Shown here piece by piece: positions 1-64,000 of a stretch of DNA of 64,000 nt. Both the position numbers and the translations under genes were made by a program. Below the pieces are notes generated by a model. It was not told where the DNA came from and searched no databases. It saw only the letters and a list, made by a program, of their open reading frames with translations. Position 1 is the first letter of the stretch. The number at the start of each line of letters is the position of its first letter. The stretch covers positions 124,001-188,000 of the forward strand of contig NZ_SMCS01000001.1 of the NCBI RefSeq assembly GCF_004342265.1. The letters are read 5' to 3'. This stretch comes from Luteibacter rhizovicinus. Lineage in GTDB: Bacteria; Pseudomonadota; Gammaproteobacteria; Xanthomonadales; Rhodanobacteraceae.

Positions 1-2910
1 GAAGAAACCGCCGATGCCGCCGACGGCCGTACTGGAATTTCCCGTCGCCGATGCTTCGGTACCGATCGCGGTAGCGTATCCGCCGCCCGCATGAGCCGAT
101 GCGCCCAAGGCCGTACTGCCCCAGGCTTCGGCATAGGAACCGGTACCGTAGGCGGTCGCCTGCCACGCGCTCGCTGTCGAGAACGCGCCCACGGCGGTGG
201 AGAAGGGACCGTCCGTGATGGCTTGCGCGCCAATCGCGGTACTCATGGCGCCGTTGGCCTGCGAGGCGAAGCCGATGGCCACGCCGCTCGCCGCATTGCT
301 CACGCTGCCATAGCCGATCGCCGTGCTGGCGCCACCGAGCGCCTGGCTGCCCGAGCCGACGGCAGTCGTCCCGTCCAGATCGGCCACGCTGTTGCTGCCG
401 AGCGCCGTGCTTTCGATGCCGTTGGCCTGTGCGTTTTCGCCATAGGCTGCGCTGTGGTCGCCCTGGGCCAGGGCCCCGTAACCGTTCGCCGTGGCGAACT
501 GACCGACCGACACCGCGCCCGTACCGATGGCGGTGCCACCCGTGCCGTAACTGGCGGCGCCCGAACCGGCCGCCATCGAAAGATCGCCCTCGGCGATGGC
601 GTCGTCTCCGCCGTCGCCCGTGCCGTTGACCTTGAGGTAGTGGCTGGACGTGCCGGCGGCCTGATTCAGCTGCGCGACGTTCACCGCGTCGGTGCCTTCC
701 GTTCCGGCGGCGACATTGGTGATCTGTCGCGTTACCGGATCGTGCGTATTGCCGAGTCCATCGGTCCACGACTGATTGCTGCCGACCGACACCGTGCCGG
801 CACGATCCGCGAGCGAGCCGTGGCCGATCGCTACCGCGTTGTCGGCACCTTTGAGTACGCGGCTGTACGAGCCGAGCGCCGTACCGTTATCGGCCAGCGA
901 CCATGCGTTCGAACCGAACGATGCCGTGGATGCGTTCTGTGCGTATGCGTTGTAACCCACGGCGGTGCCGTCGTTTCCCGCGCCGGATTCGCCACCGACC
1001 GCGACGCCGCTCACGGCCAGTCCGCCGTTTTCGCCGGTCCAGTCCAGCACCTTCGCATTGAGACCGACGGCGACCGACACCGGCGCGGCAATCGTGCCGA
1101 CACCGGCGGCGACGCCACCGAAAGCTGCCTGGGCGCCAGCGCCATATGCGGTTCCCCAGAACTCGCTTGCATAGGCGCCTGCGCCGATGGCGGTGGTTTG
1201 CCATCCCGTTGCGGTAGCGCCCATGCCCATGGCGATAGCGAAACCGCCGCTGGCCAGCGATAGCGAACCTACCGAGACGCTGAAGGCCGATTGGGCTACC
1301 GCGCCGTTGCCCGCGGCAATCGAAGACGAACCCTGCGCGAGACTGCCGCTACCCAGCGCCACGGCGCCGCCGCCGTGAGCTTCTGCATTTGCGCCAAGGG
1401 CGAGGCCGCGACTATCGGTGGCGAGCGCGTTTTCGCCAAAGGCCGTAGCGCCCGCTTTAAGCGCCTGGGCGTTATGCCCGTTAGCGGTCGACCCGTCGCC
1501 TTGCGCGAGCGCGCCATATCCGGTGGCCGTAGCGAAGCTGCCGACGGCACCCGCCGCGTTGCCCAGCGCTGTCGCGCCTTCGGCCGTGGCGAAGCTGCCG
1601 CCGCCGACCGCCGTGGCGAAGTCGCCTTGCGCGGCACTCTGGCCGCCGACTGCCGTGGCCTGTGTTCCGGTCGCCAGTCCGTTCTGGCCGATGGCGACGC
1701 TCTGATCGCCTTCGGCGTCGCTGCTGCCGCCCAGCGCCACCGTACCGGCACCCTTTGCGATGGCGTACTGACCGAGCGCTTGCGCCTGGTCGCCGTTTGC
1801 TTGCGCCAGGGAGCCCAGCGCGACCGCTCCGTCGCCATTGGCGTAGGTGGCTTCGCCGGGGTCCGGCTGCCCGTTGCCGTTCAGATCGGTCCAGTTGCTC
1901 CCGCCGATGGCGATCGAGGTATTGCCTAAGGCGGCGGCATAGCTTCCGACCGCGATGCTGTGATCGCCGAGCGCCGCGCTATACGGTCCGAGACTGCTGC
2001 TGCGCGAGCCGATAGCCGCCGCATACGCTCCTGCGGCAAGCGACTCGCTGCCCAACGCATAGGCATAGCTGCCAAGGGCCGTGCCGAAGGCGACCGCGCC
2101 ACTGCGCGCACCCAGCGCCACGCTGGCCTCGCCGACCGAGGTCGCCTGCCGGCCGATGGACGTGCCGCCCGGTCCGGAAGCGGAGGCTTCGGCGCCCACG
2201 GCCGTCGTGCCGTCGCCGTTGGCGGAGCTCAAGGTTCCCACGGCGGTCGATGCGCCACCGTCGCTGACCGCATTGGCGATGCTGCCGATGGCGATGTTGC
2301 CCAGTCCCGCGGCGACCGCGTCGGCACCGATCGACGTCGTGGAGTCGCCGGCGGCAATGGCCCGCGCGCCCACCGCGGTCGCGGACAGGCCGTCGGCCTG
2401 GCTTCCGTCGCCAAGGGCGGTCGCATATCTCGTCCATGCATGGCTGTCGGCACCCACAGCGGTGCCGCCGAGTTTGTCCGCTGCGCTACGGGCGCCTATG
2501 GCGACGCTGTCCTTGCCGGCGGCGAGGCTGTCCGCCCCCGCTGCCGTGGCGAAACGGCCCGTCGCCCGCGCGCGATCCCTGCCGTTGGCCTTGCCCGTGG
2601 CCGAGAAGTAGACGTTGTTGAAGATCGACATCGGTGCCTGGGATGTCTCCAGCACGCGTACGTCTTCCACCCAGGGAACGGGCGCGAACATCCAGGGCGC
2701 GGCCTGGGCCGCGGTAAGACCCTCGTCGAATCGCGTTTCGGCATCGGTGGCCAGGGCGGCGGCCAGTGGCGTAGCGGCGATGGCGATGGCCACGACGGCC
2801 GCACGCATGCGGCGGTTCGCGCCGCCCTTGCCGCAGGCTTTTGCCAGTTCGGAGGCAACAATCAGCCGCTGGAGCGACTTGCTCCAGATCTTGCTGTGAA
2901 TCTTGTTCAC
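1..2910 (-). CDS. Trimeric autotransporter adhesin (YadA-like head), 3' end outside window
   Basis: The reading frame stays open for 970 codons to base 1, so the stalk end and membrane anchor lie outside the window. It starts at GTG (2910), with GGGGAG about 8 bases upstream. Residues 1-30 match the extended signal-peptide region of type Vc autotransporters (MNKIHSKIWS, then SELAKACGKGG), followed by a hydrophobic core at 37-54. From about residue 105 the protein is almost entirely degenerate 14-16 residue units of the YadA head type (AxG..S.A.G..A.A), predicted to stack as a trimeric beta-roll on the cell surface. Near residue 728 lies a neck motif (ITNVAAG, TDAVNVAQL), after which head repeats resume. 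A DLNGNGQPDPGE loop interrupts the repeats near residue 345. Family role: adhesion and autoaggregation. The ligand cannot be told. Family call secure; full length unknown. Confidence 0.93.
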   Translation of the reverse strand, partial: MNKIHSKIWSKSLQRLIVASELAKACGKGGANRRMRAAVVAIAIAATPLAAALATDAETRFDEGLTAAQAAPWMFAPVPWVEDVRVLETSQAPMSIFNNVYFSATGKANGRDRARATGRFATAAGADSLAAGKDSVAIGARSAADKLGGTAVGADSHAWTRYATALGDGSQADGLSATAVGARAIAAGDSTTSIGADAVAAGLGNIAIGSIANAVSDGGASTAVGTLSSANGDGTTAVGAEASASGPGGTSIGRQATSVGEASVALGARSGAVAFGTALGSYAYALGSESLAAGAYAAAIGSRSSSLGPYSAALGDHSIAVGSYAAALGNTSIAIGGSNWTDLNGNGQPDPGEATYANGDGAVALGSLAQANGDQAQALGQYAIAKGAGTVALGGSSDAEGDQSVAIGQNGLATGTQATAVGGQSAAQGDFATAVGGGSFATAEGATALGNAAGAVGSFATATGYGALAQGDGSTANGHNAQALKAGATAFGENALATDSRGLALGANAEAHGGGAVALGSGSLAQGSSSIAAGNGAVAQSAFSVSVGSLSLASGGFAIAMGMGATATGWQTTAIGAGAYASEFWGTAYGAGAQAAFGGVAAGVGTIAAPVSVAVGLNAKVLDWTGENGGLAVSGVAVGGESGAGNDGTAVGYNAYAQNASTASFGSNAWSLADNGTALGSYSRVLKGADNAVAIGHGSLADRAGTVSVGSNQSWTDGLGNTHDPVTRQITNVAAGTEGTDAVNVAQLNQAAGTSSHYLKVNGTGDGGDDAIAEGDLSMAAGSGAASYGTGGTAIGTGAVSVGQFATANGYGALAQGDHSAAYGENAQANGIESTALGSNSVADLDGTTAVGSGSQALGGASTAIGYGSVSNAASGVAIGFASQANGAMSTAIGAQAITDGPFSTAVGAFSTASAWQATAYGTGSYAEAWGSTALGASAHAGGGYATAIGTEASATGNSSTAVGGIGGFF

Positions 2911-3152
2911 GTCTTGGCTCCCCAGTGATGATGGCGCCCTCACCGCACATCCCCCAACGGGCGGAGAGAGTTTTATGGACGTCTAGACGTCTTGCGTCAT
3001 GCGATCGTCTTTACCGAGCATCGGCCAGGCTGGGACCCAGGTCACGCACAGGTTCTTGCGGTTCTTCGCCGAACTTGCGTAACCTAACGGAACATCACAC
3101 CCGTCGATGGTTGCCGGCGGGGGTGTCCCAGGGGTCGACCGCACGTCGGGGG
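2911..3152. promoter_or_regulatory. Divergent intergenic region with a perfect 14-bp palindrome
   Basis: This is the shared upstream region of the adhesin (minus) and the histidine kinase (plus). Positions 2978-2991 read GACGTCTAGACGTC, a perfect palindrome 68 bases upstream of the adhesin start. It would suit a dimeric regulator, but no regulator can be assigned. I see no convincing -35/-10 pair on either strand. Confidence 0.4.
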
Positions 3153-4541
3153 ATGGGGAGACAGGTGATAAATAAGCTGTGGGGAGCCATGCGCGCGTGG
3201 CTGGAACGCGTGCCCGTGACGGACCCGGTGGAAAGGCGCAATGCGCCTTTCGTTCAGGTGCTGCTGATCGCCATGGGCGTTCTGATGCCCCTGAACAAGG
3301 TCATCCACCTGTATTTCGTGTCGTTTCGCGACAGCATGACCACGCCCGGACTGGCGATGGACATGGTGACGGATGTCCTGATGATGGTTGCCGCATGGGG
3401 CTGTCTTTATCTCGTACGGCGCGGTCATTTTCGTCGCGCGGTGACCACCTACCTCGGCGTGATGCTGTTTTCGGCCACGCTGGCTTACGCAGCCATCGGT
3501 CTGGACCGGCTTTCGAACGATCCCTTTCCATTACTGCTGCTGGGCCTGGGTGGCCTGGTGCTTGGCCGGCGCACGCTCTGGACGGTTTACGTCGTGCTGA
3601 TGTTCGTGTTCTGCGTCGGCACGCTGTCTGATGTGTTCCAACAGTTGCCGCACGGGTCCATCGACTGGCAGCCGGGCAGGAAAGTGTCGATGGCGCTGAG
3701 CTATCTCGTCGTCGCGATCGTGCTCGATCGTACGATTGCCGCGTTACGCGACAGCCTTGCCGAATCCAACGCGCGTGGCCGCGATCTTGAGCGCGAAATG
3801 GCGGAGAGGGAGCGTGCGCAGGGACAACTTGTCCATGCGCAGAAGATGGAGGCGACCGGTCGCATCGCGAGCGGCGTGGCGCACGATTTCGACAACGTTC
3901 TGAATGTGGTCCTTGGCTATGCGCGACGTCGCGAGCGACTGGCCGATGAGGGGACCGGCGCGCTTGTCGCGTCGCTCGAAGGTGTCGAGCTGGCGGCGCG
4001 GCGCGCACTTTCCATAAGCCGGAAACTGCTTAATTTCAGCGGTCAGCAGCGTCTTTCGCCGGAGGTCTTCGACATCTCGCGTGCGATCCGCGACATCCAT
4101 CCGATGCTCCGGCAAATGTTCGACGGCGACATCAGCGTCAAGATGGATGTGGAGGATACCTATGCTCCCGTTCTGCTCGATCGCGGTCAGCTCGAACTGA
4201 TGCTGCTGAACATCGCGGCCAACGCGCGCGATGCGATGCCCGAAGGCGGACGCTTCGTCGTCACGCTGCGAATCGTCCCCGGTGCGGTGGCGCTCATGCT
4301 CGCGGACAACGGCTGCGGGATGCCCGACGATGTCGCCAGACGCGTCTTCGAACCGTTTTATACGACGAAGCCCGTGGGCTGTGGGACGGGTCTCGGACTT
4401 GCCGCGGTCTACGACACGGTCACTTCGGCAGGAGGCGAGATCGAAGTGGAAAGCACGCCGGGCAAAGGCACGACATTCCGCATCCGTCTACCGCTGGCTG
4501 GTGCGGGTCTGGCCCCGGTTGTCGCGGAGCGCGTTGCGTGA
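3153..4541 (+). CDS. Membrane sensor histidine kinase
   Basis: The product (462 aa) has about five or six hydrophobic segments in residues 28-198, a short coiled linker, and then a kinase core. The phospho-acceptor is His244 in the box VAHDFDN. The ATP-binding domain shows the N box (NIAANARDAMP), G1 (DNGCGMPDD), F box (FEPFYTTK) and G2 (GTGLGLAAV). There is no periplasmic sensor domain, so input is probably through the membrane part. Start candidates are ATG 3153, GTG 3165 (GGGGAG 4 bases upstream) and ATG 3189; the choice is uncertain. A response regulator gene ends 39 bases downstream on the opposite strand and may be its partner despite the convergent order. The signal is unknown. Confidence 0.88.
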   Translation: MGRQVINKLWGAMRAWLERVPVTDPVERRNAPFVQVLLIAMGVLMPLNKVIHLYFVSFRDSMTTPGLAMDMVTDVLMMVAAWGCLYLVRRGHFRRAVTTYLGVMLFSATLAYAAIGLDRLSNDPFPLLLLGLGGLVLGRRTLWTVYVVLMFVFCVGTLSDVFQQLPHGSIDWQPGRKVSMALSYLVVAIVLDRTIAALRDSLAESNARGRDLEREMAERERAQGQLVHAQKMEATGRIASGVAHDFDNVLNVVLGYARRRERLADEGTGALVASLEGVELAARRALSISRKLLNFSGQQRLSPEVFDISRAIRDIHPMLRQMFDGDISVKMDVEDTYAPVLLDRGQLELMLLNIAANARDAMPEGGRFVVTLRIVPGAVALMLADNGCGMPDDVARRVFEPFYTTKPVGCGTGLGLAAVYDTVTSAGGEIEVESTPGKGTTFRIRLPLAGAGLAPVVAERVA

Positions 4542-4579
4542 AGTGATGCAACGTCGCGCTCCTACACAGAGCGCAGTGC

Positions 4580-5317
4580 CTATCCTGCGACGAACAGATA
4601 GCCCGAGCCGCGCGATGTCAGCAAGGGAAGCGTGCCGGCACCCGCTTCGGTCGCTTTGCGCCGGAGCCGGTAGACAAGCATTTCCAGCCGATGCGGATCG
4701 AAGGCGTACACGTCGTTGCAGAGCGTCGCGATCAATGTTTCGCGCGCGACGGGCTGCCCGTTGGCGGTCATGAGTGCCTGCAATAAACCTCGTTCGGGAG
4801 CCGTCAGGGCAAGAACGCCTCCCGTGGGTCCGATGAGGCACCAGCCATCCGAATCCAGACGCCAGGGTGTCGTGCCGGGAGTGGAGGAGGCCGCGCCATC
4901 GCTGCGCGCGGTCGCCATGCGTCGCGACAGGCTGTGCAAGGTCGCCGCAAGGACCTCGACGTCCACGGGTTTGGGCAGGTAGCTGTCCGCGCCGATCTGC
5001 AGCGCGCGCACGTGGTTGTTCTTTCCGCGACTCCCCGTAAGCATCACGATGCCCATATCGGACAGCTGGCGAAGATGACGGGCGACGGTGAGTCCGTCTT
5101 CATCGGGCAGTCCGATGTCGAGCACGACCATATCGAAGCTATGGCTGATCATCTGCCGGTACAGATCCGCGGCCGTCCCCGCGCCGCTTACCGTAAAGCC
5201 GAAATCGCGCAACCCCGGGAGCAGGATGCCTTCTCGCAGGTCGGGATCGTCCTCGAGCACCGCGACGCGTCGCGAGCGAGGTGTGTCGCAAACCTGATCC
5301 CCCCGGATCGTCTGCAT
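4580..5317 (-). CDS. OmpR/PhoB-type response regulator
   Basis: The product (245 aa) is a two-domain DNA-binding response regulator. The receiver domain (about 17-130) has acidic residues in LEDDPD, the phosphorylation site Asp67 (VVLDIGLPDEDG) and Lys116 (LPKPVD). The C-terminal half (about 150-245) is a winged-helix domain ending RGSGYLFVAG, typical of the Trans_Reg_C family. I chose ATG 5317 over an in-frame start 27 bases upstream because AAGGGG lies 6 bases before it. It is convergent with the histidine kinase (ends 4580 and 4541), so the two cannot share a promoter. Pairing with that kinase is inferred from proximity only. Confidence 0.88.
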   Translation of the reverse strand: MQTIRGDQVCDTPRSRRVAVLEDDPDLREGILLPGLRDFGFTVSGAGTAADLYRQMISHSFDMVVLDIGLPDEDGLTVARHLRQLSDMGIVMLTGSRGKNNHVRALQIGADSYLPKPVDVEVLAATLHSLSRRMATARSDGAASSTPGTTPWRLDSDGWCLIGPTGGVLALTAPERGLLQALMTANGQPVARETLIATLCNDVYAFDPHRLEMLVYRLRRKATEAGAGTLPLLTSRGSGYLFVAG

Positions 5318-5395
5318 GGGGCGCCCCTTTCGATAGAACCGCATCGACTATAACAAGCTGGCAAGCGCATAAAAGTGCAGGCGCCACGAAAAGAA

Positions 5396-5431
5396 GAAAC
5401 CCGTACGGCACTTGCGCGCCGCACGGGTTTC
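5396..5431 (-). terminator. Intrinsic terminator of the DEAD-box helicase gene
   Basis: Arms 5396-5409 and 5418-5431 pair over 14 positions with one A/C mismatch. Read on the minus strand the hairpin is followed by TTCTTTTCG. It lies 31 bases past the helicase stop codon. Confidence 0.7.
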
Positions 5432-5461
5432 GGTTTTCGCTTCCGGGACTTCAGTTTCCGC

Positions 5462-7333
5462 TTAGAAGTCTTTCTTGCGGCGCGGCGGCTTGCCGCCACT
5501 GGGGCGCGAACCGCCGGGCGGATGCGGAGCGCCGCCGGGACGGAAGTTGCCACGCGGCGGACGCGGAGCCGACGACGGCGCGGACGACGAAGAGGGCGAT
5601 TCGGTGCCGTCCCATTCGCTGATGCGCAGTTGCTGGCCGGATACCCACACCTTTTTCAGGTGCGTGAACACGTCGGTCGGCATGCCATCGGGAAGATCGA
5701 TCAGGCTGTGCTCGTCGCGGATGCTCAGACGGCCGATGAACTGGGCTTCGATGCCGCCTTCGTTGGCGATGGCACCGATGATGTTGCCCGGCTTCACGCC
5801 GTGCTCGTGACCGACTTCCACGCGGTAGGTTTTTTTACCGTGCTCGGTGACGTGCGCGCGCGGCTGGCGCATGCCTTCACGCGGCGGACGACGGTCGTCG
5901 TTGTCGCGCTGCGGGCGTTGCGGGCGCTCGCCACGCGTGTCGCGCGTATCGTTGTCGCGGGTCGGCCGCTCGGTGTACTCGCGGCGCGCCGGCGTCGGAT
6001 CGAGCAGCAGCGGCGAATCGCCCTGTGCGATACGCGCGAGCGCGGCGGCGATCTCGATCGCGGGAATGTTGTGTTCCTGCTCGTACTTCTCGACCAGCTG
6101 CTGGAAGATGTTCAGGTCGCCCTTTGCCAGCGTGTCGGTGATCTTCTGCGTGAACTTGTTCATGCGGTGATCGTTGACGGCTTCGACGGTCGGCAGCTGC
6201 ATCTGTTCGATGGGCTGGCGCGTCGCGCGCTCGATGGCGCGCAGCAGGTTACGCTCGCGCGGCGTGACGAACAGGATGGCCTCGCCACTGCGACCCGCGC
6301 GGCCGGTGCGACCGATGCGGTGCACGTACGACTCGGTGTCGTGCGGGATATCGTAGTTCAGCACGTGGCTGATGCGTTCGACGTCGAGACCGCGCGCCGC
6401 CACGTCCGTGGCGATGAGGATGTCGAGCTTGCCTTCCTTCAGCTGCTGGATGACGCGTTCGCGCTGGGCCTGGGCGATGTCGCCATTGATGGCCGCTGCC
6501 GCGAAGCCGCGCGCCTGCAACTTGCCGGCGAGCTCTTCGGTGGCCTGCTTGGTGCGTGCGAACACGATCATCGCGTCGAAGCTTTCGGCTTCGAGGATGC
6601 GGGTGAGCGCGTCCAGCTTGTGGATGCCGCTGACCAGCCAGTAGCGCTGGCGGATGTTCGCCGCGGTGGTGGTCTTGTTCTTGATCGTGACTTCGATCGG
6701 GTCTTTCAGGTAGGTCTGCGCGATGCGGCGGATAGGCGCCGGCATGGTCGCGGAGAACAGGGCTACCTGACGGCCTGCCGGCGTCGCCTGCAGCAGCTTC
6801 TCGACGTCGTCGATGAAGCCCATGCGGAGCATTTCGTCGGCTTCGTCGAGCACGACGAAACGCAGCGCCGAAAGATCGAGCGTGCCCTTGTCGAGATGGT
6901 CGATGACGCGGCCGGGGGTGCCGACGATGACCTGCGCGCCACGCTTGAGACCCTGCAACTGCGGGCCGTAGCTCTGGCCGCCGTAGATCGGCAGGACCTG
7001 GAAGCCGGGCATGAACGCCGCGTATTTCTGGAATGCTTCGGCCACCTGGATGGCCAGTTCGCGCGTCGGCGCGAGTACCAGCGCCTGCGGCTTGCCCGGG
7101 CGTACGTCGATGCGCGACAGCACCGGCAGGGCGAAAGCGGCGGTTTTGCCGGTACCGGTCTGCGCCTGACCGATAACGTCGCGGCCCTCGAGCAGCGGCG
7201 GGATGGTGGCGGCCTGGATCGGCGAAGGAACTTCATAGCCGACGGCGATCAACGCGCGCATGACTTTTTCGTCGAGCGCGAGCGCGCTGAAACCGGGCTG
7301 TGCCGGAGCGTTATCTGAATCAGGGGATGACAT
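5462..7333 (-). CDS. deaD: ATP-dependent RNA helicase, DEAD-box (DeaD/CsdA type)
   Basis: The product (623 aa) remodels RNA structure, in this family for ribosome assembly and cold adaptation. Motifs in order: Q motif (PSPIQ), Walker A AQTGTGKT (57-64), PTRELA, TPGR, DEAD (VVLDEADEML), SAT, then the second RecA domain with ARGLD and HRIGRTGRAGR. The C-terminal part holds a charged linker rich in Arg and Asp, a DbpA-type RNA-binding domain (from TYRVEVG to GQQLRIS) and a basic Pro/Gly/Arg tail. That architecture separates it from the shorter RhlE-type paralogue 1.6 kb away. ATG 7333 is preferred to an upstream in-frame start because GAGGT precedes it by 5 bases. It is divergent from fghA. Confidence 0.92.
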   Translation of the reverse strand: MSSPDSDNAPAQPGFSALALDEKVMRALIAVGYEVPSPIQAATIPPLLEGRDVIGQAQTGTGKTAAFALPVLSRIDVRPGKPQALVLAPTRELAIQVAEAFQKYAAFMPGFQVLPIYGGQSYGPQLQGLKRGAQVIVGTPGRVIDHLDKGTLDLSALRFVVLDEADEMLRMGFIDDVEKLLQATPAGRQVALFSATMPAPIRRIAQTYLKDPIEVTIKNKTTTAANIRQRYWLVSGIHKLDALTRILEAESFDAMIVFARTKQATEELAGKLQARGFAAAAINGDIAQAQRERVIQQLKEGKLDILIATDVAARGLDVERISHVLNYDIPHDTESYVHRIGRTGRAGRSGEAILFVTPRERNLLRAIERATRQPIEQMQLPTVEAVNDHRMNKFTQKITDTLAKGDLNIFQQLVEKYEQEHNIPAIEIAAALARIAQGDSPLLLDPTPARREYTERPTRDNDTRDTRGERPQRPQRDNDDRRPPREGMRQPRAHVTEHGKKTYRVEVGHEHGVKPGNIIGAIANEGGIEAQFIGRLSIRDEHSLIDLPDGMPTDVFTHLKKVWVSGQQLRISEWDGTESPSSSSAPSSAPRPPRGNFRPGGAPHPPGGSRPSGGKPPRRKKDF

Positions 7334-7487
7334 GGCGACCTCGAAGCGGGGCACACCGGCGTCTTGTACGCCAGGCGGTGAGAATATTCTACCAGCGATA
7401 GCTGTCGAACGCTTTGTTTTTGTGACGGAATGTGGTGTGTTCAGGGTTAAACTCAGATGTTGGGTTCGGATAAGAAGGGAAGTCGGG

Positions 7488-8330
7488 ATGCCTATGATCC
7501 AAACGACGTCGGAACAGCGCTGCTTCGGCGGTACGCAAGGCTTCTACAGCCATGAGTCGCGCGAATGCGGCGGCACGATGCGCTTTGCCGTTTTCGTGCC
7601 TCCGGCCGCCGCGCAGGGCCGGGTTCCCGTGGTGTATTGCCTCGCTGGCCTGACCTGTACCCACGAAACCTTCACCATCAAGGCGGGCGCCCAGCGCGTG
7701 GCCGCCGAGCTTGGTATCGCGTTGGTGATGCCCGATACGAGCCCGCGCGACACGGGTTACGAAGGCGCGACAGGCGACTGGGAAGTCGGTGAGGGCGCCG
7801 GTTTTTACGTGGATGCGACCGAAGTGCCCTGGGCCGACCGTTTCCGCATGTACAGCTACGTTGCGAACGAGTTGCCCGCGCTTATCGCCGGGAACTTCCC
7901 GGTGGACCCGCTGCGTCAGGGCATCCTCGGCCATTCGATGGGCGGCCATGGCGCACTGGGCATCGCGTTGAAAAATCCGGATCGATACCGTTCCGTGTCC
8001 GCGTTCTCGCCCATCGTCGCACCCGCGCAGGTGCCCTGGGGCGAGAAGGCCTTCGGCCGCTATCTTGGGAAGGATCGCGCGCACTGGGCCGGATACGACG
8101 CGACGGAACTGCTCGCGCGGGGCACCTTTCCCGGCACGATCCTGATCGATCAGGGCGGAGCCGATGCCTTCATCGACAACCAGCTGAAACCCGAGCTGTT
8201 CGAAACCGCATGCCTGCGCACTGGCCAGGCGCTCGACCTGCGTATGCATCGTGGCTACGACCACTCGTACTACTTCATCCAGACTTTTGTCGAAGACCAC
8301 CTGCGTCATCATGCCGCGGCGCTTGCCTGA
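7488..8330 (+). CDS. fghA: S-formylglutathione hydrolase
   Basis: This esterase-D family alpha/beta hydrolase (280 aa, the usual length) cleaves S-formylglutathione to formate and glutathione, the last step of glutathione-dependent formaldehyde detoxification in the cytosol. The catalytic triad is visible: Ser150 in GHSMGGHG, Asp226 in DQGGADAF and His259 in GYDHSYYF. YCLAGLTCTHE and the conserved Cys57 region fit the family. ATG 7488 is preceded by AGAAGGGA at 7 bases. The glutathione-dependent formaldehyde dehydrogenase gene that usually accompanies it is not in this window. The next gene starts 1 base past its stop, so the two are probably cotranscribed. Confidence 0.94.
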   Translation: MPMIQTTSEQRCFGGTQGFYSHESRECGGTMRFAVFVPPAAAQGRVPVVYCLAGLTCTHETFTIKAGAQRVAAELGIALVMPDTSPRDTGYEGATGDWEVGEGAGFYVDATEVPWADRFRMYSYVANELPALIAGNFPVDPLRQGILGHSMGGHGALGIALKNPDRYRSVSAFSPIVAPAQVPWGEKAFGRYLGKDRAHWAGYDATELLARGTFPGTILIDQGGADAFIDNQLKPELFETACLRTGQALDLRMHRGYDHSYYFIQTFVEDHLRHHAAALA

Positions 8331-8331
8331 C

Positions 8332-8886
8332 ATGACCGAGCCAGTACGGATGCGCACCGCGCGCACCATCATTCGTCTGCTCGAACCGGACGAGGCGCCA
8401 CTGTTGCTTCGCTATCGCACGGAAAACTGCCAGCACCTCGAACCGTGGGAACCGCTGCGCACGACGGCGCATTACACGCTGGAAGGATGCCGTCAGACGA
8501 TCGAAGCCGGTCTTGAAGCCGCCCGCGCCGACCGCGCCTATCCGTTCGTCGTGTTGACGCCCGACAGCGACGAGATGATCGCGGGTTTTACGATGGCCAA
8601 TGTCGTGCGTGGCGTGTTCCAGGCCTGCCATCTTGGCTATGGCGTGGCGGCGCGTCACGAAGGAAAAGGGCTGATGTTCGAAGCTCTGGATGCTGCCATC
8701 CGCTATGCGTTCGGTCCGCTCGATTTCCATCGCGTCATGGCCAATTACATGCCTCGAAACGAACGTAGCGGGCGACTGCTTGAGCGGCTTGGCTTCGAGC
8801 GCGAAGGCTATGCGAAGCGTTACCTGAAAATCGACGGACTGTGGGAAGACCACGTCCTTACCGCGAAAGTCAGGGCGGAAGGTTAG
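8332..8886 (+). CDS. GNAT N-acetyltransferase, RimJ/RimL type
   Basis: The product (184 aa) is an acetyl-CoA-dependent acetyltransferase of the ribosomal-protein N-terminal acetylase class. Typical segments are TARTIIRLLEPDEAPLLLRY near the start, then LGYGVAARHEGKGLMFEAL (acetyl-CoA binding loop region), FHRVMANYMPRNERSGRLLERLGF and GLWEDHVLTAKV. RimJ acetylates ribosomal protein S5, and this sequence resembles RimJ more than RimL, but the substrate is inferred. The start (ATG 8332) is 1 base beyond the fghA stop, suggesting translational coupling. Methionine at 8350 is an alternative start. Confidence 0.8.
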   Translation: MTEPVRMRTARTIIRLLEPDEAPLLLRYRTENCQHLEPWEPLRTTAHYTLEGCRQTIEAGLEAARADRAYPFVVLTPDSDEMIAGFTMANVVRGVFQACHLGYGVAARHEGKGLMFEALDAAIRYAFGPLDFHRVMANYMPRNERSGRLLERLGFEREGYAKRYLKIDGLWEDHVLTAKVRAEG

Positions 8887-8893
8887 ATATGAA

Positions 8894-8926
8894 AAACCGC
8901 ATGGCGACATGATCGCCATGCGGTTT
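8894..8926. terminator. Bidirectional intrinsic terminator
   Basis: A perfect 14-bp stem (8894-8907 with 8913-8926) has a 5-base loop and A-rich/T-rich flanks on both sides. It sits between the convergent acetyltransferase gene and rhlE, so it can serve both. Confidence 0.8.
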
Positions 8927-8964
8927 CCGTGCCGGCGGGCGCCTGCGTGGGCAGGCGCGCTGGA

Positions 8965-10314
8965 TCAGGCCTTGCTGCTGGCCGAACCACCCGGACGACG
9001 CTGACGGCGACGCTTGTGGTTGCCGTTGCCTTCGCCGGTGCTGGCGCCGGAATGGCCGTGCGGACGATGCGATGCCGGACGCGGAGCGCCACTGTTCGCA
9101 CGAGCCTGACCAGCCGGACGTGCCTGACGCTGCTGCTGCTGTTTCGGGCGGGGCGCACCGGCGTCGAGACGCAGCGGATGGCTCGGCTCGAAACCGGCAA
9201 CGTTGGTGATGGCGATATCGGTATTCAGCAGGCGACGGATGTCGCGCAGCAGACCGGACTCGTCATGGCTGACCAGCGAGATAGCCTGGCCTTCGGAACC
9301 GGCACGACCGGTGCGGCCGATGCGGTGCACATAGTCTTCCGCGACCATGGGCAGGTCGAAGTTGATGACGATCGGCAACTGGTCGATGTCGATACCGCGC
9401 GCGGCGATATCCGTCGCGACAAGGACGGTCACGCGACCGGTCTTGAAGTCGGACAGCGCTTTCGTGCGCGCGTTCTGGCTCTTGTTGCCGTGGATGGCGG
9501 CGGAGCGCAGACCGGCGCCTTCGAGGAAGCGGACGAGCTTGTCGGCGCCGTGCTTCGTGCGGCTGAAGACCAGCGTCTGGCGACGGCTGTCGGCCGAGAG
9601 CAGGTGCAGCAGCAGGTCGCGCTTGGCGGTGGCGTCGACCGGATGCACATGATGCGTGACGGTGTTGGCGACCGTGTTGGCCGGCGAGACCGAGATTTCC
9701 TTCGGCTCGCGCATGAACTGCTGGGCAAGCGCCTTGATCTCCGGCGCGAACGTGGCCGAGAACAGCAGCGTCTGGCGCTGGCGCGGCACGGCGGCGAGGA
9801 TGCGCTTCAACGCGGGCAGGAAGCCCATGTCGAGCATGCGGTCGGCTTCGTCCAGGATAAGCACTTCGACCTTCGACAGGTCGATCGAACGCTGCTGCAT
9901 ATGGTCGATGAGGCGACCCGGCGTGGCGACGACGACGTCGACGCCGCGACGCAGGGCGTTCAGCTGGTTACCCATGCCGACGCCACCGAAGATCACGGTG
10001 CTGGAAAGGCGTACGTACTTACCGTAGTCACGCAGGTTTTCCTGCACCTGGGCGGCGAGTTCGCGCGTCGGGGTGAGGACGAGCGCACGGATCGGACGAC
10101 GGCCTTCGCCGCGATCGTCGCCGGCGAGCTTCTGCAACAACGGCAGGGCGAAAGCGGCGGTTTTGCCGGTACCCGTCTGGGCAGCGGCCATGATGTCCTG
10201 ACCGGCCAGCACCACGGGGATGGCGGCGGCCTGGATGGGAGTGGGCGTTTCGTATCCGGCTTCGGACAAGGCACGCAGCAACGCGGGCGCAAGGCCCAGC
10301 GATTCGAAAGACAT
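8965..10314 (-). CDS. rhlE: ATP-dependent RNA helicase, DEAD-box (RhlE type)
   Basis: The product (449 aa) carries the DEAD-box core: F-x-S-L-G-L at residues 3-8, Q motif (TPTPIQ), Walker A AQTGTGKT (45-52), PTRELAAQV, TPGRLIDH, LDEADRMLDMGF, SATF, ARGIDIDQL and HRIGRTGRAG. The last about 70 residues form a basic tail rich in Gln, Arg, Pro and Gly ending in Lys/Arg clusters, as in RhlE. RhlE acts in ribosome maturation and RNA turnover. ATG 10314 has AGGAG 8 bases upstream. The 249-base upstream region to 10563 holds no gene that I can see and may be a long leader, as is common for cold-induced helicases (inference). Confidence 0.9.
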   Translation of the reverse strand: MSFESLGLAPALLRALSEAGYETPTPIQAAAIPVVLAGQDIMAAAQTGTGKTAAFALPLLQKLAGDDRGEGRRPIRALVLTPTRELAAQVQENLRDYGKYVRLSSTVIFGGVGMGNQLNALRRGVDVVVATPGRLIDHMQQRSIDLSKVEVLILDEADRMLDMGFLPALKRILAAVPRQRQTLLFSATFAPEIKALAQQFMREPKEISVSPANTVANTVTHHVHPVDATAKRDLLLHLLSADSRRQTLVFSRTKHGADKLVRFLEGAGLRSAAIHGNKSQNARTKALSDFKTGRVTVLVATDIAARGIDIDQLPIVINFDLPMVAEDYVHRIGRTGRAGSEGQAISLVSHDESGLLRDIRRLLNTDIAITNVAGFEPSHPLRLDAGAPRPKQQQQRQARPAGQARANSGAPRPASHRPHGHSGASTGEGNGNHKRRRQRRPGGSASSKA

Positions 10315-10563
10315 GGAGAAGCTCCTGCTTGTACCCGGAGCGTTCCCTGAAACCGCGCTGCGAGTTATGAATTGGCGACCGCGCACCGGAGGGGTGGCTG
10401 GTCGGTGTCTTGCGCGCTGCCGAGGGCGGGGGAACGGGCGGGGAAGAATCCACGCCGGAGGTTCGCAAGGGAGTCGGAGCGACGGCAAGACGGAGGCGAG
10501 TATACCTTGTCGCAGTGCACAAGTCATTCCCTGCCTGAACGGCGCCTCGTAAGTTATTGATGA

Positions 10564-11220
10564 CTAACGGTGGGCGACCATCAGGTAGCTGTTATAGGGG
10601 GTGCGGCCGAACAAGGGCGTGAAGTTCACGCGGATCGATCGTTCCTCCAGAACCCCGCGGATATCGTCCTCGGTAGGGAAATACTGGGCGCCCTCCGGAA
10701 TCCAGCGCACCGTCTTGATGAACCATTCCTCCCAGACTGTCGCGCGATAGCGCCAGGACCCGTCCCGGATGACATTGCGCAGGATCAGCACGCCATCGTC
10801 GGCGAGATGGTCGATGGCGAAACGCAGCAGGTCGCCCTGCCTTTCCGCCGGGAGGTAGTGCAGGACGTCGAGCATGGCGACGTGGCCGCGTACGGGCTGG
10901 GGCGTCGTGGCGTCGGCGTTGTGAAAGGCGAACGAGTTTCCGAGGCCCGCGCGCTTGGCGGCTTCTATACCGTTAGCAATCTTGCGGGCGTCATGATCGA
11001 GCCCGACGTAACCGTCGAGTACGTTGCAGGCATGCAGGTAATGCCCTAACAGCCCGAGTCCGCATCCGATGTCCAGCATGGGGTGCCGCCGCCCGGCGAT
11101 AGCGGCGGCGGCAGCGGCATATACCGGGTCGGTGGCAAGCTTGCCGTGGATATAAAACCGATCGCCCCGGTTGCTGAAGCGTGAGGCTATGCGTCGCCTC
11201 GTGGGGCTATCGAGAACCAT
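10564..11220 (-). CDS. Class I SAM-dependent methyltransferase, substrate unknown
   Basis: The product (218 aa) has a Rossmann methyltransferase fold. Motif I is LDIGCGLGLLG (residues about 49-59), the acidic ribose-binding residue falls in VGLDHD, motif II is FHNADATT and motif IV is VAMLDVLHYLP. The C-terminal part is rich in aromatic residues (WRYRATVWEEWF) and resembles small-molecule or lipid methyltransferases rather than RNA ones. A class I methyltransferase is certain; the substrate cannot be read from sequence. No strong ribosome-binding site precedes the start, so the true start could be internal. No operon partner is evident. Confidence 0.72.
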   Translation of the reverse strand: MVLDSPTRRRIASRFSNRGDRFYIHGKLATDPVYAAAAAAIAGRRHPMLDIGCGLGLLGHYLHACNVLDGYVGLDHDARKIANGIEAAKRAGLGNSFAFHNADATTPQPVRGHVAMLDVLHYLPAERQGDLLRFAIDHLADDGVLILRNVIRDGSWRYRATVWEEWFIKTVRWIPEGAQYFPTEDDIRGVLEERSIRVNFTPLFGRTPYNSYLMVAHR

Positions 11221-11268
11221 GTAGGAGATGTTTCCCTTCGGCGATAATTGCCGTCATTACGAGCTGGT

Positions 11269-11622
11269 TCACGGACGTTGACTAGCGACGGGGGCGCTTC
11301 TGCGGTGTTCGCGGCGGGCCAGATACCGGTAGTAATCTTTCGCGGTGATCTTGTCCAACACCGGCCATGCTTCGTCGAAATGCGCGCGCAACTCCGCGAG
11401 ACGAGGCTCGTCCTTCGGGATATCCGCTCTGCGTATATAGCCATCGTGATCCTTATCGAGCGACTCGAAAGACGGCACGATTTTCGGATGAGCGGGCACG
11501 GGACCGTCGGTGGCTGCCGATAAGTCGACGTCGTGGGTGCCCGGTGTCGCAGCTTGTGCCTGGGCCGCGAAGGCAAGCGTGGTGGCGAGTAGCGCAATCA
11601 TGAACGAGTACTGGCGTTTCAT
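11269..11622 (-). CDS. Secreted EF-hand domain protein (one canonical loop)
   Basis: The product (117 aa) starts with a clear Sec signal peptide (MKRQYSFMIALLATTLAFA, cleavage near AQA). The mature part contains one canonical calcium loop, DKDHDGYIRRAD, preceded by an F-x-S-L-D helix end. The second loop region (DEAWPVLDKITAKDY) has lost the calcium ligands. It is homologous to the next gene upstream (11749-12048): both share the PKDEP/PKDVS and ELRAHF segments, so they are tandem duplicates. A periplasmic calcium-binding or sensing role is inferred. Confidence 0.75.
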   Translation of the reverse strand: MKRQYSFMIALLATTLAFAAQAQAATPGTHDVDLSAATDGPVPAHPKIVPSFESLDKDHDGYIRRADIPKDEPRLAELRAHFDEAWPVLDKITAKDYYRYLARREHRRSAPVASQRP

Positions 11623-11748
11623 CGTGAATCACCTCTCGATTGACGGCGAAAGCCGACGGGCGCTCGCCTTGCTGGATCACTGTGTTCGGCAGGCCGTTTC
11701 GCGCGATGGAAACGGCCTGCCTCGTACGACGGTACAACTTGTGTGGCT

Positions 11749-12048
11749 TTATGGCTTGTGTTGTGTCGACGACTTGTTGATGTATGCGTTGTATTCCGCG
11801 CTCGTCACCTTGCCGTCGTGGTCCGCGTCGGCCTCGTTGAAGTGCGCGCGCAGTTCCTTGAGGGCAGAGACATCCTTGGGAACGTCCTTGCGGACGATAT
11901 AACCCTTGTTGTCTTTGTCGAGCTCGGAGAAAGAGGGCGCGCCGCTATCGGAACTTCCGGTCGGGGCGGGCGCGTTCTGCGCCATGGCCACATTGGCACA
12001 CAGTGCGGCTGCGAGAGTGAGCGAGACGAGCGAGAGCGAATTCTTCAT
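11749..12048 (-). CDS. Secreted EF-hand domain protein (two loops)
   Basis: The product (99 aa) has a Sec signal peptide (about residues 1-23, ending NVAMAQ) and an EF-hand pair. The loops are DKDNKGYIVRKD and DADHDGKVTSAE, the second being fully canonical. It is the paralogue of the downstream gene at 11269-11622 but keeps both loops. ATG 12048 is preceded by a GGAGGAC-like site about 6 bases upstream, a strong ribosome-binding site. It is divergent from the MFS transporter. Function is unknown; periplasmic calcium binding is inferred from the loops. Confidence 0.78.
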   Translation of the reverse strand: MKNSLSLVSLTLAAALCANVAMAQNAPAPTGSSDSGAPSFSELDKDNKGYIVRKDVPKDVSALKELRAHFNEADADHDGKVTSAEYNAYINKSSTQHKP

Positions 12049-12195
12049 GAGTCCTCCGTTCTGTCGTAAATGGCGTGAATCAGTTTAGTGTCGCGGTGTT
12101 ATATCGCCGTGAGAGATGCGTCGCATCTCTTGGCCTCGGGAGCCGTCCGCGCATGTGCTAGCCTCGGCGCGGCCCGCCGCCGAGGAGTATGTCAG

Positions 12196-13434
12196 ATGCT
12201 GTTGCCCGCCGCCCTGCGTGACCTCGACAGCACGCAGAGACATACGGTTCTCGCCAGTTTCCTCGGCTGGACCCTGGATGCCTTCGATTATTTTCTGCTG
12301 ACCTTCGTCATCGTCGCGGTCGCGCACGAATTCAACGTGCCGAAGAGCGAGGTGACCTACGGGTTGTTCCTGACGCTGGCGGCACGGCCGCTGGGCGCGC
12401 TGATTTTCGGGCGGCTCGCGGATCGTTACGGGCGCCGGCCTGTCCTGATGTTCGACATCGTGCTGTTCTCCATCCTGGAGGTGGCCTGCGCTTTTGCGCC
12501 CACGCTGGGCGTCCTGCTTGGATTGCGCTTCCTGTTCGGCATCGCGATGGGCGGCGAGTGGGGCCTTGGCGCGGCGCTCGCCATGGAGTCGATTCCCGCC
12601 AAATCGCGCGGGCTCGTCTCCGGCCTGCTGCAAAGTGGCTACCCCTGCGGGTTCTTCCTCGCGGCCCTGGCGAATTGGCTGCTCGTGGACCACATCGGCT
12701 GGCGAGGGCTCTTCATTGTCGGCGCATTGCCTGCCTTGCTGGTCGTCTACATTCGCCGGAAAGTGCCGGAGTCCCCCGTCTGGGAAGGGCGTCGCCATGA
12801 AGCGCGTCAGAGCGTGATGGTATCGATGCGCGGACACTGGATGCGCTTCGTCTACCTGATGCTGCTGATGGCGGCGTTCAATATGTTCAGCCACGGCTCG
12901 CAGGACATGTATCCGACCTTCGTGCAGGAAAACCTGCATGTCGAGGCAGGATCGGGGACGGCGTTCATGCTCACCGCGCTGCTCAATATCGGTGCGCTGG
13001 TCGGCGGGCTGTCGTTTGGCGCCTGGTCGGAACGCATCGGCCGCCGCCGCGCCATGATGATCGCCGCGCTGCTCGCTATACCCGTTATCCCTTTGTGGAT
13101 GTACGGCGGCTCGCTGCTTCTGCTGGGTCTTGGCGCGTTCCTTATCCAGGTGATGGTGCAGGGTGCCTGGGGCGTGGTGCCTACCCACCTGAACGAGCTT
13201 TCCCCCGACTCGGTTCGCGGCACGTTGCCGGGTTTTGCCTACCAGATGGGCAACCTGCTCGCGGCCATCACGGCGACCGCGCAAACCTGGATGGCGGAGC
13301 GCCGTGGCGGGGATTTCGCCTTCTCGATGTCGATATGGATCGCGGGCGTGGCGATCCTGCTGACGCTGCTGCTGTGGTTGGGGCCCGAGGCCCGGGGTGT
13401 CCGTTTCGGCAGGCGGGGGAGCGATCCGGCGTGA
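12196..13434 (+). CDS. MFS transporter, sialate/carboxylate:H+ symporter-like
   Basis: The product (412 aa) has 12 predicted membrane helices and the MFS loop motif GRLADRYGRRPV between helices 2 and 3, repeated as AWSERIGRRRAM between helices 8 and 9. The opening FLGWTLDAFDYFLLTFVI and the WGLGAALAMESIPAKSRG segment are typical of the SHS branch (lactate/pyruvate-type or sialic-acid symporters). Substrate is therefore likely a monocarboxylate, but this is family inference. ATG 12196 is chosen because GAGGAG lies 8 bases upstream; an overlapping ATG at 12189 is out of frame. It is divergent from the EF-hand genes and has no catabolic neighbours to name the substrate. Confidence 0.85.
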   Translation: MLLPAALRDLDSTQRHTVLASFLGWTLDAFDYFLLTFVIVAVAHEFNVPKSEVTYGLFLTLAARPLGALIFGRLADRYGRRPVLMFDIVLFSILEVACAFAPTLGVLLGLRFLFGIAMGGEWGLGAALAMESIPAKSRGLVSGLLQSGYPCGFFLAALANWLLVDHIGWRGLFIVGALPALLVVYIRRKVPESPVWEGRRHEARQSVMVSMRGHWMRFVYLMLLMAAFNMFSHGSQDMYPTFVQENLHVEAGSGTAFMLTALLNIGALVGGLSFGAWSERIGRRRAMMIAALLAIPVIPLWMYGGSLLLLGLGAFLIQVMVQGAWGVVPTHLNELSPDSVRGTLPGFAYQMGNLLAAITATAQTWMAERRGGDFAFSMSIWIAGVAILLTLLLWLGPEARGVRFGRRGSDPA

Positions 13435-13489
13435 CGCCGGGGCGCCTGCCCGCTAACATCCGCGGTTTGAATATGGTCGGGAAACACCC

Positions 13490-13981
13490 ATGCAGGCTGG
13501 CAAGGACAAGGTCATCACGTTCCATTACACGCTGGGCGTGAATGGCGAGCAGGTCGAAAGCTCCAAAGAGACGGGCGAGCCGTTGTGGATCCTTCTGGGG
13601 CACGGCCAGCTGATTCCGGGGCTGGAAGCGGGTCTGGAAGGCAAGTCGGCGGGCGACACGCTCGACATCGAAATCGCGCCCGAGGACGGCTACGGTCCGC
13701 GCCAGGACGGCATGACCCAGCGTGTGCCGAAGAAGTTCTTCCAGAATGGCGCGAAGCTGAAGGTGGGCGATTCCACCATTCTGTCGCTGAAGGAAGGCGG
13801 CCAGCGCGTCGTTGTGGTGAAGAAGGTCGGCATGTCGGTCATCGACGTCGATCTCAACCATCCGATGGCTGGCAAGACGCTGAACTTCCATGTCGATGTG
13901 GTCGGCGTGCGCGACGCTTCGGAAGAAGAAATCAAGCACGGTCACGCCCACCCGGGCGAGGACGGCAAGGCGGCTCATTGA
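13490..13981 (+). CDS. slyD: FKBP-type peptidyl-prolyl isomerase, SlyD-like
   Basis: The product (163 aa) is a cytosolic prolyl isomerase and chaperone. The FKBP part begins KVITFHYTLG and has PLWILLGHGQLIPGLEAGLEG. The insert-in-flap domain follows (PEDGYGPRQDGMTQRVPKKFF to LNHPMAGKTLNF), and the FKBP fold closes with FHVDVVGVRDAS. The His-rich metal-binding tail of Escherichia coli SlyD is reduced here to a few His residues (HGHAHPG). It has its own probable promoter region and ends at a strong bidirectional terminator. Confidence 0.9.
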   Translation: MQAGKDKVITFHYTLGVNGEQVESSKETGEPLWILLGHGQLIPGLEAGLEGKSAGDTLDIEIAPEDGYGPRQDGMTQRVPKKFFQNGAKLKVGDSTILSLKEGGQRVVVVKKVGMSVIDVDLNHPMAGKTLNFHVDVVGVRDASEEEIKHGHAHPGEDGKAAH

Positions 13982-14004
13982 CGCGATAGCGTTTGGGGTT
14001 GAAG

Positions 14005-14035
14005 CGAAAACGGCGCCTCAAGGGCGCCGTTTTCG
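14005..14035. terminator. Bidirectional intrinsic terminator
   Basis: A perfect 13-bp stem (14005-14017 with 14023-14035) has a 5-base loop. It is flanked by A-rich and T-rich tracts that make part of the stem, and lies between the convergent slyD and ohr genes. Confidence 0.82.
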
Positions 14036-14052
14036 TTTCAGTCGAACCTCGA

Positions 14053-14484
14053 TCAGACCAGCTTGATCGTCACGTCCACATTGCCGCGCGTGGCGTGCGA
14101 ATACGGGCAGATGTCGTTATGCGCGGTGTCGACGATTTCCTGTGCGACAGCAGGATCGACGCCCGGCAGGCTGACGTCCAGCTCGACCTTGATGCCGAAG
14201 CCGGTCGGCTCGCGCGGGCCGATGCCCACTTTGGCGTGGACCGACGGGTCCTTAAGGGCGACCTTGCGCTGGCCGGCCACGAAGCGGACGGCGCCTTCGA
14301 AGCAAGCGGCATAGCCCGCGGCAAACAGCTGTTCCGGGTTGCTGCCGCCACCGTTGCCGCCCATTTCCTTCGGCAGGCGCAGGTCGAGTTTGATCAGGCC
14401 GTCGTTGCTTTCGACGTGACCTTCGCGACCACCGTGGACCGTGGCTTCGGCGGTGTAGATGACATTAACTTTGGCAATCGTCAT
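14053..14484 (-). CDS. ohr: Organic hydroperoxide resistance protein Ohr
   Basis: The product (143 aa, standard length) is a cytosolic thiol peroxidase that reduces organic and lipid hydroperoxides with lipoylated proteins as electron donors. The two catalytic cysteines are Cys61 (GYAACFEGAV) and Cys126 (NDICPYSHAT), and the catalytic Arg falls in IKLDLRLPKEMGG. ATG 14484 has AAGGAA 8 bases upstream and overlaps the stop of ohrR by 4 bases (ATGA). The two are one transcript, with repressor first, and ohr expression should follow OhrR control. Confidence 0.95.
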   Translation of the reverse strand: MTIAKVNVIYTAEATVHGGREGHVESNDGLIKLDLRLPKEMGGNGGGSNPEQLFAAGYAACFEGAVRFVAGQRKVALKDPSVHAKVGIGPREPTGFGIKVELDVSLPGVDPAVAQEIVDTAHNDICPYSHATRGNVDVTIKLV

Positions 14485-14936
14485 GGCGTGTTTCCTTCGT
14501 TTGAAGTGTCGGTAACGAGACGCGCGGTGAGCGTTTTCAGTTCCTCGCGCAACTGGATGACGTCCTCCGGTGCCATGCCGGTCTGGCATAGCAACTGATC
14601 GGGGATGGGATTGGCCTTGTCGCGCAGGGCGCGGCCGGCATCGGTAAGGGTGATAAGCACACTGCGCTCGTCTTCTGGGCGGCGAACCCGGGAAACGAGC
14701 CCGGCGGATTCCAGGCGCTTGAGCAGCGGTGTGAGCGTGCCCGAATCGAGCAACAGCTGTTCGCCGAGTTCACCCACGGTAAGGCTGTCGCGCTCCCACA
14801 GCACCAGCATGGCCAGGTATTGCGGGTAGGTGAGGCCAAGCTCCTCCAGCAAGCGTCGATACGTCGCGGTCATGGCGCGCGAGGCGGCATAGAGCGCGAA
14901 GCAGAGCTGGTCGTCGAGGCGGAGGGTGGCTTTCAT
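14481..14936 (-). CDS. ohrR: MarR-family organic-peroxide sensor repressor OhrR
   Basis: The product (151 aa from the chosen start) is the redox-sensing repressor of ohr. The sensing cysteine is Cys12 in RLDDQLCFALYAASRAM, followed by the winged-helix core (LTVGELGEQLLLDSGTLTPLLKRLESAGLVSRVRRPEDERSV region). Peroxide oxidation of this Cys releases DNA in characterised relatives. I chose ATG 14936 rather than an in-frame GTG at 14954 because the latter nearly abuts the operator-like repeat and has no ribosome-binding site; neither start has a good one. The ohr gene follows with a 4-base overlap. An OhrR-type operator lies just upstream. Confidence 0.92.
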   Translation of the reverse strand: MKATLRLDDQLCFALYAASRAMTATYRRLLEELGLTYPQYLAMLVLWERDSLTVGELGEQLLLDSGTLTPLLKRLESAGLVSRVRRPEDERSVLITLTDAGRALRDKANPIPDQLLCQTGMAPEDVIQLREELKTLTARLVTDTSNEGNTP

Positions 14937-14955
14937 GGGGTGGCATGAAAGCACG

Positions 14956-14974
14956 CAATTAAATTGTGCACAAT
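14956..14974 (-). promoter_or_regulatory. OhrR operator upstream of ohrR-ohr
   Basis: CAATTAAATTG (14956-14966) is a perfect inverted repeat and equals the core of the known Bacillus OhrR operator. It overlaps a second perfect palindrome, ATTGTGCACAAT (14963-14974). A TATATT -10-like sequence lies directly upstream on the minus strand (14975-14980), so bound repressor would block the promoter. Motif is seen; the role is inferred from the adjacent ohrR. Confidence 0.72.
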
Positions 14975-15012
14975 ATATATTTTGTGAAGATGCCTGTTTC
15001 GTTGCCCGCCAT

Positions 15013-15567
15013 TCAGTTCAGGACACGCTTCCCATAGACGAAGTTGTCGCGCCAGTAGCTGCCGTCCAGATTGTCCAGCCTTACCGTACCGCCGGAGTTG
15101 GGCGCGTGGACGAAGCGGCCTTTGCCAACATAGACGCCTACATGCGTCACGCCGCGCTTGCCGAAGAAGACGAGGTCGCCGCTGGCGAGTTCGCCTTCGT
15201 CCAGCCGTGGCCGGTCGAGTGCGGCCATCTGCTGTGAGGTCCGGGGCAGCTTGAGGCCGGTCGACGTCATGTAGATGTAGTTGACCAGCCCACTGCAGTC
15301 GAAACCGCCCGAGGGCGTATTGCCGCCCCAGCGGTAAGGCGTGCCCACGAGGCCGATAGCGCGGAACAGGACATCGTTGGCCGCATCCGGCGGTATCGCA
15401 TCGGCGGGCTTCGTCGACCACCCGAGGTTCATGGGGCGGGACGGTTTCGAGGTTTTATGCGGGGCGCTGCCGCAGGCGGCAAGCAGGGCGCAGAGGGCCA
15501 GCGCCGCGGACAGGCGCAGCCATCGGGTGGCCTGACGGAGGCTGTCGTGGGTGGCGAGTTCGGACAT
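15013..15567 (-). CDS. NlpC/P60 family murein endopeptidase lipoprotein
   Basis: The product (184 aa) is a predicted outer-membrane lipoprotein. Its signal sequence ends at the lipobox LLAAC (lipidated Cys32). The NlpC/P60 domain follows, with catalytic Cys91 in GGFDCSGLVNY, His142 in VTHVGVYVG and a third polar residue at His154 (FVHAPNSG). GTPYRWGGNTPSGG and ELASGDLVFFG are hallmark segments. Spr (MepS)-type relatives cleave D-Ala-mDAP crosslinks for wall growth. The role is inferred from family. ATG 15567 has AGGGAA 7 bases upstream; a longer in-frame start exists at 15609 but lacks support. It stands alone between ohrR and a divergent oxidase. Confidence 0.9.
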   Translation of the reverse strand: MSELATHDSLRQATRWLRLSAALALCALLAACGSAPHKTSKPSRPMNLGWSTKPADAIPPDAANDVLFRAIGLVGTPYRWGGNTPSGGFDCSGLVNYIYMTSTGLKLPRTSQQMAALDRPRLDEGELASGDLVFFGKRGVTHVGVYVGKGRFVHAPNSGGTVRLDNLDGSYWRDNFVYGKRVLN

Positions 15568-15699
15568 CGGACGTTCCCTGCATCGAGCGCGACGAGGGAA
15601 GGTTAGCAAATCAATTAGTTGCGTGGAATAGTTCAGAGAAGACGCGAGTTAGGGCTCTCTGCGTCTTCACGCGGACGTACGAGCGTTTAAACTGGCGTA

Positions 15700-16959
15700 A
15701 TGGATGCATCCCGAAGCGACGTATTGATCCTGGGCGGGGGCGTGATCGGCCTCGCCTGCGCCCTGTATCTGCTCCGGTCGGGCGTCTCGGTTCGCGTATT
15801 GGAACAGGGTTTTCCCGGATCGGGCAGTTCCCATGGCAACTGCGGCACGATCACGCCAAGTCACGCCGCGCCGCTGACGATGCCCGGTATGGTCGGCACC
15901 GCTTTGCGTTCGCTGCTGCACCGCGACGCGCCCCTTTATGTGAATCCGCGGCCGGATCTCGATCGGCTGCGCTGGCTGTTTTCCTTCGCCAGGCACTGCA
16001 CCTGGCGCGATTTCAATCGGGCGGGGGAGGCGCGCGGTGCGATTCTCGCCCGCTCCCGTGCGCTGATGGGCGAGCTGATCGCGCAGGAAGGACTCGACTG
16101 CGAGTTCGACGAGGTCGGCGAGCTTTACGTCTACCGAAGCGCGCGTGTACTGGATCAGGATCGTCACCACGTCGAACTGCTCGATCGTCTTGGCATGGCC
16201 GTGCAATCCATGACCGGCGACGAGGTGCTGGCCATGGAGCCCGCACTTCGCGAGGGTGTCGTTGGCGGCTTATATCACGCGGGAGACGCGCGTCTTCGCC
16301 CCGATCGCTACGTCGCGGAGCTGGCGCGACGGGTGCGGGAGCTTGGCGGCAAGATCGAAACCGGCGCGCGTGTCGATCACTTTGGCGTAACGGATAACCG
16401 CATTACTTACGTACGCACGACGGGTGGCATCTTTACCGGCGACCGTGTCGTCATGGCCCTGGGCGCTTGGTCGCCGCCGATCGGCCGCATGCTTGGCCTG
16501 CGCCTGCCAATGCAGCCCGGCAAGGGTTATTCGCTGACTTACGACGCGGCACCCGTACGCGCGCCGCGACACTCGCTGGTTCTGCGCGAAGCGGCCGTAT
16601 GCGTGACCACATGGGCATCGGGCTACCGGCTTGGCAGCACGATGGAGTTCTCCGGTTACGAGGAGGGCCTCAACGACGTGCGCCTGGATGCGTTGCGCCG
16701 TGGCGCGGCGACCTTCCTGCACGAACCGGAGGGGCGCGGCGAAGTGGTGCCCTGGTGGGGCTGGCGTCCCATGAGCGTCGACGAGGTGCCGATCATCGGG
16801 CCGAGTTCGCGCTGGTCGAACCTGGTATTCGCGACGGGGCACGGGATGCTGGGTATCAGCATGTCGGCGGCGACCGGGGAGCTGGTGGCGGGGCTGCTCG
16901 CCGGGCCTGCGCCGGTGCTCGATCCGGCGCCGTTTTCGCCGGCGCGGTTTGGGTTGTGA
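15700..16959 (+). CDS. FAD-dependent D-amino-acid dehydrogenase (DadA-like)
   Basis: The product (419 aa) belongs to the DAO family. The N-terminal ADP-binding motif is LILGGGVIGLACALYL, then SSHGNCGTITPSH, the long substrate domain, and the C-terminal FAD closure VFATGHGMLGISMSAATGELV. PWWGWRPMSVDEVPIIG is typical of DadA and of D-hydroxyproline dehydrogenases. It oxidises a D-amino or imino acid and passes electrons to the respiratory chain. No racemase or proline-related gene lies beside it, so the exact substrate is open. It lies 74 bases before gor. Confidence 0.8.
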   Translation: MDASRSDVLILGGGVIGLACALYLLRSGVSVRVLEQGFPGSGSSHGNCGTITPSHAAPLTMPGMVGTALRSLLHRDAPLYVNPRPDLDRLRWLFSFARHCTWRDFNRAGEARGAILARSRALMGELIAQEGLDCEFDEVGELYVYRSARVLDQDRHHVELLDRLGMAVQSMTGDEVLAMEPALREGVVGGLYHAGDARLRPDRYVAELARRVRELGGKIETGARVDHFGVTDNRITYVRTTGGIFTGDRVVMALGAWSPPIGRMLGLRLPMQPGKGYSLTYDAAPVRAPRHSLVLREAAVCVTTWASGYRLGSTMEFSGYEEGLNDVRLDALRRGAATFLHEPEGRGEVVPWWGWRPMSVDEVPIIGPSSRWSNLVFATGHGMLGISMSAATGELVAGLLAGPAPVLDPAPFSPARFGL

Positions 16960-17033
16960 TTTTCAGAGCGCGATCACCCCACATCCAACAGTGTTTGCTA
17001 CCGTGAGGCTCGCCGCCACCGGAGCCCCCACCC

Positions 17034-18392
17034 ATGCAGGAAACCTTCGACCTCATCGTCCTCGGCGGTGGCTCCGGCGGACTCGCCGCCGCCATACGGG
17101 CGGCAAAGCACGGCGCGCATGTCGCGCTGCTGGAACCGAAGAAACTGGGCGGCACCTGCGTCAACGTCGGCTGCATACCCAAGAAAGCGATGTGGTACGC
17201 GGCGCAGATGGCCGAAGCGCAGCAGATCGCCGTCGACTATGGCTTTCATGAAAAACCCGGCTCGCTCGACTGGCCGCGTTTCATCGCCTATCGCGAAAAA
17301 TACATCGAGAACATCCGCGCCGCCTATGCCCGCACGCTCGATCAGTCGAAGATCACGGTCGTACGGGAAACCGGACGTTTTGTCTCGCCGACTCGCATCC
17401 TTGCCGGCGAGCGCGAACTGACCGCGTCACATATCGTCATCGCGACGGGCTCGACGCCGAACCGTCTCGATACGCCAGGCTTCGACATCGGTACGGTATC
17501 CGATGGTTTTTTCGCACTGCGCTCCTGTCCGCGACGGACGGCGATCGTCGGTGGCGGATACATCGCGGTGGAGCTGGCCGGTGTGCTCCGCGCGCTGGGT
17601 AGCGACGTCGACATGTACGTACGCGACCGTCTGATGGGCGGTTTCGACGAGGAGATGGCTTACCTGCTCGGCGACGAAATGCGCCAGCACGGTATTCGCG
17701 TCCATTACGGGTGCCAGATCACGGCCGCGCACGAGAAGGACGGCGCGATCCTGCTGGACTGCGACAAAGGCAACCAACCGGGGCCATACGAAGCCCTGAT
17801 CTGGGCAATCGGCCGGCACCCGAACACGCGCACGCTGGATATCGAGGTCATCGACCTGGCCGTCGACCGACACGGTCATGTGCTGGTCGACGCATGGCAG
17901 GAAACGAATGTCCCCGGCGTATACGCCGTGGGCGACGTTACGCCGAACAAAGCGCTGACGCCGGTTGCGGTGGCCGCGGGCCGGAAGCTCGCCGACCGCC
18001 TGTTCGGCGGCATGCCGGATGCCCGGCTCGACTACGACAACATTCCCAGTGTCGTCTTTTCGCATCCGCCGCTGGCCACGGTGGGCTTGTCCGAACAGGA
18101 AGCGCGCGACAAGTACGGTGCGGACGTGCACGTATACAAGCAGTCCTTCGTGCCAATGCAACTAGCGCTGGCGGGCCGCCTCATGAAAAGTGTCTACAAA
18201 CTGGTCTGCACCGGCGAGGATTCCCGCATCGTGGGCATCCAGATGCTGGGGCCGGCCTCCGACGAGTTGCTCCAGGGTTTCGCCGTGGCCCTGAAGATGG
18301 GCGCGCGCAAGTCGGATTTCGACGCCACCGTGGCCATCCACCCCACATCCGCCGAGGAAATGGTGCTGATGGGAGCACGCGTGCCGGGCTGA
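17034..18392 (+). CDS. gor: Glutathione-disulfide reductase
   Basis: The product (452 aa) is the NADPH-dependent flavoenzyme that keeps glutathione reduced in the cytosol. The FAD motif is LGGGSGGLAAA, the redox disulfide is Cys42-Cys47 in GGTCVNVGCIPKK, the NAD(P)-binding motif is GGGYIAVELAGVL, the second FAD motif is VYAVGDVTPNKALTPVA, and the C-terminal catalytic His436 is in IHPTSAEE. The disulfide segment and HPTSAEE ending match glutathione reductase rather than lipoamide or mercuric reductase. The NADPH-phosphate arginines are less typical (RDRLMGGFDEE). It is functionally linked with fghA in glutathione metabolism, though not adjacent. Confidence 0.9.
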   Translation: MQETFDLIVLGGGSGGLAAAIRAAKHGAHVALLEPKKLGGTCVNVGCIPKKAMWYAAQMAEAQQIAVDYGFHEKPGSLDWPRFIAYREKYIENIRAAYARTLDQSKITVVRETGRFVSPTRILAGERELTASHIVIATGSTPNRLDTPGFDIGTVSDGFFALRSCPRRTAIVGGGYIAVELAGVLRALGSDVDMYVRDRLMGGFDEEMAYLLGDEMRQHGIRVHYGCQITAAHEKDGAILLDCDKGNQPGPYEALIWAIGRHPNTRTLDIEVIDLAVDRHGHVLVDAWQETNVPGVYAVGDVTPNKALTPVAVAAGRKLADRLFGGMPDARLDYDNIPSVVFSHPPLATVGLSEQEARDKYGADVHVYKQSFVPMQLALAGRLMKSVYKLVCTGEDSRIVGIQMLGPASDELLQGFAVALKMGARKSDFDATVAIHPTSAEEMVLMGARVPG

Positions 18393-18415
18393 ACGCGCGG
18401 GCGTACACTCCACCC

Positions 18416-19213
18416 ATGATTCCCTATACCCTGCATCGCGGCACCGCGCCGCTCCTGGTCAGCCTGCCGCACAATGGCAGCGTTATTCCCGACGACATCG
18501 CGGCACGCATGACGCCGCGTGCGACGCGCTCGGTCGATACCGACTGGCACGTGGCCGAGCTTTACGACTTTGCCCGCGAGATGGGGGCAAGCGTGCTCCG
18601 GCCCTTCGCGTCGCGATACGTCGTCGACGTCAATCGTCCCGCCGACGGACATGCGTTGTATCCGGGCAGGAAAGAAACCGGCCTCGTGCCGACGATGATG
18701 TTCAACGGGGACGATATTTACCTCGAAGGCAAAGAGCCCGATGCCGCCGAAATCGCCGCACGCGTGGATCGCTGGTGGCGTCCCTATCACGACGCGATCG
18801 GTGTCGAGCTGGATCGGCTGAAGGCGTTGCACGGCCATGTCGTTCTGTGGGAAGGGCATTCCATTCGCAGTCATGTGCCGATGCTGTTCGATGGGAAGTT
18901 GCCCGACTTCAATCTCGGCACGGCCGACAGCACCAGTTGCGTGCCGGAACTTCAGTCGCGTCTCGAGCAGGTGTTGGCGAGGCAGAGCGATTACTCGTAC
19001 GCCGTCAACGGACGCTTCAAGGGTGGCTACATCACTCGCGAATATGGACGTCCAGACGATGGCGTAAGCACCGTGCAGCTGGAGCTGGCGCAGGTGAATT
19101 ACATGGACGAAGACAGCTTCGCTTACCTACCGGAAAAGGCTGCCGGCGTGCAGATGCTGATCGGCGATATGCTCAAGCTATGCCTGGAACATTCGCAAGT
19201 TATCGCGTCCTGA
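18416..19213 (+). CDS. hutG: N-formylglutamate deformylase
   Basis: The product (265 aa) is a zinc amidohydrolase that releases formate and glutamate from N-formylglutamate, the last step of the formiminoglutamate branch of histidine degradation. Conserved segments are LLVSLPHNGS, SVDTDWHVAELYDFA, VVDVNRPADG, LWEGHSIRSHVPMLFDG, DFNLGTADSTSC and FKGGYITREYG, which contain the metal-binding His and Glu/Asp residues. ATG 18416 is 23 bases past gor. The other hut genes (hutU, hutH, hutI, hutF) are not in this window, so this gene is either detached from its pathway cluster or serves another formyl-amino-acid substrate. Confidence 0.9.
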   Translation: MIPYTLHRGTAPLLVSLPHNGSVIPDDIAARMTPRATRSVDTDWHVAELYDFAREMGASVLRPFASRYVVDVNRPADGHALYPGRKETGLVPTMMFNGDDIYLEGKEPDAAEIAARVDRWWRPYHDAIGVELDRLKALHGHVVLWEGHSIRSHVPMLFDGKLPDFNLGTADSTSCVPELQSRLEQVLARQSDYSYAVNGRFKGGYITREYGRPDDGVSTVQLELAQVNYMDEDSFAYLPEKAAGVQMLIGDMLKLCLEHSQVIAS

Positions 19214-19342
19214 TTCCGCATGAACTTACGTGATTTCCGTTCAGTTTGCATATGCCTGCGATGGCGCAATTTAAGGCCGTCGCGCCGCCCGGAGCGGAAG
19301 AGTTCCCTACGGGTCCGCGGCCTCACATCGAGGTGTATTCCC

Positions 19343-19570
19343 ATGCGTAAACTTGCTATCGCTTCGCTTCTTGCCGCCAGCATCGCCCTCTCCGGTGCCG
19401 CGTTCGCACAGGACGCCGCACCGGCCGCGAGCCCGGCTGCGAAGTCGGCGAGTGCTGCTCCCAAGCATCACAAGGCCGCCAAGCATCACAAGGCCCCCAA
19501 GGCGACCGGTACGAAGGCCAGCGCGAAGACCGCTACGCCCGCCGCCGGCAGCGAGACCACTGGCGAGTGA
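19343..19570 (+). CDS. Small secreted Ala/Lys/His-rich protein (Asr-like)
   Basis: The product (75 aa) has a Sec signal peptide (MRKLAIASLLAASIALSGAA, cleavage at AFAQ). The mature chain has only Ala, Lys, Pro, Ser, Thr, Gly and His in quantity, with the repeat HHKAAKHHKAPK. This composition resembles the acid-shock protein Asr of enterobacteria, a periplasmic basic protein, but the match is compositional and not proof of homology. ATG 19343 has GAGGT 8 bases upstream. A strong terminator with a UACG tetraloop starts 7 bases after the stop, so it is a short monocistronic message. Confidence 0.68.
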   Translation: MRKLAIASLLAASIALSGAAFAQDAAPAASPAAKSASAAPKHHKAAKHHKAPKATGTKASAKTATPAAGSETTGE

Positions 19571-19576
19571 GTGACG

Positions 19577-19604
19577 AGCGGCGGGTCCTACGGGGCCCGC
19601 CGCT
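19577..19604 (+). terminator. Intrinsic terminator with UACG tetraloop
   Basis: A 12-bp stem (19577-19588 with 19593-19604, one G-U pair) closes a C(UACG)G loop, a very stable UNCG tetraloop. It is followed by TTGCTTATACCTTT. It serves the Asr-like gene. Confidence 0.72.
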
Positions 19605-19681
19605 TGCTTATACCTTTCCCGTCGCATATTCCTTTCGCCACATCGAAGGAACAATAGGTTCGCGCCGCAGGAATCGCGCTC

Positions 19682-20107
19682 CTACAACAGCGGTGCTGTC
19701 AGCGACGCGACACACTTGAGTTCTATCGCGATGGGTGTCGGCAGGGCAGTGATGCCGACGGTCGTGCGACAGGCGTCCACGCCTGCGAAATATTCCGCGT
19801 AGAGTTTGTTGTATGCGGCGAAGTCCGCCTGCATGTCCGTGAGGTATACCGTCACGTCGACAAGATCCTCCCAGCGCGCATCGCTGGCTTCCAGTACGGC
19901 ACGTACGTTGGCGAATACCTGCCGGCATTGCGCTTCTATGTCGTAACCGACGAGCCGGCCCTGCGCATCGACGCGGTTGCCGGGGACGTCGTTGCTGCCG
20001 GGAACACGCGGCCCGACGCCCGAAAGAAACAGCAGATTGCCGACGCGTCGTGCGTGCGGATAGGCACCCACGGGCTGCGGGGCGCGATCGGTATGGATGA
20101 TCGTCAC
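19682..20107 (-). CDS. RidA-family deaminase, probable 2-aminomuconate deaminase
   Basis: The product (141 aa) is a YjgF/YER057c/UK114 (RidA) fold protein. The conserved Arg is Arg114 in ACRTTVGITALP; VDVTVYLTDM and AIELKCVA are family hallmarks. GAYPHARRVGNLLFLSG and the segment VDAQG...DIEAQ resemble the 2-aminomuconate deaminases of bacterial tryptophan/kynurenine or 2-nitrobenzoate catabolism. The call is supported by the aldehyde dehydrogenase two genes upstream, whose family makes 2-aminomuconate. It starts at GTG 20107, overlapping the carbonic anhydrase stop by 4 bases (GTGA), so translation is coupled. It is the last gene of the minus-strand series. A general RidA imine deaminase remains possible. 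Confidence 0.78.
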   Translation of the reverse strand: MTIIHTDRAPQPVGAYPHARRVGNLLFLSGVGPRVPGSNDVPGNRVDAQGRLVGYDIEAQCRQVFANVRAVLEASDARWEDLVDVTVYLTDMQADFAAYNKLYAEYFAGVDACRTTVGITALPTPIAIELKCVASLTAPLL

Positions 20108-20766
20108 GGCGCGGTCTCCGCGCGGTTCGTCATGCGCGCGACCGCCGCTTCGTAGACCGATTGCACCGACCCGCGATCGCTGACTTCCATTTTCATGTCG
20201 CGGATGCGTCCGTCGAAAAGGCTGTAGCACCAGGCGTGAACGGACAGCGGTTGACCGCGATCCCATGCGTCCTGCACCGCGGTCGTCTGACACACGTTCA
20301 GTGCCTGTTCGATGGCGTTCAGCTCGCAGAGGTATTCGCTGCGCACTTCGGGCCGGACGAGCGTCGAGATCACCGGCGCATGCTTCACCGCGACATCGTT
20401 GACGTGCCGTAGCCAGTTGTCCACCAGGCCTAGGCGGCGCTGATCGAGAACGGCCTGGACGCCGCCGCATCCGTAATGGCCAACGACCAGGATATGTTCG
20501 ACCTTGAGTACGTCCACCGCGAACTGGATGGTGCTGAGGCAGTTGAGATCGGTATGCGAGACGACGTTCGCCACATTGCGCTGGACGAAAATTTCGCCGG
20601 GCGGCAGGTCGACGATCTGCGTGGCGGGCACGCGCGAATCGGAGCAGCCGATCCACAGATATTTCGGGGCCTGCTGTTGCGACAGTCGCTGGAAGAATCC
20701 GGGATCGTTGTTGCGAACGGATTCGGACCAGATGCGGTTGCTTTCCAGCAGTTGTTCGAGGGGCAT
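20104..20766 (-). CDS. can: Beta-class carbonic anhydrase
   Basis: The product (220 aa) interconverts CO2 and bicarbonate. Zinc ligands are Cys41, His97 and Cys100 (WIGCSDSRVP and VVGHYGCGGV), with the Asp-Arg dyad Asp43/Arg45. PPGEIFVQRNVANVV and the C-terminal SVHAWCYSLFDGRI match the Can (CynT2) clade. ATG 20766 begins 4 bases after the aldehyde dehydrogenase stop, and its own stop overlaps ridA. Its place between two catabolic genes suggests cotranscription. Hydration of CO2 released by an upstream decarboxylase of the kynurenine route is an attractive but unproven reason. Confidence 0.93.
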   Translation of the reverse strand: MPLEQLLESNRIWSESVRNNDPGFFQRLSQQQAPKYLWIGCSDSRVPATQIVDLPPGEIFVQRNVANVVSHTDLNCLSTIQFAVDVLKVEHILVVGHYGCGGVQAVLDQRRLGLVDNWLRHVNDVAVKHAPVISTLVRPEVRSEYLCELNAIEQALNVCQTTAVQDAWDRGQPLSVHAWCYSLFDGRIRDMKMEVSDRGSVQSVYEAAVARMTNRAETAP

Positions 20767-20770
20767 GTCG

Positions 20771-22222
20771 TCAGATCCGGTAGTCGATGCAGATGTTCTT
20801 GGCTTCGCTGAAAAAGCGCAGGGCTTCGGTGCCGCCTTCGCGTCCCACACCGGACTGTTTCACGCCGCCGAACGGCGTGCGCAGGTCGCGCAGCATCCAG
20901 CAGTTGATCCAGACGATGCCGAACTGGAGGCGCGCGGCGAAGCGGTGGGCGCGGCCAAGATCGCGTGTCCACACGGAGGCGGCGAGTCCATACGGCGTTC
21001 CGTTGGCGATACGCAAGGCGTCTTCCTCGTCGTCGAACGGAATCAGCGTAACGACGGGGCCGAAAATTTCTTCCTGATTGGTGACGCTTTCCGGCGCGAG
21101 GCCGTCGATGACGGTCGGTTCGACGAACCAGCCATCGGCGCAGCGTCCTTCCAGGGTTATCCGGTTGCCACCGCAGAGCACGTTGCCGCCTTCGGCGCGC
21201 GCGCGTTCGATGGCGCCCGTGACTTTGTCGAAGTGCGGATGCGACACGAGGGCACCGATATCCGTTGCGGCATCTTTTGGATCGCCTACGCGCAGCGCGC
21301 GGACGCGCTCCAGATACAGGTCGCGGAAGCGCGCATAGATCGATCGCTGCACGAGCAACCGCGAGCCGCACAGGCAGATTTCGCCCTGATTGGCGAAGCC
21401 CGAACGCACGATAGTCGCCATGGCTTCATCGGAAAAATCGAAGTCGTCGAAGACGACGGCGGGATTTTTTCCGCCGAGTTCGAGCGACACTTTCTTGAAC
21501 TCCGGCGCCGCGGCGCTTGCGATAGCCGCACCCGTGCGCGTGCTACCGGTGAACGAGACGGCTTTGACCGACGGATGCCCGACGATCGCGGCACCCACAT
21601 CGGGTCCCGTGCCATGCACGATATTCAGCACGCCGGGCGGCAGGCCGGCTTCGTCGGCGAGCGTGCCGAGCAACCACGCGGTAAATGGCGTGACTTCCGA
21701 AGGCTTCGCGACGACAGCGTTGCCGGCCGCGAGCGCGGGTGCGATTTTCCAGGTGAAGAGATAAAGCGGCAGGTTCCACGGACTGATGCAGCCGACGACA
21801 CCGATGGGCTGGCGCAGGGTGTAGTTGATCGCGCCTTGTTCCATGGCGTGCGCTTCGGTTTGCCATTGCGTGATTGCGGAGGCGAAGAAACGCAGGTTGG
21901 CGACGGCGCGGGGAATATCGAGTCGGCGGGCGAGGGCGACGGGTTTGCCGCTGTCCTGCGATTCCGCTTCGGCGAAGATATCGAGTCGTGCTTCGACGAG
22001 ATCGGCCAGGCGCATCAGGATGCGGGCGCGCTCGTCGGCGGGGGTTTGTCCCCAGGCGGGGGCGGCGCGCACGGCAGCTTCGACGGCGGCGGCGACATCG
22101 GTGGCGCCGGACGCGGGGCAGCGGGCAAAAACGCCGCCGCTGGCCGGTTCGACGACGTCGAGGTAGCGGCCCGAGCGGGAAGCCGCTGCGTGGCCGTTAA
22201 TCAGATTCGCGAGGATGATCAT
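20771..22222 (-). CDS. Aldehyde dehydrogenase, 2-aminomuconic-6-semialdehyde type
   Basis: The product (483 aa) is an NAD-dependent aldehyde dehydrogenase. The catalytic Cys283 is in NQGEICLCGSR, the general base Glu248 in SLELGGKN, the coenzyme loop FTGSTRTGAAIA, and WNLPLYLFTWKIAPALAAGN the family segment. The ending CWMLRDLRTPFGGVKQSGVGREGG and EICLCGSR are typical of the ALDH8/2-aminomuconic- or 2-hydroxymuconic-semialdehyde dehydrogenases. With the downstream RidA-type deaminase this suggests the lower kynurenine pathway (2-aminomuconate semialdehyde to 2-aminomuconate to 4-oxalocrotonate). Upper-pathway genes are not in the window. Confidence 0.85.
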   Translation of the reverse strand: MIILANLINGHAAASRSGRYLDVVEPASGGVFARCPASGATDVAAAVEAAVRAAPAWGQTPADERARILMRLADLVEARLDIFAEAESQDSGKPVALARRLDIPRAVANLRFFASAITQWQTEAHAMEQGAINYTLRQPIGVVGCISPWNLPLYLFTWKIAPALAAGNAVVAKPSEVTPFTAWLLGTLADEAGLPPGVLNIVHGTGPDVGAAIVGHPSVKAVSFTGSTRTGAAIASAAAPEFKKVSLELGGKNPAVVFDDFDFSDEAMATIVRSGFANQGEICLCGSRLLVQRSIYARFRDLYLERVRALRVGDPKDAATDIGALVSHPHFDKVTGAIERARAEGGNVLCGGNRITLEGRCADGWFVEPTVIDGLAPESVTNQEEIFGPVVTLIPFDDEEDALRIANGTPYGLAASVWTRDLGRAHRFAARLQFGIVWINCWMLRDLRTPFGGVKQSGVGREGGTEALRFFSEAKNICIDYRI

Positions 22223-22256
22223 CGGGTCAGTCTAATCCGTCGACCGACCGGCGGCA

Positions 22257-23045
22257 TCAGCTGAGCGAGCGCGTCCGTCCACCGTCGACGGGAATGCTCA
22301 CGCCGTTGACGTAAGCGGCGGCCGGGGTGCACAGGAAGGCCGCCACCGCCGCTACTTCGGCCGCATCGGCGAAGCGCCCCGCGGGAACGTGCGCGAGCAT
22401 GCCCCGCTCGACGTCGGCCTGGCTGTTGCCGGACGAGCGCATGCCGTTGGCCACGATGGCATCGAGGCGCGCCGTACGCGTATAGCCGGGCAGGACGTTG
22501 TTGACCGTAATGCCGTCCGCGGCGAGTTCGACGGACAGCGTCTTGGCCCAGCTGGCCACGGCGGCGCGTACGGTGTTGGATACGCCGAGGTTGGGGAGAG
22601 GTTCCTTCACCGACGTACTGATGATGTTGACGATCCGCCCGTAGCCCGCCTCGCGCATGCCGGGAAGAACGGCCTGGACGAGCGTCTGTCCGGCGATGAG
22701 GTGCTGCCGGAACGCCGTGAGATATGCGTCGGGTTCGGCGGTGTGAGCGGGACCTGCCGGCGGTCCGCCGCTGTTGTTCACCAGGATGTGTACCGGCGAA
22801 CGTTTGGCTACGTCGATGGCGACGCTTGCCAGTCGGGCGGTATCGAGAGTGTCCGCTACTACGTAGCGATGGACCTGGCCTGCGCTGGTCGGCAGGGTCG
22901 CCGCGACGGCGGCTAGTGCGTCGGCCGAGCGCGCCAGCAGCGTGATGCTGGCGCCTAGTTCGGCCAGTTCCAGTGCGATAGCGCGACCGATGCCCTGCGA
23001 GGCACCGCAAACGAGCGCGTGGCGCCCCGTCAGATCCAACTGCAT
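22257..23045 (-). CDS. SDR-family protein lacking the catalytic Tyr-Lys
   Basis: The product (262 aa) has the classical SDR fold. The cofactor motif is GASQGIG (14-20), the core motif is VNNSGG (89-94), and the Ser positions are ISTS (142-145). The catalytic YxxxK is replaced by Ser156-Asn-Thr-Val-Arg160 in LGVSNTVRAAVASWAKTL, so normal SDR hydride transfer chemistry is doubtful. NNVLPGYTRTARLD and the C-terminal YVNGVSIPVDGG are typical of FabG-like members. ATG 23045 has GAGGAA 7 bases upstream. It precedes the aldehyde dehydrogenase by 34 bases in the same series. Its function is unknown; a role in the same catabolic branch is inferred. Confidence 0.82.
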   Translation of the reverse strand: MQLDLTGRHALVCGASQGIGRAIALELAELGASITLLARSADALAAVAATLPTSAGQVHRYVVADTLDTARLASVAIDVAKRSPVHILVNNSGGPPAGPAHTAEPDAYLTAFRQHLIAGQTLVQAVLPGMREAGYGRIVNIISTSVKEPLPNLGVSNTVRAAVASWAKTLSVELAADGITVNNVLPGYTRTARLDAIVANGMRSSGNSQADVERGMLAHVPAGRFADAAEVAAVAAFLCTPAAAYVNGVSIPVDGGRTRSLS

Positions 23046-23055
23046 GGCGTGTTCC

Positions 23056-23373
23056 TCAGTGGGCGGCAAACCAGCGGATGGCGATGGCCGCGAACCAGCA
23101 GATCCAGCCAATCCGCGGTGCGATGCGCCAGCGGCGCTGCCACGCGGACAACTGGGCGTCTTCGAAAAGGTGCGGCGCTTCGGAGCGCAATACGTGCTGC
23201 AGGCGCATCCATGTGCGGACACCGCTGGGTTTTCCCTCATCGGGCACCGCGATGATCTTCCACTGGTCCGGGTAGCGCTGCCGCAGGATGGACGCGAAGC
23301 GGTACTGCGCGACGAAGCTCAGCAGGAAGGCGCCGATGCCGGCGAACAGAAGCAGGATGTAGAGAATGAGCAC
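23056..23373 (-). CDS. Small membrane protein, unknown function
   Basis: The product (105 aa) begins with a hydrophobic segment (LILYILLLFAGIGAFLLSFVA) and ends with another (IGWICWFAAIAIRWFAAH), with a basic central region that includes YRFASILRQRYPDQWKII. The topology would be two membrane spans with a short cytosolic or periplasmic domain. The start is GTG 23373. It ends 10 bases before the SDR gene and begins 15 bases after the MalM-like gene, so it lies inside the minus-strand series. I do not recognise the family; the middle part recalls UspB-like membrane proteins only in general form. Confidence 0.6.
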   Translation of the reverse strand: MLILYILLLFAGIGAFLLSFVAQYRFASILRQRYPDQWKIIAVPDEGKPSGVRTWMRLQHVLRSEAPHLFEDAQLSAWQRRWRIAPRIGWICWFAAIAIRWFAAH

Positions 23374-23388
23374 TTAGTGTCCCGGGCC

Positions 23389-24195
23389 TCAGGTGCCCTT
23401 GTCCTTCGGGTTGTCCATTTTGCGGCGGAGCAGGTCGTTGTCCACGACCGAACGAATGGTCGAGATGACGCCCTTGCCGCCTGGCGACTTGCCGCATACC
23501 GCGTTCTGGACGGCTTTGCGGTAAGTGTCGTTTTCGATGCCGACGTACACCACGCCATCGGGGCCGTGCGGAATCTTGAAGCTGCCCGCCGAATTCATCT
23601 TGACCGGCGCTTCGGCCGAGAACGTGGTGGGCGATTGCTCCCAATACGTCTGTGCTGCCTGTTGCTTGGCGGACGAATAGATCACCAGATAGCGGGCTTT
23701 GTCGTCCATGACCTTGATGTTGCCGAACGCGCCGGTCGTCTCGCTGGTCCAGCCCATGTACTCGCAGAGCTGCACGTCTTCGGAGTGGATCGGCTGGAAG
23801 GCATCGTCCAGCAGCACCGCGGTCGGGGCGAACAGGTAGCTGGAACTCAGCCAGCGACCGTTGAGTTCGGACTTCATCGAGATCGTATACGGCAGCTTCG
23901 CCGCACCGGGCAGACGGAACGCAAGGAAATAGCTGCGATCGCCGTTGAGGTTGGCGACCGGGCTATTGGCGCCCAGTTCGAAGCGTTTCGGCTGCCAGGG
24001 CAGCATGTCCTGATACGACAGGTCGGCAAAACTGCCGCAGCAGGGCGCGGCGCCCTGGAGCTGCTTGCGCGCCAGGTCGATCGTGCCCGTGGGATTTTCC
24101 GGTCGACGGAAGTTCGGCGGCACGATGCTGCTGCACGCAGCGAGTGCGAGCAGCATCAGGGCAGTGATGGCGATACGAAGTGGGGTCGGGGACAT
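23389..24195 (-). CDS. MalM-like lipoprotein
   Basis: The product (268 aa) is a lipoprotein: the signal peptide ends in LLALAACSS with lipidated Cys21. After it come CCGSFADLSYQDMLPW, a beta-rich segment with FELGANSPV and YFLAFRLPGAAKLPYTISMKS, then YLFAPTAVLLDDAFQPIHS. These correspond in order to segments of the maltose-operon periplasmic protein MalM family (N-terminal segment, jelly-roll-like domain). No maltose genes are nearby, so a link to sugar uptake is not supported. It starts 9 bases after the asnS stop, and cotranscription with asnS is likely. Confidence 0.58.
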   Translation of the reverse strand: MSPTPLRIAITALMLLALAACSSIVPPNFRRPENPTGTIDLARKQLQGAAPCCGSFADLSYQDMLPWQPKRFELGANSPVANLNGDRSYFLAFRLPGAAKLPYTISMKSELNGRWLSSSYLFAPTAVLLDDAFQPIHSEDVQLCEYMGWTSETTGAFGNIKVMDDKARYLVIYSSAKQQAAQTYWEQSPTTFSAEAPVKMNSAGSFKIPHGPDGVVYVGIENDTYRKAVQNAVCGKSPGGKGVISTIRSVVDNDLLRRKMDNPKDKGT

Positions 24196-24204
24196 GATCG
24201 GTCT

Positions 24205-25608
<1,404 letters not shown>

Positions 25609-25728
25609 CGATTGAAACTCCGTCAGGAGCGCCGCATATCGGCGCATGTAGATCGACCCATGATGATAATGTAGGCGTCAGGTGAACGGCGACCCGTTCG
25701 CACGTTAAATGAGATAACTGGCCTTTTT

Positions 25729-26055
25729 ATGACGATTCAGATCACTCCCGCGGCCAACGACCGTATGCGCGGCTTCCTCGCCGCGGCTCCCGGCGCCGCC
25801 GGCGTGCGTTTCGGCGTGAAGCGCACGGGGTGTTCCGGGTTCGGTTATGTGGTCGATCTGGCCAGCGCGGTGGCCGAGGGCGATTCGGTCCTCGATATCG
25901 ACGGCATCAAGGTCATCGTCGATCCGAAGAGCCTCCCCCTCGTGGACGGCACCCTGATCGACTTCCAGAAGCAGGGTCTCAACGCGTCGTTCGTTTTCCA
26001 CAACCCCAATGCGACTGGGGAATGTGGCTGCGGCGAGAGTTTCACGACCGGCTGA
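25729..26055 (+). CDS. erpA: A-type iron-sulfur carrier (ErpA/IscA/SufA family)
   Basis: The product (108 aa) carries an Fe-S cluster and delivers it to target enzymes. The three ligand cysteines are Cys35 (KRTGCSGFGY), Cys99 and Cys101 (GECGCGES). The length and spacing are standard. Which of ErpA, IscA or SufA it represents cannot be settled by eye; a solitary location away from isc and suf genes favours ErpA. The start ATG 25729 lacks a strong ribosome-binding site. It is divergent from asnS. Confidence 0.85.
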   Translation: MTIQITPAANDRMRGFLAAAPGAAGVRFGVKRTGCSGFGYVVDLASAVAEGDSVLDIDGIKVIVDPKSLPLVDGTLIDFQKQGLNASFVFHNPNATGECGCGESFTTG

Positions 26056-26100
26056 GACACGACCGGCTGAGGTCTGCCGGCACCCTGGTTTTTCACGGGA

Positions 26101-26130
26101 TTGCCCCGTATCCCCATTCGCCGCTACAAT
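26101..26130 (+). promoter_or_regulatory. Promoter of the rpsF-rpsR-rplI genes
   Basis: TTGCCC (26101-26106) and TACAAT (26125-26130) are 18 bases apart, a good sigma-70 pair. Transcription would start near 26137 and give a leader of about 87 bases before rpsF. Confidence 0.6.
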
Positions 26131-26163
26131 GCGCGGCTGGCTGTCCGTCCGGACGGCCTTCTT

Positions 26164-26185
26164 GCCTCACCGCCATGCGGGAGGC
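26164..26185 (+). promoter_or_regulatory. Candidate S6:S18 autoregulatory leader hairpin
   Basis: GCCTC (26164-26168) pairs with GAGGC (26181-26185) and encloses an inner CCGC-CAT-GCGG hairpin with an unpaired A between stems. An interrupted helix with a CCG element in the rpsF leader is the known recognition form for feedback by the S6:S18 complex. The pairing is seen; the function is inferred from position. The ribosome-binding site AAGGAG follows at 26213-26218. Confidence 0.4.
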
Positions 26186-26223
26186 TGCCATCCCCGGAAG
26201 GGGTGCATCCACAAGGAGACACC

Positions 26224-26652
26224 ATGCGTCATTATGAAGTCGTTTTCCTGGTCCACCCGGATCAGAGCGAGCAGGTGCCCGCGATGATCGAGCGCTACAA
26301 GGCGCTGATCGAGGGCGATAGCGGCAAAATCCACCGTCTTGAAGACTGGGGCCGCCGCCAGCTTGCGTACCCGATCGAGAACCTCGCCAAGGCTCACTAC
26401 GTGATGCTGAACATCGAGGTCAGCCAGAACGCGCTGAACGAACTCGAGACGGGCTTCCGTTTCAACGACGCCGTCCTGCGCCACCTCGTGGTTCGCCGCG
26501 ACGAAGCCGACCTCGAGCCGTCCTTCATCCTTAAGAGCAAGGAAAAGGACGAGCAGAAGGGTTCGCGTCGCCGTGACGACGACGACAGCGGCGACGACCG
26601 CCGTGGCAGCCGCGATAACGATCGCGACAACGATCGCGACAGCGACGACTAA
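26224..26652 (+). CDS. rpsF: Ribosomal protein bS6
   Basis: The product (142 aa) is the 30S platform protein that binds 16S rRNA with S18. Conserved segments are [26 protein letters not shown] and AHYVMLNIE. The last about 35 residues form a low-complexity tail of Arg, Asp and Ser ([12 protein letters not shown] and [12 protein letters not shown]). This tail is longer than in Escherichia coli S6 even allowing for the genetically variable Glu tail there. ATG 26224 is preceded by AAGGAG. The rpsR gene follows after 14 bases. Confidence 0.97.
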
Positions 26653-26666
26653 TCGGGGAGCACGAC

Positions 26667-26897
26667 ATGTCCAAGTTTTTCCGCCGCCGCAAGTTCTGCC
26701 GTTTCACCGCCGAAGGCGTCAAAGAGATCGATTACAAGGATCTCAACACCCTTCGTCAGTACGTGACCGAGAACGGCAAGATCGTTCCGAGCCGCATCAC
26801 CGGCACCAAGGCTCGTTACCAGCGTCAGCTGGCCACGGCCATCAAGCGCGCCCGTTTCCTGGCGCTGCTGCCGTACACCGACAACCACGACGTCTGA
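26667..26897 (+). CDS. rpsR: Ribosomal protein bS18
   Basis: The product (76 aa, standard length) pairs with S6 on the 30S platform. [17 protein letters not shown] and [21 protein letters not shown] are family hallmarks, as is the ending [13 protein letters not shown]. The gene lies between rpsF and rplI in the conserved order. A hairpin follows its stop. Confidence 0.98.
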
Positions 26898-26902
26898 TCG
26901 AC

Positions 26903-26926
26903 TGCCCCCTCGGTAACGAGGGGGCA
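26903..26926 (+). terminator. Hairpin between rpsR and rplI (weak terminator or processing site)
   Basis: A perfect 10-bp stem (26903-26912 with 26917-26926) closes a GUAA (GNRA) tetraloop. The following tract TTCCTC is poor in T, so it may lower readthrough into rplI or stabilise the upstream mRNA rather than end transcription. Confidence 0.55.
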
Positions 26927-27003
26927 TTCCTCAAGACATCTTTCGGACAACCGTCCTGGCTGCATGGGGCCCAATCCGTGCTAACGAAAAGAAAGGAATA
27001 CCC

Positions 27004-27453
27004 ATGGAACTCATCCTTCTCGAGAAAGTGAAGAACCTCGGCAACCTCGGCGACAAGGTCAACGTCAAGCCGGGTTACGGTCGTAACTTCCTCCTCCCGA
27101 CCGGTAAGGCCGCTCGTGCCAACGCCGAAAACATCGCTGCGTTCGAAGCGCGTCGCGCCGAATACGAAGCGAAGGCACAGGGTCAGCTGACCGGCGCCGA
27201 AGCCCGCAAGGCCAAGCTGGAAGGCGCCGAAGTCACGATTGCCGTCCACGCCAGCCCGGAAGGCAAACTCTACGGTTCGGTCAGCCCGCGCGATATCGCC
27301 GAGGCTTTCACGGCCAAGGGCTTCGAAATCGACAAGAGCGAAGTGATCCAGAGCGAAGGTCCGTTCCGCAACACTGGCGAATTCGAAGTCGCCGTGACGC
27401 TGCACGCGGACATCCAGACCACCGTCAAGGTGATCGTGGTTGCCGACAAGTAA
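27004..27453 (+). CDS. rplI: Ribosomal protein bL9
   Basis: The product (149 aa, standard length) is the elongated two-domain 50S protein at the base of the L1 stalk. The N-terminal domain has the hallmark [19 protein letters not shown] and [16 protein letters not shown], then a long connecting helix (about 41-75) and the C-terminal RNA-binding domain ([13 protein letters not shown]). It is followed by a clear intrinsic terminator, which separates it from dnaB. Confidence 0.98.
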
Positions 27454-27482
27454 GTCGGTAGCTTCGCCAGCTTCAAAGTGAG

Positions 27483-27512
27483 CGGGCGCCTCAGGGCGCC
27501 CGTTTTCTTTTT
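27483..27512 (+). terminator. Intrinsic terminator after rplI
   Basis: An 8-bp GC stem (27483-27490 with 27495-27502) with a 4-base loop is followed by TTTTCTTTTT. It ends the ribosomal-protein transcript 30 bases past rplI. Confidence 0.85.
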
Positions 27513-27530
27513 GGGGATGGCGAGACTGTT

Positions 27531-27630
27531 TTCTGTGGGAGCGCGCCTGCGCGCGAAAGCCCGGTTGCGATATCGCCTGGCCTGGCCGTGACGAGAGCTG
27601 GTTTTCGCGCGCAGGCGCGCTCCCACAGAA
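27531..27630. repeat. REP-type inverted repeat pair (REPIN-like), 28-bp perfect arms
   Basis: The arms at 27531-27558 and 27603-27630 are perfect reverse complements over 28 bases and enclose a 44-base spacer. Each arm has an internal GCGCGC-type palindrome and begins TTCTGTGGGAGCGCGC. The same core with a few changes forms another pair at 38068-38206, and fragments occur near 4557, 19676 and 33422. This matches the repetitive extragenic palindrome pairs mobilised by REP-associated tyrosine transposases in Pseudomonas and Xanthomonadales. No such transposase gene is in the window. Confidence 0.78.
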
Positions 27631-27646
27631 TGCTCGGATGCCTGGG

Positions 27647-27676
27647 TTATCCACAGCCATCCACAAGTTATCCACA
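27647..27676 (+). promoter_or_regulatory. Cluster of DnaA-box-like sites upstream of dnaB
   Basis: TTATCCACA occurs exactly at 27647-27655 and 27668-27676, and CCATCCACA lies between them at 27657-27665. The consensus DnaA box is TTATCCACA. Three sites at 10-11 base spacing on one face of the helix, about 90 bases before the dnaB start, suggest DnaA control of dnaB. They do not look like an origin: no AT-rich unwinding element or dnaA/dnaN genes are nearby. Confidence 0.6.
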
Positions 27677-27766
27677 GAGTTATGCTCTCAACGCGTGCGA
27701 CGCGCCCGCGTATGATGGCTTCCCAGGCACGCCGCCGTCGTCGGCGGCCCGACCGCGAGGTAGTCC

Positions 27767-29158
27767 ATGTCCTTTGTTCCTGAGCGTAAGAGCGGTAATC
27801 CCGCCATCGACGCGCTTCGCATCCCGCCGCATTCCATCGAAGCCGAGCAGGCTGTGCTGGGCGGTCTGATGCTCGCTCCCGATGCCCTGGATAAAGTTGC
27901 CGACAAACTCTCGGACGACGACTTCTATCGCAAGGACCACCGGATGATCTGGCGGGCGATCAACGAGCTCGCCAACAAAGGCATGCCGTGCGACGCCATT
28001 ACGCTCGGCGACTGGTTCATCGCCAACGACATGGGCGAGATGATCGGTGGAGCAAGCTACCTCATGGAGCTGGCCAACTCCACGCCCAGCGCCGCCAACA
28101 TCGCCGCCTACGGCGACATCGTTCGCGAAAAGTCGGTGCTGCGGCAGCTGATCGATGCGGGCACCTCCATTACCGAGGACGGCTATCGCCCCGAGGGCAA
28201 GAGCGTCCAGGAAGTGATGGAGCTTGCCGAGCAGCGCGTGTTCCACATCGCCGAGTCGGGCGCGCGCGGCAAGAAAGACATCGTGTCCATGCGCACGGCC
28301 GTCAGCGAAGCGTTCCGCATGTTGACCGAGCGCTATGAAAAGCGCGGTCAGCTGACCGGTCTGTCCACGGGCTTCACCGATCTCGACGAACTCACTTCGG
28401 GCTTACAGCCGTCCGATCTGATCATCGTCGCGGCGCGTCCCTCGATGGGTAAGACCGCCTTCGCGCTGAACATCGCCGAAGCCGCCGCTATGCGCGGCAA
28501 GAAGTCCGTTGCCGTGTTCTCCATGGAAATGTCGGCCTCGCAGCTGGCGTTCCGTCTGATTTCGTCGCTCGGCCGCATCCATCAGCAGCATCTGCGCAAT
28601 GGCGATCTGGCCGAGGAAGACTGGCCGCGCGTCACGTCGGCGATCACGATGCTGTCCGATGCAAAGATCTTCATCGACGACACGCCCGCGATGTCGCCCG
28701 TCGAAATGCGCTCGCGTGCCCGACGCCTGCAGCGCGAGCACGGACTCGGTCTTATCGTGATCGACTACCTGCAGCTGATGCAGGTGCCGGGTAACAAAGA
28801 AAACCGTGCTACGGAAATTTCAGAAATTTCCCGCGGACTGAAGGCTCTGGCAAAAGAGCTGAATGTGCCGGTGGTCGCATTGTCGCAGCTGAACCGCTCA
28901 CTGGAGCAGCGCGCCGACAAACGTCCGATGATGTCCGATCTTCGAGAGTCGGGCGCTATCGAGCAGGACGCGGACGTCATCATGTTCATCTACCGCGACG
29001 AGTACTACAACAAAGAGTCGCCCGACAAAGGGCTTGCCGAAATCATCATCGGCAAGCAGCGAAACGGTCCGACCGACACGGTGAAGCTGGCCTTCCTCGG
29101 CCACTACACCAAGTTCGAGAATTTCGCGCCCGATTCGTACGTTGGCAGCTTCGATTAA
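27767..29158 (+). CDS. dnaB: Replicative DNA helicase DnaB
   Basis: The product (463 aa) is the hexameric 5'-3' helicase of the replication fork. The N-terminal domain starts RIPPHSIEAEQAVLGGLML. The RecA-like domain has Walker A ARPSMGKTAFALN, the segment VFSMEMSASQL, Walker B GLIVIDYLQLM and the arginine-finger region (KRPMMSDLRESGAIEQDADVI split across two motifs). No intein interrupts the P-loop. The order rpsF-rpsR-rplI-dnaB is conserved in gammaproteobacteria. Three DnaA-like sites precede it. Confidence 0.97.
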   Translation: MSFVPERKSGNPAIDALRIPPHSIEAEQAVLGGLMLAPDALDKVADKLSDDDFYRKDHRMIWRAINELANKGMPCDAITLGDWFIANDMGEMIGGASYLMELANSTPSAANIAAYGDIVREKSVLRQLIDAGTSITEDGYRPEGKSVQEVMELAEQRVFHIAESGARGKKDIVSMRTAVSEAFRMLTERYEKRGQLTGLSTGFTDLDELTSGLQPSDLIIVAARPSMGKTAFALNIAEAAAMRGKKSVAVFSMEMSASQLAFRLISSLGRIHQQHLRNGDLAEEDWPRVTSAITMLSDAKIFIDDTPAMSPVEMRSRARRLQREHGLGLIVIDYLQLMQVPGNKENRATEISEISRGLKALAKELNVPVVALSQLNRSLEQRADKRPMMSDLRESGAIEQDADVIMFIYRDEYYNKESPDKGLAEIIIGKQRNGPTDTVKLAFLGHYTKFENFAPDSYVGSFD

Positions 29159-29692
29159 TGGTGTGTTGTAGCTTCCGCCCGCAGTGTCTGTAGGCGGAGA
29201 ACTTCACTAGCTATCGTTCCGTGCCTGCTGGTACTGAAAGATTCCGCTGGGTATCATCATGAAATGCGCGTCATGTCCGTCATGGAGATGCGCGCCGATT
29301 CACACCGATTTTCTTTGAGTAATACCGCACTCATCGTCAGCGATAAGCGCACCGCCGGGCAGGAGCCCGGGGCTCTCCACAGGGACGTTCTTCGATGCAA
29401 TCGTTTATCGATTTATCGGCTGGTGCAACGCCAGCCGGAAGCATAACCAGCCTCCCTGCGTTCTTCCCCGCGCGCATGTCCGTTTCTGCTAGCGCATCGT
29501 TTGGCGGGCCGAGGTTGCGTGTCCGCAGGTACGGCCTCCCTATCGTCTTGTTGCTTCGCACCTCGTTTAACAGGCGTGCGCAGTGCCGTGCGCCGCGATC
29601 GTGTGGAAGAGCATTTCCGTTGGGTCCGGTGTTTGTCCGGGCGGGCCCGATGCGCGGAAATACCCGGACTTATATTGGACAGGAACTCAAAA
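29159..29692. other. 534-base gap between dnaB and the CsgG-like gene, no gene recognised
   Basis: Short reading frames here have no homology I recognise, no signal features and poor codon use. A GC hairpin (GCCGGGC with GCCCGG, about 29356-29372) has no T tract. TTATAT near 29670 could be a -10 for the downstream lipoprotein gene. I see no RNA gene. Confidence 0.4.
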
Positions 29693-30658
29693 ATGGATAG
29701 CAGCAGGAAGCGCATTTTCATGGGCGCAGTGCTCCTGACCTCAGTCGTGGGCCTGGCGGGATGCCAGGTGAATGCTCAGGTCAGGAATGCGCAGAAAGAG
29801 CACGAAAAGAAGGTGGCCGAGATTCCCCGTTGTACGAAGAAGCTTGGCACGATTTCAGTGGAGGAGCCCGATGCCGCAAGGAACTGGTGGACAGGGCAGC
29901 AACTGCCTTCGCCCTCGAAATTGATCAAGGTGTTCGTGAGCAAGTCCGGATGTTTCACGTTGCTCGATCGAGGTGCGGGCATGAATGCCGCTATGCGCGA
30001 ACGCGCACTTGCTTCCGGTGGCGAGCTCCTCGGCAGCTCGAACATGGGCAAAGGGCAGGTCAAGGCGGCGGACTACGTACTTCTGCCTGACCTCATCTCC
30101 AGCAATCAGGATGCTGGCGGAAGTGCGGTTACCGGCTTGCTTGGCGGACTGATCGGCGGCACGGCAGGCAACTTGGTGGGCGGGGTGAGCATGCAGTCGA
30201 AAACGGCCGACGTCGTACTGACCGTAACCGACGTGCGTTCGTCCGAGCAGGTTGCCATGGTCGAGGGGCACGCCGAAAAAACCGACTTCGGCTTCGGCGC
30301 GAATGGGCGATTGTGGGGCGCCACCGGTTTGGGCGGTGCTGGCGTCGGCGGATACGCGAATACCAAGGCGGGTCAGGTCATCACCATGGCCTATCTCGAG
30401 GCGTATACCAAGCTGGTGACGGAGCTGGGCGGCCTGCCTTCCAGCGCTTCCGCCGATAACGCGCGGCAAGCGGCCACGGTAGCGAAGCCCGCCCGTCTGC
30501 TGTCCACACCCTCCGGAGCGGGCAAGCCCGTGCGCTCCCTAGATCCGGGGATGATGCTTTATCCGACCGGAAACAAGCAGGGTGCCATGTGGGAAGTCGA
30601 GGACGAGATGGGCAACCGGGGTTGGGTATCGTCGACCTTGTTGCAGCTATCCAGGTAG
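29693..30658 (+). CDS. CsgG-family lipoprotein with C-terminal SH3-like segment
   Basis: The product (321 aa) is a lipoprotein (lipobox LAGC, lipidated Cys24). Residues about 75-260 resemble the CsgG fold: FTLLDRGAGMNAAMRERALASG, AADYVLLPDLISSN, a Gly-rich hydrophobic stretch (LLGGLIGGTAGNLVGG) and repeated strand segments ending AYTKLVTEL. The last about 35 residues (PGMMLYPTG, WEVEDEMGNRGWVSSTLL) look like a bacterial SH3 domain. CsgG relatives form or assist outer-membrane complexes, but no curli genes are near and the pore helices cannot be confirmed. ATG 29693 has AGGAA 8 bases upstream. It interrupts the usual dnaB-alr neighbourhood. Confidence 0.65.
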   Translation: MDSSRKRIFMGAVLLTSVVGLAGCQVNAQVRNAQKEHEKKVAEIPRCTKKLGTISVEEPDAARNWWTGQQLPSPSKLIKVFVSKSGCFTLLDRGAGMNAAMRERALASGGELLGSSNMGKGQVKAADYVLLPDLISSNQDAGGSAVTGLLGGLIGGTAGNLVGGVSMQSKTADVVLTVTDVRSSEQVAMVEGHAEKTDFGFGANGRLWGATGLGGAGVGGYANTKAGQVITMAYLEAYTKLVTELGGLPSSASADNARQAATVAKPARLLSTPSGAGKPVRSLDPGMMLYPTGNKQGAMWEVEDEMGNRGWVSSTLLQLSR

Positions 30659-30692
30659 GTAAGGGCGGCAACGAGCCAGTTGCCCCGCAAAT

Positions 30693-30722
30693 GCCCCGGG
30701 TCTGACACGCCCGGGGCTTTCT
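30693..30722 (+). terminator. Intrinsic terminator after the CsgG-like gene
   Basis: An 8-bp stem (GCCCCGGG 30693-30700 with CCCGGGGC 30710-30717) with a 9-base loop is followed by TTTCT. It lies 34 bases past the stop. Confidence 0.7.
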
Positions 30723-30857
30723 CCCGGTGCACGCTTCGGTGGTGCGAAAGGCGGTCCCATCAGTGTGGGCTGCTAACATTCCTGCGACGCGTTCAGCGGA
30801 GCGCGCCGTTCTCCGTTCACCCCACTTCGTAGCGCTGCCGTTCCGCGCTGGAGACGC

Positions 30858-31946
30858 ATGAGTCGTACAACTGTCGCCACTATTCACCTGGGTGCGCTGC
30901 GCCACAATCTCGCCCGCGTGAAAGCGCTGGCCGGAACCGCGCGCGTCATGGCCGTCGTCAAGGCCGATGCCTACGGACACGGTCTCGAGCGAGTCGCCCG
31001 TGCCCTTGCTGGCGATGCGGAAGCCTTTGCGGTCGCGGCCATCGGCGATGGCCTTCGGCTGCGTGCGGCAGGGCATCGGCAGCGGATCGTTGTGTTGTCC
31101 GGACCAGATAGTCCCAGCGATATTCTCGAAATGCAGCGCCTTCGCCTGGAGGCGCTGATCCATAGCGATGCCCAGTTGCCGTGGCTCGCCCGGGCCGATC
31201 CCGCGCGTGGGCTTTTGCGGGTCTGGGTAAAGGCCGACACCGGCATGCATCGCCTGGGTTTTGCCGCCGAGCGCGTTCGCGAAGTGCATGGCCTGCTATC
31301 CGCCATGCCCGCAGTCGACAACGACGTCGGCCTGATGACGCACTTCGCGTCATCGGAGGAATTCGAAGGACCGGAAACCGCCGTGCAGATAGCGCGCTTT
31401 GTCGAGGCGACCGAGGGACTTCAGGGTTCGCGTGCCCTGTCCAACTCGGCGGCGGTCCTCGGCTGGCCCGATGCCCGCGGCGACTGGGTGCGCACCGGTG
31501 GCCTGCTTTATGGCCTTTCGGTCGTCGACGGTCAGTCCGGCGGCGATTTTGGGTTCCGTCCGGCCATGACGTTGTCGACACGCCTTATCGCCGTCAACCG
31601 GCTCGCCAGCGGCGAGCGTGTCGGCTACAACGGAACCTATGTCTGTCCGGAAGATATGGCGATTGGCGTCGCCGCCATCGGGTACGGCGACGGCTATCCG
31701 CGCAGTGCCGTCACGGGTACGCCCGTGCTGGTCAATGGTCGCCGCGCCGCGTTGGTGGGGCGCGTGTCCATGGACCTCATCACCATCGATCTTCGCGATG
31801 CGCCCGATGCGCGCGTCGGCGATCGTGTGGAGCTTTGGGGCGCGGGTCTGCCGGTGGAGACGGTGGCAGGATGCGCGGGAACGATCTCTTACGACCTGAC
31901 CTGCGGCATGACGAAGCGCGTACTGTTCGTCGAGGACGAGGTCTGA
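30858..31946 (+). CDS. alr: Alanine racemase
   Basis: The product (362 aa) is the PLP enzyme that makes D-alanine for peptidoglycan. The PLP lysine is Lys35 (VVKADAYGHG) and the second catalytic base is Tyr257 (RVGYNGTYV). VKADTGMHRLGF, LMTHFASSEE and VSMDLITIDL are further hallmarks. A single housekeeping copy near dnaB and radA fits the biosynthetic Alr rather than a catabolic DadX, although a DadA-like gene lies 14 kb away. GGAG lies 4 bases before the start. Confidence 0.95.
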   Translation: MSRTTVATIHLGALRHNLARVKALAGTARVMAVVKADAYGHGLERVARALAGDAEAFAVAAIGDGLRLRAAGHRQRIVVLSGPDSPSDILEMQRLRLEALIHSDAQLPWLARADPARGLLRVWVKADTGMHRLGFAAERVREVHGLLSAMPAVDNDVGLMTHFASSEEFEGPETAVQIARFVEATEGLQGSRALSNSAAVLGWPDARGDWVRTGGLLYGLSVVDGQSGGDFGFRPAMTLSTRLIAVNRLASGERVGYNGTYVCPEDMAIGVAAIGYGDGYPRSAVTGTPVLVNGRRAALVGRVSMDLITIDLRDAPDARVGDRVELWGAGLPVETVAGCAGTISYDLTCGMTKRVLFVEDEV

Positions 31947-32018
31947 TCCTCGCGCGTATCGGTCCGTGCGACGCTCGTACGTTATAAGTCATCCCTTGCA
32001 TCGGACACGGCAGATATC

Positions 32019-33407
32019 ATGGCGAAGGCCAAAACCGCATATGTATGCACCGAATGCGGTGCCGAACACAGCAAGTGGCAGGGACAATGCGCCGAATGCG
32101 GCGTATGGAACGTGCTCAGTGCGATCGTTCTTCAGCCTTCGAGTCCGGCCGCCGTGTCGGTCGGTGCGCGTCGCGGGGGCTACGCGGGCGATGCCGCCGG
32201 TGCTCCGCGCATCACGCCTCTGACGGAAGTCCTGCTGACCGCCGAAGCGCGAACGCATACGGGTATCGGCGAACTCGACCGCGTACTGGGTGGCGGTCTC
32301 GTCGAGGGCTCGGTGGTACTGATCGGCGGCGATCCCGGCATCGGCAAGTCGACGTTGCTATTGCAGATGCTCGGTACGCTGGGTGCGGTGTTGCCGAGTC
32401 TGTACGTCACGGGTGAGGAATCGCTGGCGCAGGTAGCCGGGCGCGCACAGCGCCTCGACCTTCCGCTGGCGCCGCTGCATGCGTTGGCGGAAACCTGCAT
32501 CGAACGCATTCTCGAACAGGCCGTGACGGCGCGGCCGAGAGTGCTGGTCATCGACTCCATCCAGACGATCTGGACCGAGCAGCTCACCGCCGCACCTGGC
32601 TCGGTGAGTCAGGTGCGGGAATCGGCGGCAAAACTCACGCGTTTTGCGAAGGAAACCGGCACGTCGGTTTTCCTCGTCGGACATGTCACGAAAGAGGGCG
32701 GCATCGCGGGGCCTCGCGTCCTCGAGCACATGGTCGATGCCGTGCTTTATTTCGAGGGCGAATCCGGCAGTCGTTTCCGCATATTGCGCGCTTTTAAGAA
32801 TCGCTTCGGTGCGGTGAACGAGCTTGGCGTGTTCGCCATGTCCGAAAAGGGATTGCGCGAAGTGCCCAATCCTTCGGCGATCTTCCTTTCCGCGCATTCC
32901 GGTCCGACGTCGGGCAGTGCGGTGATGGTCACGCGCGAAGGCACCCGTCCGCTGCTGGTGGAAGTGCAGGCGCTGGTCGATCAGTCGTCGCTGGGAAATC
33001 CGCGCCGGGTGGTGCTCGGTCTCGAGCAGAATCGCCTCGCGATGCTGCTGGCGGTTTTGCATCGTCACGGCGGTATTGCAGCTTACGATCAGGACGTTTT
33101 CGTCAATGTGGTCGGCGGCATTCGCGTGCAGGAAACGGCGGCCGATTTGCCGGTGTTGATGGCCGTGCTTTCGAGCCTGCGCGACCGGCCGTTGCCGGAG
33201 AAAACCATCGCATTCGGCGAAGTCGGTCTTTCGGGTGAAATTCGTCCGGTACCGAATGGCGAGGAGCGTTTGAAGGAAGCCGCGACGCATGGCTTCCGTC
33301 GTGCCGTCGTGCCGCAGGCGAACGCGCCGAAACGCGGCAAGGTCGGCGATATGGAAGTCATCGGGGTAGAGCGCCTGTCGCAGGCGATCGATGCTTGCCG
33401 GGAATAA
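32019..33407 (+). CDS. radA: DNA recombination/repair protein RadA
   Basis: The product (462 aa) is a RecA-like, DnaB-type helicase acting in branch migration and repair. The N-terminal zinc finger has Cys10, Cys13, Cys24 and Cys27 (YVCTECG and GQCAECG). Walker A is GDPGIGKSTLL, the RadA-specific KNRFG motif appears as FKNRFGAVNELG, and the C-terminal domain is Lon-protease-like (LPVLMAVLSSLRDRPLPEKT). All sites are intact. It lies 72 bases after alr, so the two may be cotranscribed. Confidence 0.96.
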   Translation: MAKAKTAYVCTECGAEHSKWQGQCAECGVWNVLSAIVLQPSSPAAVSVGARRGGYAGDAAGAPRITPLTEVLLTAEARTHTGIGELDRVLGGGLVEGSVVLIGGDPGIGKSTLLLQMLGTLGAVLPSLYVTGEESLAQVAGRAQRLDLPLAPLHALAETCIERILEQAVTARPRVLVIDSIQTIWTEQLTAAPGSVSQVRESAAKLTRFAKETGTSVFLVGHVTKEGGIAGPRVLEHMVDAVLYFEGESGSRFRILRAFKNRFGAVNELGVFAMSEKGLREVPNPSAIFLSAHSGPTSGSAVMVTREGTRPLLVEVQALVDQSSLGNPRRVVLGLEQNRLAMLLAVLHRHGGIAAYDQDVFVNVVGGIRVQETAADLPVLMAVLSSLRDRPLPEKTIAFGEVGLSGEIRPVPNGEERLKEAATHGFRRAVVPQANAPKRGKVGDMEVIGVERLSQAIDACRE

Positions 33408-33457
33408 ATGGCAACGCTGTGCGCTCCCACAGAAAGCTGAGGCACCGCTGTGTCGGG

Positions 33458-34273
33458 TCAGGCCGTGCGATGAAGAATCAATTCCAGCACCGCTTTAGTG
33501 CCAAAGAACGCCAGCAGCAGCACGCCCATGCCGATCAGCGTGAGGTTTACGGCGCGACTGCCACGCCAGCCGTAACGCCAGCGGCCCCAAACCAGGGTGC
33601 CGAAGACGATCCACGCGACGATGGACAGCACGGTCTTGTGGATCAGGTGCTGGCTGAAGAGATCGCCGACGAAGAGCGCCCCCGTCAGTAGCGTCAGCGT
33701 CAGCAGCACGAAGCCGGCGGCGATCAGCCGGAACAGCAGCACTTCCGTGAGGGTGAGCGGCGGGAGCGCGCGCAACCAGTGACCGAATTTGCTGCGGCGT
33801 AGTGCGCGCTCCTGGATCGCGAGCAGGATCGCCAGCACGGCGGCGATGGAGAGCACGCCGAAGGCGAGCAGGGCCACGGTGACATGCAGTTTGATATGCC
33901 AGTCCATCGGCTGCGGCGCGGTGCGGGGCGCCATGAAGACGTCCACTGCCAGCAGCAGCGCGGCCAGCGGAAAGATGAAGATGCCCAGGCCGGCGACGGG
34001 GCGGTTCAGATTGACGAGCAGGGTCAGGGCCGACACGACCCAGGCAACGAGGGACAGCGCGGCAAAGAAATGCAGGTCGAGTGCGCCGCGATGGGCGCTG
34101 AGCAGTACCACCGCGTGTGCGATCGCGGCGATCGCGGCCATGCTCATCGCCACCCGGCTCAGCGGCGTACCCCCGTTGAACAGCGGCCGCGCGAGCGCCG
34201 TGGCGGCAGCCAGATATAAGACGATGGCGACGAAGGCGAGCGCGAAGATGGTCATGACGGGGAAGTGTGGCAT
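33458..34273 (-). CDS. CcsA/YpjD-type cytochrome c assembly family membrane protein
   Basis: The product (271 aa) has about eight membrane helices and belongs to the CcsA/CcmC/HemX group. Conserved His residues occur at HAVVLL, the segment MDWHIKLHVTVALLAFG and HLIHKTVLSIVAW. The ending LTLIGMGVLLLAFFGTKAVLEL is typical of YpjD next to ffh. Heme handling is the family role; the exact function of YpjD proteins is not established. The start could be ATG 34273 or Met at 34255; neither has a good ribosome-binding site. Divergent from ffh, a widely conserved pairing. Confidence 0.84.
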   Translation of the reverse strand: MPHFPVMTIFALAFVAIVLYLAAATALARPLFNGGTPLSRVAMSMAAIAAIAHAVVLLSAHRGALDLHFFAALSLVAWVVSALTLLVNLNRPVAGLGIFIFPLAALLLAVDVFMAPRTAPQPMDWHIKLHVTVALLAFGVLSIAAVLAILLAIQERALRRSKFGHWLRALPPLTLTEVLLFRLIAAGFVLLTLTLLTGALFVGDLFSQHLIHKTVLSIVAWIVFGTLVWGRWRYGWRGSRAVNLTLIGMGVLLLAFFGTKAVLELILHRTA

Positions 34274-34423
34274 AGCGGCCGGTTATCGTGAATGCGACAC
34301 AGTGGCATTGGCGAGGACGGGGTGTTTCGATGTTGCGCACCGACGATTGCGCGGGCGGGCATGGTCGTGACGCCCGCATGACCGAGTTCAGGGCGCTCCC
34401 GGACGCGCGGGGTCGGGTAAGGC

Positions 34424-34429
34424 TATAAT
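34424..34429 (+). promoter_or_regulatory. -10 element of the ffh promoter
   Basis: A perfect TATAAT lies 31 bases upstream of the ffh start. The -35 region is not clear. Confidence 0.5.
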
Positions 34430-34459
34430 CCGCCGTTTACACAAGACTACCGACTCGCC

Positions 34460-35839
34460 ATGTTCGAATCGCTGAGCCAACGCCTATCCGAGACCGTCAA
34501 ACGCCTGAGCGGACGCGGCCGGCTGACCGAGGAAAATATCCGCGAGAGCCTGCGCGAAGTCCGCATCGCGCTGCTCGAGGCCGACGTTGCGTTGCCGGTG
34601 GTCAAAGCCCTGATCGAGCGCGTGAAGGTCCGCGCCGTGGGTCAGGAAGTGTTGCGTAGCCTTTCCCCGGGCCAGGCCCTGGTCAAGGTCGTCAGCGACG
34701 AGCTGACCGCCGTCATGGGTACGGCCAATACCGAACTGAACCTCGCCGCCCAGCCCCCGGCCGTCGTGCTGATGGCCGGCCTGCAGGGTGCGGGTAAGAC
34801 GACGACGGTCGGCAAGCTCGCCCGCTTCCTCAAAGAGCGCAAGAAGAAAAAGGTCATGGTGGTCAGCTGCGACGTCTATCGTCCGGCCGCCATCGAGCAG
34901 TTGCGCACGCTGGCCGAGCAGGTCGAGGTGTCGTTCTTCCCGTCCGAAGCGGGGCAGGACCCAGTCGCCATCGCCCGTGCCGCCGTTGCCGCCGCGCGTC
35001 GCGAAGTGATCGACGTGCTTATCGTCGATACCGCGGGCCGTCTGCATATCGATGAAGCGATGATGGACGAGATCAAGGCGCTGCACGGCGCGCTCGATCC
35101 GATCGAAACGCTGTTCGTCGTCGACTCCATGACGGGTCAGGACGCCGCCAATACGGCCAAGGCCTTCGCTGATGCGCTGCCGCTCACGGGCGTGGTGCTG
35201 ACGAAAACCGACGGCGATGCCCGTGGCGGTGCCGCTCTCTCGGTCCGTTATGTGACCGGTCGTCCCATCAAGTTCCTGGGTGCCGGCGAGAAGACCGACG
35301 CCCTCGAGCCGTTCCATCCGGATCGTGTGGCCCAGCGCATCCTCGGCATGGGCGACGTGCTGTCGCTGGTCGAGGAAGTCGAGCGCAAGGTCGACCAGGA
35401 AAAAGCCCACAAGCTGGCCGAAAAGGTCATGAAGGGTAAGCGCTTCGATCTCAACGACATGCGCGACCAGCTCGAGCAGATGAACAACATGGGCGGCCTT
35501 GCCGGTCTCATGGACAAGCTGCCGGGCATGTCGAACATTCCCGATAGCGTGAAATCGAAGGTCAACGACGGCGAACTGAAGCGCATGGTGGCCATTATCG
35601 GCTCCATGACGAAGAAGGAGCGTCGCCACCCGGATCTGCTGAATGGCTCCCGCAAGGCCCGTGTGGCCCGCGGTTCGGGCACGCAGCCGGCCGACGTCAA
35701 CCGTCTGCTGAAGCAGTTCATGCAGATGGAAAAGATGATGTCCAAGCTCTCCAAGGGCGGCAGCAAGGGTCTGCTCCGGCAGATGCGTGGCGCCATGAAG
35801 GGCATGGGAGGCATGGGCGGCATGCCCCCCATGCGCTGA
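34460..35839 (+). CDS. ffh: Signal recognition particle protein Ffh
   Basis: The product (459 aa) binds 4.5S RNA and signal sequences and docks with FtsY for co-translational membrane targeting. The N domain holds [19 protein letters not shown] and [12 protein letters not shown]. The GTPase has G1 [27 protein letters not shown]3 DTAGRLHID and G4 [10 protein letters not shown]. The M domain (about 330-459) is rich in Met and ends [10 protein letters not shown]. The length and all motifs are standard. It is divergent from the YpjD-type gene, and a short GGCC-GAAA-GGCC hairpin (35886-35897) follows. Confidence 0.98.
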
Positions 35840-35990
35840 TTCGACCCGAAAACAGGGGGTGATTGCCATGCAATCGCTCCCAACTGGCCGAAAGGCCTTC
35901 CATTTTTCCCAACATCCGCTAAAATGCCGCGTTTACCGCGCCCGCTTCGCGTGCGCCTGCCGGTACCCGGCAACTCTGGAGCTCGTAACT

Positions 35991-36242
35991 ATGGTTAAGA
36001 TTCGTCTTTCGCGCGGTGGCGCCAAGGGCCGTCCGTTTTATCACGTCGTCGTGACCGACCAGCGCAACAAGCGCGACGGTCGCAACATCGAACGTGTCGG
36101 CTATTACAACCCGGTCGCATCGGGCGCTGATAAGCGTCTCGAGCTCGACGTGACCAAGGTCCAGGCCTGGATCGCGAAGGGTGCGCAGATGACCGATAAG
36201 GTCCGCGCCCTCGTGAAAGAAGCCGGCAAGCTGGCTGCTTAA
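35991..36242 (+). CDS. rpsP: Ribosomal protein bS16
   Basis: The product (83 aa) is a 30S assembly protein. [21 protein letters not shown] and [16 protein letters not shown] segments (here [12 protein letters not shown]) are hallmarks. ATG 35991 heads the conserved rpsP-rimM-trmD-rplS operon. A TAAAAT -10-like sequence lies at 35920-35925. Its stop overlaps the rimM start by one base (TAATG). Confidence 0.98.
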
Positions 36243-36757
36243 TGACGACGGAGTCCGGTAAGCGCGTCCGTCTGGGACGCATTGTCGGACTCTATGGCGT
36301 GCAGGGCTGGGTCAAGCTTGAATCCTGGACCGAGCCCCGCATCCAGATTTTCCGATACCAACCCTGGCTGCTCAGCGCGCCGGGTGTGGAGAAGGAAATC
36401 GGCGGGATCAACGGACGTGCGCAGGGTAAGGGTCTCGTGGCCTACCTGCCGGGTATCGAAGATCGCGAGCAGGCCGCTGCATTGATCGGGTGCGAAATTA
36501 CCGTCGCCCGTGATCAGCTGCCGGCACCCGCCGGCGACGAGTTTTACTGGACCGATCTCGAAGGTCTCGAGGTCGTCACCCTGGAAAACGAAGTACTCGG
36601 TCGCATCAGTCATCTGTTCGCGACCGGTGCCAACGACGTCATGGTGGTCCGGAACGACGAGCGTGAGCGGCTGATCCCTTATGTCAGGGGGCCGTACGTG
36701 CATTCGATCGACCTGTCCGCCGGCCGTGTGGTGGTGGACTGGGATCCTGAATTCTGA
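36242..36757 (+). CDS. rimM: Ribosome maturation factor RimM
   Basis: The product (171 aa) helps mature the 30S head. The N-terminal domain starts [16 protein letters not shown] and the PRC-barrel domain has [20 protein letters not shown] and [11 protein letters not shown]. Start overlaps the rpsP stop by one base, so translation is coupled. The next gene starts 31 bases beyond the stop. Confidence 0.97.
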
Positions 36758-36788
36758 AGCGGTTCGTGCCGCAGGTGGGTTGAGGATC

Positions 36789-37571
36789 ATGCGCTTCGAC
36801 GTCGTTACGCTTTTTCCCGATTTCGTCCGCCAGTCGGCCGATGTCGGGGTGGTTGGCCGGGCGCAGCAGCGCGGGCTTCTTCAGGTGGAAACCTGGAATC
36901 CTCGCGATTATGCAACCGACAACTACCGCACCGTGGACGGTCGCCCCTTCGGCGGCGGGCCGGGCATGGTGATGCTGATCGATCCTTTGCGCGCGACCCT
37001 CGCGGCCGTGCGGGAGGCGGCACCGGAACCGGTGCATGTGATTTATCTCAGTCCGCAAGGTGCGAGGCTGACGCAGGCTAGGGTAGAGGCGCTGGCGAAA
37101 ACGCCGCGAGTCGCCCTGATCTGTGGACGTTACGAGGGCGTGGACGAACGCCTGCTGCAGCATGAGGTCGACGAGGAGCTCTCTATCGGCGATTATGTGC
37201 TGTCTGGCGGGGAGCTTGGCGCAGCGGTGATCATCGATGCGGTAGGTCGTCTTCAGGACGGTGCGTTGAACGACGCGCAGTCCGCCCAGCAGGATTCGTT
37301 CTCGGACGGTCTTCTGGATTGCCCGCATTACACCCGGCCCGTACATCACGATGTATGGGGCGGCGTGCCGGAGGTGCTGCTTTCCGGCGACCACGCGGCC
37401 ATTCGCCGCTGGCGTCACAAGCAGTCGCTAGGTAGAACCTGGCTGCGCCGGCCGGACTTGCTCACGCAGCGTGCGCTCGATGATGAATCGCGTGCATTGC
37501 TGGATGAATTTCGCCGTGAATATACGCGGCTAAACGGTGCGGCCGACAACGGCCGCCGTAACAAAAATTGA
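36789..37571 (+). CDS. trmD: tRNA (guanine-37-N1) methyltransferase
   Basis: The product (260 aa) methylates G37 of tRNAs that read C-starting codons, preventing frameshifts. It has the SPOUT trefoil-knot segments [13 protein letters not shown] and [27 protein letters not shown] and [11 protein letters not shown] are N-terminal hallmarks, and [19 protein letters not shown] follows the knot. ATG 36789 has GAGG 4-5 bases upstream. An in-frame upstream extension to 36681 overlaps rimM and is rejected. Confidence 0.97.
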
Positions 37572-37581
37572 CAGGTGTGCC

Positions 37582-37983
37582 ATGAACAAACTTCTCCAAC
37601 AGTTCGAAGCCGAGCAGATCATCCGCCAGCTGCCGGATTTCGGTCCTGGCGACACAGTGATCGTCAATGTGAAGGTTAAGGAAGGTACCCGCGAGCGCGT
37701 TCAGGCGTTCGAGGGTGTCGTCATCGCCAAGCGCAGCCGTGGCCTGCACTCCGCTTTCACCGTGCGCAAGATCTCGCACGGCACGGGCGTCGAGCGCGTG
37801 TTCCAGTCGCACAGCCACGCTATCGACTCGGTCGAAGTGAAGCGTAAGGGTAAGGTTCGCGGCGCGAAGCTGTACTACCTGCGCGGTCTGGAAGGCAAGG
37901 CTGCCCGCATCAAGGAAGACATCGCTGCCGCCGCTGCCGCCAAGGTTGCGAAGCAGGCCGCTGCCGCCGCCGCGAAGCAGTAA
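37582..37983 (+). CDS. rplS: Ribosomal protein bL19
   Basis: The product (133 aa) is at the 30S-50S interface. [31 protein letters not shown] and [17 protein letters not shown] are hallmarks. The tail after residue 115 is Ala/Lys rich ([18 protein letters not shown]), longer than in Escherichia coli. It is the last gene of the operon and is followed by a terminator with a UUCG tetraloop. Confidence 0.98.
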
Positions 37984-38008
37984 TAGCGCGCGGTACGCAG
38001 TACGAAGG

Positions 38009-38037
38009 GCCCGCGAACTTCGGTTCGCGGGCTTTTT
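38009..38037 (+). terminator. Intrinsic terminator with UUCG tetraloop
   Basis: A perfect 10-bp stem (38009-38018 with 38023-38032) closes C(UUCG)G and is followed by TTTTT. It ends the rpsP-rplS operon. Confidence 0.92.
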
Positions 38038-38067
38038 CATGCCTGCGATTTGCGGCGACAGCCTTCG

Positions 38068-38206
38068 TGTAGGAGCCCGCTCGCGGGCGAAAGCCAACGG
38101 AGCGGCGATGCCATACGTGACATCCGCAGCCGGAATACCGGGCTTGCGGATGTGAGCACCCGTCTTCCTCGCCCCGTTGGCTTTCGCCCGCGAGCGGGCT
38201 CCTACA
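38068..38206. repeat. REP-type inverted repeat pair (REPIN-like), 33-bp perfect arms
   Basis: The arms 38068-38100 and 38174-38206 are perfect reverse complements over 33 bases with a 73-base spacer. Each has the core TGTAGGAGCCCGC followed by the complementary GCGGGC and GAAAGCC. The core differs from the 27531-27630 element by compensating changes inside the palindrome, which keep the hairpin. This indicates selection for structure. Confidence 0.78.
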
Positions 38207-38236
38207 GGAGTTGCATAGCGAGGGGAGGCATTCCGG

Positions 38237-40300
38237 TCAGACCGTCGAATATTCCTCGGCCAGCACTTTCGCGGGCTCCTGCAGGAAGTTGCCTTGCACG
38301 AAGTCGACGCCGCAGGCGAAAAGCAGCGATGTACTCGCCGCGTCTTCGACCCATTCGGCCACCGTCTGTTTGCCGGAGGCGTGACCTTCCTTGCAGATCT
38401 CGGCGATCTTTTTCTGATTCTCAGGGTGCTGCGGCAGTTCGGTCATGAAGCTGCGATCGATTTTGAGGAAGTCCGCCTCGACGTGATTCAGCAACTGGAA
38501 CGAGTTGAGGCCCGAGCCGAACTGTTCCAGGGCGAACTTGCCACCTACCTTGCGCCAGCCGGAAACGAATTCCTGCACGGGACGAAGGCTGGTGAGCACC
38601 TTTGTTTCCGGCATTTCGATAACCAGCGTGCTCCGGCGGAGTTTTGCGGTTTCCAGGCGGCGCTGCAGCCAGGCCAGGAGATCCGGTTCCTGCATCGACT
38701 GCAGGGTGATCTTCACGAAGTACGTGGTCGTCAGGCCGTCTTTCTCGCGATGGGCGAGCGCGTCGATCGCGTGACCGAGTACCCAACGATCGATGGCCGG
38801 GAGCAGGCCGTTGCGTTCGGCGACGGGCAGGAAGTACGAAGGCAATACGTCGCCCTTCGGACCGCGCATGCGCACCAGGATTTCGTAGAACTCGCCGGAT
38901 GCGTCCTGCAGACTGATGATCTGCTGGTGGTAGAGGCGCAAGCCGTCGCTGTCCAGTGCTTCGCGGACGAGATCGAGCCAGTACTGCTCGCGTTCGGCAT
39001 CCGCCTTCTCGCGCGCGCTGGGATCGTGGATTTCGACGCGGTTGCCGCCCTGGTTCTGCGCGTTGCGTAGCGCCGTGCCCGCCTGTCCGAGTACCGTTTC
39101 GGTATTCGCGTTCTTCTCGGCCAGCAGCGTGCCGCCGACGGTGAGCGTGATCGTAAGGGAGAGCACTCCGGCATCGAAGATGCTTTCGGCCACCGCGGCG
39201 CGCAGGCGCTCGGTCAGTGCCGCGTGCTCGAGATCGTTACGGTGGGCCAGGATCAGACCCAAGGTGTGGTCGCCGAGCACACCGGCGATGTCTTCCTCGC
39301 CGATGGCATCGCTGACCTTCCTCGCAATGGCGGCAAACAGACTGTCGGCCTGACCGATGCCGATGTTGCCGACGATGTCCTTCCAGTTGTCCGGCTCGAC
39401 GAGCAGCACGGCCTGGCCGTCCTGACCGCCGGCCGCGGCGGCGATGGCCTCGTCGATGTGCGCGAGCGTGCGTGCGCGATTGAACAGGCCCGTGACGGGA
39501 TCGCGCTGCAACTGGGCCACCAGCGCAGGGTCGACCGTCTGCTGGCGGAATACGATCTGCAGGCAGGGTTCGTTTTCGAATGTGGCATGCGCGAATTCGA
39601 CGCTGGCCTTGAATGTGCCGCCTTCGGCGCGGCGGGCCTGGAGGTCGATGGGCGAGGGTGGCTTGTCGCCGCGCGACAGGCCACGTAGCAGCGCCTTGAA
39701 TTCGTCGGCCTGCGCGACGGAGATGAGATCGAGAATGGGCAGGCCGAGAATGTCGTCGAAATCGTCGAACCCGAAGGTTTCGAGATAGGCCTGATTGACC
39801 CTGACGTGCATGCCTTCGTGTACGTATGCGATAGCGTCGCGCGACGAATCGAGCAGCGCGTCGCAACGGCGCTCGGATTCGCGCAGCGAGGTTTCCAGCT
39901 TGCGCACTTGCCGGCGGGTGGTCAGCGCTTCGAATTCGCGCTGGACGACGGCCAGCACCTGAGCGGGGCGAGTACGTAGCGCCACGCCGCGCGTACCGCT
40001 GGCGAACAGGTCGCTGACGAGCTGGTCGGTCAGGCTGGGGATGACGCCAAGCAGCGCAAGGTCGCGGCCGCTCGCATCGAGCTGGCGGGCGACATCGGCC
40101 GCGTTTATGCCGGCGACATCCGGATTGAGCATGACCAGGTCGGGTGCGAACTCGTCGAGACTGGATTGCAGTTCGGCGAGCGTGGTAACACGGGCGGGTC
40201 TTACCGCGATACCGCCGTTGCGGAGAATGTTGATCAGTTGCTCGGCATCTTCCACCGAGTCTTCGATGAAAAGGATCTTGATCACGTTGTCGTGTTTCAT
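38237..40300 (-). CDS. fimX: FimX-like c-di-GMP effector (REC-PAS-GGDEF-EAL, degenerate)
   Basis: The product (687 aa) has a receiver-like domain (about 6-125), a PAS domain (about 140-260), a GGDEF-like domain (about 275-435) and an EAL-like domain (about 445-680). GGDEF is replaced by GDHTL (LGDHTLGL). The EAL motif reads EIL (FYEILVRM), and the DDFG loop reads EQFGSG, so neither catalytic activity is expected. This domain set, length (Pseudomonas FimX is 691 aa) and degeneration match FimX, which binds c-di-GMP through its EAL domain and controls type IV pilus twitching with PilZ. Pilus genes are not in the window, so the name rests on architecture. Confidence 0.75.
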   Translation of the reverse strand: MKHDNVIKILFIEDSVEDAEQLINILRNGGIAVRPARVTTLAELQSSLDEFAPDLVMLNPDVAGINAADVARQLDASGRDLALLGVIPSLTDQLVSDLFASGTRGVALRTRPAQVLAVVQREFEALTTRRQVRKLETSLRESERRCDALLDSSRDAIAYVHEGMHVRVNQAYLETFGFDDFDDILGLPILDLISVAQADEFKALLRGLSRGDKPPSPIDLQARRAEGGTFKASVEFAHATFENEPCLQIVFRQQTVDPALVAQLQRDPVTGLFNRARTLAHIDEAIAAAAGGQDGQAVLLVEPDNWKDIVGNIGIGQADSLFAAIARKVSDAIGEEDIAGVLGDHTLGLILAHRNDLEHAALTERLRAAVAESIFDAGVLSLTITLTVGGTLLAEKNANTETVLGQAGTALRNAQNQGGNRVEIHDPSAREKADAEREQYWLDLVREALDSDGLRLYHQQIISLQDASGEFYEILVRMRGPKGDVLPSYFLPVAERNGLLPAIDRWVLGHAIDALAHREKDGLTTTYFVKITLQSMQEPDLLAWLQRRLETAKLRRSTLVIEMPETKVLTSLRPVQEFVSGWRKVGGKFALEQFGSGLNSFQLLNHVEADFLKIDRSFMTELPQHPENQKKIAEICKEGHASGKQTVAEWVEDAASTSLLFACGVDFVQGNFLQEPAKVLAEEYSTV

Positions 40301-40392
40301 GTGTTCACTTGCCAGAGCCTTGCCCCCACGACCCTTGTCGGGCCGCCCCCCTGCGGTCGATCTGATCCAGATCCATCCACCGAATTTACATA

Positions 40393-41421
40393 CTAGCGCG
40401 CCCGGGCGACGACAGGGCGCTTCGATGGCTCGCCGGGAAGTTCCCGTACGAGACGCGGGACCAGATAGCCGGGCAGGATGCTGCGCATCCCGTCCATCAG
40501 CGCCAGGGCATCCTCGTCGGAGACTTCGAAATGCGCCGCGCCCGCCACACGGTCCAGCTGGTGCAGGTAATACGGAAGCACGCCCGCCGCGAACGAGCGC
40601 TCGGCAAGCGCGGCCTGGGTTGTCACGTCGTCGTTGATGCCGCGCAGAAGTACTGCCTGGTTAAGGAGGGTAACGCCGGCCGCGCGCAGGCGGGCGCAGG
40701 CGTCGTCGACACTGGCGTCGAATTCCCGTGCGTGATTGGCGTGCAGGACCACCACTTTCTGCAGTGGGAGGCCGCTCAGCCAGTCGATGAATGCGTCGTC
40801 GATCCGTTCGGGCAGCACCATGGGCAGGCGTGTGTGAATGCGCAGTCGTGCGACGTGGGGAATGCCGGCCAGTCCGTCGGTCAGCTCCGTGAGCTTATGC
40901 GTCGCCAGGGCCAGCGGGTCGCCACCGGAGAGAATCAGCTCGCGGATCGAGCTGTCGTCCCGGACGTGCGCCAGGGCGTCCCGCCACTGGCCGGCAGCGG
41001 CGATCTCGTCGCCGTACGGGAAATGCCGGCGGAAGCAGTACCTGCAATTGATGGCGCAGCTGCCGCTGGCGATGAGCAGGGCGCGGCCCTCGTATTTGTG
41101 AAGCATGCCGTGGGCCGCTTTCGCATCCAGGTCGCCCACCGCATCGCGCACGAAGCCTTCCACGACGTCCAGCTCGGCCAGCTGCGGCAGTACCTGAAGC
41201 AGCAGCGGATCGCGGGCGTCGCCCTGGCGCATGCGGGCCACGAAACCGCGGGGGACGCGCAGGGCGAATCCGGCGTTGTCCTCCGGCAGGCGGGCAGCCA
41301 GTTCCGGCAGGCCGACCAGGGCCAGCAGTTCGGCCGGATCGGTAACGGAGGCGCGCCAGGCCTCGCGCCAGTCGGTGCAAGCCGGGCGAGATAGGCGAGG
41401 GCTGGGGCTTACGGTTATCAT
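40393..41421 (-). CDS. epmB: EF-P beta-lysylation radical-SAM protein EpmB
   Basis: The product (342 aa) is a lysine 2,3-aminomutase homologue that makes (R)-beta-lysine for attachment to elongation factor P. The radical SAM cluster is Cys122, Cys126 and Cys129 (GSCAINCRYCFRR), followed by FPYGDE and LILSGGDPLAL. It is shorter than catabolic lysine aminomutases, as expected for EpmB. It is divergent from efp (start sites 87 bases apart), the standard arrangement, which secures the call. An in-frame extension upstream to 42141 runs antisense through efp and is not coding. Confidence 0.95.
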   Translation of the reverse strand: MITVSPSPRLSRPACTDWREAWRASVTDPAELLALVGLPELAARLPEDNAGFALRVPRGFVARMRQGDARDPLLLQVLPQLAELDVVEGFVRDAVGDLDAKAAHGMLHKYEGRALLIASGSCAINCRYCFRRHFPYGDEIAAAGQWRDALAHVRDDSSIRELILSGGDPLALATHKLTELTDGLAGIPHVARLRIHTRLPMVLPERIDDAFIDWLSGLPLQKVVVLHANHAREFDASVDDACARLRAAGVTLLNQAVLLRGINDDVTTQAALAERSFAAGVLPYYLHQLDRVAGAAHFEVSDEDALALMDGMRSILPGYLVPRLVRELPGEPSKRPVVARAR

Positions 41422-41508
41422 GAGCGGCCTTGAGCGGGCGATCGGACCCGCGACAGCCCCCATTTTAACCGCCGAACGCGGCGGATTTACCTCTGGAGCA
41501 GATAGCGC

Positions 41509-42090
41509 ATGGCGACCCTTGGCCTCAATGATGTCAAAACGGGCAAGAAGATCCTTCACAACGGCGATCCTTGGCTCATCACCGAAGCCGAATTCGTCAA
41601 GCCGGGCAAGGGCCAGGCGTTCACCCGCATCCGCATCCGCAATCTTAAGGATGGCCGCACCACCGAGCAGACGCTGAAGTCCAGCGACTCCTACGAGGAA
41701 GCCGATGCCGTCGATACCGATGCGTCGTTCTCGTACATCGAAGGTATCGGTAACGAGCGCGAATGGATCTTCATGCACACCGAGACGTTCGAGCAGTACC
41801 GGGCAGCCCTCGGCGCCATGGGCGACGCTTGGAAGTGGCTCAAGGGCGACGAGGAATGCGTGATCACGCTGTTCAACGGCACCCAGATCATCGCCGTGCA
41901 GCCGCCTAAGTTCGTCGAGCTGAAGATCACCGAGACCGATCCGGGCGTCCGTGGCGACACCTCGGGCGGTGGCGGCAAGCCGGCTACCCTCGAAACCGGT
42001 GCCGTGGTCCGCGTCCCGCTGTTCGTGAACCAGGACGAGATCATCAAGGTCGATACCCGCACCGGCGAGTACGACAGCCGCGTCAAGTAA
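41509..42090 (+). CDS. efp: Elongation factor P
   Basis: The product (193 aa) relieves ribosome stalling at polyproline. The three beta-barrel domains are complete. The modification site is Lys34 in [10 protein letters not shown], the target of beta-lysylation by EpmA after EpmB. It is slightly longer than Escherichia coli EF-P because of a Gly-rich insert ([13 protein letters not shown]) between domains 2 and 3. epmA is not in the window. An intrinsic terminator follows. Confidence 0.97.
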
Positions 42091-42116
42091 GTAAGGCGCA
42101 GGCGTTCGATACATCG

Positions 42117-42155
42117 ATCGGCACGGTTGCCCCCTGGGCACCGTGCCGATTCTTT
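42117..42155 (+). terminator. Intrinsic terminator after efp
   Basis: A 10-bp outer stem (42117-42126 with 42141-42150) and a 5-bp inner stem with one bulge are followed by TCTTTAT, 27 bases past efp. Confidence 0.78.
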
Positions 42156-42205
42156 ATAGGGGTTTTCCGGGCCCCGGTACTTTTCTCCACTTTTCCGAGG
42201 CGCCC

Positions 42206-43543
42206 ATGAATTCGAGTCCCACCGTTATCGACCTGCTTATCGAAGCACGCTGGGTCGTCCCGGTCGAACCGCATGCCGTCGTACTCGACGATCACGCCGT
42301 TGCCATCGATGGCGGCGAAATCAAGGCGATCCTGCCCATCGCCGATGCGCGCGCCACGTATGCGCCGCGCGAACGCGTAGAGCTTTCCGAGCATGCGCTG
42401 ATCCCCGGTCTCATCAATGCGCATACGCATAACCCGATGACGCTGATGCGCGGTCTGGCGGACGATCTGCCGCTGATGACCTGGCTTACCAAGCACATCT
42501 GGCCGGCCGAAGGCCGCGTCATGGGTCCGGACTTCATTCGCGACGGCGTGGAACTGGCGGTCGCCGAAATGATTCGTGGCGGCACGACCTGTGCCAACGA
42601 AAACTACTTCTTTCCCGACGTGATCGCGGCGACGTACCGGCGCATGGGTTTCCGCGCCGTGGTCGGTCTGCCGGTCATCGAATTTCCCAGCCCTTGGGCG
42701 AAGACGCGCGACGAATACTTCGCACGCGCCGAGCAGGTGCACGATGATCTGATCGGCGAAGCACTGCTGACGACGTCGTTCGTGCCGCATGCGCCATATA
42801 CCGTTGCCGATGAAAGTTTCGAGCGCATCCGCATGCTCTCCGACCAGCTCGATATCCCGGTGCACCTGCATACGCACGAGACCGCGCAGGAAGTCGAAGA
42901 GAGCATCCGCGATCACGGCATCCGTCCGTTCCAGCGCCTGCAGCAGTTGGGCATCGTCAACGAACGGCTGATCGCCGTACACATGACGCAGCTGACCGAC
43001 GGCGAGATCGCCGCTTGCGCAGCCGCGGGTGTCTCGGTCGTGCATTGCCCCGAGTCGAACCTCAAGCTGGCATCGGGTTTCTGCCCGGCCGAAAAGCTGC
43101 GTGTCGCGGGCGTCAACGTCGCCATCGGCACCGATGGCTGCGCATCGAATAACGATCTGGACATGTTCGGCGAGATGCGCACCGCGGCTCTGCTCGCGAA
43201 AGCCGTCGCCGGCGACGCCGCGGCATTCGACGCCGCGTATGCGCTGCGCGCCGCCACGCTCAATGGTGCGAAGGCCATGGGCCTGGGCGACCGCGTCGGT
43301 TCCATCGAAGTGGGTAAACGTGCCGACCTTGCGGCCATCCGTCTGGACGATCTCGAAACCCAGCCGCTGTATCACGTGGCTTCGCAGCTGGTATATGCCG
43401 CGGGCCGCCATCAGGTCAGCGACGTATGGATCGACGGCACGCGCAAGCTCGCCGACCGGAAGCTCGTCGGTATCGATACGGACGCCATCCGCGCGAAAGC
43501 GCGGGGCTGGCGCGAGATCATCGCCGCGGGAGATGTCGCATGA
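42206..43543 (+). CDS. mtaD: 5-methylthioadenosine/S-adenosylhomocysteine deaminase-type amidohydrolase
   Basis: The product (445 aa) belongs to the TRZ/ATZ branch of metal-dependent amidohydrolases. Metal ligands are in GLINAHTHNPMTLM (HxH), the segment HLHTHETAQEVEE (third His) and GTDGCASNNDLDM (Asp). VHCPESNLKLASG is a hallmark. It deaminates methylthioadenosine or S-adenosylhomocysteine by family inference. The order with ubiG and a HAD phosphatase is the same as in Pseudomonas. Its stop overlaps the next gene by 4 bases (ATGA). Confidence 0.87.
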   Translation: MNSSPTVIDLLIEARWVVPVEPHAVVLDDHAVAIDGGEIKAILPIADARATYAPRERVELSEHALIPGLINAHTHNPMTLMRGLADDLPLMTWLTKHIWPAEGRVMGPDFIRDGVELAVAEMIRGGTTCANENYFFPDVIAATYRRMGFRAVVGLPVIEFPSPWAKTRDEYFARAEQVHDDLIGEALLTTSFVPHAPYTVADESFERIRMLSDQLDIPVHLHTHETAQEVEESIRDHGIRPFQRLQQLGIVNERLIAVHMTQLTDGEIAACAAAGVSVVHCPESNLKLASGFCPAEKLRVAGVNVAIGTDGCASNNDLDMFGEMRTAALLAKAVAGDAAAFDAAYALRAATLNGAKAMGLGDRVGSIEVGKRADLAAIRLDDLETQPLYHVASQLVYAAGRHQVSDVWIDGTRKLADRKLVGIDTDAIRAKARGWREIIAAGDVA

Positions 43544-43809
43544 GCGATACCGGCCTGAAGCGTTTTTTGGTGCTCGCCATGCGCAAGCCGACCTTCGATC
43601 CGGCGGCGGCGGAAGCCCATCTGGTTTTCCTGGCCGATCTGAAAGAACAGCGGCTGATCGAAATGACTGGCCCTTTCGCGGACCGTTCGGGTGGCGCATA
43701 CCTGTTGCTCGCCCCGGATATGGCCACGGCTACCCGGGTGGTCGAATCCGATCCGCTGCACATCACCGGTTCGTCGGTGATGACGATTCACGAATGGCAG
43801 GCGCGCTGA
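43540..43809 (+). CDS. YciI-like domain protein
   Basis: The product (89 aa) has the YCII ferredoxin-like fold: a start strand FLVLAMRKP, the acidic/His helix AAAEAHLVFLADLKEQRLI, then GPFADRSGGAYLLLAPD and PLHITGSSVMTIHEWQ. Some relatives use a His-Asp pair for dehalogenase- or lactonase-like chemistry, but most are uncharacterised. It overlaps mtaD by 4 bases and lies 34 bases before ubiG, so it is part of the same transcript. Function unknown. Confidence 0.78.
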   Translation: MSDTGLKRFLVLAMRKPTFDPAAAEAHLVFLADLKEQRLIEMTGPFADRSGGAYLLLAPDMATATRVVESDPLHITGSSVMTIHEWQAR

Positions 43810-43843
43810 AAGCGCCCCTTCCTTGCCGCACGAGGTGGTTCCC

Positions 43844-44551
43844 ATGCAAGCCAACGCCAATGTCAGCGCCGAAGAAATCGCGCGCTTCGAGAAACTCGCC
43901 GCACGCTGGTGGGATCCCGACGGCGAGTCGCGCCCGTTACACGATCTGAATCCGGTGCGTTCGGCCTATGTCGCCGGTCGCGCCTCGCTGCGCGGCGCAC
44001 GTGTCGTCGACGTCGGTTGCGGCGGCGGCCTGCTTAGCGAGGCGCTGGCACGCGCCGGCGCGAACGTCACGGCCATCGATCTCGGCGACAAGCTGATCGA
44101 GATCGCGAAGCTGCACCTGTTCGAGTCGGAGCTTTCCGTCGACTACCGCGTGCAGTCCTCGTCGGACCTGGCCGAAGCCGAACCCGCATCGTTCGATGTC
44201 GTCTGCTGCATGGAACTGATCGAGCACGTGCCCGATCCGGCCGCGCTGGTGCACGATCTGTCGGCGATGCTGAAGCCCGGTGGCCAGCTGTTCCTGTCGA
44301 CGCTGAATCGCACGCCCGCGGCATTCGGCGCGGCCATCGTCGGCGCGGAGTATCTGATGCGCCTGCTGCCCCGCGGTACGCACCATTACGCCCAGTTCCT
44401 CAAGCCGTCCGAAGTGGCCGGCATGCTGCGCCGGTTCGATCTGGAACTCGAAGACATCCAGGGGCTGGCTTATAACCCGCTCACACGCAATGCGCGACTG
44501 ACTGGCAATACCTCGGTCAACTACGTGCTCAGCGCACGGAAGGTCGCATGA
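43844..44551 (+). CDS. ubiG: Ubiquinone biosynthesis O-methyltransferase UbiG
   Basis: The product (235 aa) performs both O-methylations of ubiquinone synthesis. The N-terminus (EIARFEKLAARWWDPDGESR) is diagnostic, motif I is VVDVGCGGGLLSE, and VCCMELIEHVPDP and TLNRTPAAFGAAIVGAEYLM (interfacial membrane segment) follow. ATG 43844 has GAGGTG 7 bases upstream. Its stop overlaps the phosphatase start by 4 bases. The presence of ubiG implies ubiquinone-based respiration. Confidence 0.96.
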   Translation: MQANANVSAEEIARFEKLAARWWDPDGESRPLHDLNPVRSAYVAGRASLRGARVVDVGCGGGLLSEALARAGANVTAIDLGDKLIEIAKLHLFESELSVDYRVQSSSDLAEAEPASFDVVCCMELIEHVPDPAALVHDLSAMLKPGGQLFLSTLNRTPAAFGAAIVGAEYLMRLLPRGTHHYAQFLKPSEVAGMLRRFDLELEDIQGLAYNPLTRNARLTGNTSVNYVLSARKVA

Positions 44552-45228
44552 ACCGGCCCGCGTTCGCGCCGGCCGGCGTCTTCTTCGACTTGGACGGCAC
44601 GCTGCTGGACAGTGCGCCGGATCTCTACGCCTCGCTGGTGATCCAGTGCGCGGAAGAAGGCGTTGCGCCGCCGCCGTACGAGCCGGTGCGCGCGGTGGTG
44701 TCGCGCGGTTCGCGTGCCGTGTTGTCGTGCGCTTTCCCCGAGGCCGACGACGCGGCGCTGCTCGCCCGCGTTCCGCGTTACCTGGAAATCTACGAAGCGT
44801 CGATGGCCTCGCATACCGTCGCGTTCGATGGCATCGAGCCGATGCTGGAAGCGCTCGACGCGCGCGGTATCGTCTGGGGCGTCGTCACGAACAAGCCGGG
44901 CTTCCTTACCGACGCGCTGCTGCCGCGACTCGTTCCGCACTGGAACACCGCGGCGGTCGTTTCCGGCGATACGTTGCCGGTAAAGAAACCCGATCCCGCT
45001 CCTGTGCTTTACGCCTGCGAACAGGCTGGCGTCGATCCGGCGCGTTGCGTGTTCGTCGGCGACGACCGGCGTGACATCCTCGCCGGTCGCGCCGCTGGCC
45101 TGTACACCGTGGCGGTTCGCTGGGGCTATCTCGACGGCGGCGATCCGGATGGCTGGGGCGCCGATGCCGTGGTCGATACACCAGCCGAACTGGCCGCCTT
45201 GCTCGGTCTGGGAGAAGTGGTCGCGTGA
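44548..45228 (+). CDS. HAD phosphatase: phosphoglycolate phosphatase or MurNAc-6-P phosphatase (MupP)
   Basis: The product (226 aa) is a HAD-superfamily hydrolase: motif I FFDLDGTLLDSAPD (Asp14 nucleophile, Asp16), motif II VVTNKPG, Lys in PVKKPDPAP and motif III VGDDRRDILAGRAAG. The sequence class is Gph-like. In Pseudomonas, the gene directly after ubiG is mupP, which makes N-acetylmuramate from its 6-phosphate for peptidoglycan recycling. The conserved position makes MupP at least as likely as phosphoglycolate phosphatase. It overlaps ubiG and the next gene by 4 bases each. Confidence 0.85.
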   Translation: MNRPAFAPAGVFFDLDGTLLDSAPDLYASLVIQCAEEGVAPPPYEPVRAVVSRGSRAVLSCAFPEADDAALLARVPRYLEIYEASMASHTVAFDGIEPMLEALDARGIVWGVVTNKPGFLTDALLPRLVPHWNTAAVVSGDTLPVKKPDPAPVLYACEQAGVDPARCVFVGDDRRDILAGRAAGLYTVAVRWGYLDGGDPDGWGADAVVDTPAELAALLGLGEVVA

Positions 45229-46061
45229 GCGAGGGTCCGATCTCGAGCTACGTGGACAAATGGCTGGCCGTCCAGCCGCAGCAGCGCATCGCGCTGCCGT
45301 TCGTCGACGCGTCCGAGCGCGACGTCCACGTGGCGCTCGCGGCGTTGGAACAGGAAATGATCGCCTCCGCATATGGCATTCGCGAGCCGCAGGTCGCGGC
45401 TGCCAAACTCAACTGGTGGGCCGAGGAGCTTTCCGGCGCGCCCGCCAGCGGCGGGCGACATCCGTTGACCAAGCTGCTGTGGTCCAGCGACCGCGCGCGA
45501 CGTGTGCCGGCGGAACGCTGGGTCGCGCCCGTGCTGGCTGCGATGGGGCAGATCGATCAGGGAACGGCCTCGGACTTCGCTGCCCAGATCGCAGCGGCCC
45601 GCGGCATGCACGGCGCGCTGGCGGAGCTGGAAACGGCCTGGTGGTACGGTTCCGATGCGTCCGCCGAAAAAGCCGCCCGGGTGGCCACGTTGTCGCATCT
45701 GCTGTTTTCGCTGTCGCGTCTGGAGCTGGATGCCGACCACGAGCGCCTGCCGTTGCCGATGTCGCGCCTGGCCCGGCATGGTCTCAGCCGGCAGCAGATG
45801 AAGTCGGACACGCCTGAGCGGCGCGAGGCGATGCGTGCGCAGTTGGCGGATATCGCCGCAGCCCTACGCGAGGCGATGGCGCTGGATGGCCCTCTGAGCG
45901 TGTTTCGCGGCCTCGAGGGCCGTACGGCGCTGACCATTGCTTGCGGGGCCGCTCGTGCCGCGGAGCCCATGGGGGCGCTACACCGCGGCCAGTCGCGGAC
46001 GGGGCCGGCCACGGCGTTCCGCGCGTGGCGCGCCGCCCGCGACAGTCGCCGTCGCGAATGA
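45225..46061 (+). CDS. Squalene/phytoene-synthase-like protein, probably non-catalytic
   Basis: The product (278 aa) resembles the squalene/phytoene synthase family in its helical core: VALAALEQEMIASAYGIREPQV, then AAAKLNWWAEELSG and HPLTKLL. That region aligns with the segments of phytoene synthases that carry the first DxxxD motif, but here no Asp pair is present, and the second DxxED motif is also missing. It is therefore closer to the NDUFAF6-like, degenerate branch than to a carotenoid enzyme. It starts at GTG 45225, overlapping the phosphatase stop by 4 bases. No carotenoid or hopanoid gene is adjacent. Function unknown. Confidence 0.6.
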   Translation: MSEGPISSYVDKWLAVQPQQRIALPFVDASERDVHVALAALEQEMIASAYGIREPQVAAAKLNWWAEELSGAPASGGRHPLTKLLWSSDRARRVPAERWVAPVLAAMGQIDQGTASDFAAQIAAARGMHGALAELETAWWYGSDASAEKAARVATLSHLLFSLSRLELDADHERLPLPMSRLARHGLSRQQMKSDTPERREAMRAQLADIAAALREAMALDGPLSVFRGLEGRTALTIACGAARAAEPMGALHRGQSRTGPATAFRAWRAARDSRRRE

Positions 46062-46169
46062 AACGAAACGCAGCGTTTCCCGCACTCAACCATTGACCCG
46101 TCGGGGGCTGGCCCCATAACGGTGACGCAGGCCGGCCCGAAGGCCCGGCAGGACTCATCAGGAACAAGC

Positions 46170-47093
46170 ATGTACATCCACGACTCCATTCCCCGTCTCA
46201 TGCCCGATGTCGCCTCGCAGGAACATGCGCTGGCCATCGGCACGCTCGACTGGGTCGGTATGGACGGCATGGAAATGCCCGTCGCTTTCGACGCCGGAGA
46301 CGGCGACGTGCGCGGCACCAGCGCCCGCGTCGGCGCATGGGTCAATCTGATCCGTCCCGAAGCGCGCGGCATCCATATGTCGCGGCTGTACCTTCTTGTC
46401 GAGCAGTATCTGTCCGCGGAAACCGTCACCTCGGCCGGTCTCAAGACCCTTCTTCAGGCTTTCCTTACGTCGCACGCGGATCTGTCCGACCATGCGCGCA
46501 TCACCCTCCGCTTCGAGCACCTGGTACGTCGCCGCGCCCTGCGCAGCGACAACAGCGGTTGGCGCGCATATCCGATCACCCTGGACGCCACGCTTTCCGG
46601 CGACCGTTTCGCGCTGGAAATCACGACCGACGTTGTGTATTCCTCGACTTGTCCCGCTTCGGCGGCGCTGTCGCGCCAGTTGATCCAGGAGCGCTTCGCT
46701 CAGAATTTCCCCGCGGACCGCGAGCTGGATCGCGACACGATCCTCAAGTGGCTTGGCAGCGAGCAAGGCATCGTCGCTACACCGCACGCCCAGCGCAGCA
46801 CCGCAACGCTGCGTGTGCGGCCGGTTTCGGACGAGGGCTTCCCGCTGATCGACATGATCGATCGCGTGGAATCCGCGCTGGGTACGCCAGTGCAAACGGC
46901 GGTGAAGCGTGAGGACGAGCAGGCGTTCGCGCTGGCGAATGGCGGCAATCTGATGTTCTGCGAGGATGCGGCGCGCCGGATTCAGAAGACGCTGGAAGCC
47001 GATGCGCGTATCGCGGATTTCCATGTGCGCATTGCGCACCATGAGAGTCTGCATCCGCACGATGCAGTGGCATTTGCGAGCAAGGCGCGCTAA
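46170..47093 (+). CDS. folE2: GTP cyclohydrolase FolE2 (type IB)
   Basis: The product (307 aa) converts GTP to dihydroneopterin triphosphate, the first step of folate (and queuosine) synthesis. DWVGMDGMEMPV near the start, the catalytic Cys in YSSTCPASAALS and the C-terminal ARRIQKTLE with HHESLHPHDAVA are hallmarks of COG1469. FolE2 does not require zinc, unlike FolE. ATG 46170 has AGGAA 5 bases upstream. Two GC-rich hairpins precede it (46103-46115 and about 46132-46149). Whether a FolE paralogue exists elsewhere cannot be seen. Confidence 0.95.
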   Translation: MYIHDSIPRLMPDVASQEHALAIGTLDWVGMDGMEMPVAFDAGDGDVRGTSARVGAWVNLIRPEARGIHMSRLYLLVEQYLSAETVTSAGLKTLLQAFLTSHADLSDHARITLRFEHLVRRRALRSDNSGWRAYPITLDATLSGDRFALEITTDVVYSSTCPASAALSRQLIQERFAQNFPADRELDRDTILKWLGSEQGIVATPHAQRSTATLRVRPVSDEGFPLIDMIDRVESALGTPVQTAVKREDEQAFALANGGNLMFCEDAARRIQKTLEADARIADFHVRIAHHESLHPHDAVAFASKAR

Positions 47094-47148
47094 ACGCGCT
47101 TTTGCCGTCGAGGGAACGTGTTCGACCCTTCGACGCATCTGTCCCTCA

Positions 47149-47326
47149 CCGTCGCCCCTGCGCAGGCAGGGGCCCAGGGCGATAACGCTATAGGTAGGCG
47201 ATATCGCTGACGGCTGCGCTCTTAAGGGCGTGAATGAGCGTTGTCGCGATGTCCCCGCACACCTGTGCGCTATGTCCCCGGTCCATACACCCGCGCAGGA
47301 GCGACGATGCGGGTTGAGGGGGACAT
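47149..47326. repeat. Short palindromic repeat and three copies of ATGTCCCC
   Basis: CCCCTGC (47155-47161) pairs with GCAGGGG (47166-47172) inside a longer string of the kind often dispersed in proteobacterial genomes. ATGTCCCCG occurs at 47249-47257 and 47272-47280, and the reverse complement GGGGACAT at 47319-47326. The gap 47094-47334 holds no gene. Inverted terminal motifs could be traces of a mobile element end (inference). Confidence 0.35.
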
Positions 47327-47334
47327 TGGGTGGC

Positions 47335-48138
47335 CTAACGCCCGATTCCCGGCAACAGCAGCGGATCCAGCCGCGTCCCGAACCAGTTGAACCCCCAGTG
47401 CACATGCGGCCCCGTCGCGCGGCCGGTCATGCCCGCCGCCCCGATGATCTGCCCCTGCGTCACACGCTGTCCTACCTTCACGTCCAGGCGCGACAGGTGC
47501 AGGAAGTTCGAGGTCAGGCCAAACCCGTGGTCGAGCAGGATGGTGCCGCCGGTCAGATACAGGTCGGGCGCCGCGAACGTCACGATGCCCGGGGCCGGTG
47601 CCTTCACCGGCGTGCCCTGCGGCACGGCGATATCCATGCCCGAGTGCGGCGCCTTGGGATCGCCGTTATAGATGCGCTGATTGCCGAAGCGGCCGCTGAT
47701 GCGCCCCTGCACCGGCCAGACGAACCCTTTCGCGAAATCTTCCCGATCGTCGTCGCGGTTGCGCGCGGCGGTGACGAGAGCCTGTTCGCGCTGGATGCGC
47801 GCGGCGATTTCGGGTGGCGGGTTCACGGTCTTCGGCGGCACGCCTTCGACGCGCTCGATAGGCCAGTCGCGGGGCGTGACCGTTAGCCGCTGACGCTGTG
47901 TCGACCCGCCGGGCGCCGTTATGGCGACGTCGATGGGACCGCCCTCATCGCGGCCGGCGCCAAAGACGAATGTGCCGTCCTCGCCCACGCGCACCGCTTT
48001 GCCAGCCACGCTGACGCGCGAGCCCGGTGCGGCGTGTCCCATGACAAGACCGCCCTGGGACACGGACGAGGGCAGGTCCGCGGCCACGACCGTCGCGCTG
48101 AACGCCAGTGCGAGCAGCGCAATCAGATGTCGATGCAT
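47335..48138 (-). CDS. Secreted M23-family metallopeptidase
   Basis: The product (267 aa) has a Sec signal peptide (HLIALLALAFSATVVAA), an N-terminal beta-rich domain with RVSVAGKAVRVGEDGTFVFGAGRD, and a LytM/M23 domain. Zinc ligands are in PHSGMDIAVP and the HVHWGF box, with GRFGNQRIYNG before them. All ligands of an active endopeptidase are present (HxxxD and HxH). It would cleave peptidoglycan crosslinks in the periplasm. ATG 48138 overlaps the dihydroorotase stop (TGATG), so both genes are on one transcript. Confidence 0.87.
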   Translation of the reverse strand: MHRHLIALLALAFSATVVAADLPSSVSQGGLVMGHAAPGSRVSVAGKAVRVGEDGTFVFGAGRDEGGPIDVAITAPGGSTQRQRLTVTPRDWPIERVEGVPPKTVNPPPEIAARIQREQALVTAARNRDDDREDFAKGFVWPVQGRISGRFGNQRIYNGDPKAPHSGMDIAVPQGTPVKAPAPGIVTFAAPDLYLTGGTILLDHGFGLTSNFLHLSRLDVKVGQRVTQGQIIGAAGMTGRATGPHVHWGFNWFGTRLDPLLLPGIGR

Positions 48139-49475
48139 CAACGATCGAACGCCAGACGCTGGCCACGCACGCTATCGTCGACTTTCTTGCCGTCCCAGAC
48201 CCGCTGTCCGTTGACGAAGGTCGACGCGATGCTGGTACGGAACGTCGTGCCTTCGAACGGCGACCAGCCGCACTTGGACAGCACCTCCGCGCGGGTAACC
48301 GTGTGCGGGGTTGCCGGATCGACCAGCACCAGGTCGGCCGCGTAGCCTTCACGGAGAAAGCCGCGCTTGTCGACATCGAACAGCTTGGCCGGCGCGTGGC
48401 AGACCGCTTCCACGATGCGCTCCAGCGTCAGCTTGCCCTCGAAAACGCGCTCCAGCGCCGCCTGCAGGGCGAACTGCACCAGCGGCAGGCCGGACGGCGC
48501 CTTGTCGTACTTCTGCTCCTTTTCCTCGAGCAGGTGCGGCGCGTGATCCGTCGCCAGCACGTCGATGCGGCCTTCGGCCAGCGCTTTGGTGATGGCTTCG
48601 CGGTCGTTCGCCGTCTTGATCGCAGGATTGCACTTGATCAGGAAGCCGAGCTTCTCGTAGTCGGCATCGCTGAAATGCAGGAAGTGCACGCAGGTTTCGG
48701 CCGTGATCTTCTTCCCTTCGATCGGGCCCGGTTCGAACAGGGCGAGTTCGTCGGCGGTCGAGATGTGCAGCACGTGCAGACGCGTGCCGTGCTTCTTCGC
48801 CAGCGCGATCGCCAGGCGCGTGGACTTGATGCAGGCCTCGCGTGAGCGGATCAACGGATGCTCGCGGGCGGGGATATCCTCGCCGTATACCTCGTGCGCC
48901 TTCGCGAGATTCGCGTCGATCATCGGGGTGTCTTCGCAATGCGTGATGATCGGCGTGGGCACGTCGCGGAAGATGGCGTCCAGCGTTTCGGGGTTGTCGA
49001 CCAGCATGTTGCCGGTCGACGCGCCCATGAATACCTTCACGCCCGGCGCGGATTTCGGGTCGAGCGTGCGGATGGCTTCGAGGTTGTCGTTGCTGGCGCC
49101 GAGGTAGAAAGCGTAGTTTACGGCCGAGGTTTCGGCGGCGCGCGTGTACTTCGCTTCGAGCGAGTCGCGGTCAAGCGCCGGCGGCTTCGTATTCGGCATT
49201 TCCATGTAGCTGGTGATACCGCCGGCGGCACAGGCGCGAGATTCGCTGTAGATGTCCGCCTTGGCCGTAAGGCCGGGTTCGCGGAAATGCACCTGGTCGT
49301 CGATCATCCCCGGCAGCAGCCACAGGCCGTTGGCGTCGATCACCTGTTCGTCACCGATCCTTGTCAGTCCCTCGCCGATAGTCTCGATTTTTCCGTTCCG
49401 GACGCGGAGATCGCCTATCCATCGGCGGCCTTCGTTAATCATCTCGGCGTTCTTGAACAGCCAGGCATCAGTCAT
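48138..49475 (-). CDS. pyrC: Dihydroorotase, class I type, with a changed HxH motif
   Basis: The product (445 aa) is an amidohydrolase of the dihydroorotase/allantoinase group. The metal site has Lys in GVKVFMGAST, His in ITHCEDTP and HVLHISTADE, and Asp in ATDHAPH. The first metal motif reads DDQVHFREPG, with Gln where most have His. Substrate segments (FREPG, MEMPNTKP) match dihydroorotase rather than allantoinase. It acts in pyrimidine synthesis. ATG 49475 has AAGGAG 9 bases upstream. It overlaps yidD by 8 bases upstream and the M23 gene downstream. Confidence 0.87.
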   Translation of the reverse strand: MTDAWLFKNAEMINEGRRWIGDLRVRNGKIETIGEGLTRIGDEQVIDANGLWLLPGMIDDQVHFREPGLTAKADIYSESRACAAGGITSYMEMPNTKPPALDRDSLEAKYTRAAETSAVNYAFYLGASNDNLEAIRTLDPKSAPGVKVFMGASTGNMLVDNPETLDAIFRDVPTPIITHCEDTPMIDANLAKAHEVYGEDIPAREHPLIRSREACIKSTRLAIALAKKHGTRLHVLHISTADELALFEPGPIEGKKITAETCVHFLHFSDADYEKLGFLIKCNPAIKTANDREAITKALAEGRIDVLATDHAPHLLEEKEQKYDKAPSGLPLVQFALQAALERVFEGKLTLERIVEAVCHAPAKLFDVDKRGFLREGYAADLVLVDPATPHTVTRAEVLSKCGWSPFEGTTFRTSIASTFVNGQRVWDGKKVDDSVRGQRLAFDR

Positions 49476-49740
49476 GCGAATGTGCTCCTTGGGCGCCACA
49501 GCGGCGCAGGACAAATTGTTCGGGTACGGGATCGTCTCCGCCCTCGCACAGCGGTTGGCATCGGAGGATGCGCCAGATGGCGAGGACCATGCCACGCATC
49601 GGACCGAAGCGTGCAATGGCAACACGTGCATAATCGGAACAGGATGGATGGAACCGGCAACGTTGTCCAAGCAGCGGACTCAGCCAGCGTTTATAGAGGG
49701 AGAGCAGGGAGATGAGGAGGCGGGCCACGGTATCCGGCAT
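49468..49740 (-). CDS. yidD: Membrane protein insertion efficiency factor YidD
   Basis: The product (90 aa) has the compact YidD family pattern: an amphipathic N-terminal helix (LLISLLSLYKRWLSPLLG), RCRFHPSCSDYARVAI, and WRILRCQPLCEGG with the three conserved Cys. YidD assists YidC-mediated insertion. The gene usually lies next to rnpA and yidC near the origin; here it lies before pyrC instead. ATG 49740 is preferred to an upstream start at 49812, though neither has a clear ribosome-binding site. Confidence 0.9.
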   Translation of the reverse strand: MPDTVARLLISLLSLYKRWLSPLLGQRCRFHPSCSDYARVAIARFGPMRGMVLAIWRILRCQPLCEGGDDPVPEQFVLRRCGAQGAHSHD

Positions 49741-49856
49741 CGGCCGGGCAGGGTGCCGGCAACCTTTAAGGTTTATAAGTATTCCAGAAGATGGGTTGCT
49801 GGGGTAACACATCTGGGCTATAACACCCCGCCGCCACGGCCACTAAGGTGAAGGAT

Positions 49857-50990
49857 ATGGCGAAAACCGCTCGTAGTTCCGTAGTAGCCAAAGCAACCGC
49901 CGGGAAAGGTGGTGCCAAGGCCGGTGACGCGAAAAAGGGCCATGCGGCCGCTTCCGGGGGGAAGAGCGTCAAACCCGCGTCGAAGACGTCGGCTCGACCC
50001 GTAGCGAAGGCTGCGAAAAAGGCGGTCAAGACCGTCAAGCCCGTAGCCGGCAAAGCGCCTGCGAAGCCCGTCAAGGCAGCGAAGGCTGTGGTAAAGAAAG
50101 TCGTGGCCAAGCAGGCCCCGGCGAAGAAGGCCGTTCCGGTGGCCCGTCCCAAGCCTGCGGCGAAACCCGTGGCGAAGGTCGCAAAGCCAGCCGCACCGGC
50201 AAAGAAGGCCGCCACGAAGGCGGTGGTAAAGAAAGTCGCCACAAAGGCACCGGCCAAGGCCGTCAAGCCGGCACCCAAGAAAGCCGCAGCACCCGTCACC
50301 AGGACGGCCGCTCCAAAGCAGGCATCCGCCTCGCCCAAAGCGGCCCCCGCACCGGCAGTGAAAAAAACCGCTGTCGCGCAAGATGTCGTCAGACCCACAC
50401 CGGGCCGTATGGCGTCCGCCGTTGCCGTTGCGCCACCCCGGACAGCGTCCGCGGTGTCCAGCCGCTCTTCTTCCAAGAACGAAAAGTCCACGCAATCACG
50501 AATGAATAGTCTTGCCTCAAAATCCGCCGACAACGGCGTGACCCGCGAAGACGGGCGTTACGCACTGCCCGCCACGACGCAGATCGAGTTGCCCAAGGGC
50601 TATCGCCCGAAGGCGGACGAGGAATACATGAATCCTCGTCACCTCGCCTATTTCCGCAACAAGCTGCGCGACTGGCGCGATCAGCTGGTCGAAGAGTCGC
50701 GTCAGACGATGGACAACCTCCGTGAGGAAGTCCGTGACGTTGGCGATGAAGCCGAACGTGCTACGCGCGAAACCGAAAACTCGCTCGAACTGCGTACGCG
50801 CGACCGTTACCGTAAGCTGATTTCCAAGATCGACAAGGCCTTGCGCCGGATCGAGGAAGGACGCTACGGTTTCTGCGAAGAGACAGACGAAGAGATCGGT
50901 GTAGACCGCCTCGACGCCCGTCCCATCGCTACGCTGTCGCTCGATGCGCAGGAACGTCGCGAACATCTGCAGAAGCAGATGGGCGACTGA
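49857..50990 (+). CDS. dksA: DksA-family protein with histone-H1-like N-terminal extension and no zinc site
   Basis: The product (377 aa) has two parts. Residues 1-215 are a low-complexity Lys/Ala/Pro chain with repeats such as KPVAKVAKPAAPAKKAA, like bacterial histone-H1-type tails. Residues 216-377 are a DksA domain: long coiled coil with tip residues DEAERA, then SLELRTRDRYRKLISKID and the globular part. The four zinc cysteines of DksA are reduced to one, Cys340 (FCEETDEE), and the second pair reads SLDAQ. Zinc-free DksA proteins are known (Pseudomonas DksA2). It should bind the RNA polymerase secondary channel with ppGpp; DNA or RNA binding by the tail is inferred. Start ATG 49857 follows AAGGTGAAGG. 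An internal ATG at 50502 could give the core alone. Confidence 0.88.
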   Translation: MAKTARSSVVAKATAGKGGAKAGDAKKGHAAASGGKSVKPASKTSARPVAKAAKKAVKTVKPVAGKAPAKPVKAAKAVVKKVVAKQAPAKKAVPVARPKPAAKPVAKVAKPAAPAKKAATKAVVKKVATKAPAKAVKPAPKKAAAPVTRTAAPKQASASPKAAPAPAVKKTAVAQDVVRPTPGRMASAVAVAPPRTASAVSSRSSSKNEKSTQSRMNSLASKSADNGVTREDGRYALPATTQIELPKGYRPKADEEYMNPRHLAYFRNKLRDWRDQLVEESRQTMDNLREEVRDVGDEAERATRETENSLELRTRDRYRKLISKIDKALRRIEEGRYGFCEETDEEIGVDRLDARPIATLSLDAQERREHLQKQMGD

Positions 50991-51015
50991 TTCGCTGAGT
51001 CGATACGTACGAAGA

Positions 51016-51043
51016 AAAGCCCCGCTCTGGCGGGGCTTTTTTT
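51016..51043 (+). terminator. Intrinsic terminator after dksA
   Basis: A 10-bp stem (51016-51025 with 51030-51039) with a 4-base loop is followed by a T tract of more than six, a strong rho-independent signal. Confidence 0.92.
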
Positions 51044-51112
51044 GTGGTTCTTCACGCCTTTTCGGGGGACGGCTCGGCTTTGCCATCGCTTTCGCGCTGT
51101 GACGTTTCGGGG

Positions 51113-51351
51113 GAGCCGTCGGCCACCACCCTCGACGCTCCGGCTTCACCGTCGCTCGGGGAAGGAGAGCCGCTGCGCGGCTTTTGTTCTATGGCTGCGC
51201 CCCGTCGCGCCCGCGCTGCGGGCGGGGGTTTTTGATTCGGCCTCCCTGCCTCAGCAAAAACGGCGGACCGTCCAGGTCCGCCCCCTGCGGGCCTGATCCG
51301 CCCTTCGCGCTCGGTTGCGCAAGTCGCGTCGAGGGTGGTGGCCGACGGCTC
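51113..51351. repeat. Large inverted repeat in noncoding DNA, 26-bp perfect arms
   Basis: The arms 51113-51138 and 51326-51351 are perfect reverse complements over 26 bases, with imperfect pairing beyond the outer ends (about 35 bases in all). They enclose 187 bases that contain smaller hairpins, including GCGGACC...GGTCCGC near 51262-51282. Frames across the region on both strands are open because of high GC but lack protein-like composition. This gap (51044-51739) holds no gene that I accept. Confidence 0.6.
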
Positions 51352-51482
51352 TCCCGAACGCTGCGGTCACGTGGAGGAGAGCGTCGCATCGACGCATGGA
51401 TAGGCGACCGCATGCCGGTCCGCGCCATCCACGTGCTCCGCTCACGCTCTCCCACAACAAACCGCAGTCGACGGTGCCGTGG

Positions 51483-51599
51483 CCGGGTTGGCCCTTGGGG
51501 CCGCCTTAGCCGAGGGCCGCGATGCCTAGTGACGGAGCGAAGCGGCGCTACGGCCCGCTCCCGCAGGGACGGCGCCGAAGGCCCCAAGGGCCAACCCGG
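51483..51599. repeat. Second inverted repeat, 20-bp perfect arms
   Basis: The arms 51483-51502 and 51580-51599 are perfect reverse complements over 20 bases; each arm itself holds GGCCC...GGGCC symmetry. The 77-base interior has GC-rich paired segments. Together with the first inverted repeat it makes a compound, structured noncoding element of about 500 bases. Confidence 0.6.
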
Positions 51600-51739
51600 T
51601 CGCGGCTTCCCCGAGGCACGAGCGTGAGCCGACGAAACCGCTGAGATAACACGAGCCGCTTTTGTTGCGACGACGTGCCCGCTCCCGAGCAATCGGGCGA
51701 AACGATCGGTAAGATGCCCGAAACCCGAAGGATGGACTC

Positions 51740-51922
51740 ATGAGCACAAATACCCCTGCCGACGTGAATCACACCAACGGCGGCACCGCGGAGGTCACGG
51801 ATTCGACAACGGGCATGCATCGCCCGGGGCATAGCGTATTGGACACCGAAGAGACGGCGGGCCTGGACGAGGTTCTGCGCGAGTCCGCCCTGCGCGATTC
51901 CGCGGTACGCATGCCTCGATAG
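51740..51922 (+). CDS. Small hypothetical protein
   Basis: The product (60 aa) is soluble and polar, rich in Thr, Glu, Asp and Asn, with an ending HSVLDTEETAGLDEVLRESA then LRDSAVRMPR. ATG 51740 is preceded by GAAGGA at 8 bases, a good ribosome-binding site. Length and composition are protein-like, in contrast to the repeat-rich gap before it. I recognise no family. It may be a lineage-specific small protein. Confidence 0.45.
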   Translation: MSTNTPADVNHTNGGTAEVTDSTTGMHRPGHSVLDTEETAGLDEVLRESALRDSAVRMPR

Positions 51923-51969
51923 TTCGCGGGACGCGGACCGGTTCGGGTCCGCGGATCGAATGAGCCCGA

Positions 51970-52401
51970 TCAGACCAGCGCCGAGGCCGCCTGCGCCTTC
52001 AGTTTGGCCAGCATTGCCGCCAGGCCGTTCGAGCGCGTCGGCGACAGATGCTTTGCGAGGCCGATGGTCTCGATGAAGGTCGGTTCGGTGTCCACGATCT
52101 CGCGGGCGGAACGATTCGAGTAGACCCGCAGTACGAGGGCGATCAGGCCCGACACGATGGCCGAATCGCTGGCCGCGTCGAAATGCATGTGCCCCGGATC
52201 GCCGCTGGGAATCAGCCACACCATCGACTGGCAGCCGTGGACGCGGTTGTCCTCGTTCTTCCATTCCTGGGGGAAGGGCGGCAGCTGGCGGCCCAGATCG
52301 ATCAGGTACTGGTAGCGCTCGGTCCAGTCGCTGAAGAACGCGAATTCCTCGGCGATGGCCGCCTGCGCTTCGGCTGCGGTTTTTTCGACGGGCTGGTTCA
52401 T
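51970..52401 (-). CDS. sufE: Cysteine desulfuration protein SufE
   Basis: The product (143 aa) accepts persulfide sulfur from a cysteine desulfurase and passes it to an Fe-S scaffold. The active Cys57 is in [32 protein letters not shown] and the C-terminal [17 protein letters not shown] are hallmarks. The start overlaps the cysS stop by 4 bases (ATGA), so the genes are coupled. Cysteinyl-tRNA synthetase and SufE both use cysteine, but a functional tie is not established. The other suf genes are not here. Confidence 0.94.
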
Positions 52402-53777
52402 GCCTTCACCACGCTCCAGCGCGTGCCCTGAGCGCCGTCCTCGATAGCGATGCCCAACGCTTTCAGCTCGTCGCGGATAGCGTCGGAGCGGGCGAAATCG
52501 CGGGCGGCTCGTGCAGCCTGGCGTTCCTCCAGCAGCGCGTCGATCGCGGTGGCGTCCACGGCTTCGCCATCGTTGCCTTGCTTGAACCACGTCTCGGGCT
52601 CCTGCTGCAGCAAGCCGAGCAGTGCCGCGCCGCCAAGCAGGGCGGCTTTCGCGGCGCGGCGCGCGGCCGGTTCGCTGGCCTGGCGCGCGGTGTCCGCAAG
52701 TTGGGAGATTTCGGCCAGCGCCTGCGGCGTATTCAGGTCGTCGCACAACGCGGCTTCCACGGCGGCGGGAATCTGCCCGTCCGCTTCGACGTCGGCCATG
52801 TCCCGCAGGACGCCGTACCAGCCGTCCAGCGTACGTACGGCCTGGGTCATGGCGTTGTCCGACCAGTCGAGCGGCTGGCGGTAATGTCCGCGCAGCAACA
52901 TCAGGCGCAGGGCCTCGGCCGGGTGCTGGCGCAGCAGTTCATGCAGCTGGAGCACGTTGCCCAGTGACTTGGACATCTTGCGGCCTTCGAAGGTCAGCAT
53001 GCCGTTGTGCAGCCAGTAACGCGCGAATACCTTGCCGCCATGCGCGCAGGTGCTCTGCGCGATTTCGTTTTCGTGGTGCGGGAAGGTGAGGTCGACGCCA
53101 CCGGCGTGGATGTCGATGGTTTCGCCCAGGTGCGCCTCGGTCATGGCCGAGCACTCGATGTGCCACCCCGGACGGCCACGGCCCCACGGGCTGTCCCAGC
53201 CGGGCAGGTCGGCGCTGGAGGGTTTCCACAGCACGAAGTCGCCGGGATTCTTCTTGTACGGCGCCACTTCGACGCGTGCGCCGGCCAGAAGCTCGTCCGG
53301 GTCGCGGCCCGACAGCTCGCCGTAGCGAGCGTACGAGGCGACGTCGAACAGGACGTGTCCCTCCGCTGCGTAGGCGTGGCCGCCTTCGAGCAGGCGTTCG
53401 ATCATGGCGATGATCTGGGGGATGTGGTCGGTGGCGTGCGGCTCGATATCCGGCGGGGCGACGCCCAGTCCGGCCATGTCGTCGCGATACGCCTGCGCGT
53501 AGCGGTCGGTGATGACCGAGATGTCGACGTCCAGCTCGCGTGCGGCCGCATTGATCTTGTCGTCGACGTCCGTGATGTTCCGGGCGTAGACCACATGGGG
53601 GTAGTGCCGGCGCAGCAGGCGCGCCAGTACGTCGAAAACGACCGGTGGGCGGGCGTTTCCGATATGGATGTAGTTGTAGACCGTGGGGCCACAGACATAC
53701 ATCGTCACCCGGTCCGGATCCTGGGGAACGAACGCCTCGGTACGGCGTGTCAGGGTGTTGTAGAGCGAAATCGCCAT
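52398..53777 (-). CDS. cysS: Cysteinyl-tRNA synthetase
   Basis: The product (459 aa) is a class I synthetase. The HIGH motif is HIGNARP (38-44), the KMSKS loop is KMSKSLGN, and zinc-binding residues include Cys29 ([10 protein letters not shown]), the segment IECSAM and the [13 protein letters not shown] loop. Length and order are standard. The start is ATG 53777 without a strong ribosome-binding site. It is divergent from the glycine-zipper gene. Confidence 0.97.
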
Positions 53778-53984
53778 CGGAAATCCGTCGTCGGCCAGTC
53801 CCCGATATTACCAAGCCAGTCAAGCGGCGCGCGCCCGCGGGAACTGAACTTACGCACATCCGGGTGATTGGTTGACAGGACTGTCAGGCCGGCTGCCGCG
53901 TTCTCTAAGCGTGGATTCAGCGTGAATTTGCCTAAATAGCAGTTATAGCGCTGCAAGAAATGCGCCTTCGGAGGTCGTACTTAC

Positions 53985-54524
53985 ATGTCCCGCCTGCTCA
54001 TCCCCGTGTTCCTGCTCGCATTTATCGCCACCGGCGTCAGTGCGCAGGACGCCCGTTATCCGTCGTCCCCTCAGGACGACAACACCCATTACGGCTGGGC
54101 GGACGTCCTGCGCGTCGATCCGGTCTACGGCGTCGCCCGCGTGGAAACTCCCCGTCAGGAATGCTACGACCAGCCCGTGGTCCATCGCGAGCAGAGCAGC
54201 GGCAGCACGGCGGGCACCATCCTTGGCGCCGTGGTCGGTGGCGTGCTCGGTAACACCGTCGGCAAGGGCAACGGCCGCACGGCGGCCACCGTCGTGGGTG
54301 CCGTGGCCGGTGGCGCCGTCGGCAATAACGTCAGCCGTGGCGACGACCGCGTCTATCAGGGCACGGAAACCCGTTGCCGCGACGTCAGCTCGGTCTCCGA
54401 GCAGCGCCGGATCGCCGGTTACGACGTCGAATACCGTTATCGGGGCGAGGTCTACGTGTCCCGGCTGAATTACGATCCGGGCGAGCGCCTCCGGGTCCGG
54501 GTCAGCGTCGCTCCCGCCGACTGA
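53985..54524 (+). CDS. Glycine-zipper 2TM-domain secreted protein
   Basis: The product (179 aa) has a Sec signal peptide (LLIPVFLLAFIATGVSAQ). A glycine-zipper domain follows at about 75-120 (TAGTILGAVVGGVLGNTVG and AATVVGAVAGGAVGNNV), the motif of the 17-kDa surface antigen family. Cys60 and a second Cys in TRCRDV flank the zipper, and the C-terminal part (YDVEYRYRGEVYVSRLNYDPG) forms the usual closing domain. Outer-membrane or periplasmic location inferred; function unknown. GGAGGT lies 10 bases before the start. A terminator follows. Confidence 0.83.
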   Translation: MSRLLIPVFLLAFIATGVSAQDARYPSSPQDDNTHYGWADVLRVDPVYGVARVETPRQECYDQPVVHREQSSGSTAGTILGAVVGGVLGNTVGKGNGRTAATVVGAVAGGAVGNNVSRGDDRVYQGTETRCRDVSSVSEQRRIAGYDVEYRYRGEVYVSRLNYDPGERLRVRVSVAPAD

Positions 54525-54536
54525 CCGTTCCATAAC

Positions 54537-54559
54537 ACCGCCGCCCCATGGGCGGCGGT
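54537..54559 (+). terminator. Intrinsic terminator after the glycine-zipper gene
   Basis: A perfect 10-bp stem (54537-54546 with 54550-54559) with a 3-base loop is followed by TTTC. It isolates the arginine operon from upstream transcription. Confidence 0.7.
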
Positions 54560-54566
54560 TTCATGT

Positions 54567-54594
54567 TGCGCGACGCAACAAATATCGGCATGAT
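54567..54594 (+). promoter_or_regulatory. Candidate promoter of the arginine operon
   Basis: TTGCGC (54567-54572) and CATGAT (54589-54594) are 16 bases apart, a moderate sigma-70 match, giving a start near 54601. The -35 falls within an inverted repeat TGTTGCG-CGA-CGCAACA (54564-54580), a possible operator. It lies just after the terminator of the previous gene and 30 bases before the leader ORF. Confidence 0.45.
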
Positions 54595-54623
54595 GCCGGT
54601 TCTCGATTCCAAGGCCCATCCTT

Positions 54624-54728
54624 GTGACCACCGCCGTCTACACCGCGAATGTTCTGACCAGCGCCCGCATGGCCGCAGGAATGACGTCGCGTGCTCGTCG
54701 ACCGTACATGGGATACATGGCCGGGTAG
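54624..54728 (+). CDS. Candidate arginine leader peptide (34 aa)
   Basis: An ORF of 34 codons starts at GTG 54624 (AAGG 9 bases upstream) and stops at TAG 54726-54728. It has four Arg codons: CGC at 54666, and CGT, CGT and CGA at 54690, 54696 and 54699, three within four codons. Alternative in-frame starts at ATG 54669 and ATG 54681 keep the Arg cluster. The stop codon overlaps the antiterminator arm (54719-54726) and the terminator follows 30 bases later. This is the layout of known amino-acid leader peptides (his, leu, thr), here for arginine. No homology is claimed; the role is inferred from layout. Confidence 0.55.
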   Translation: MTTAVYTANVLTSARMAAGMTSRARRPYMGYMAG

Positions 54729-54785
54729 GCTGTCGCGCGCGTTTCATCCGTATCGACTAAAAACCCGGCCTAGTGCCGGGTTTTT
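54719..54785 (+). promoter_or_regulatory. Candidate attenuator: antiterminator and terminator of the arginine operon
   Basis: The terminator hairpin is 54759-54769 with 54775-54785 (11-bp stem including A/T pairs, 5-base loop), with the T run 54781-54786. The segment GGCCGGGT (54719-54726) is fully complementary to ACCCGGCC (54763-54770), the 5' arm of the terminator. The two structures are mutually exclusive. A ribosome stalled at the Arg codons leaves 54719-54726 free to form the antiterminator; a ribosome at the stop codon covers it and allows termination. Confidence 0.6.
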
Positions 54786-54836
54786 TCGTTTCTGGCTCCT
54801 TAACTCTTTTCTCTCACCGACCCGAACTGGATTGCC

Positions 54837-55871
54837 ATGACCGTTCGCCACTTCCTTTCCACCCAGGATTACAGCCGCGCCGAGATCGACGCCCTGCTTG
54901 AGCAGGCCGCCGAGTTCAAGCGCTCGCCCGCAGGTCAGCAACTGGCCGGCAAATCCATCGCGCTGATGTTCTTCAATCCCTCGATGCGCACCCGTACCAG
55001 TTTCGAGCTGGGCGCGTTCCAACTGGGCGGTCATGCCGTGGTGCTTTCGCCGGGCAAGGATGCGTGGCCGATCGAGTTCGAAGTGGGCAGCGTCATGGAC
55101 GGGGACACCGAGGAACACATCGCGGAAGTGGCGCGGGTGCTGTCGCGCTATGTGGATCTGATCGCCGTGCGTGCTTTCCCGAAGTTCGTCGACTGGTCGG
55201 TCGATCGCGAGGACAAGGTGCTGAAGTCCTTCGCCCGGTACGCCACGGTGCCGGTCATCAATCTCGAAACCATCACCCATCCCTGCCAGGAGCTGGCGCA
55301 CGCGCTGGCCCTGAAGGAGCATCTGGGCAACCTGCAGAACCGCAAGTACGTGCTGACCTGGACCTACCATCCGAAGCCGCTGAACACGGCCGTGGCGAAC
55401 TCGGCGCTGCTGATCGCGACGAAGATGGGCATGGACGTCACGCTGCTGTGTCCGACGCCCGAATACATCCTCGACGAACGCTATATGGAGTTCGCGAAGG
55501 CCAACGCCCGGGAGAACGGCGGTTCGTTGCAGGTCTCGCACGACATCGAAGCGTCCTACCGCGACGCCGACGTGATCTATGCGAAGAGCTGGGGTGCGAT
55601 TCCGTACTTCGGCCGCTGGGACGAAGAAAAGGCCATTCGCGAGGCCAATCGTCACTTCATCGTGGACGAAGCCAAGATGGCGCTCACGAACAATGGGCTC
55701 TTCAGTCATTGCCTGCCGCTTCGCCGCAACATCAAAGCGACCGATGCGGTCATGGATTCCCCTGCATGCATCGCCATCGACGAAGCAGAGAACCGCCTGC
55801 ACGTGCAGAAGGCGGTGATGGCTTCGCTTATTTCGCAGTCGTCGGGCGGGAAGTCCGGCCTCGGCTTCTGA
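54837..55871 (+). CDS. argF': N-acetylornithine carbamoyltransferase (AOTCase)
   Basis: The product (344 aa) carbamoylates N-acetylornithine to N-acetylcitrulline, unlike the ornithine enzyme of most bacteria. The carbamoyl phosphate loop is FFNPSMRTRTSFE. In the following segment VGSVMDGDTEEHI, Glu92 matches the residue that in Xanthomonas AOTCase gives specificity for the acetylated (rather than succinylated) substrate. The HCLPLRRNIKATD segment and THPCQE also match. It is the first structural gene of the operon, behind the candidate attenuator. AOTCase is known from Xanthomonadales and explains the deacetylase later in the operon. Confidence 0.93.
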   Translation: MTVRHFLSTQDYSRAEIDALLEQAAEFKRSPAGQQLAGKSIALMFFNPSMRTRTSFELGAFQLGGHAVVLSPGKDAWPIEFEVGSVMDGDTEEHIAEVARVLSRYVDLIAVRAFPKFVDWSVDREDKVLKSFARYATVPVINLETITHPCQELAHALALKEHLGNLQNRKYVLTWTYHPKPLNTAVANSALLIATKMGMDVTLLCPTPEYILDERYMEFAKANARENGGSLQVSHDIEASYRDADVIYAKSWGAIPYFGRWDEEKAIREANRHFIVDEAKMALTNNGLFSHCLPLRRNIKATDAVMDSPACIAIDEAENRLHVQKAVMASLISQSSGGKSGLGF

Positions 55872-55919
55872 TCGTCGCGCAGATTTTTCTTTTCGACTTA
55901 CTTTTTTTCCGGAGCATCC

Positions 55920-57125
55920 ATGTCCAGCAAAGATATCGTCCTCGCGTTTTCCGGCGGCCTCGACACCAGCTTCTGCGTGCCTTACCTCATGGAGCAGGGT
56001 TATAGCGTCCATACCGTTTTCGTCGACACCGGTGGCGTGTCGGCCGAGGAGCGCGAGTACATCGAGCAGCGCGCCATCGAACTGGGCGCCGCCTCGCATC
56101 GCACGGCCGATGCCGCGCAGGCGATCTGGGACACCTTCGTTACGCCGCTGATCTGGGCTGGCGAGTTCTATCAGGGCCAGTACCCGCTGCTGGTGTCGGA
56201 TCGTTACCTCATCGTGCAGGAGTCGCTGAAGCGCTGCGACGAACTCGGCACGAAGTACTTCGCGCACGGCTGCACGGGCATGGGCAACGACCAGGTCCGT
56301 TTCGACCTGACCGTGAAGGCCCTGGGCGACTACACCATCGTTGCGCCGATCCGCGAAATCCAGCGCGAACACACCCAGGTCCGCGCGTACGAACAGAAGT
56401 ACCTCGAAGACAAGGGCTTCGAAGTCCGCGCCAAGACCAAGCACTACACGATCAACGAGAACGTGCTCGGGGTGACCATATCCGGCGGCGAAATCGACGC
56501 ATGGGAAATTCCGGGCGAGGGCGCCATCGGCTGGTGTGCGCCGCGTAGCGAATGGCCGCTGGAACCGCTGCAGATTACGCTCGGCTTCGAGAAGGGCAAC
56601 GCGGTATCGCTGAACGGCAAGGCGGCCAGCGGCCCGGAGATCCTGCAGTTCCTGAATCGCGAGCTGGCCCGCTACGGCGTGGGCCGCAGCATGTATACCG
56701 GCGATACGAACATCGGCCTCAAGGGTCGCATCGTGTTCGAGGCGCCCGCGCTGACGGGCCTGCTCACGGCGCATCGTGCGCTTGAGGAAACCGTGCTCAG
56801 CAAGCAGCAGAATCGTTTCAAGCCGGAAATCGGCCGCAAGTGGACCGAAGTCGCCTACGAAGGATTCTTCAACGATCCGATCAAGACCGATCTGGAAGCC
56901 TATCTCGTGTCGACGCAGCGCAAGGTCGACGGCACGGTGATCATCGAAACGCGCGGCGGTTCGGTGTACGCGGTGAAGGTCGAGTCGAAGAACATCCTGC
57001 AGACGTCGAAGGCGACGTACGCGCAGGCGGCCGACTGGGGCGTGGCCGAGGCCGAGGGCTTCATCAAGCTCTACGGCATGAGCTCCACGGTTTGGGCCGA
57101 AGTCGATCGTCAGGCCCGCAAATGA
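55920..57125 (+). CDS. argG: Argininosuccinate synthase
   Basis: The product (401 aa) joins citrulline and aspartate with ATP. The P-loop is [16 protein letters not shown], the segment [19 protein letters not shown] is typical, and the C-terminal oligomerisation helix is present. The sequence is of the long-branch type with [25 protein letters not shown] lies 7 bases before the start. Its stop overlaps the GNAT gene start by 4 bases. Confidence 0.95.
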
Positions 57126-57580
57126 GCGAACTTCGCATCAGCGCGGATAAACACGAGCTCGACGTCGGGCTCGTGCATGCATTCCTGTCGACCCAGTCCA
57201 CCTGGGCCAAAGGCATCCCGCGCGAAACCGTGGAACGTTCCATCGAGCATTCGATCTGTTTCGGCGGCTATGTCGGTGCGGAACAGGTCGCGTTCGCGCG
57301 GGTCATCACCGATCAAGCGACATTCGCCTATCTGGTCGACGTATTCGTGTTGCCCGAGCATCGCGGAAGCGGCTATGCAAAAGCGCTGATGGCCGAGGTG
57401 ATGGCATGGCCTTCGTTGCAGGGGCTGCGCCGTTTCATGCTGGCGACCTGGAATGCCCATGCGCTGTATGCGCCGCTCGGTTTTGCGGCGCCAGGCCGAC
57501 CCGAAACGCTGATGGAACGCTATCATCCGGACGTCTATACGGACGCGGCCAGGCTGGCCGCCCAAAACGGAACCTCATGA
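57122..57580 (+). CDS. GNAT acetyltransferase within the arginine operon
   Basis: The product (152 aa) is a complete small GNAT protein. [34 protein letters not shown] is the core, containing the acetyl-CoA loop (HRGSGYA), split by two strands, and the end [18 protein letters not shown] closes the fold. It overlaps argG and the deacetylase gene by 4 bases each, so it is translated in the operon. The fused synthase in argB already supplies acetylglutamate, so its substrate is unclear; an arginine-pathway or protein target is possible. Confidence 0.78.
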
Positions 57581-58677
57581 ACAAGCTACTGGAAGACACG
57601 CTGACCCACCTGCGCGCGCTGGTCGGGTTCGATACGCGCAACCCGCCCCGAACCATCGGTACCGGCGGGATCTTCGATTACCTGCGTTCGGCCCTGCCGG
57701 GGTTCGATGTGCAGGTGACGGATTTCGGCGCCGGTGCCGTGAATCTGTACGCCGTGCGCGGCAAACCGAAGTATCTGTTCAACGTACACATGGACACCGT
57801 GCCCGACTCCCCGCACTGGACGGCCAGCCCGTTCGAGCTGCGCGTGGACGGCGAGCGCGCAGTGGGCCTCGGTGCCTGCGATATCAAGGGCGCGGCGGCC
57901 GCGTTGGTCGCCGTGGCCCATGCCACCAGCGGCGACATGGCGCTGCTGCTTTCCACGGATGAAGAAGCCAACGACGCGCGTTGCATCGACGGCTTCCTGA
58001 AGACGCCGCGTGACTACGCCGCCATCATCGTCGCCGAACCGACGAAGGGCGAAGCGGTGCTGGCACATCGCGGCATCCATTCGGTGCAGATGAGCTTCAG
58101 CGGCCGCGCGGGTCACGCGTCGGGCGAACAGAAGCCTTCGGACAGCGCGCTTCACCAGGCCATTCGCTGGGGTGCCGCGGCGCTGGACTTCGTGCAGGAT
58201 CAGTCGCACGAACGCTTTGGCGGCCTCACCGGTCTGCGCTTCAACATCGGCAAGGTCGAAGGCGGGATCAAGGCGAACGTCATCGCGCCTACCGCCGACG
58301 TGCGCTTCGGTTTCCGTCCGCTGCCGTCGATGGACGCGGATCGCATGCTGGAAACCTTCCGCACGCTGGTCGAGCCGTATCCGGTCACGTTCGGCGAAAC
58401 CTTCCGCGGCGATTCGCTGCCCGCGGGCGACACGGCCACGGCCGAATCCCGTCGTCTGGCCGCGCGCGATATCGCGGACGAACTCGAGATTCCCGTCGGC
58501 AACGCGGTCGACTTCTGGACCGAATCGGCGCTGTTCTCGGCAGCGGGCTTCACGTCCTTCGTTTATGGCCCCGGGGACATTGCCCAGGCCCATAGTGCCG
58601 ACGAATGGGTCGCCCTCGACCAGCTTCAGCAATACGCGCAAACCATCTACCGGATCGTCGAAAGTGGAAACGCATAA
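57577..58677 (+). CDS. argE': M20-family N-acetylcitrulline/N-acetylornithine deacetylase
   Basis: The product (366 aa) is a metallodeacetylase. Metal ligands occur in [12 protein letters not shown] (HxD), LGACDIKGA (Asp), STDEEAND (Glu-Glu) and the closing QAHSADEW (His). The dimerisation domain is between about 175 and 280 ([19 protein letters not shown]). In the AOTCase pathway the deacetylase acts on N-acetylcitrulline before ArgG. The GNAT gene overlaps its start by 4 bases and argB overlaps its end by 14 bases. Confidence 0.9.
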
Positions 58678-59980
58678 GCACACGCGCAAGACCATCGTCC
58701 GCCTGCTGTCCAGCATGGGCAGCGCGCGGGAGATCCAGCAGTATCTGAAGCGCTTCTCGCAGCTGGATGCGAAGCGGTTCGCCGTGGTCAAGGTCGGCGG
58801 CGCCGTGCTGCGCGACGACCTGCCGGCGCTGACGTCGTCGCTCGCATTCCTGCAGCAGGTCGGCCTGACGCCGATCGTGCTGCATGGCGCGGGTCCGCAG
58901 CTGGACGAAGAACTGTCGGCGGCCGGCATCGAGAAGCATACGGTCAATGGCCTGCGCGTCACGACGCCTGAAGCGCTGGCCATCGTTCGCCGCGTATTCC
59001 AGTCGCAGAACCTGCGGCTGGTCGAAGCGCTGCAGCAGGCCGATACGCGCGCGACATCGGTACCGTCGGGTGTATTCACGGCCGACTATCTCGATCCGGA
59101 AACCTACGGACTGGTCGGCAAGGTGCGGGAAATCAATCTCGCCCCGATCGAAGCGAGCCTACGCGCCGGGTCGATTCCGGTCATCGCCAGCCTTGGCGAA
59201 ACGGATGCGGGCCAGATACTTAACATCAATGCGGACTTTGCCGCGAACGAACTGGTACGTGTATTGCAGCCGTACAAGATCGTTTTTCTCACCGGCACGG
59301 GCGGATTGCTGGACGGCGATGGCGAGATCATCGACTCGATCAACCTGTCCACCGAATACGACCAGTTGCTCGCGCAGCCCTGGTTGCATTCGGGCATGCG
59401 CCTGAAAATCGAACAGATCAAGGACCTGCTGGACGATCTGCCGCTGACCTCGTCGGTGTCGATCACGCGCCCGTCGGAACTGGCCAAGGAGCTCTTCACG
59501 CACAAGGGTTCCGGTACGCTGGTTCGCCGCGGCGAGCGCGTGCTGCGCTTCGAATCGTGGGATGGTGTCGACCTGGAGCGCATGCGCGGCCTGATCGAGT
59601 CCAGCTTCGGCCGTACGCTGGTTTCCGATTACTTCGATCGCACGGATATCTACCGTCTTTACGTCAGCGAAAACTATCGCGCCGCGATGATCCTGACGAA
59701 GGAGGATGGGTTCGCTTATCTGGATAAGTTCGCCGTACTCGACGATGCGCAGGGCGAAGGCCTGGGACGTGCCGTGTGGCAGGTGATGCGCGACGAAAAT
59801 CCGAAACTGTTCTGGCGTTCGCGCCATGGCAATACCATCAATCACTTCTACTACGCCGAATCCGACGGCTGCTTCAAGCAGGATCGCTGGAAGGTGTTCT
59901 GGTACGGTCTCGATAACTTCGCCGATATCGAACGCTGCGTGGCTCATTGCGCCACGCGCGAGCCGACCCTTACGGACTGA
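58664..59980 (+). CDS. argB: Bifunctional N-acetylglutamate kinase/synthase (NAGK-NAGS fusion)
   Basis: The product (438 aa) fuses an amino-acid kinase domain (about 35-280; [52 protein letters not shown]) with a C-terminal GNAT domain (about 290-438; [19 protein letters not shown] is read here as [27 protein letters not shown]). Such fusions (NAGS/K) occur in Xanthomonas and resemble vertebrate acetylglutamate synthase. They make and phosphorylate acetylglutamate and are inhibited by arginine in relatives. GTG 58664 is used as start because it precedes the kinase and overlaps the deacetylase stop by 14 bases. No separate argA is seen. Confidence 0.92.
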
Positions 59981-59986
59981 ATCATC

Positions 59987-60934
59987 ATGTCGAAGAAGAC
60001 TATCGGTATCGTCGGCGCGCGCGGTCATACGGGCGCCGAACTCATTCGCCTCATCGCGAACCACCCGGCACTCGAACTCGCCTTCGTCTCGTCGCGCGAG
60101 CTCGATGGCCAGCGCCTTGCCGACCATAACGACACCTACAAGGGCGAGCTTCGTTTCACGAATCTCGATGCCGAAGCCGTCGCCGCGCAGGGGATGGATG
60201 TCGTCATTCTCGCGTTACCGAACGGCAAGGCGGCACCGTACGTCGAGGCCATCGACAAAGCGGACAAAGGCACGGTAGTGGTCGACCTATCGGCCGACTA
60301 TCGTTTCGACGAGCGCTGGTTTTACGGCCTTCCGGAGCTTTATCGCGAGCGCTGGCGCGGCGAAAAGCGGATCAGCAATCCCGGCTGCTATGCCACGGCG
60401 GTGCAGCTGTCGATCGCGCCAGTGAAAGATCTGCTGGCCGCGCCGCCGGTATCGTTCGGTGTCTCGGGCTATTCGGGTGCGGGCACCACGCCTTCGGATC
60501 GTAACGATCCGGAGAAGTTGCGCGACAACCTGATGCCGTACTCGCTCACCGGTCATATGCACGAGCGCGAAGCCAGCCGGCACCTGGGTGTGCCCGTGGA
60601 ATTCATGCCGCATGTCGCGCCGCATTTCCGCGGTCTTACCGTCACCACCAATCTCTATCTGGCGCGGCCCATGAAGCGCGACGAGGTCGTGGCGCGTTTC
60701 CGTGGCGCTTACGAGAACGAGAAGCTGGTGCGGGTGCTGGACGACGCACCGTGGGTCAGCCGTATCGCGAACAAACACCATGCGGAAGTCGGTGCGTTCG
60801 AGATGTCGGCGGACGGTCGCCGCGTCGTCGTGGTAGCCACGCTGGATAATCTCCTGAAGGGCGCCGCGACGCAGGCGATGCAGAACGTGAATCGCGCGCT
60901 CGGCTTCGACGAATACACCTCCATTCCGGTTTAA
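59987..60934 (+). CDS. argC: N-acetyl-gamma-glutamyl-phosphate reductase
   Basis: The product (315 aa) makes N-acetylglutamate semialdehyde with NADPH. The Rossmann motif is [13 protein letters not shown], the catalytic Cys is in SNPGCYATA, and the active-site His region is [20 protein letters not shown] and [19 protein letters not shown] are further markers of type-1 ArgC. It starts 6 bases past argB. Confidence 0.95.
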
Positions 60935-60949
60935 AAAGGCAACGCTAAG

Positions 60950-62239
60950 ATGACCCAGCCGCTCTGGCAGAAATCCGATAGCAAGGTCGATGCGCGCATC
61001 ATGCGTTTCCTTGCCGGAAACGACGTGATCCTCGATCGCGAGTTCTTCCTGCACGACATCGAAGCGAGCAAGGCGCATGTCGAGGGGCTGGCCAATATCG
61101 GCGTGGTTTCGGGCGACGAATGTGCCGGCTTGCTGCGCGAGCTCGATGCGCTGGCGGTCGACTTTTCGTCCGGAAGCTTTGTGCTGGACGATCGTTTCGA
61201 GGATGGGCACTCCGCTATCGAGGCACGGTTGACGGAGCGCCTTGGCGATGCCGGACGACGCGTGCACACCGGTCGTAGCCGCAACGACCAGATCCTGGTC
61301 GCCACGCGTCTCTGGCTGAAGGAAAAGCTCGGCACGCTCGAAACCCTGTGCCGCGAGATCGCCGGGGTCTGCATCGAACGCGCTGCCGGCGATTCGGTAC
61401 CCATGCCGGGCTATACGCATATCCAGCGCGCGGTGGTGTCGTCGACCGGGATGTGGTTCGCGGCATTCGCGGAAGCCTTTGTGGACAACGCGCTGCGCGC
61501 GCGTCAGGCGTTCGACTGGATCGATGCCAATCCGCTCGGCACGGCCGCCGGTTACGGCGTCAACGTCGCGCTGGACCGCGAGCACACCACGTCGCGGCTC
61601 GGCTTCGCCCGTATGCAGGTGTCGCCGATCTATGCGCAGCTTTCGCGCGGTAAGTTCGAAATGGCAGCGCTGGATGCCGTAGGCACCGCGCTGCTCGATA
61701 CGCGTCGTCTGGCGTGGGATCTGTCGCTGTTCACCACGGCCGAGTTCGATTTCGTCAGCCTGCCGGGCGAGTACACCACCGGCTCGTCGATCATGCCGAA
61801 CAAGCGCAATCCGGACGTCGTCGAACTGCTGCGCGCCAGCTATGCGGCCGTCGCCGCCGCGCGGACGGAAATCGAACAGCTGCTGTCGCTGCCGTCGGGT
61901 TATCAGCGCGACCTGCAGTTTTCGAAGGGTTCGCTGTATCACGGCTTCACGAATGGGCTCGCCGCGCTGGAACTCCTGCCCGATCTGCTGGCGCGGATGG
62001 AATGGAAGGCCGAGCGCATGCGGGCGGCCATCGAGCCGGCGATGTACGCCACCGACGTCGCCATCGAGCAGGCCGTCGCGGGCGTTCCGTTCCGCGATGC
62101 TTATCGTGCCGCCGCGGAAACGGCGGCTTCGGCGGGCGACGGGCGTACGCCCGAGTCCAGCCTCGCGGCACGCGTGTCGCCGGGTGCCGGATACGATCTT
62201 CGGCTGGATGCGCTGCGCGCGCGTCTGACGCGGAGTTGA
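60950..62239 (+). CDS. argH: Argininosuccinate lyase
   Basis: The product (429 aa) releases arginine and fumarate. The fumarase/aspartase signature is [12 protein letters not shown], with HTGRSRNDQ earlier and [16 protein letters not shown] [12 protein letters not shown]. It is shorter at the C-terminus than Escherichia coli ArgH (457 aa) but complete. It starts 15 bases past argC. The last arginine enzyme. Confidence 0.95.
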
Positions 62240-62261
62240 CGATTACCTGAAGGGGAGCGGG

Positions 62262-63383
62262 ATGGGGAGCGGGTTCGTGGAACAGGCGCTGCCATCCTGG
62301 CGGCGTGCGGTACTCAAAGTCGGCAGCAGCCTGCTCGCCGCCGACGAGGGTGGGCTGAGTCCGCGGTACGCCGCCGCACTGGCGGCCTTCGTCGAGCGCA
62401 GCCGCGCGAACGGGCGCGATGTCGTGATCGTTTCCTCGGGCGCCGTGGCGGCGGGCCGCGCGCTGGCGACGCCAGGGCAGGCGATGGGATTGCCGGCGCG
62501 GCAGGCACTCGCCGCGCTGGGTCAGACGCGGCTGATCGCTCTTTGGCAGGGATTCTTCGACGCACCGGTCGCCCAGGTCCTGCTTACCCACGACGACCTT
62601 CGTCACCGCCGTCGCTACCTCAACGCTCGTTCCACGCTACGTGAACTGCTCGCGCTACGGGCCATTCCCGTCATCAACGAGAACGATACCGTCGCGGTCG
62701 ACGAGCTGAAACTCGGCGACAACGACAATCTCGCCGCGATCGTCGCGGCGCTGGTCGACGCGGATATTCTGCTTATCGCGACGGATATCGGCGGCCTGTA
62801 CAGCGCCAATCCCCGCATAGCGCCGGATGCGGCCCCGATCGACGATGTGGCGGCCGTGACGCCGGAGCTTTACGCGATAGCCGGTGGCAGCGGATCGAGG
62901 TCCGGTACGGGCGGCATGCGCACCAAACTGGAAGCCGCCGAAAAAGCCGCGGCGGCCGGAATAGAAACGATTCTGTTCGACGGCACCGATGCGACAGTCG
63001 TGGGACGGCTGGCCGACGGCATGCTCTCGGGTACCCGTATCCGCGCGCCGCGTACACGGCTGGCGGCACGCAAGTACTGGCTGCGTCACGCGCCTTCGGC
63101 GGGAAGCATCACGATCGATCCGGGTGCGGCGCGCGCCGTGCGCGAACGCGGCGCGTCGTTGCTGCCGGGCGGCGTACTCGGTGCGACCGGCGACTTCGCA
63201 CGCGGCGATGTCGTGGAAATCGCCTGCGAGGAAGACGGTTTGCCGGTCGGTCGCGGCATCAGTCAGTACGCGGCGGTGGATATCCGCCGCATCGCGCGGA
63301 AACACACACGCGACATCGATGCCGTGCTGGGTTATAGCTATGGCGAGAATGTCATCCATCGCGACGATCTGGTCGCGCTGTGA
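62262..63383 (+). CDS. proB: Glutamate 5-kinase
   Basis: The product (373 aa) starts proline synthesis. The amino-acid kinase domain ([52 protein letters not shown]) is followed by a C-terminal PUA domain (from [13 protein letters not shown] to [10 protein letters not shown]). The arginine and proline routes share glutamate, which may explain the joint operon. It starts 22 bases past argH. Confidence 0.95.
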
Positions 63384-63397
63384 ATCGGGAGGCAAGC

Positions 63398-64000
63398 ATG
63401 AGTACGTCGATACGCGAACAGGCACTGGCCTGCCGGGAGGCGTCGATCCATGTCGCGGGGCTGTCGACGGAGCGCAAGCGCGCGTTGCTGCACGACATGG
63501 CGGTGGCACTGGCGGCGGACGCTGCAACCGTCCTTGCCGCGAACGCGCGCGATATGGAAGCCGCACGCGCGAACGGTATCGGCGCGGCGATGCTCGACCG
63601 GCTGCGTCTGGACGAGGGCCGTCTCGATGGCATCGTCCGCGCGATCGGGGCGGTCGCGGCGTTACCCGATCCGGTCGGGCGGGTTACGCGTTCCGAAGTG
63701 CGGCCGAACGGGCTTGTCGTGGAGCGCGTTCGCGTTCCGCTTGGTGTCATTGCGATGATTTACGAAGCGCGCCCGAACGTTACCGCCGATGCCGCCGCGC
63801 TGTGTCTTATGGCAGGGAATGGCGTGATTCTCCGCGGCGGTTCGGATGCGATGCATTCGAATCTTGCCATCGCCACCGCCATGCGTAGCGCATTGCCCGC
63901 GCATGGCGTACCGGTCGATGCGCTTACGCTGGTCGGCGATCCGTCGCGCGAAACGATGGTCGAACTGCTGCAGCTGGTCGATATCGTCGACCTCGCGATT
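63398..64000 (+). CDS. proA: Glutamate-5-semialdehyde dehydrogenase, 3' end outside window
   Basis: The first 201 residues are present; the window cuts the gene before the catalytic Cys. [35 protein letters not shown] and [17 protein letters not shown] are diagnostic of gamma-glutamyl phosphate reductase. ATG 63398 has GGGAGG 5 bases upstream and lies 14 bases past proB, so proBA are coupled in the arginine operon. Confidence 0.95.

What the first reader, a model, noticed from the sequence alone, without database searches (positions are those of the whole stretch)
54567..54840. Candidate ribosome-mediated arginine attenuator in front of argF'-argG
A 34-codon leader ORF carries Arg codons at 54666, 54690, 54696 and 54699. 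GGCCGGGT (54719-54726), which overlaps its stop codon, is perfectly complementary to ACCCGGCC (54763-54770), the 5' arm of a strong terminator (54759-54786) just before the first structural gene. Stalling at Arg codons would free the antiterminator; completion would allow termination. The layout is seen in sequence. Arginine genes in gammaproteobacteria are usually under the ArgR repressor, and I know of no described arginine leader-peptide attenuator in this group, so the mechanism would be new if confirmed.
Basis: partly seen in the sequence, partly recalled or inferred. Interest (0 to 1): 0.88.

Follow-up and report, generated by a model that had tools for sequence, protein, structure and literature searches.

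The report
Arginine-codon leader switch before arginine operon
A short peptide-coding stretch rich in arginine codons sits before the arginine-making genes of Luteibacter and its relatives (including Xanthomonas) and very probably works as an RNA switch that lets the genes be read only when arginine is scarce, in bacteria in which the usual arginine repressor was not found.

Summary
The interpretation survives the comparative tests I could run; no experiment tests it. Leader, antiterminator segment on its stop codon and terminator recur before arginine genes across the order. In Rhodanobacteraceae- and Xanthomonadaceae-like genomes the peptide core (MTSRAR) is nearly invariant, with variation concentrated at third codon positions. 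In four other families the peptide differs but Arg runs remain, twice before argG and once before argAB instead of argF'. The antiterminator segment and both terminator arms mostly change together (GCCGGGT/ACCCGGC versus GCTGGGT/ACCCAGC). Arg-26 is CGA, a rare codon reported as slowly read, in 139 of 141 leaders. Arg-26 lies 18 nt before the antiterminator in 64 of 82. No ArgR match in 113 of 121 genomes of the order, the window's included. The Xanthomonas version is Rfam's orphan sRNA Xoo5, described in 2011 next to PXO_00353, the N-acetylornithine carbamoyltransferase gene, without the link being drawn in the passages I read. I rate it a new amino-acid member of a known kind (trp/his-type attenuation). 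Ten paper searches found no arginine-biosynthesis precedent; nearest is the arginine-sensing speF leader of Salmonella. Unsettled: response to arginine, and why non-Arg residues are conserved.

The parts
54566..54594 (+). promoter-like -35 TTGCGC, 17-nt spacer, -10 CATGAT
   Evidence: a loose motif of this shape (TTGNNN, 16-18 nt, NANNNT) lies upstream of 129 of 132 distinct leaders, 9.7 expected in single-letter shuffles; the stricter scan found none here
54624..54728 (+). leader peptide ORF, 34 codons, GTG start, TAG stop: MTTAVYTANVLTSARMAAGMTSRARRPYMGYMAG
   Evidence: summed entropy by codon position 6.05/4.95/14.18 over 17 codons in 81 distinct leaders
54690..54692 (+). Arg-23 codon (CGT)
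   Evidence: Arg in 81 of 81 distinct ArgF'-anchored leaders
54696..54701 (+). Arg-25 and Arg-26 codons (CGT CGA), proposed stalling pair
   Evidence: Arg-26 is CGA in 139 of 141 distinct leaders, against 33 of 1695 Arg codons in ArgF' genes of 82 loci
54666..54668 (+). Arg-15 codon; less conserved, probably not a main sensor codon
   Evidence: replaced in 18 of 76 aligned core leaders
54719..54726 (+). antiterminator segment A (GGCCGGGT), overlapping the stop codon
54759..54769 (+). terminator 5' arm; 54763-54770 is segment B (ACCCGGCC)
54775..54786 (+). terminator 3' arm (segment C) and T tract
54837..55871 (+). argF' (N-acetylornithine carbamoyltransferase), first structural gene
   Evidence: NF003384 604 bits, cut-off 288
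55920..57125 (+). argG
   Evidence: NF003385 712 bits, cut-off 603
57122..57580 (+). GNAT-family acetyltransferase inside the cluster
   Evidence: PF00583, 47 bits; no NCBIfam match at 1e-10
57571..58677 (+). argE (acetylornithine deacetylase); start as I set it
   Evidence: NF006439 598 bits, cut-off 345
58712..59980 (+). argAB: acetylglutamate kinase of the synthase-kinase type; start as I set it
   Evidence: NF003386 810 bits, cut-off 417; the synthase activity is recalled for this type
59987..60934 (+). argC
   Evidence: TIGR01850 318 bits, cut-off 234
60950..62239 (+). argH
   Evidence: TIGR00838 276 bits, just under its cut-off of 279.5
62262..63383 (+). proB, last gene of the row examined
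   Evidence: TIGR01027 407 bits, cut-off 186

Best explanation
This is a ribosome-mediated transcription attenuator of the arginine biosynthesis operon. Shown in sequence: a promoter-like site, a 34-codon leader with three conserved Arg codons (two adjacent, the last a rare CGA), segment A on the stop codon, a terminator whose 5' arm (B) can pair with either A or the 3' arm (C), then argF' and the other arg genes. Inferred: with ample Arg-tRNA the ribosome runs to the stop codon, covers A, and B pairs with C, so transcription ends. With scarce Arg-tRNA the ribosome waits at Arg-23 to Arg-26, about 20 nt before A; A is free when B emerges, A:B forms first, and RNA polymerase reads on into argF'. 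In this lineage the switch stands in for the ArgR repressor, which was not found.
For: Leader core conserved at protein level with variation concentrated at third positions. argF' follows on the same strand in 50 of 50 pattern-derived loci. In 40 pattern-negative genomes, leader and terminator at 34 of 40 transcarbamylase places. A:B 91.0% paired with 33 double-change cells, B:C 99.8% with 60; cells paired, double-change cells and covariation score exceed all 500 shuffles in both. Joint state C/G/C 42, T/A/T 31, T/G/C 4 (G-U), C/A/T 5 (broken) of 82. Where the core is lost (families f5, f7, f8, f10) Arg clusters remain, before argF', argG or argAB; control 3 of 27 against 13 of 14. Arg-26 to A 18 nt in 64 of 82. 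CGA at Arg-26 in 139 of 141; CGA is read slowly in the Salmonella his leader (PMC4046918, passages). Ribosome-state folding: A:B over 0.5 in 77 of 82 with the ribosome at Arg-26, 1 of 82 at the stop. No ArgR match in 113 of 121 genomes; the 8 with it are all family f12, and the two f12 places examined have no leader (L197, L198). A short RNA from the homologous place was cloned and seen on Northern blots in Xanthomonas (PMC3039613, passages).
Against: No measurement of arginine response exists. At equilibrium the terminator wins even in the stalled state in 69 of 82 leaders, so the switch must be kinetic. For A:B, the two measures that count pairs and pair types do not exceed shuffles (410 and 387 of 500), the outer pair fails in 40 of 81, and the A column shares more information with columns 19, 113 and 18 than with its partner 182, so part of the co-variation is shared descent. 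The sign test on the tree had only 2 supported pairs and cannot be significant. A:B is under 6 contiguous pairs in 6 of the 34 leaders of pattern-negative genomes (L175, L180, L185, L192, L193, L194). In L111 the stop lies 12 nt before A, so a finishing ribosome would hardly cover it. L189 and L196 have ArgF'-like genes without a leader. Deletion mutants of seven Xanthomonas sRNAs (all of the eight but Xoo8) had no growth phenotype and were said not to affect flanking genes (PMC3039613 section 8 part 1). Its Northern bands of about 130 and 100 nt are shorter than the roughly 157 nt I expect for the terminated RNA. The strict conservation of non-Arg residues in f1-f4 is not required by this mechanism.
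Confidence: 0.88

Rival explanations
1. Arginine-sensing arrest peptide: the conserved nascent chain senses free arginine in the ribosome and stalls it on or near the stop codon, covering A and causing termination, as with the fungal arginine attenuator peptide (recalled), rather than through uncharged tRNA.
For: The core G-M-T-S-R-A-R-R is nearly invariant beyond its Arg residues in Rhodanobacteraceae- and Xanthomonadaceae-like leaders.
Against: The residues between the core and the final Ala-Gly-stop are the variable ones. In families f5, f7, f8 and f10 the core is absent and Arg clusters are what is kept. A rare, slow CGA is kept at one Arg, which fits codon sensing.
Confidence: 0.07
2. Trans-acting small RNA: the short transcript (Rfam Xoo5) is an independent sRNA gene and the ORF is incidental.
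For: Rfam RF02242 is typed as an sRNA gene and reaches its cut-off in 10 of 18 relatives searched; Northern bands were seen (PMC3039613, passages).
Against: Protein-coding pattern of variation, fixed place before arginine genes, antiterminator co-variation and fixed codon-to-A spacing.
Confidence: 0.03
3. The terminator and leader only set a fixed readthrough level: a constitutive attenuator, not an arginine sensor.
For: No arginine response has been measured; with the whole terminator made it is favoured in most leaders in every ribosome state (76, 69 and 82 of 82).
Against: Conserved Arg codons, rare CGA, fixed spacing and the A segment are unneeded for a fixed level; no ArgR was found.
Confidence: 0.02

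Closest known systems
Ribosome-mediated attenuators of trp, his, leu, thr and ilv operons in proteobacteria (recalled; trp and his also in PMC1183508, passages)
   Same: leader peptide with codons for the end product, mutually exclusive antiterminator and intrinsic terminator, in front of the biosynthetic operon
   Different: the amino acid is arginine; in the window no protector helix is predicted to hide A (A:B probability 1.0 with no ribosome), whereas L163 and L178 of Xanthomonadaceae-like genomes hide it (0.0 and 0.02); the peptide core outside the regulatory codons is strongly conserved in f1-f4
Salmonella speF leader orf34 (PMC6386406, passages)
   Same: two consecutive Arg codons sense arginine; ribosome position decides RNA structure
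   Different: Rho termination and RNase G decay instead of an intrinsic terminator; controls ornithine decarboxylase, not arginine synthesis
Rfam RF02242 Xoo5
   Same: its matches in the relatives searched lie on this leader, up to 148 bits
   Different: filed as an sRNA gene; the model ends before the terminator; the window scores 16.9 bits against a cut-off of 50
Arginine T-box leaders (named in PMC1262725, passages)
   Same: RNA-level control of arginine genes by tRNA charging (mechanism recalled)
   Different: uncharged tRNA binds the RNA directly there; here the ribosome would be the sensor

Membership tests
ribosome-mediated transcription attenuator | short translated leader ORF with codons for the operon's end product | tested here: met
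   translation inferred from the codon pattern only
ribosome-mediated transcription attenuator | intrinsic terminator between leader and first gene | tested here: met
   prediction
ribosome-mediated transcription attenuator | antiterminator that excludes the terminator, conserved by compensatory change | tested here: met
   on the tree 8 changes in the A column, 10 in the B column, 13 jointly, sign test underpowered
ribosome-mediated transcription attenuator | ribosome position at regulatory codons versus stop decides which helix forms | tested here: met
   prediction only: 77 of 82 versus 1 of 82; spacing 18 nt in 64 of 82
ribosome-mediated transcription attenuator | readthrough rises on starvation for the amino acid | not testable with these tools
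   needs a reporter or RNA measurement
ribosome-mediated transcription attenuator | 1:2 protector helix when the leader is not translated | tested here: inconclusive
   with no ribosome A:B exceeds 0.5 in 52 of 82; hidden in L163 and L178, free in the window
Rfam RF02242 Xoo5 | window reaches the family's gathering score | tested here: not met
   16.9 bits against 50; 10 of 18 relatives do reach it
Rfam RF00512 Leu_leader | window reaches the family's gathering score | tested here: not met
   27.2 bits against 50
arginine-binding arrest peptide | conserved residues near the stop codon and across members | tested here: not met
   variable between core and Ala-Gly-stop; core absent in f5, f7, f8, f10 leaders examined
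arginine-binding arrest peptide | stalling depends on free arginine | not testable with these tools
   needs toeprinting

The most novel reading that the evidence does not exclude
A two-part arginine sensor: besides the Arg codons, the conserved nascent chain (G-M-T-S-R-A-R-R-P) and the hard-wired slow CGA make the ribosome pause at one exact place even when arginine is present, so that a small fall in charged Arg-tRNA is amplified. That would join codon sensing with nascent-chain pausing in one attenuator, and the whole would have replaced ArgR across an order of bacteria.
Probability: 0.25. Interest if true: 0.82.

Novelty: new member of a known kind. Interest (0 to 1): 0.7.

Why it matters
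It gives a specific, testable control mechanism for arginine synthesis in a large order (Luteibacter, Dyella, Rhodanobacter, Frateuria and Xanthomonadaceae-like genera) in which most genomes sampled show no ArgR, suggests a repressor exchanged for an RNA switch, and assigns a function to an orphan Rfam sRNA family (Xoo5). It also offers natural variation in stop position, Arg-run length and CGA placement for testing how attenuators work.

Tried and rejected
Rfam leaders: weak Leu_leader and Thr_leader matches were rejected as below cut-off. CGA kept for RNA pairing with a downstream GTCG: rejected as the general reason, since 38 of the 77 CGA leaders in the alignment have no GTCG between A and B. 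Spread beyond the order: the core pattern hits 0 of 364 out-of-order genomes (5 of 369 in all, the five being in-order). The covariance model R1 is not specific at its E-value limit: 89 of 274 class genomes match and 135 of 150 order genomes, most rows at 24-41 bits, which I read as similar terminators; the best out-of-order match has 39.7 bits, within that background, and its stretch holds no arg gene match although a short Arg-rich frame is there. Three of 20 model hits chosen by me (L271, L273, L276) have no arg gene and are background. The sign test on the tree led nowhere for lack of supported pairs. Ranking ORFs by Arg count biases; one search is the control (3 of 27 controls, 13 of 14 cases; the fourteenth, L261, was missed by the locating regex and shows its Arg run). 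Rows dropped: L041 from the alignment because of adapter-like letters at its contig end; leaders over 0.90 similar to one already chosen (82 kept); L174 from the entropy count because its leader is cut short.

Full report
What is there. The finding's coordinates are right to the base: leader ORF 54624-54728, Arg codons at 54666, 54690, 54696 and 54699, GGCCGGGT 54719-54726 across the stop codon, ACCCGGCC 54763-54770, terminator 54759-54786. A promoter-like site lies at 54566-54594; sites of that loose shape occur upstream of 129 of 132 distinct leaders against 9.7 expected in single-letter shuffles, though the stricter scan found none in the window. Downstream are argF', argG, a GNAT-family gene, argE, argAB, argC, argH and proB, named by NCBIfam and Pfam models; argH scores just under its cut-off. 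The nearest named loci are Luteibacter.

Conservation. These are 102 loci, seven of them the same place fetched twice. The leader core is in 101 of 102; L066 has a close variant. Over 81 distinct leaders anchored on ArgF', not on the core, the summed entropy by codon position is 6.05, 4.95 and 14.18, the mark of a translated peptide. A pattern for the core matched 159 of 398 genomes of the order, with no match of the reversed control in the rows listed. In the 50 loci that I took from those matches (30 given, 20), argF' follows on the same strand in 50 of 50.

Pattern-negative genomes. I took 40 genomes without the exact pattern; 39 have a transcarbamylase, at 40 places. Leader and terminator were found at 34 of 40. 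The six without are L189 (family f6), L196 (f10), L197 and L198 (f12, which has ArgR), L199 (a second transcarbamylase of an f5 genome) and L200 (f9, 41% identical). In 28 of the 34, A pairs with B over at least 6 contiguous bases, G-U allowed. Xanthomonas-like genomes have SAARMASGMTSRARRP, then four variable residues and AG-stop. The procedure favours Arg-rich ORFs, so these counts lean upwards.

Core lost, Arg codons kept. In families f5, f7, f8 and f10 the leaders lack MTSRAR but have Arg clusters, for example NPRRRRVLQSTAG, LRRRRRLSQRRAG and IRRRRGTN. I chose 20 covariance-model hits of 35-73 bits from the listing and fetched them: 14 precede argF', 2 precede argG, 1 precedes argAB and 3 precede no arg gene. 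The genome whose argF' has no leader (G031, L196) has one before argAB (L260). As a control, out-of-order hits of the same model show three or more Arg in six codons in 3 of 27, against 13 of 14 cases.

The two stems. In an alignment of 82 leaders, A:B forms standard pairs in 91.0% of cells with 33 double-change cells; slid versions give 24-55%. B:C gives 99.8% with 60. Cells paired, double-change cells and covariation score exceed all 500 shuffles in both; the measures that count pairs and pair types do not. The variable middle pair is C/G/C in 42, T/A/T in 31, T/G/C in 4 (G-U kept) and C/A/T in 5 (A:B broken). In the same call the A column shares more information with three unpaired columns than with its partner, so shared descent is part of the signal. 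On a tree of ArgF' proteins these columns change 8 and 10 times, 13 jointly; the independent-pairs test had 2 supported pairs and says nothing. A is an RNA element and not only codons: in a minority the stop precedes A, or A lies in another frame (L155, L168, L173, L179, L206, L111, L195).

Geometry and codon. Arg-26 to A is 18 nt in 64 of 82 although the residues between vary. A starts 6 nt before the stop codon in 70 of 82. Folding only the RNA left free by the ribosome (my footprint: 14 nt beyond the A-site codon's first base), A:B exceeds 0.5 in 77 of 82 with the ribosome at Arg-26, in 1 of 82 with it at the stop and in 52 of 82 with none. Once C is made the terminator exceeds 0.5 in 69 of 82 even when stalled, so the choice must be kinetic; I recall the same being true of trp. 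Arg-26 is CGA in 139 of 141 distinct leaders, against 2 of 195 Arg codons in seven arg/pro genes of the window and 33 of 1695 in ArgF' genes of 82 loci. In the Salmonella his leader CGA is read more slowly than CGU and CGC by the same tRNAs (PMC4046918, passages).

ArgR. PF02863 matches in 8 of 121 genomes of the order, all in family f12, and not in the window's genome; the control genomes behave as a working search should (8 of 14 ring, E. coli included). PMC5343134 (passages) describes ArgR as highly conserved in many gammaproteobacterial groups.

Xoo5. Rfam RF02242 reaches its cut-off in 10 of 18 relatives searched, up to 148 bits, on this leader. PMC3039613 (passages; section 8 part 1) cloned sRNA-Xoo5 between PXO_00354 and PXO_00353 and lists PXO_00353 as N-acetylornithine carbamoyltransferase and PXO_00352 as argininosuccinate synthase, without linking them in what I read; argF, arginine and leader occur 0 times in its main text. 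Its 5' end, by RACE, would lie 2 nt before the leader ATG if the Rfam model starts there (inference). Two transcripts were seen in early growth and only the short one later. Against a simple reading: bands of about 130 and 100 nt are shorter than the roughly 157 nt expected, the model and so probably the cloned 3' end stop before the terminator, and the deletion mutants, made for all but Xoo8, had no phenotype.

Novelty. Ten paper searches over an open-access library listed no attenuator of arginine biosynthesis of this kind; papers outside that library were not seen, including Vitreschak 2004, which I know here only from a reference list. The main text of PMC2965389 does not hold the word arginine. 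PMC8632094 (passages) reports other leader-ORF motifs but none for arginine in what I saw. Nearest is speF orf34 (PMC6386406, passages).

Verdict. A ribosome-mediated arginine attenuator is by far the best reading (0.88). What it does is inferred; that it is conserved, translated-looking, structurally switchable and tied to arginine genes is shown by sequence.

Noticed in passing
L041:1-100: Contig NZ_JAELTQ010000184.1 begins with what look like sequencing-adapter letters fused inside the leader; an assembly artefact (adapter recognised from recall).
   Followed up: no
L194 (G029 contig 7, upstream of argF'): Part of the leader occurs twice with an N nearby, possibly an assembly artefact or a real duplication.
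   Followed up: no
L260, L261, L275 (family f10, genus g33): The Arg leader stands before argAB or argG instead of argF', so the switch has moved or arisen anew within the pathway.
   Followed up: partly
window 53985-54524: A glycine-zipper protein gene (PF05433) followed by a terminator-like hairpin at 54537-54559 precedes the leader; similar reading-frame ends appear upstream in several Xanthomonadaceae-like loci.
   Followed up: no
window 57122-57580: A GNAT-family acetyltransferase of unassigned role lies between argG and argE and slightly overlaps both as I set their ends.
   Followed up: no
L195 and L199 (G026): One genome has two transcarbamylases: an ArgF'-like one with the leader and a 41% identical one without.
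   Followed up: no
L180, L182 (genus g53): Leaders with the conserved core but a degenerate antiterminator segment; the switch may be decaying there.
   Followed up: no
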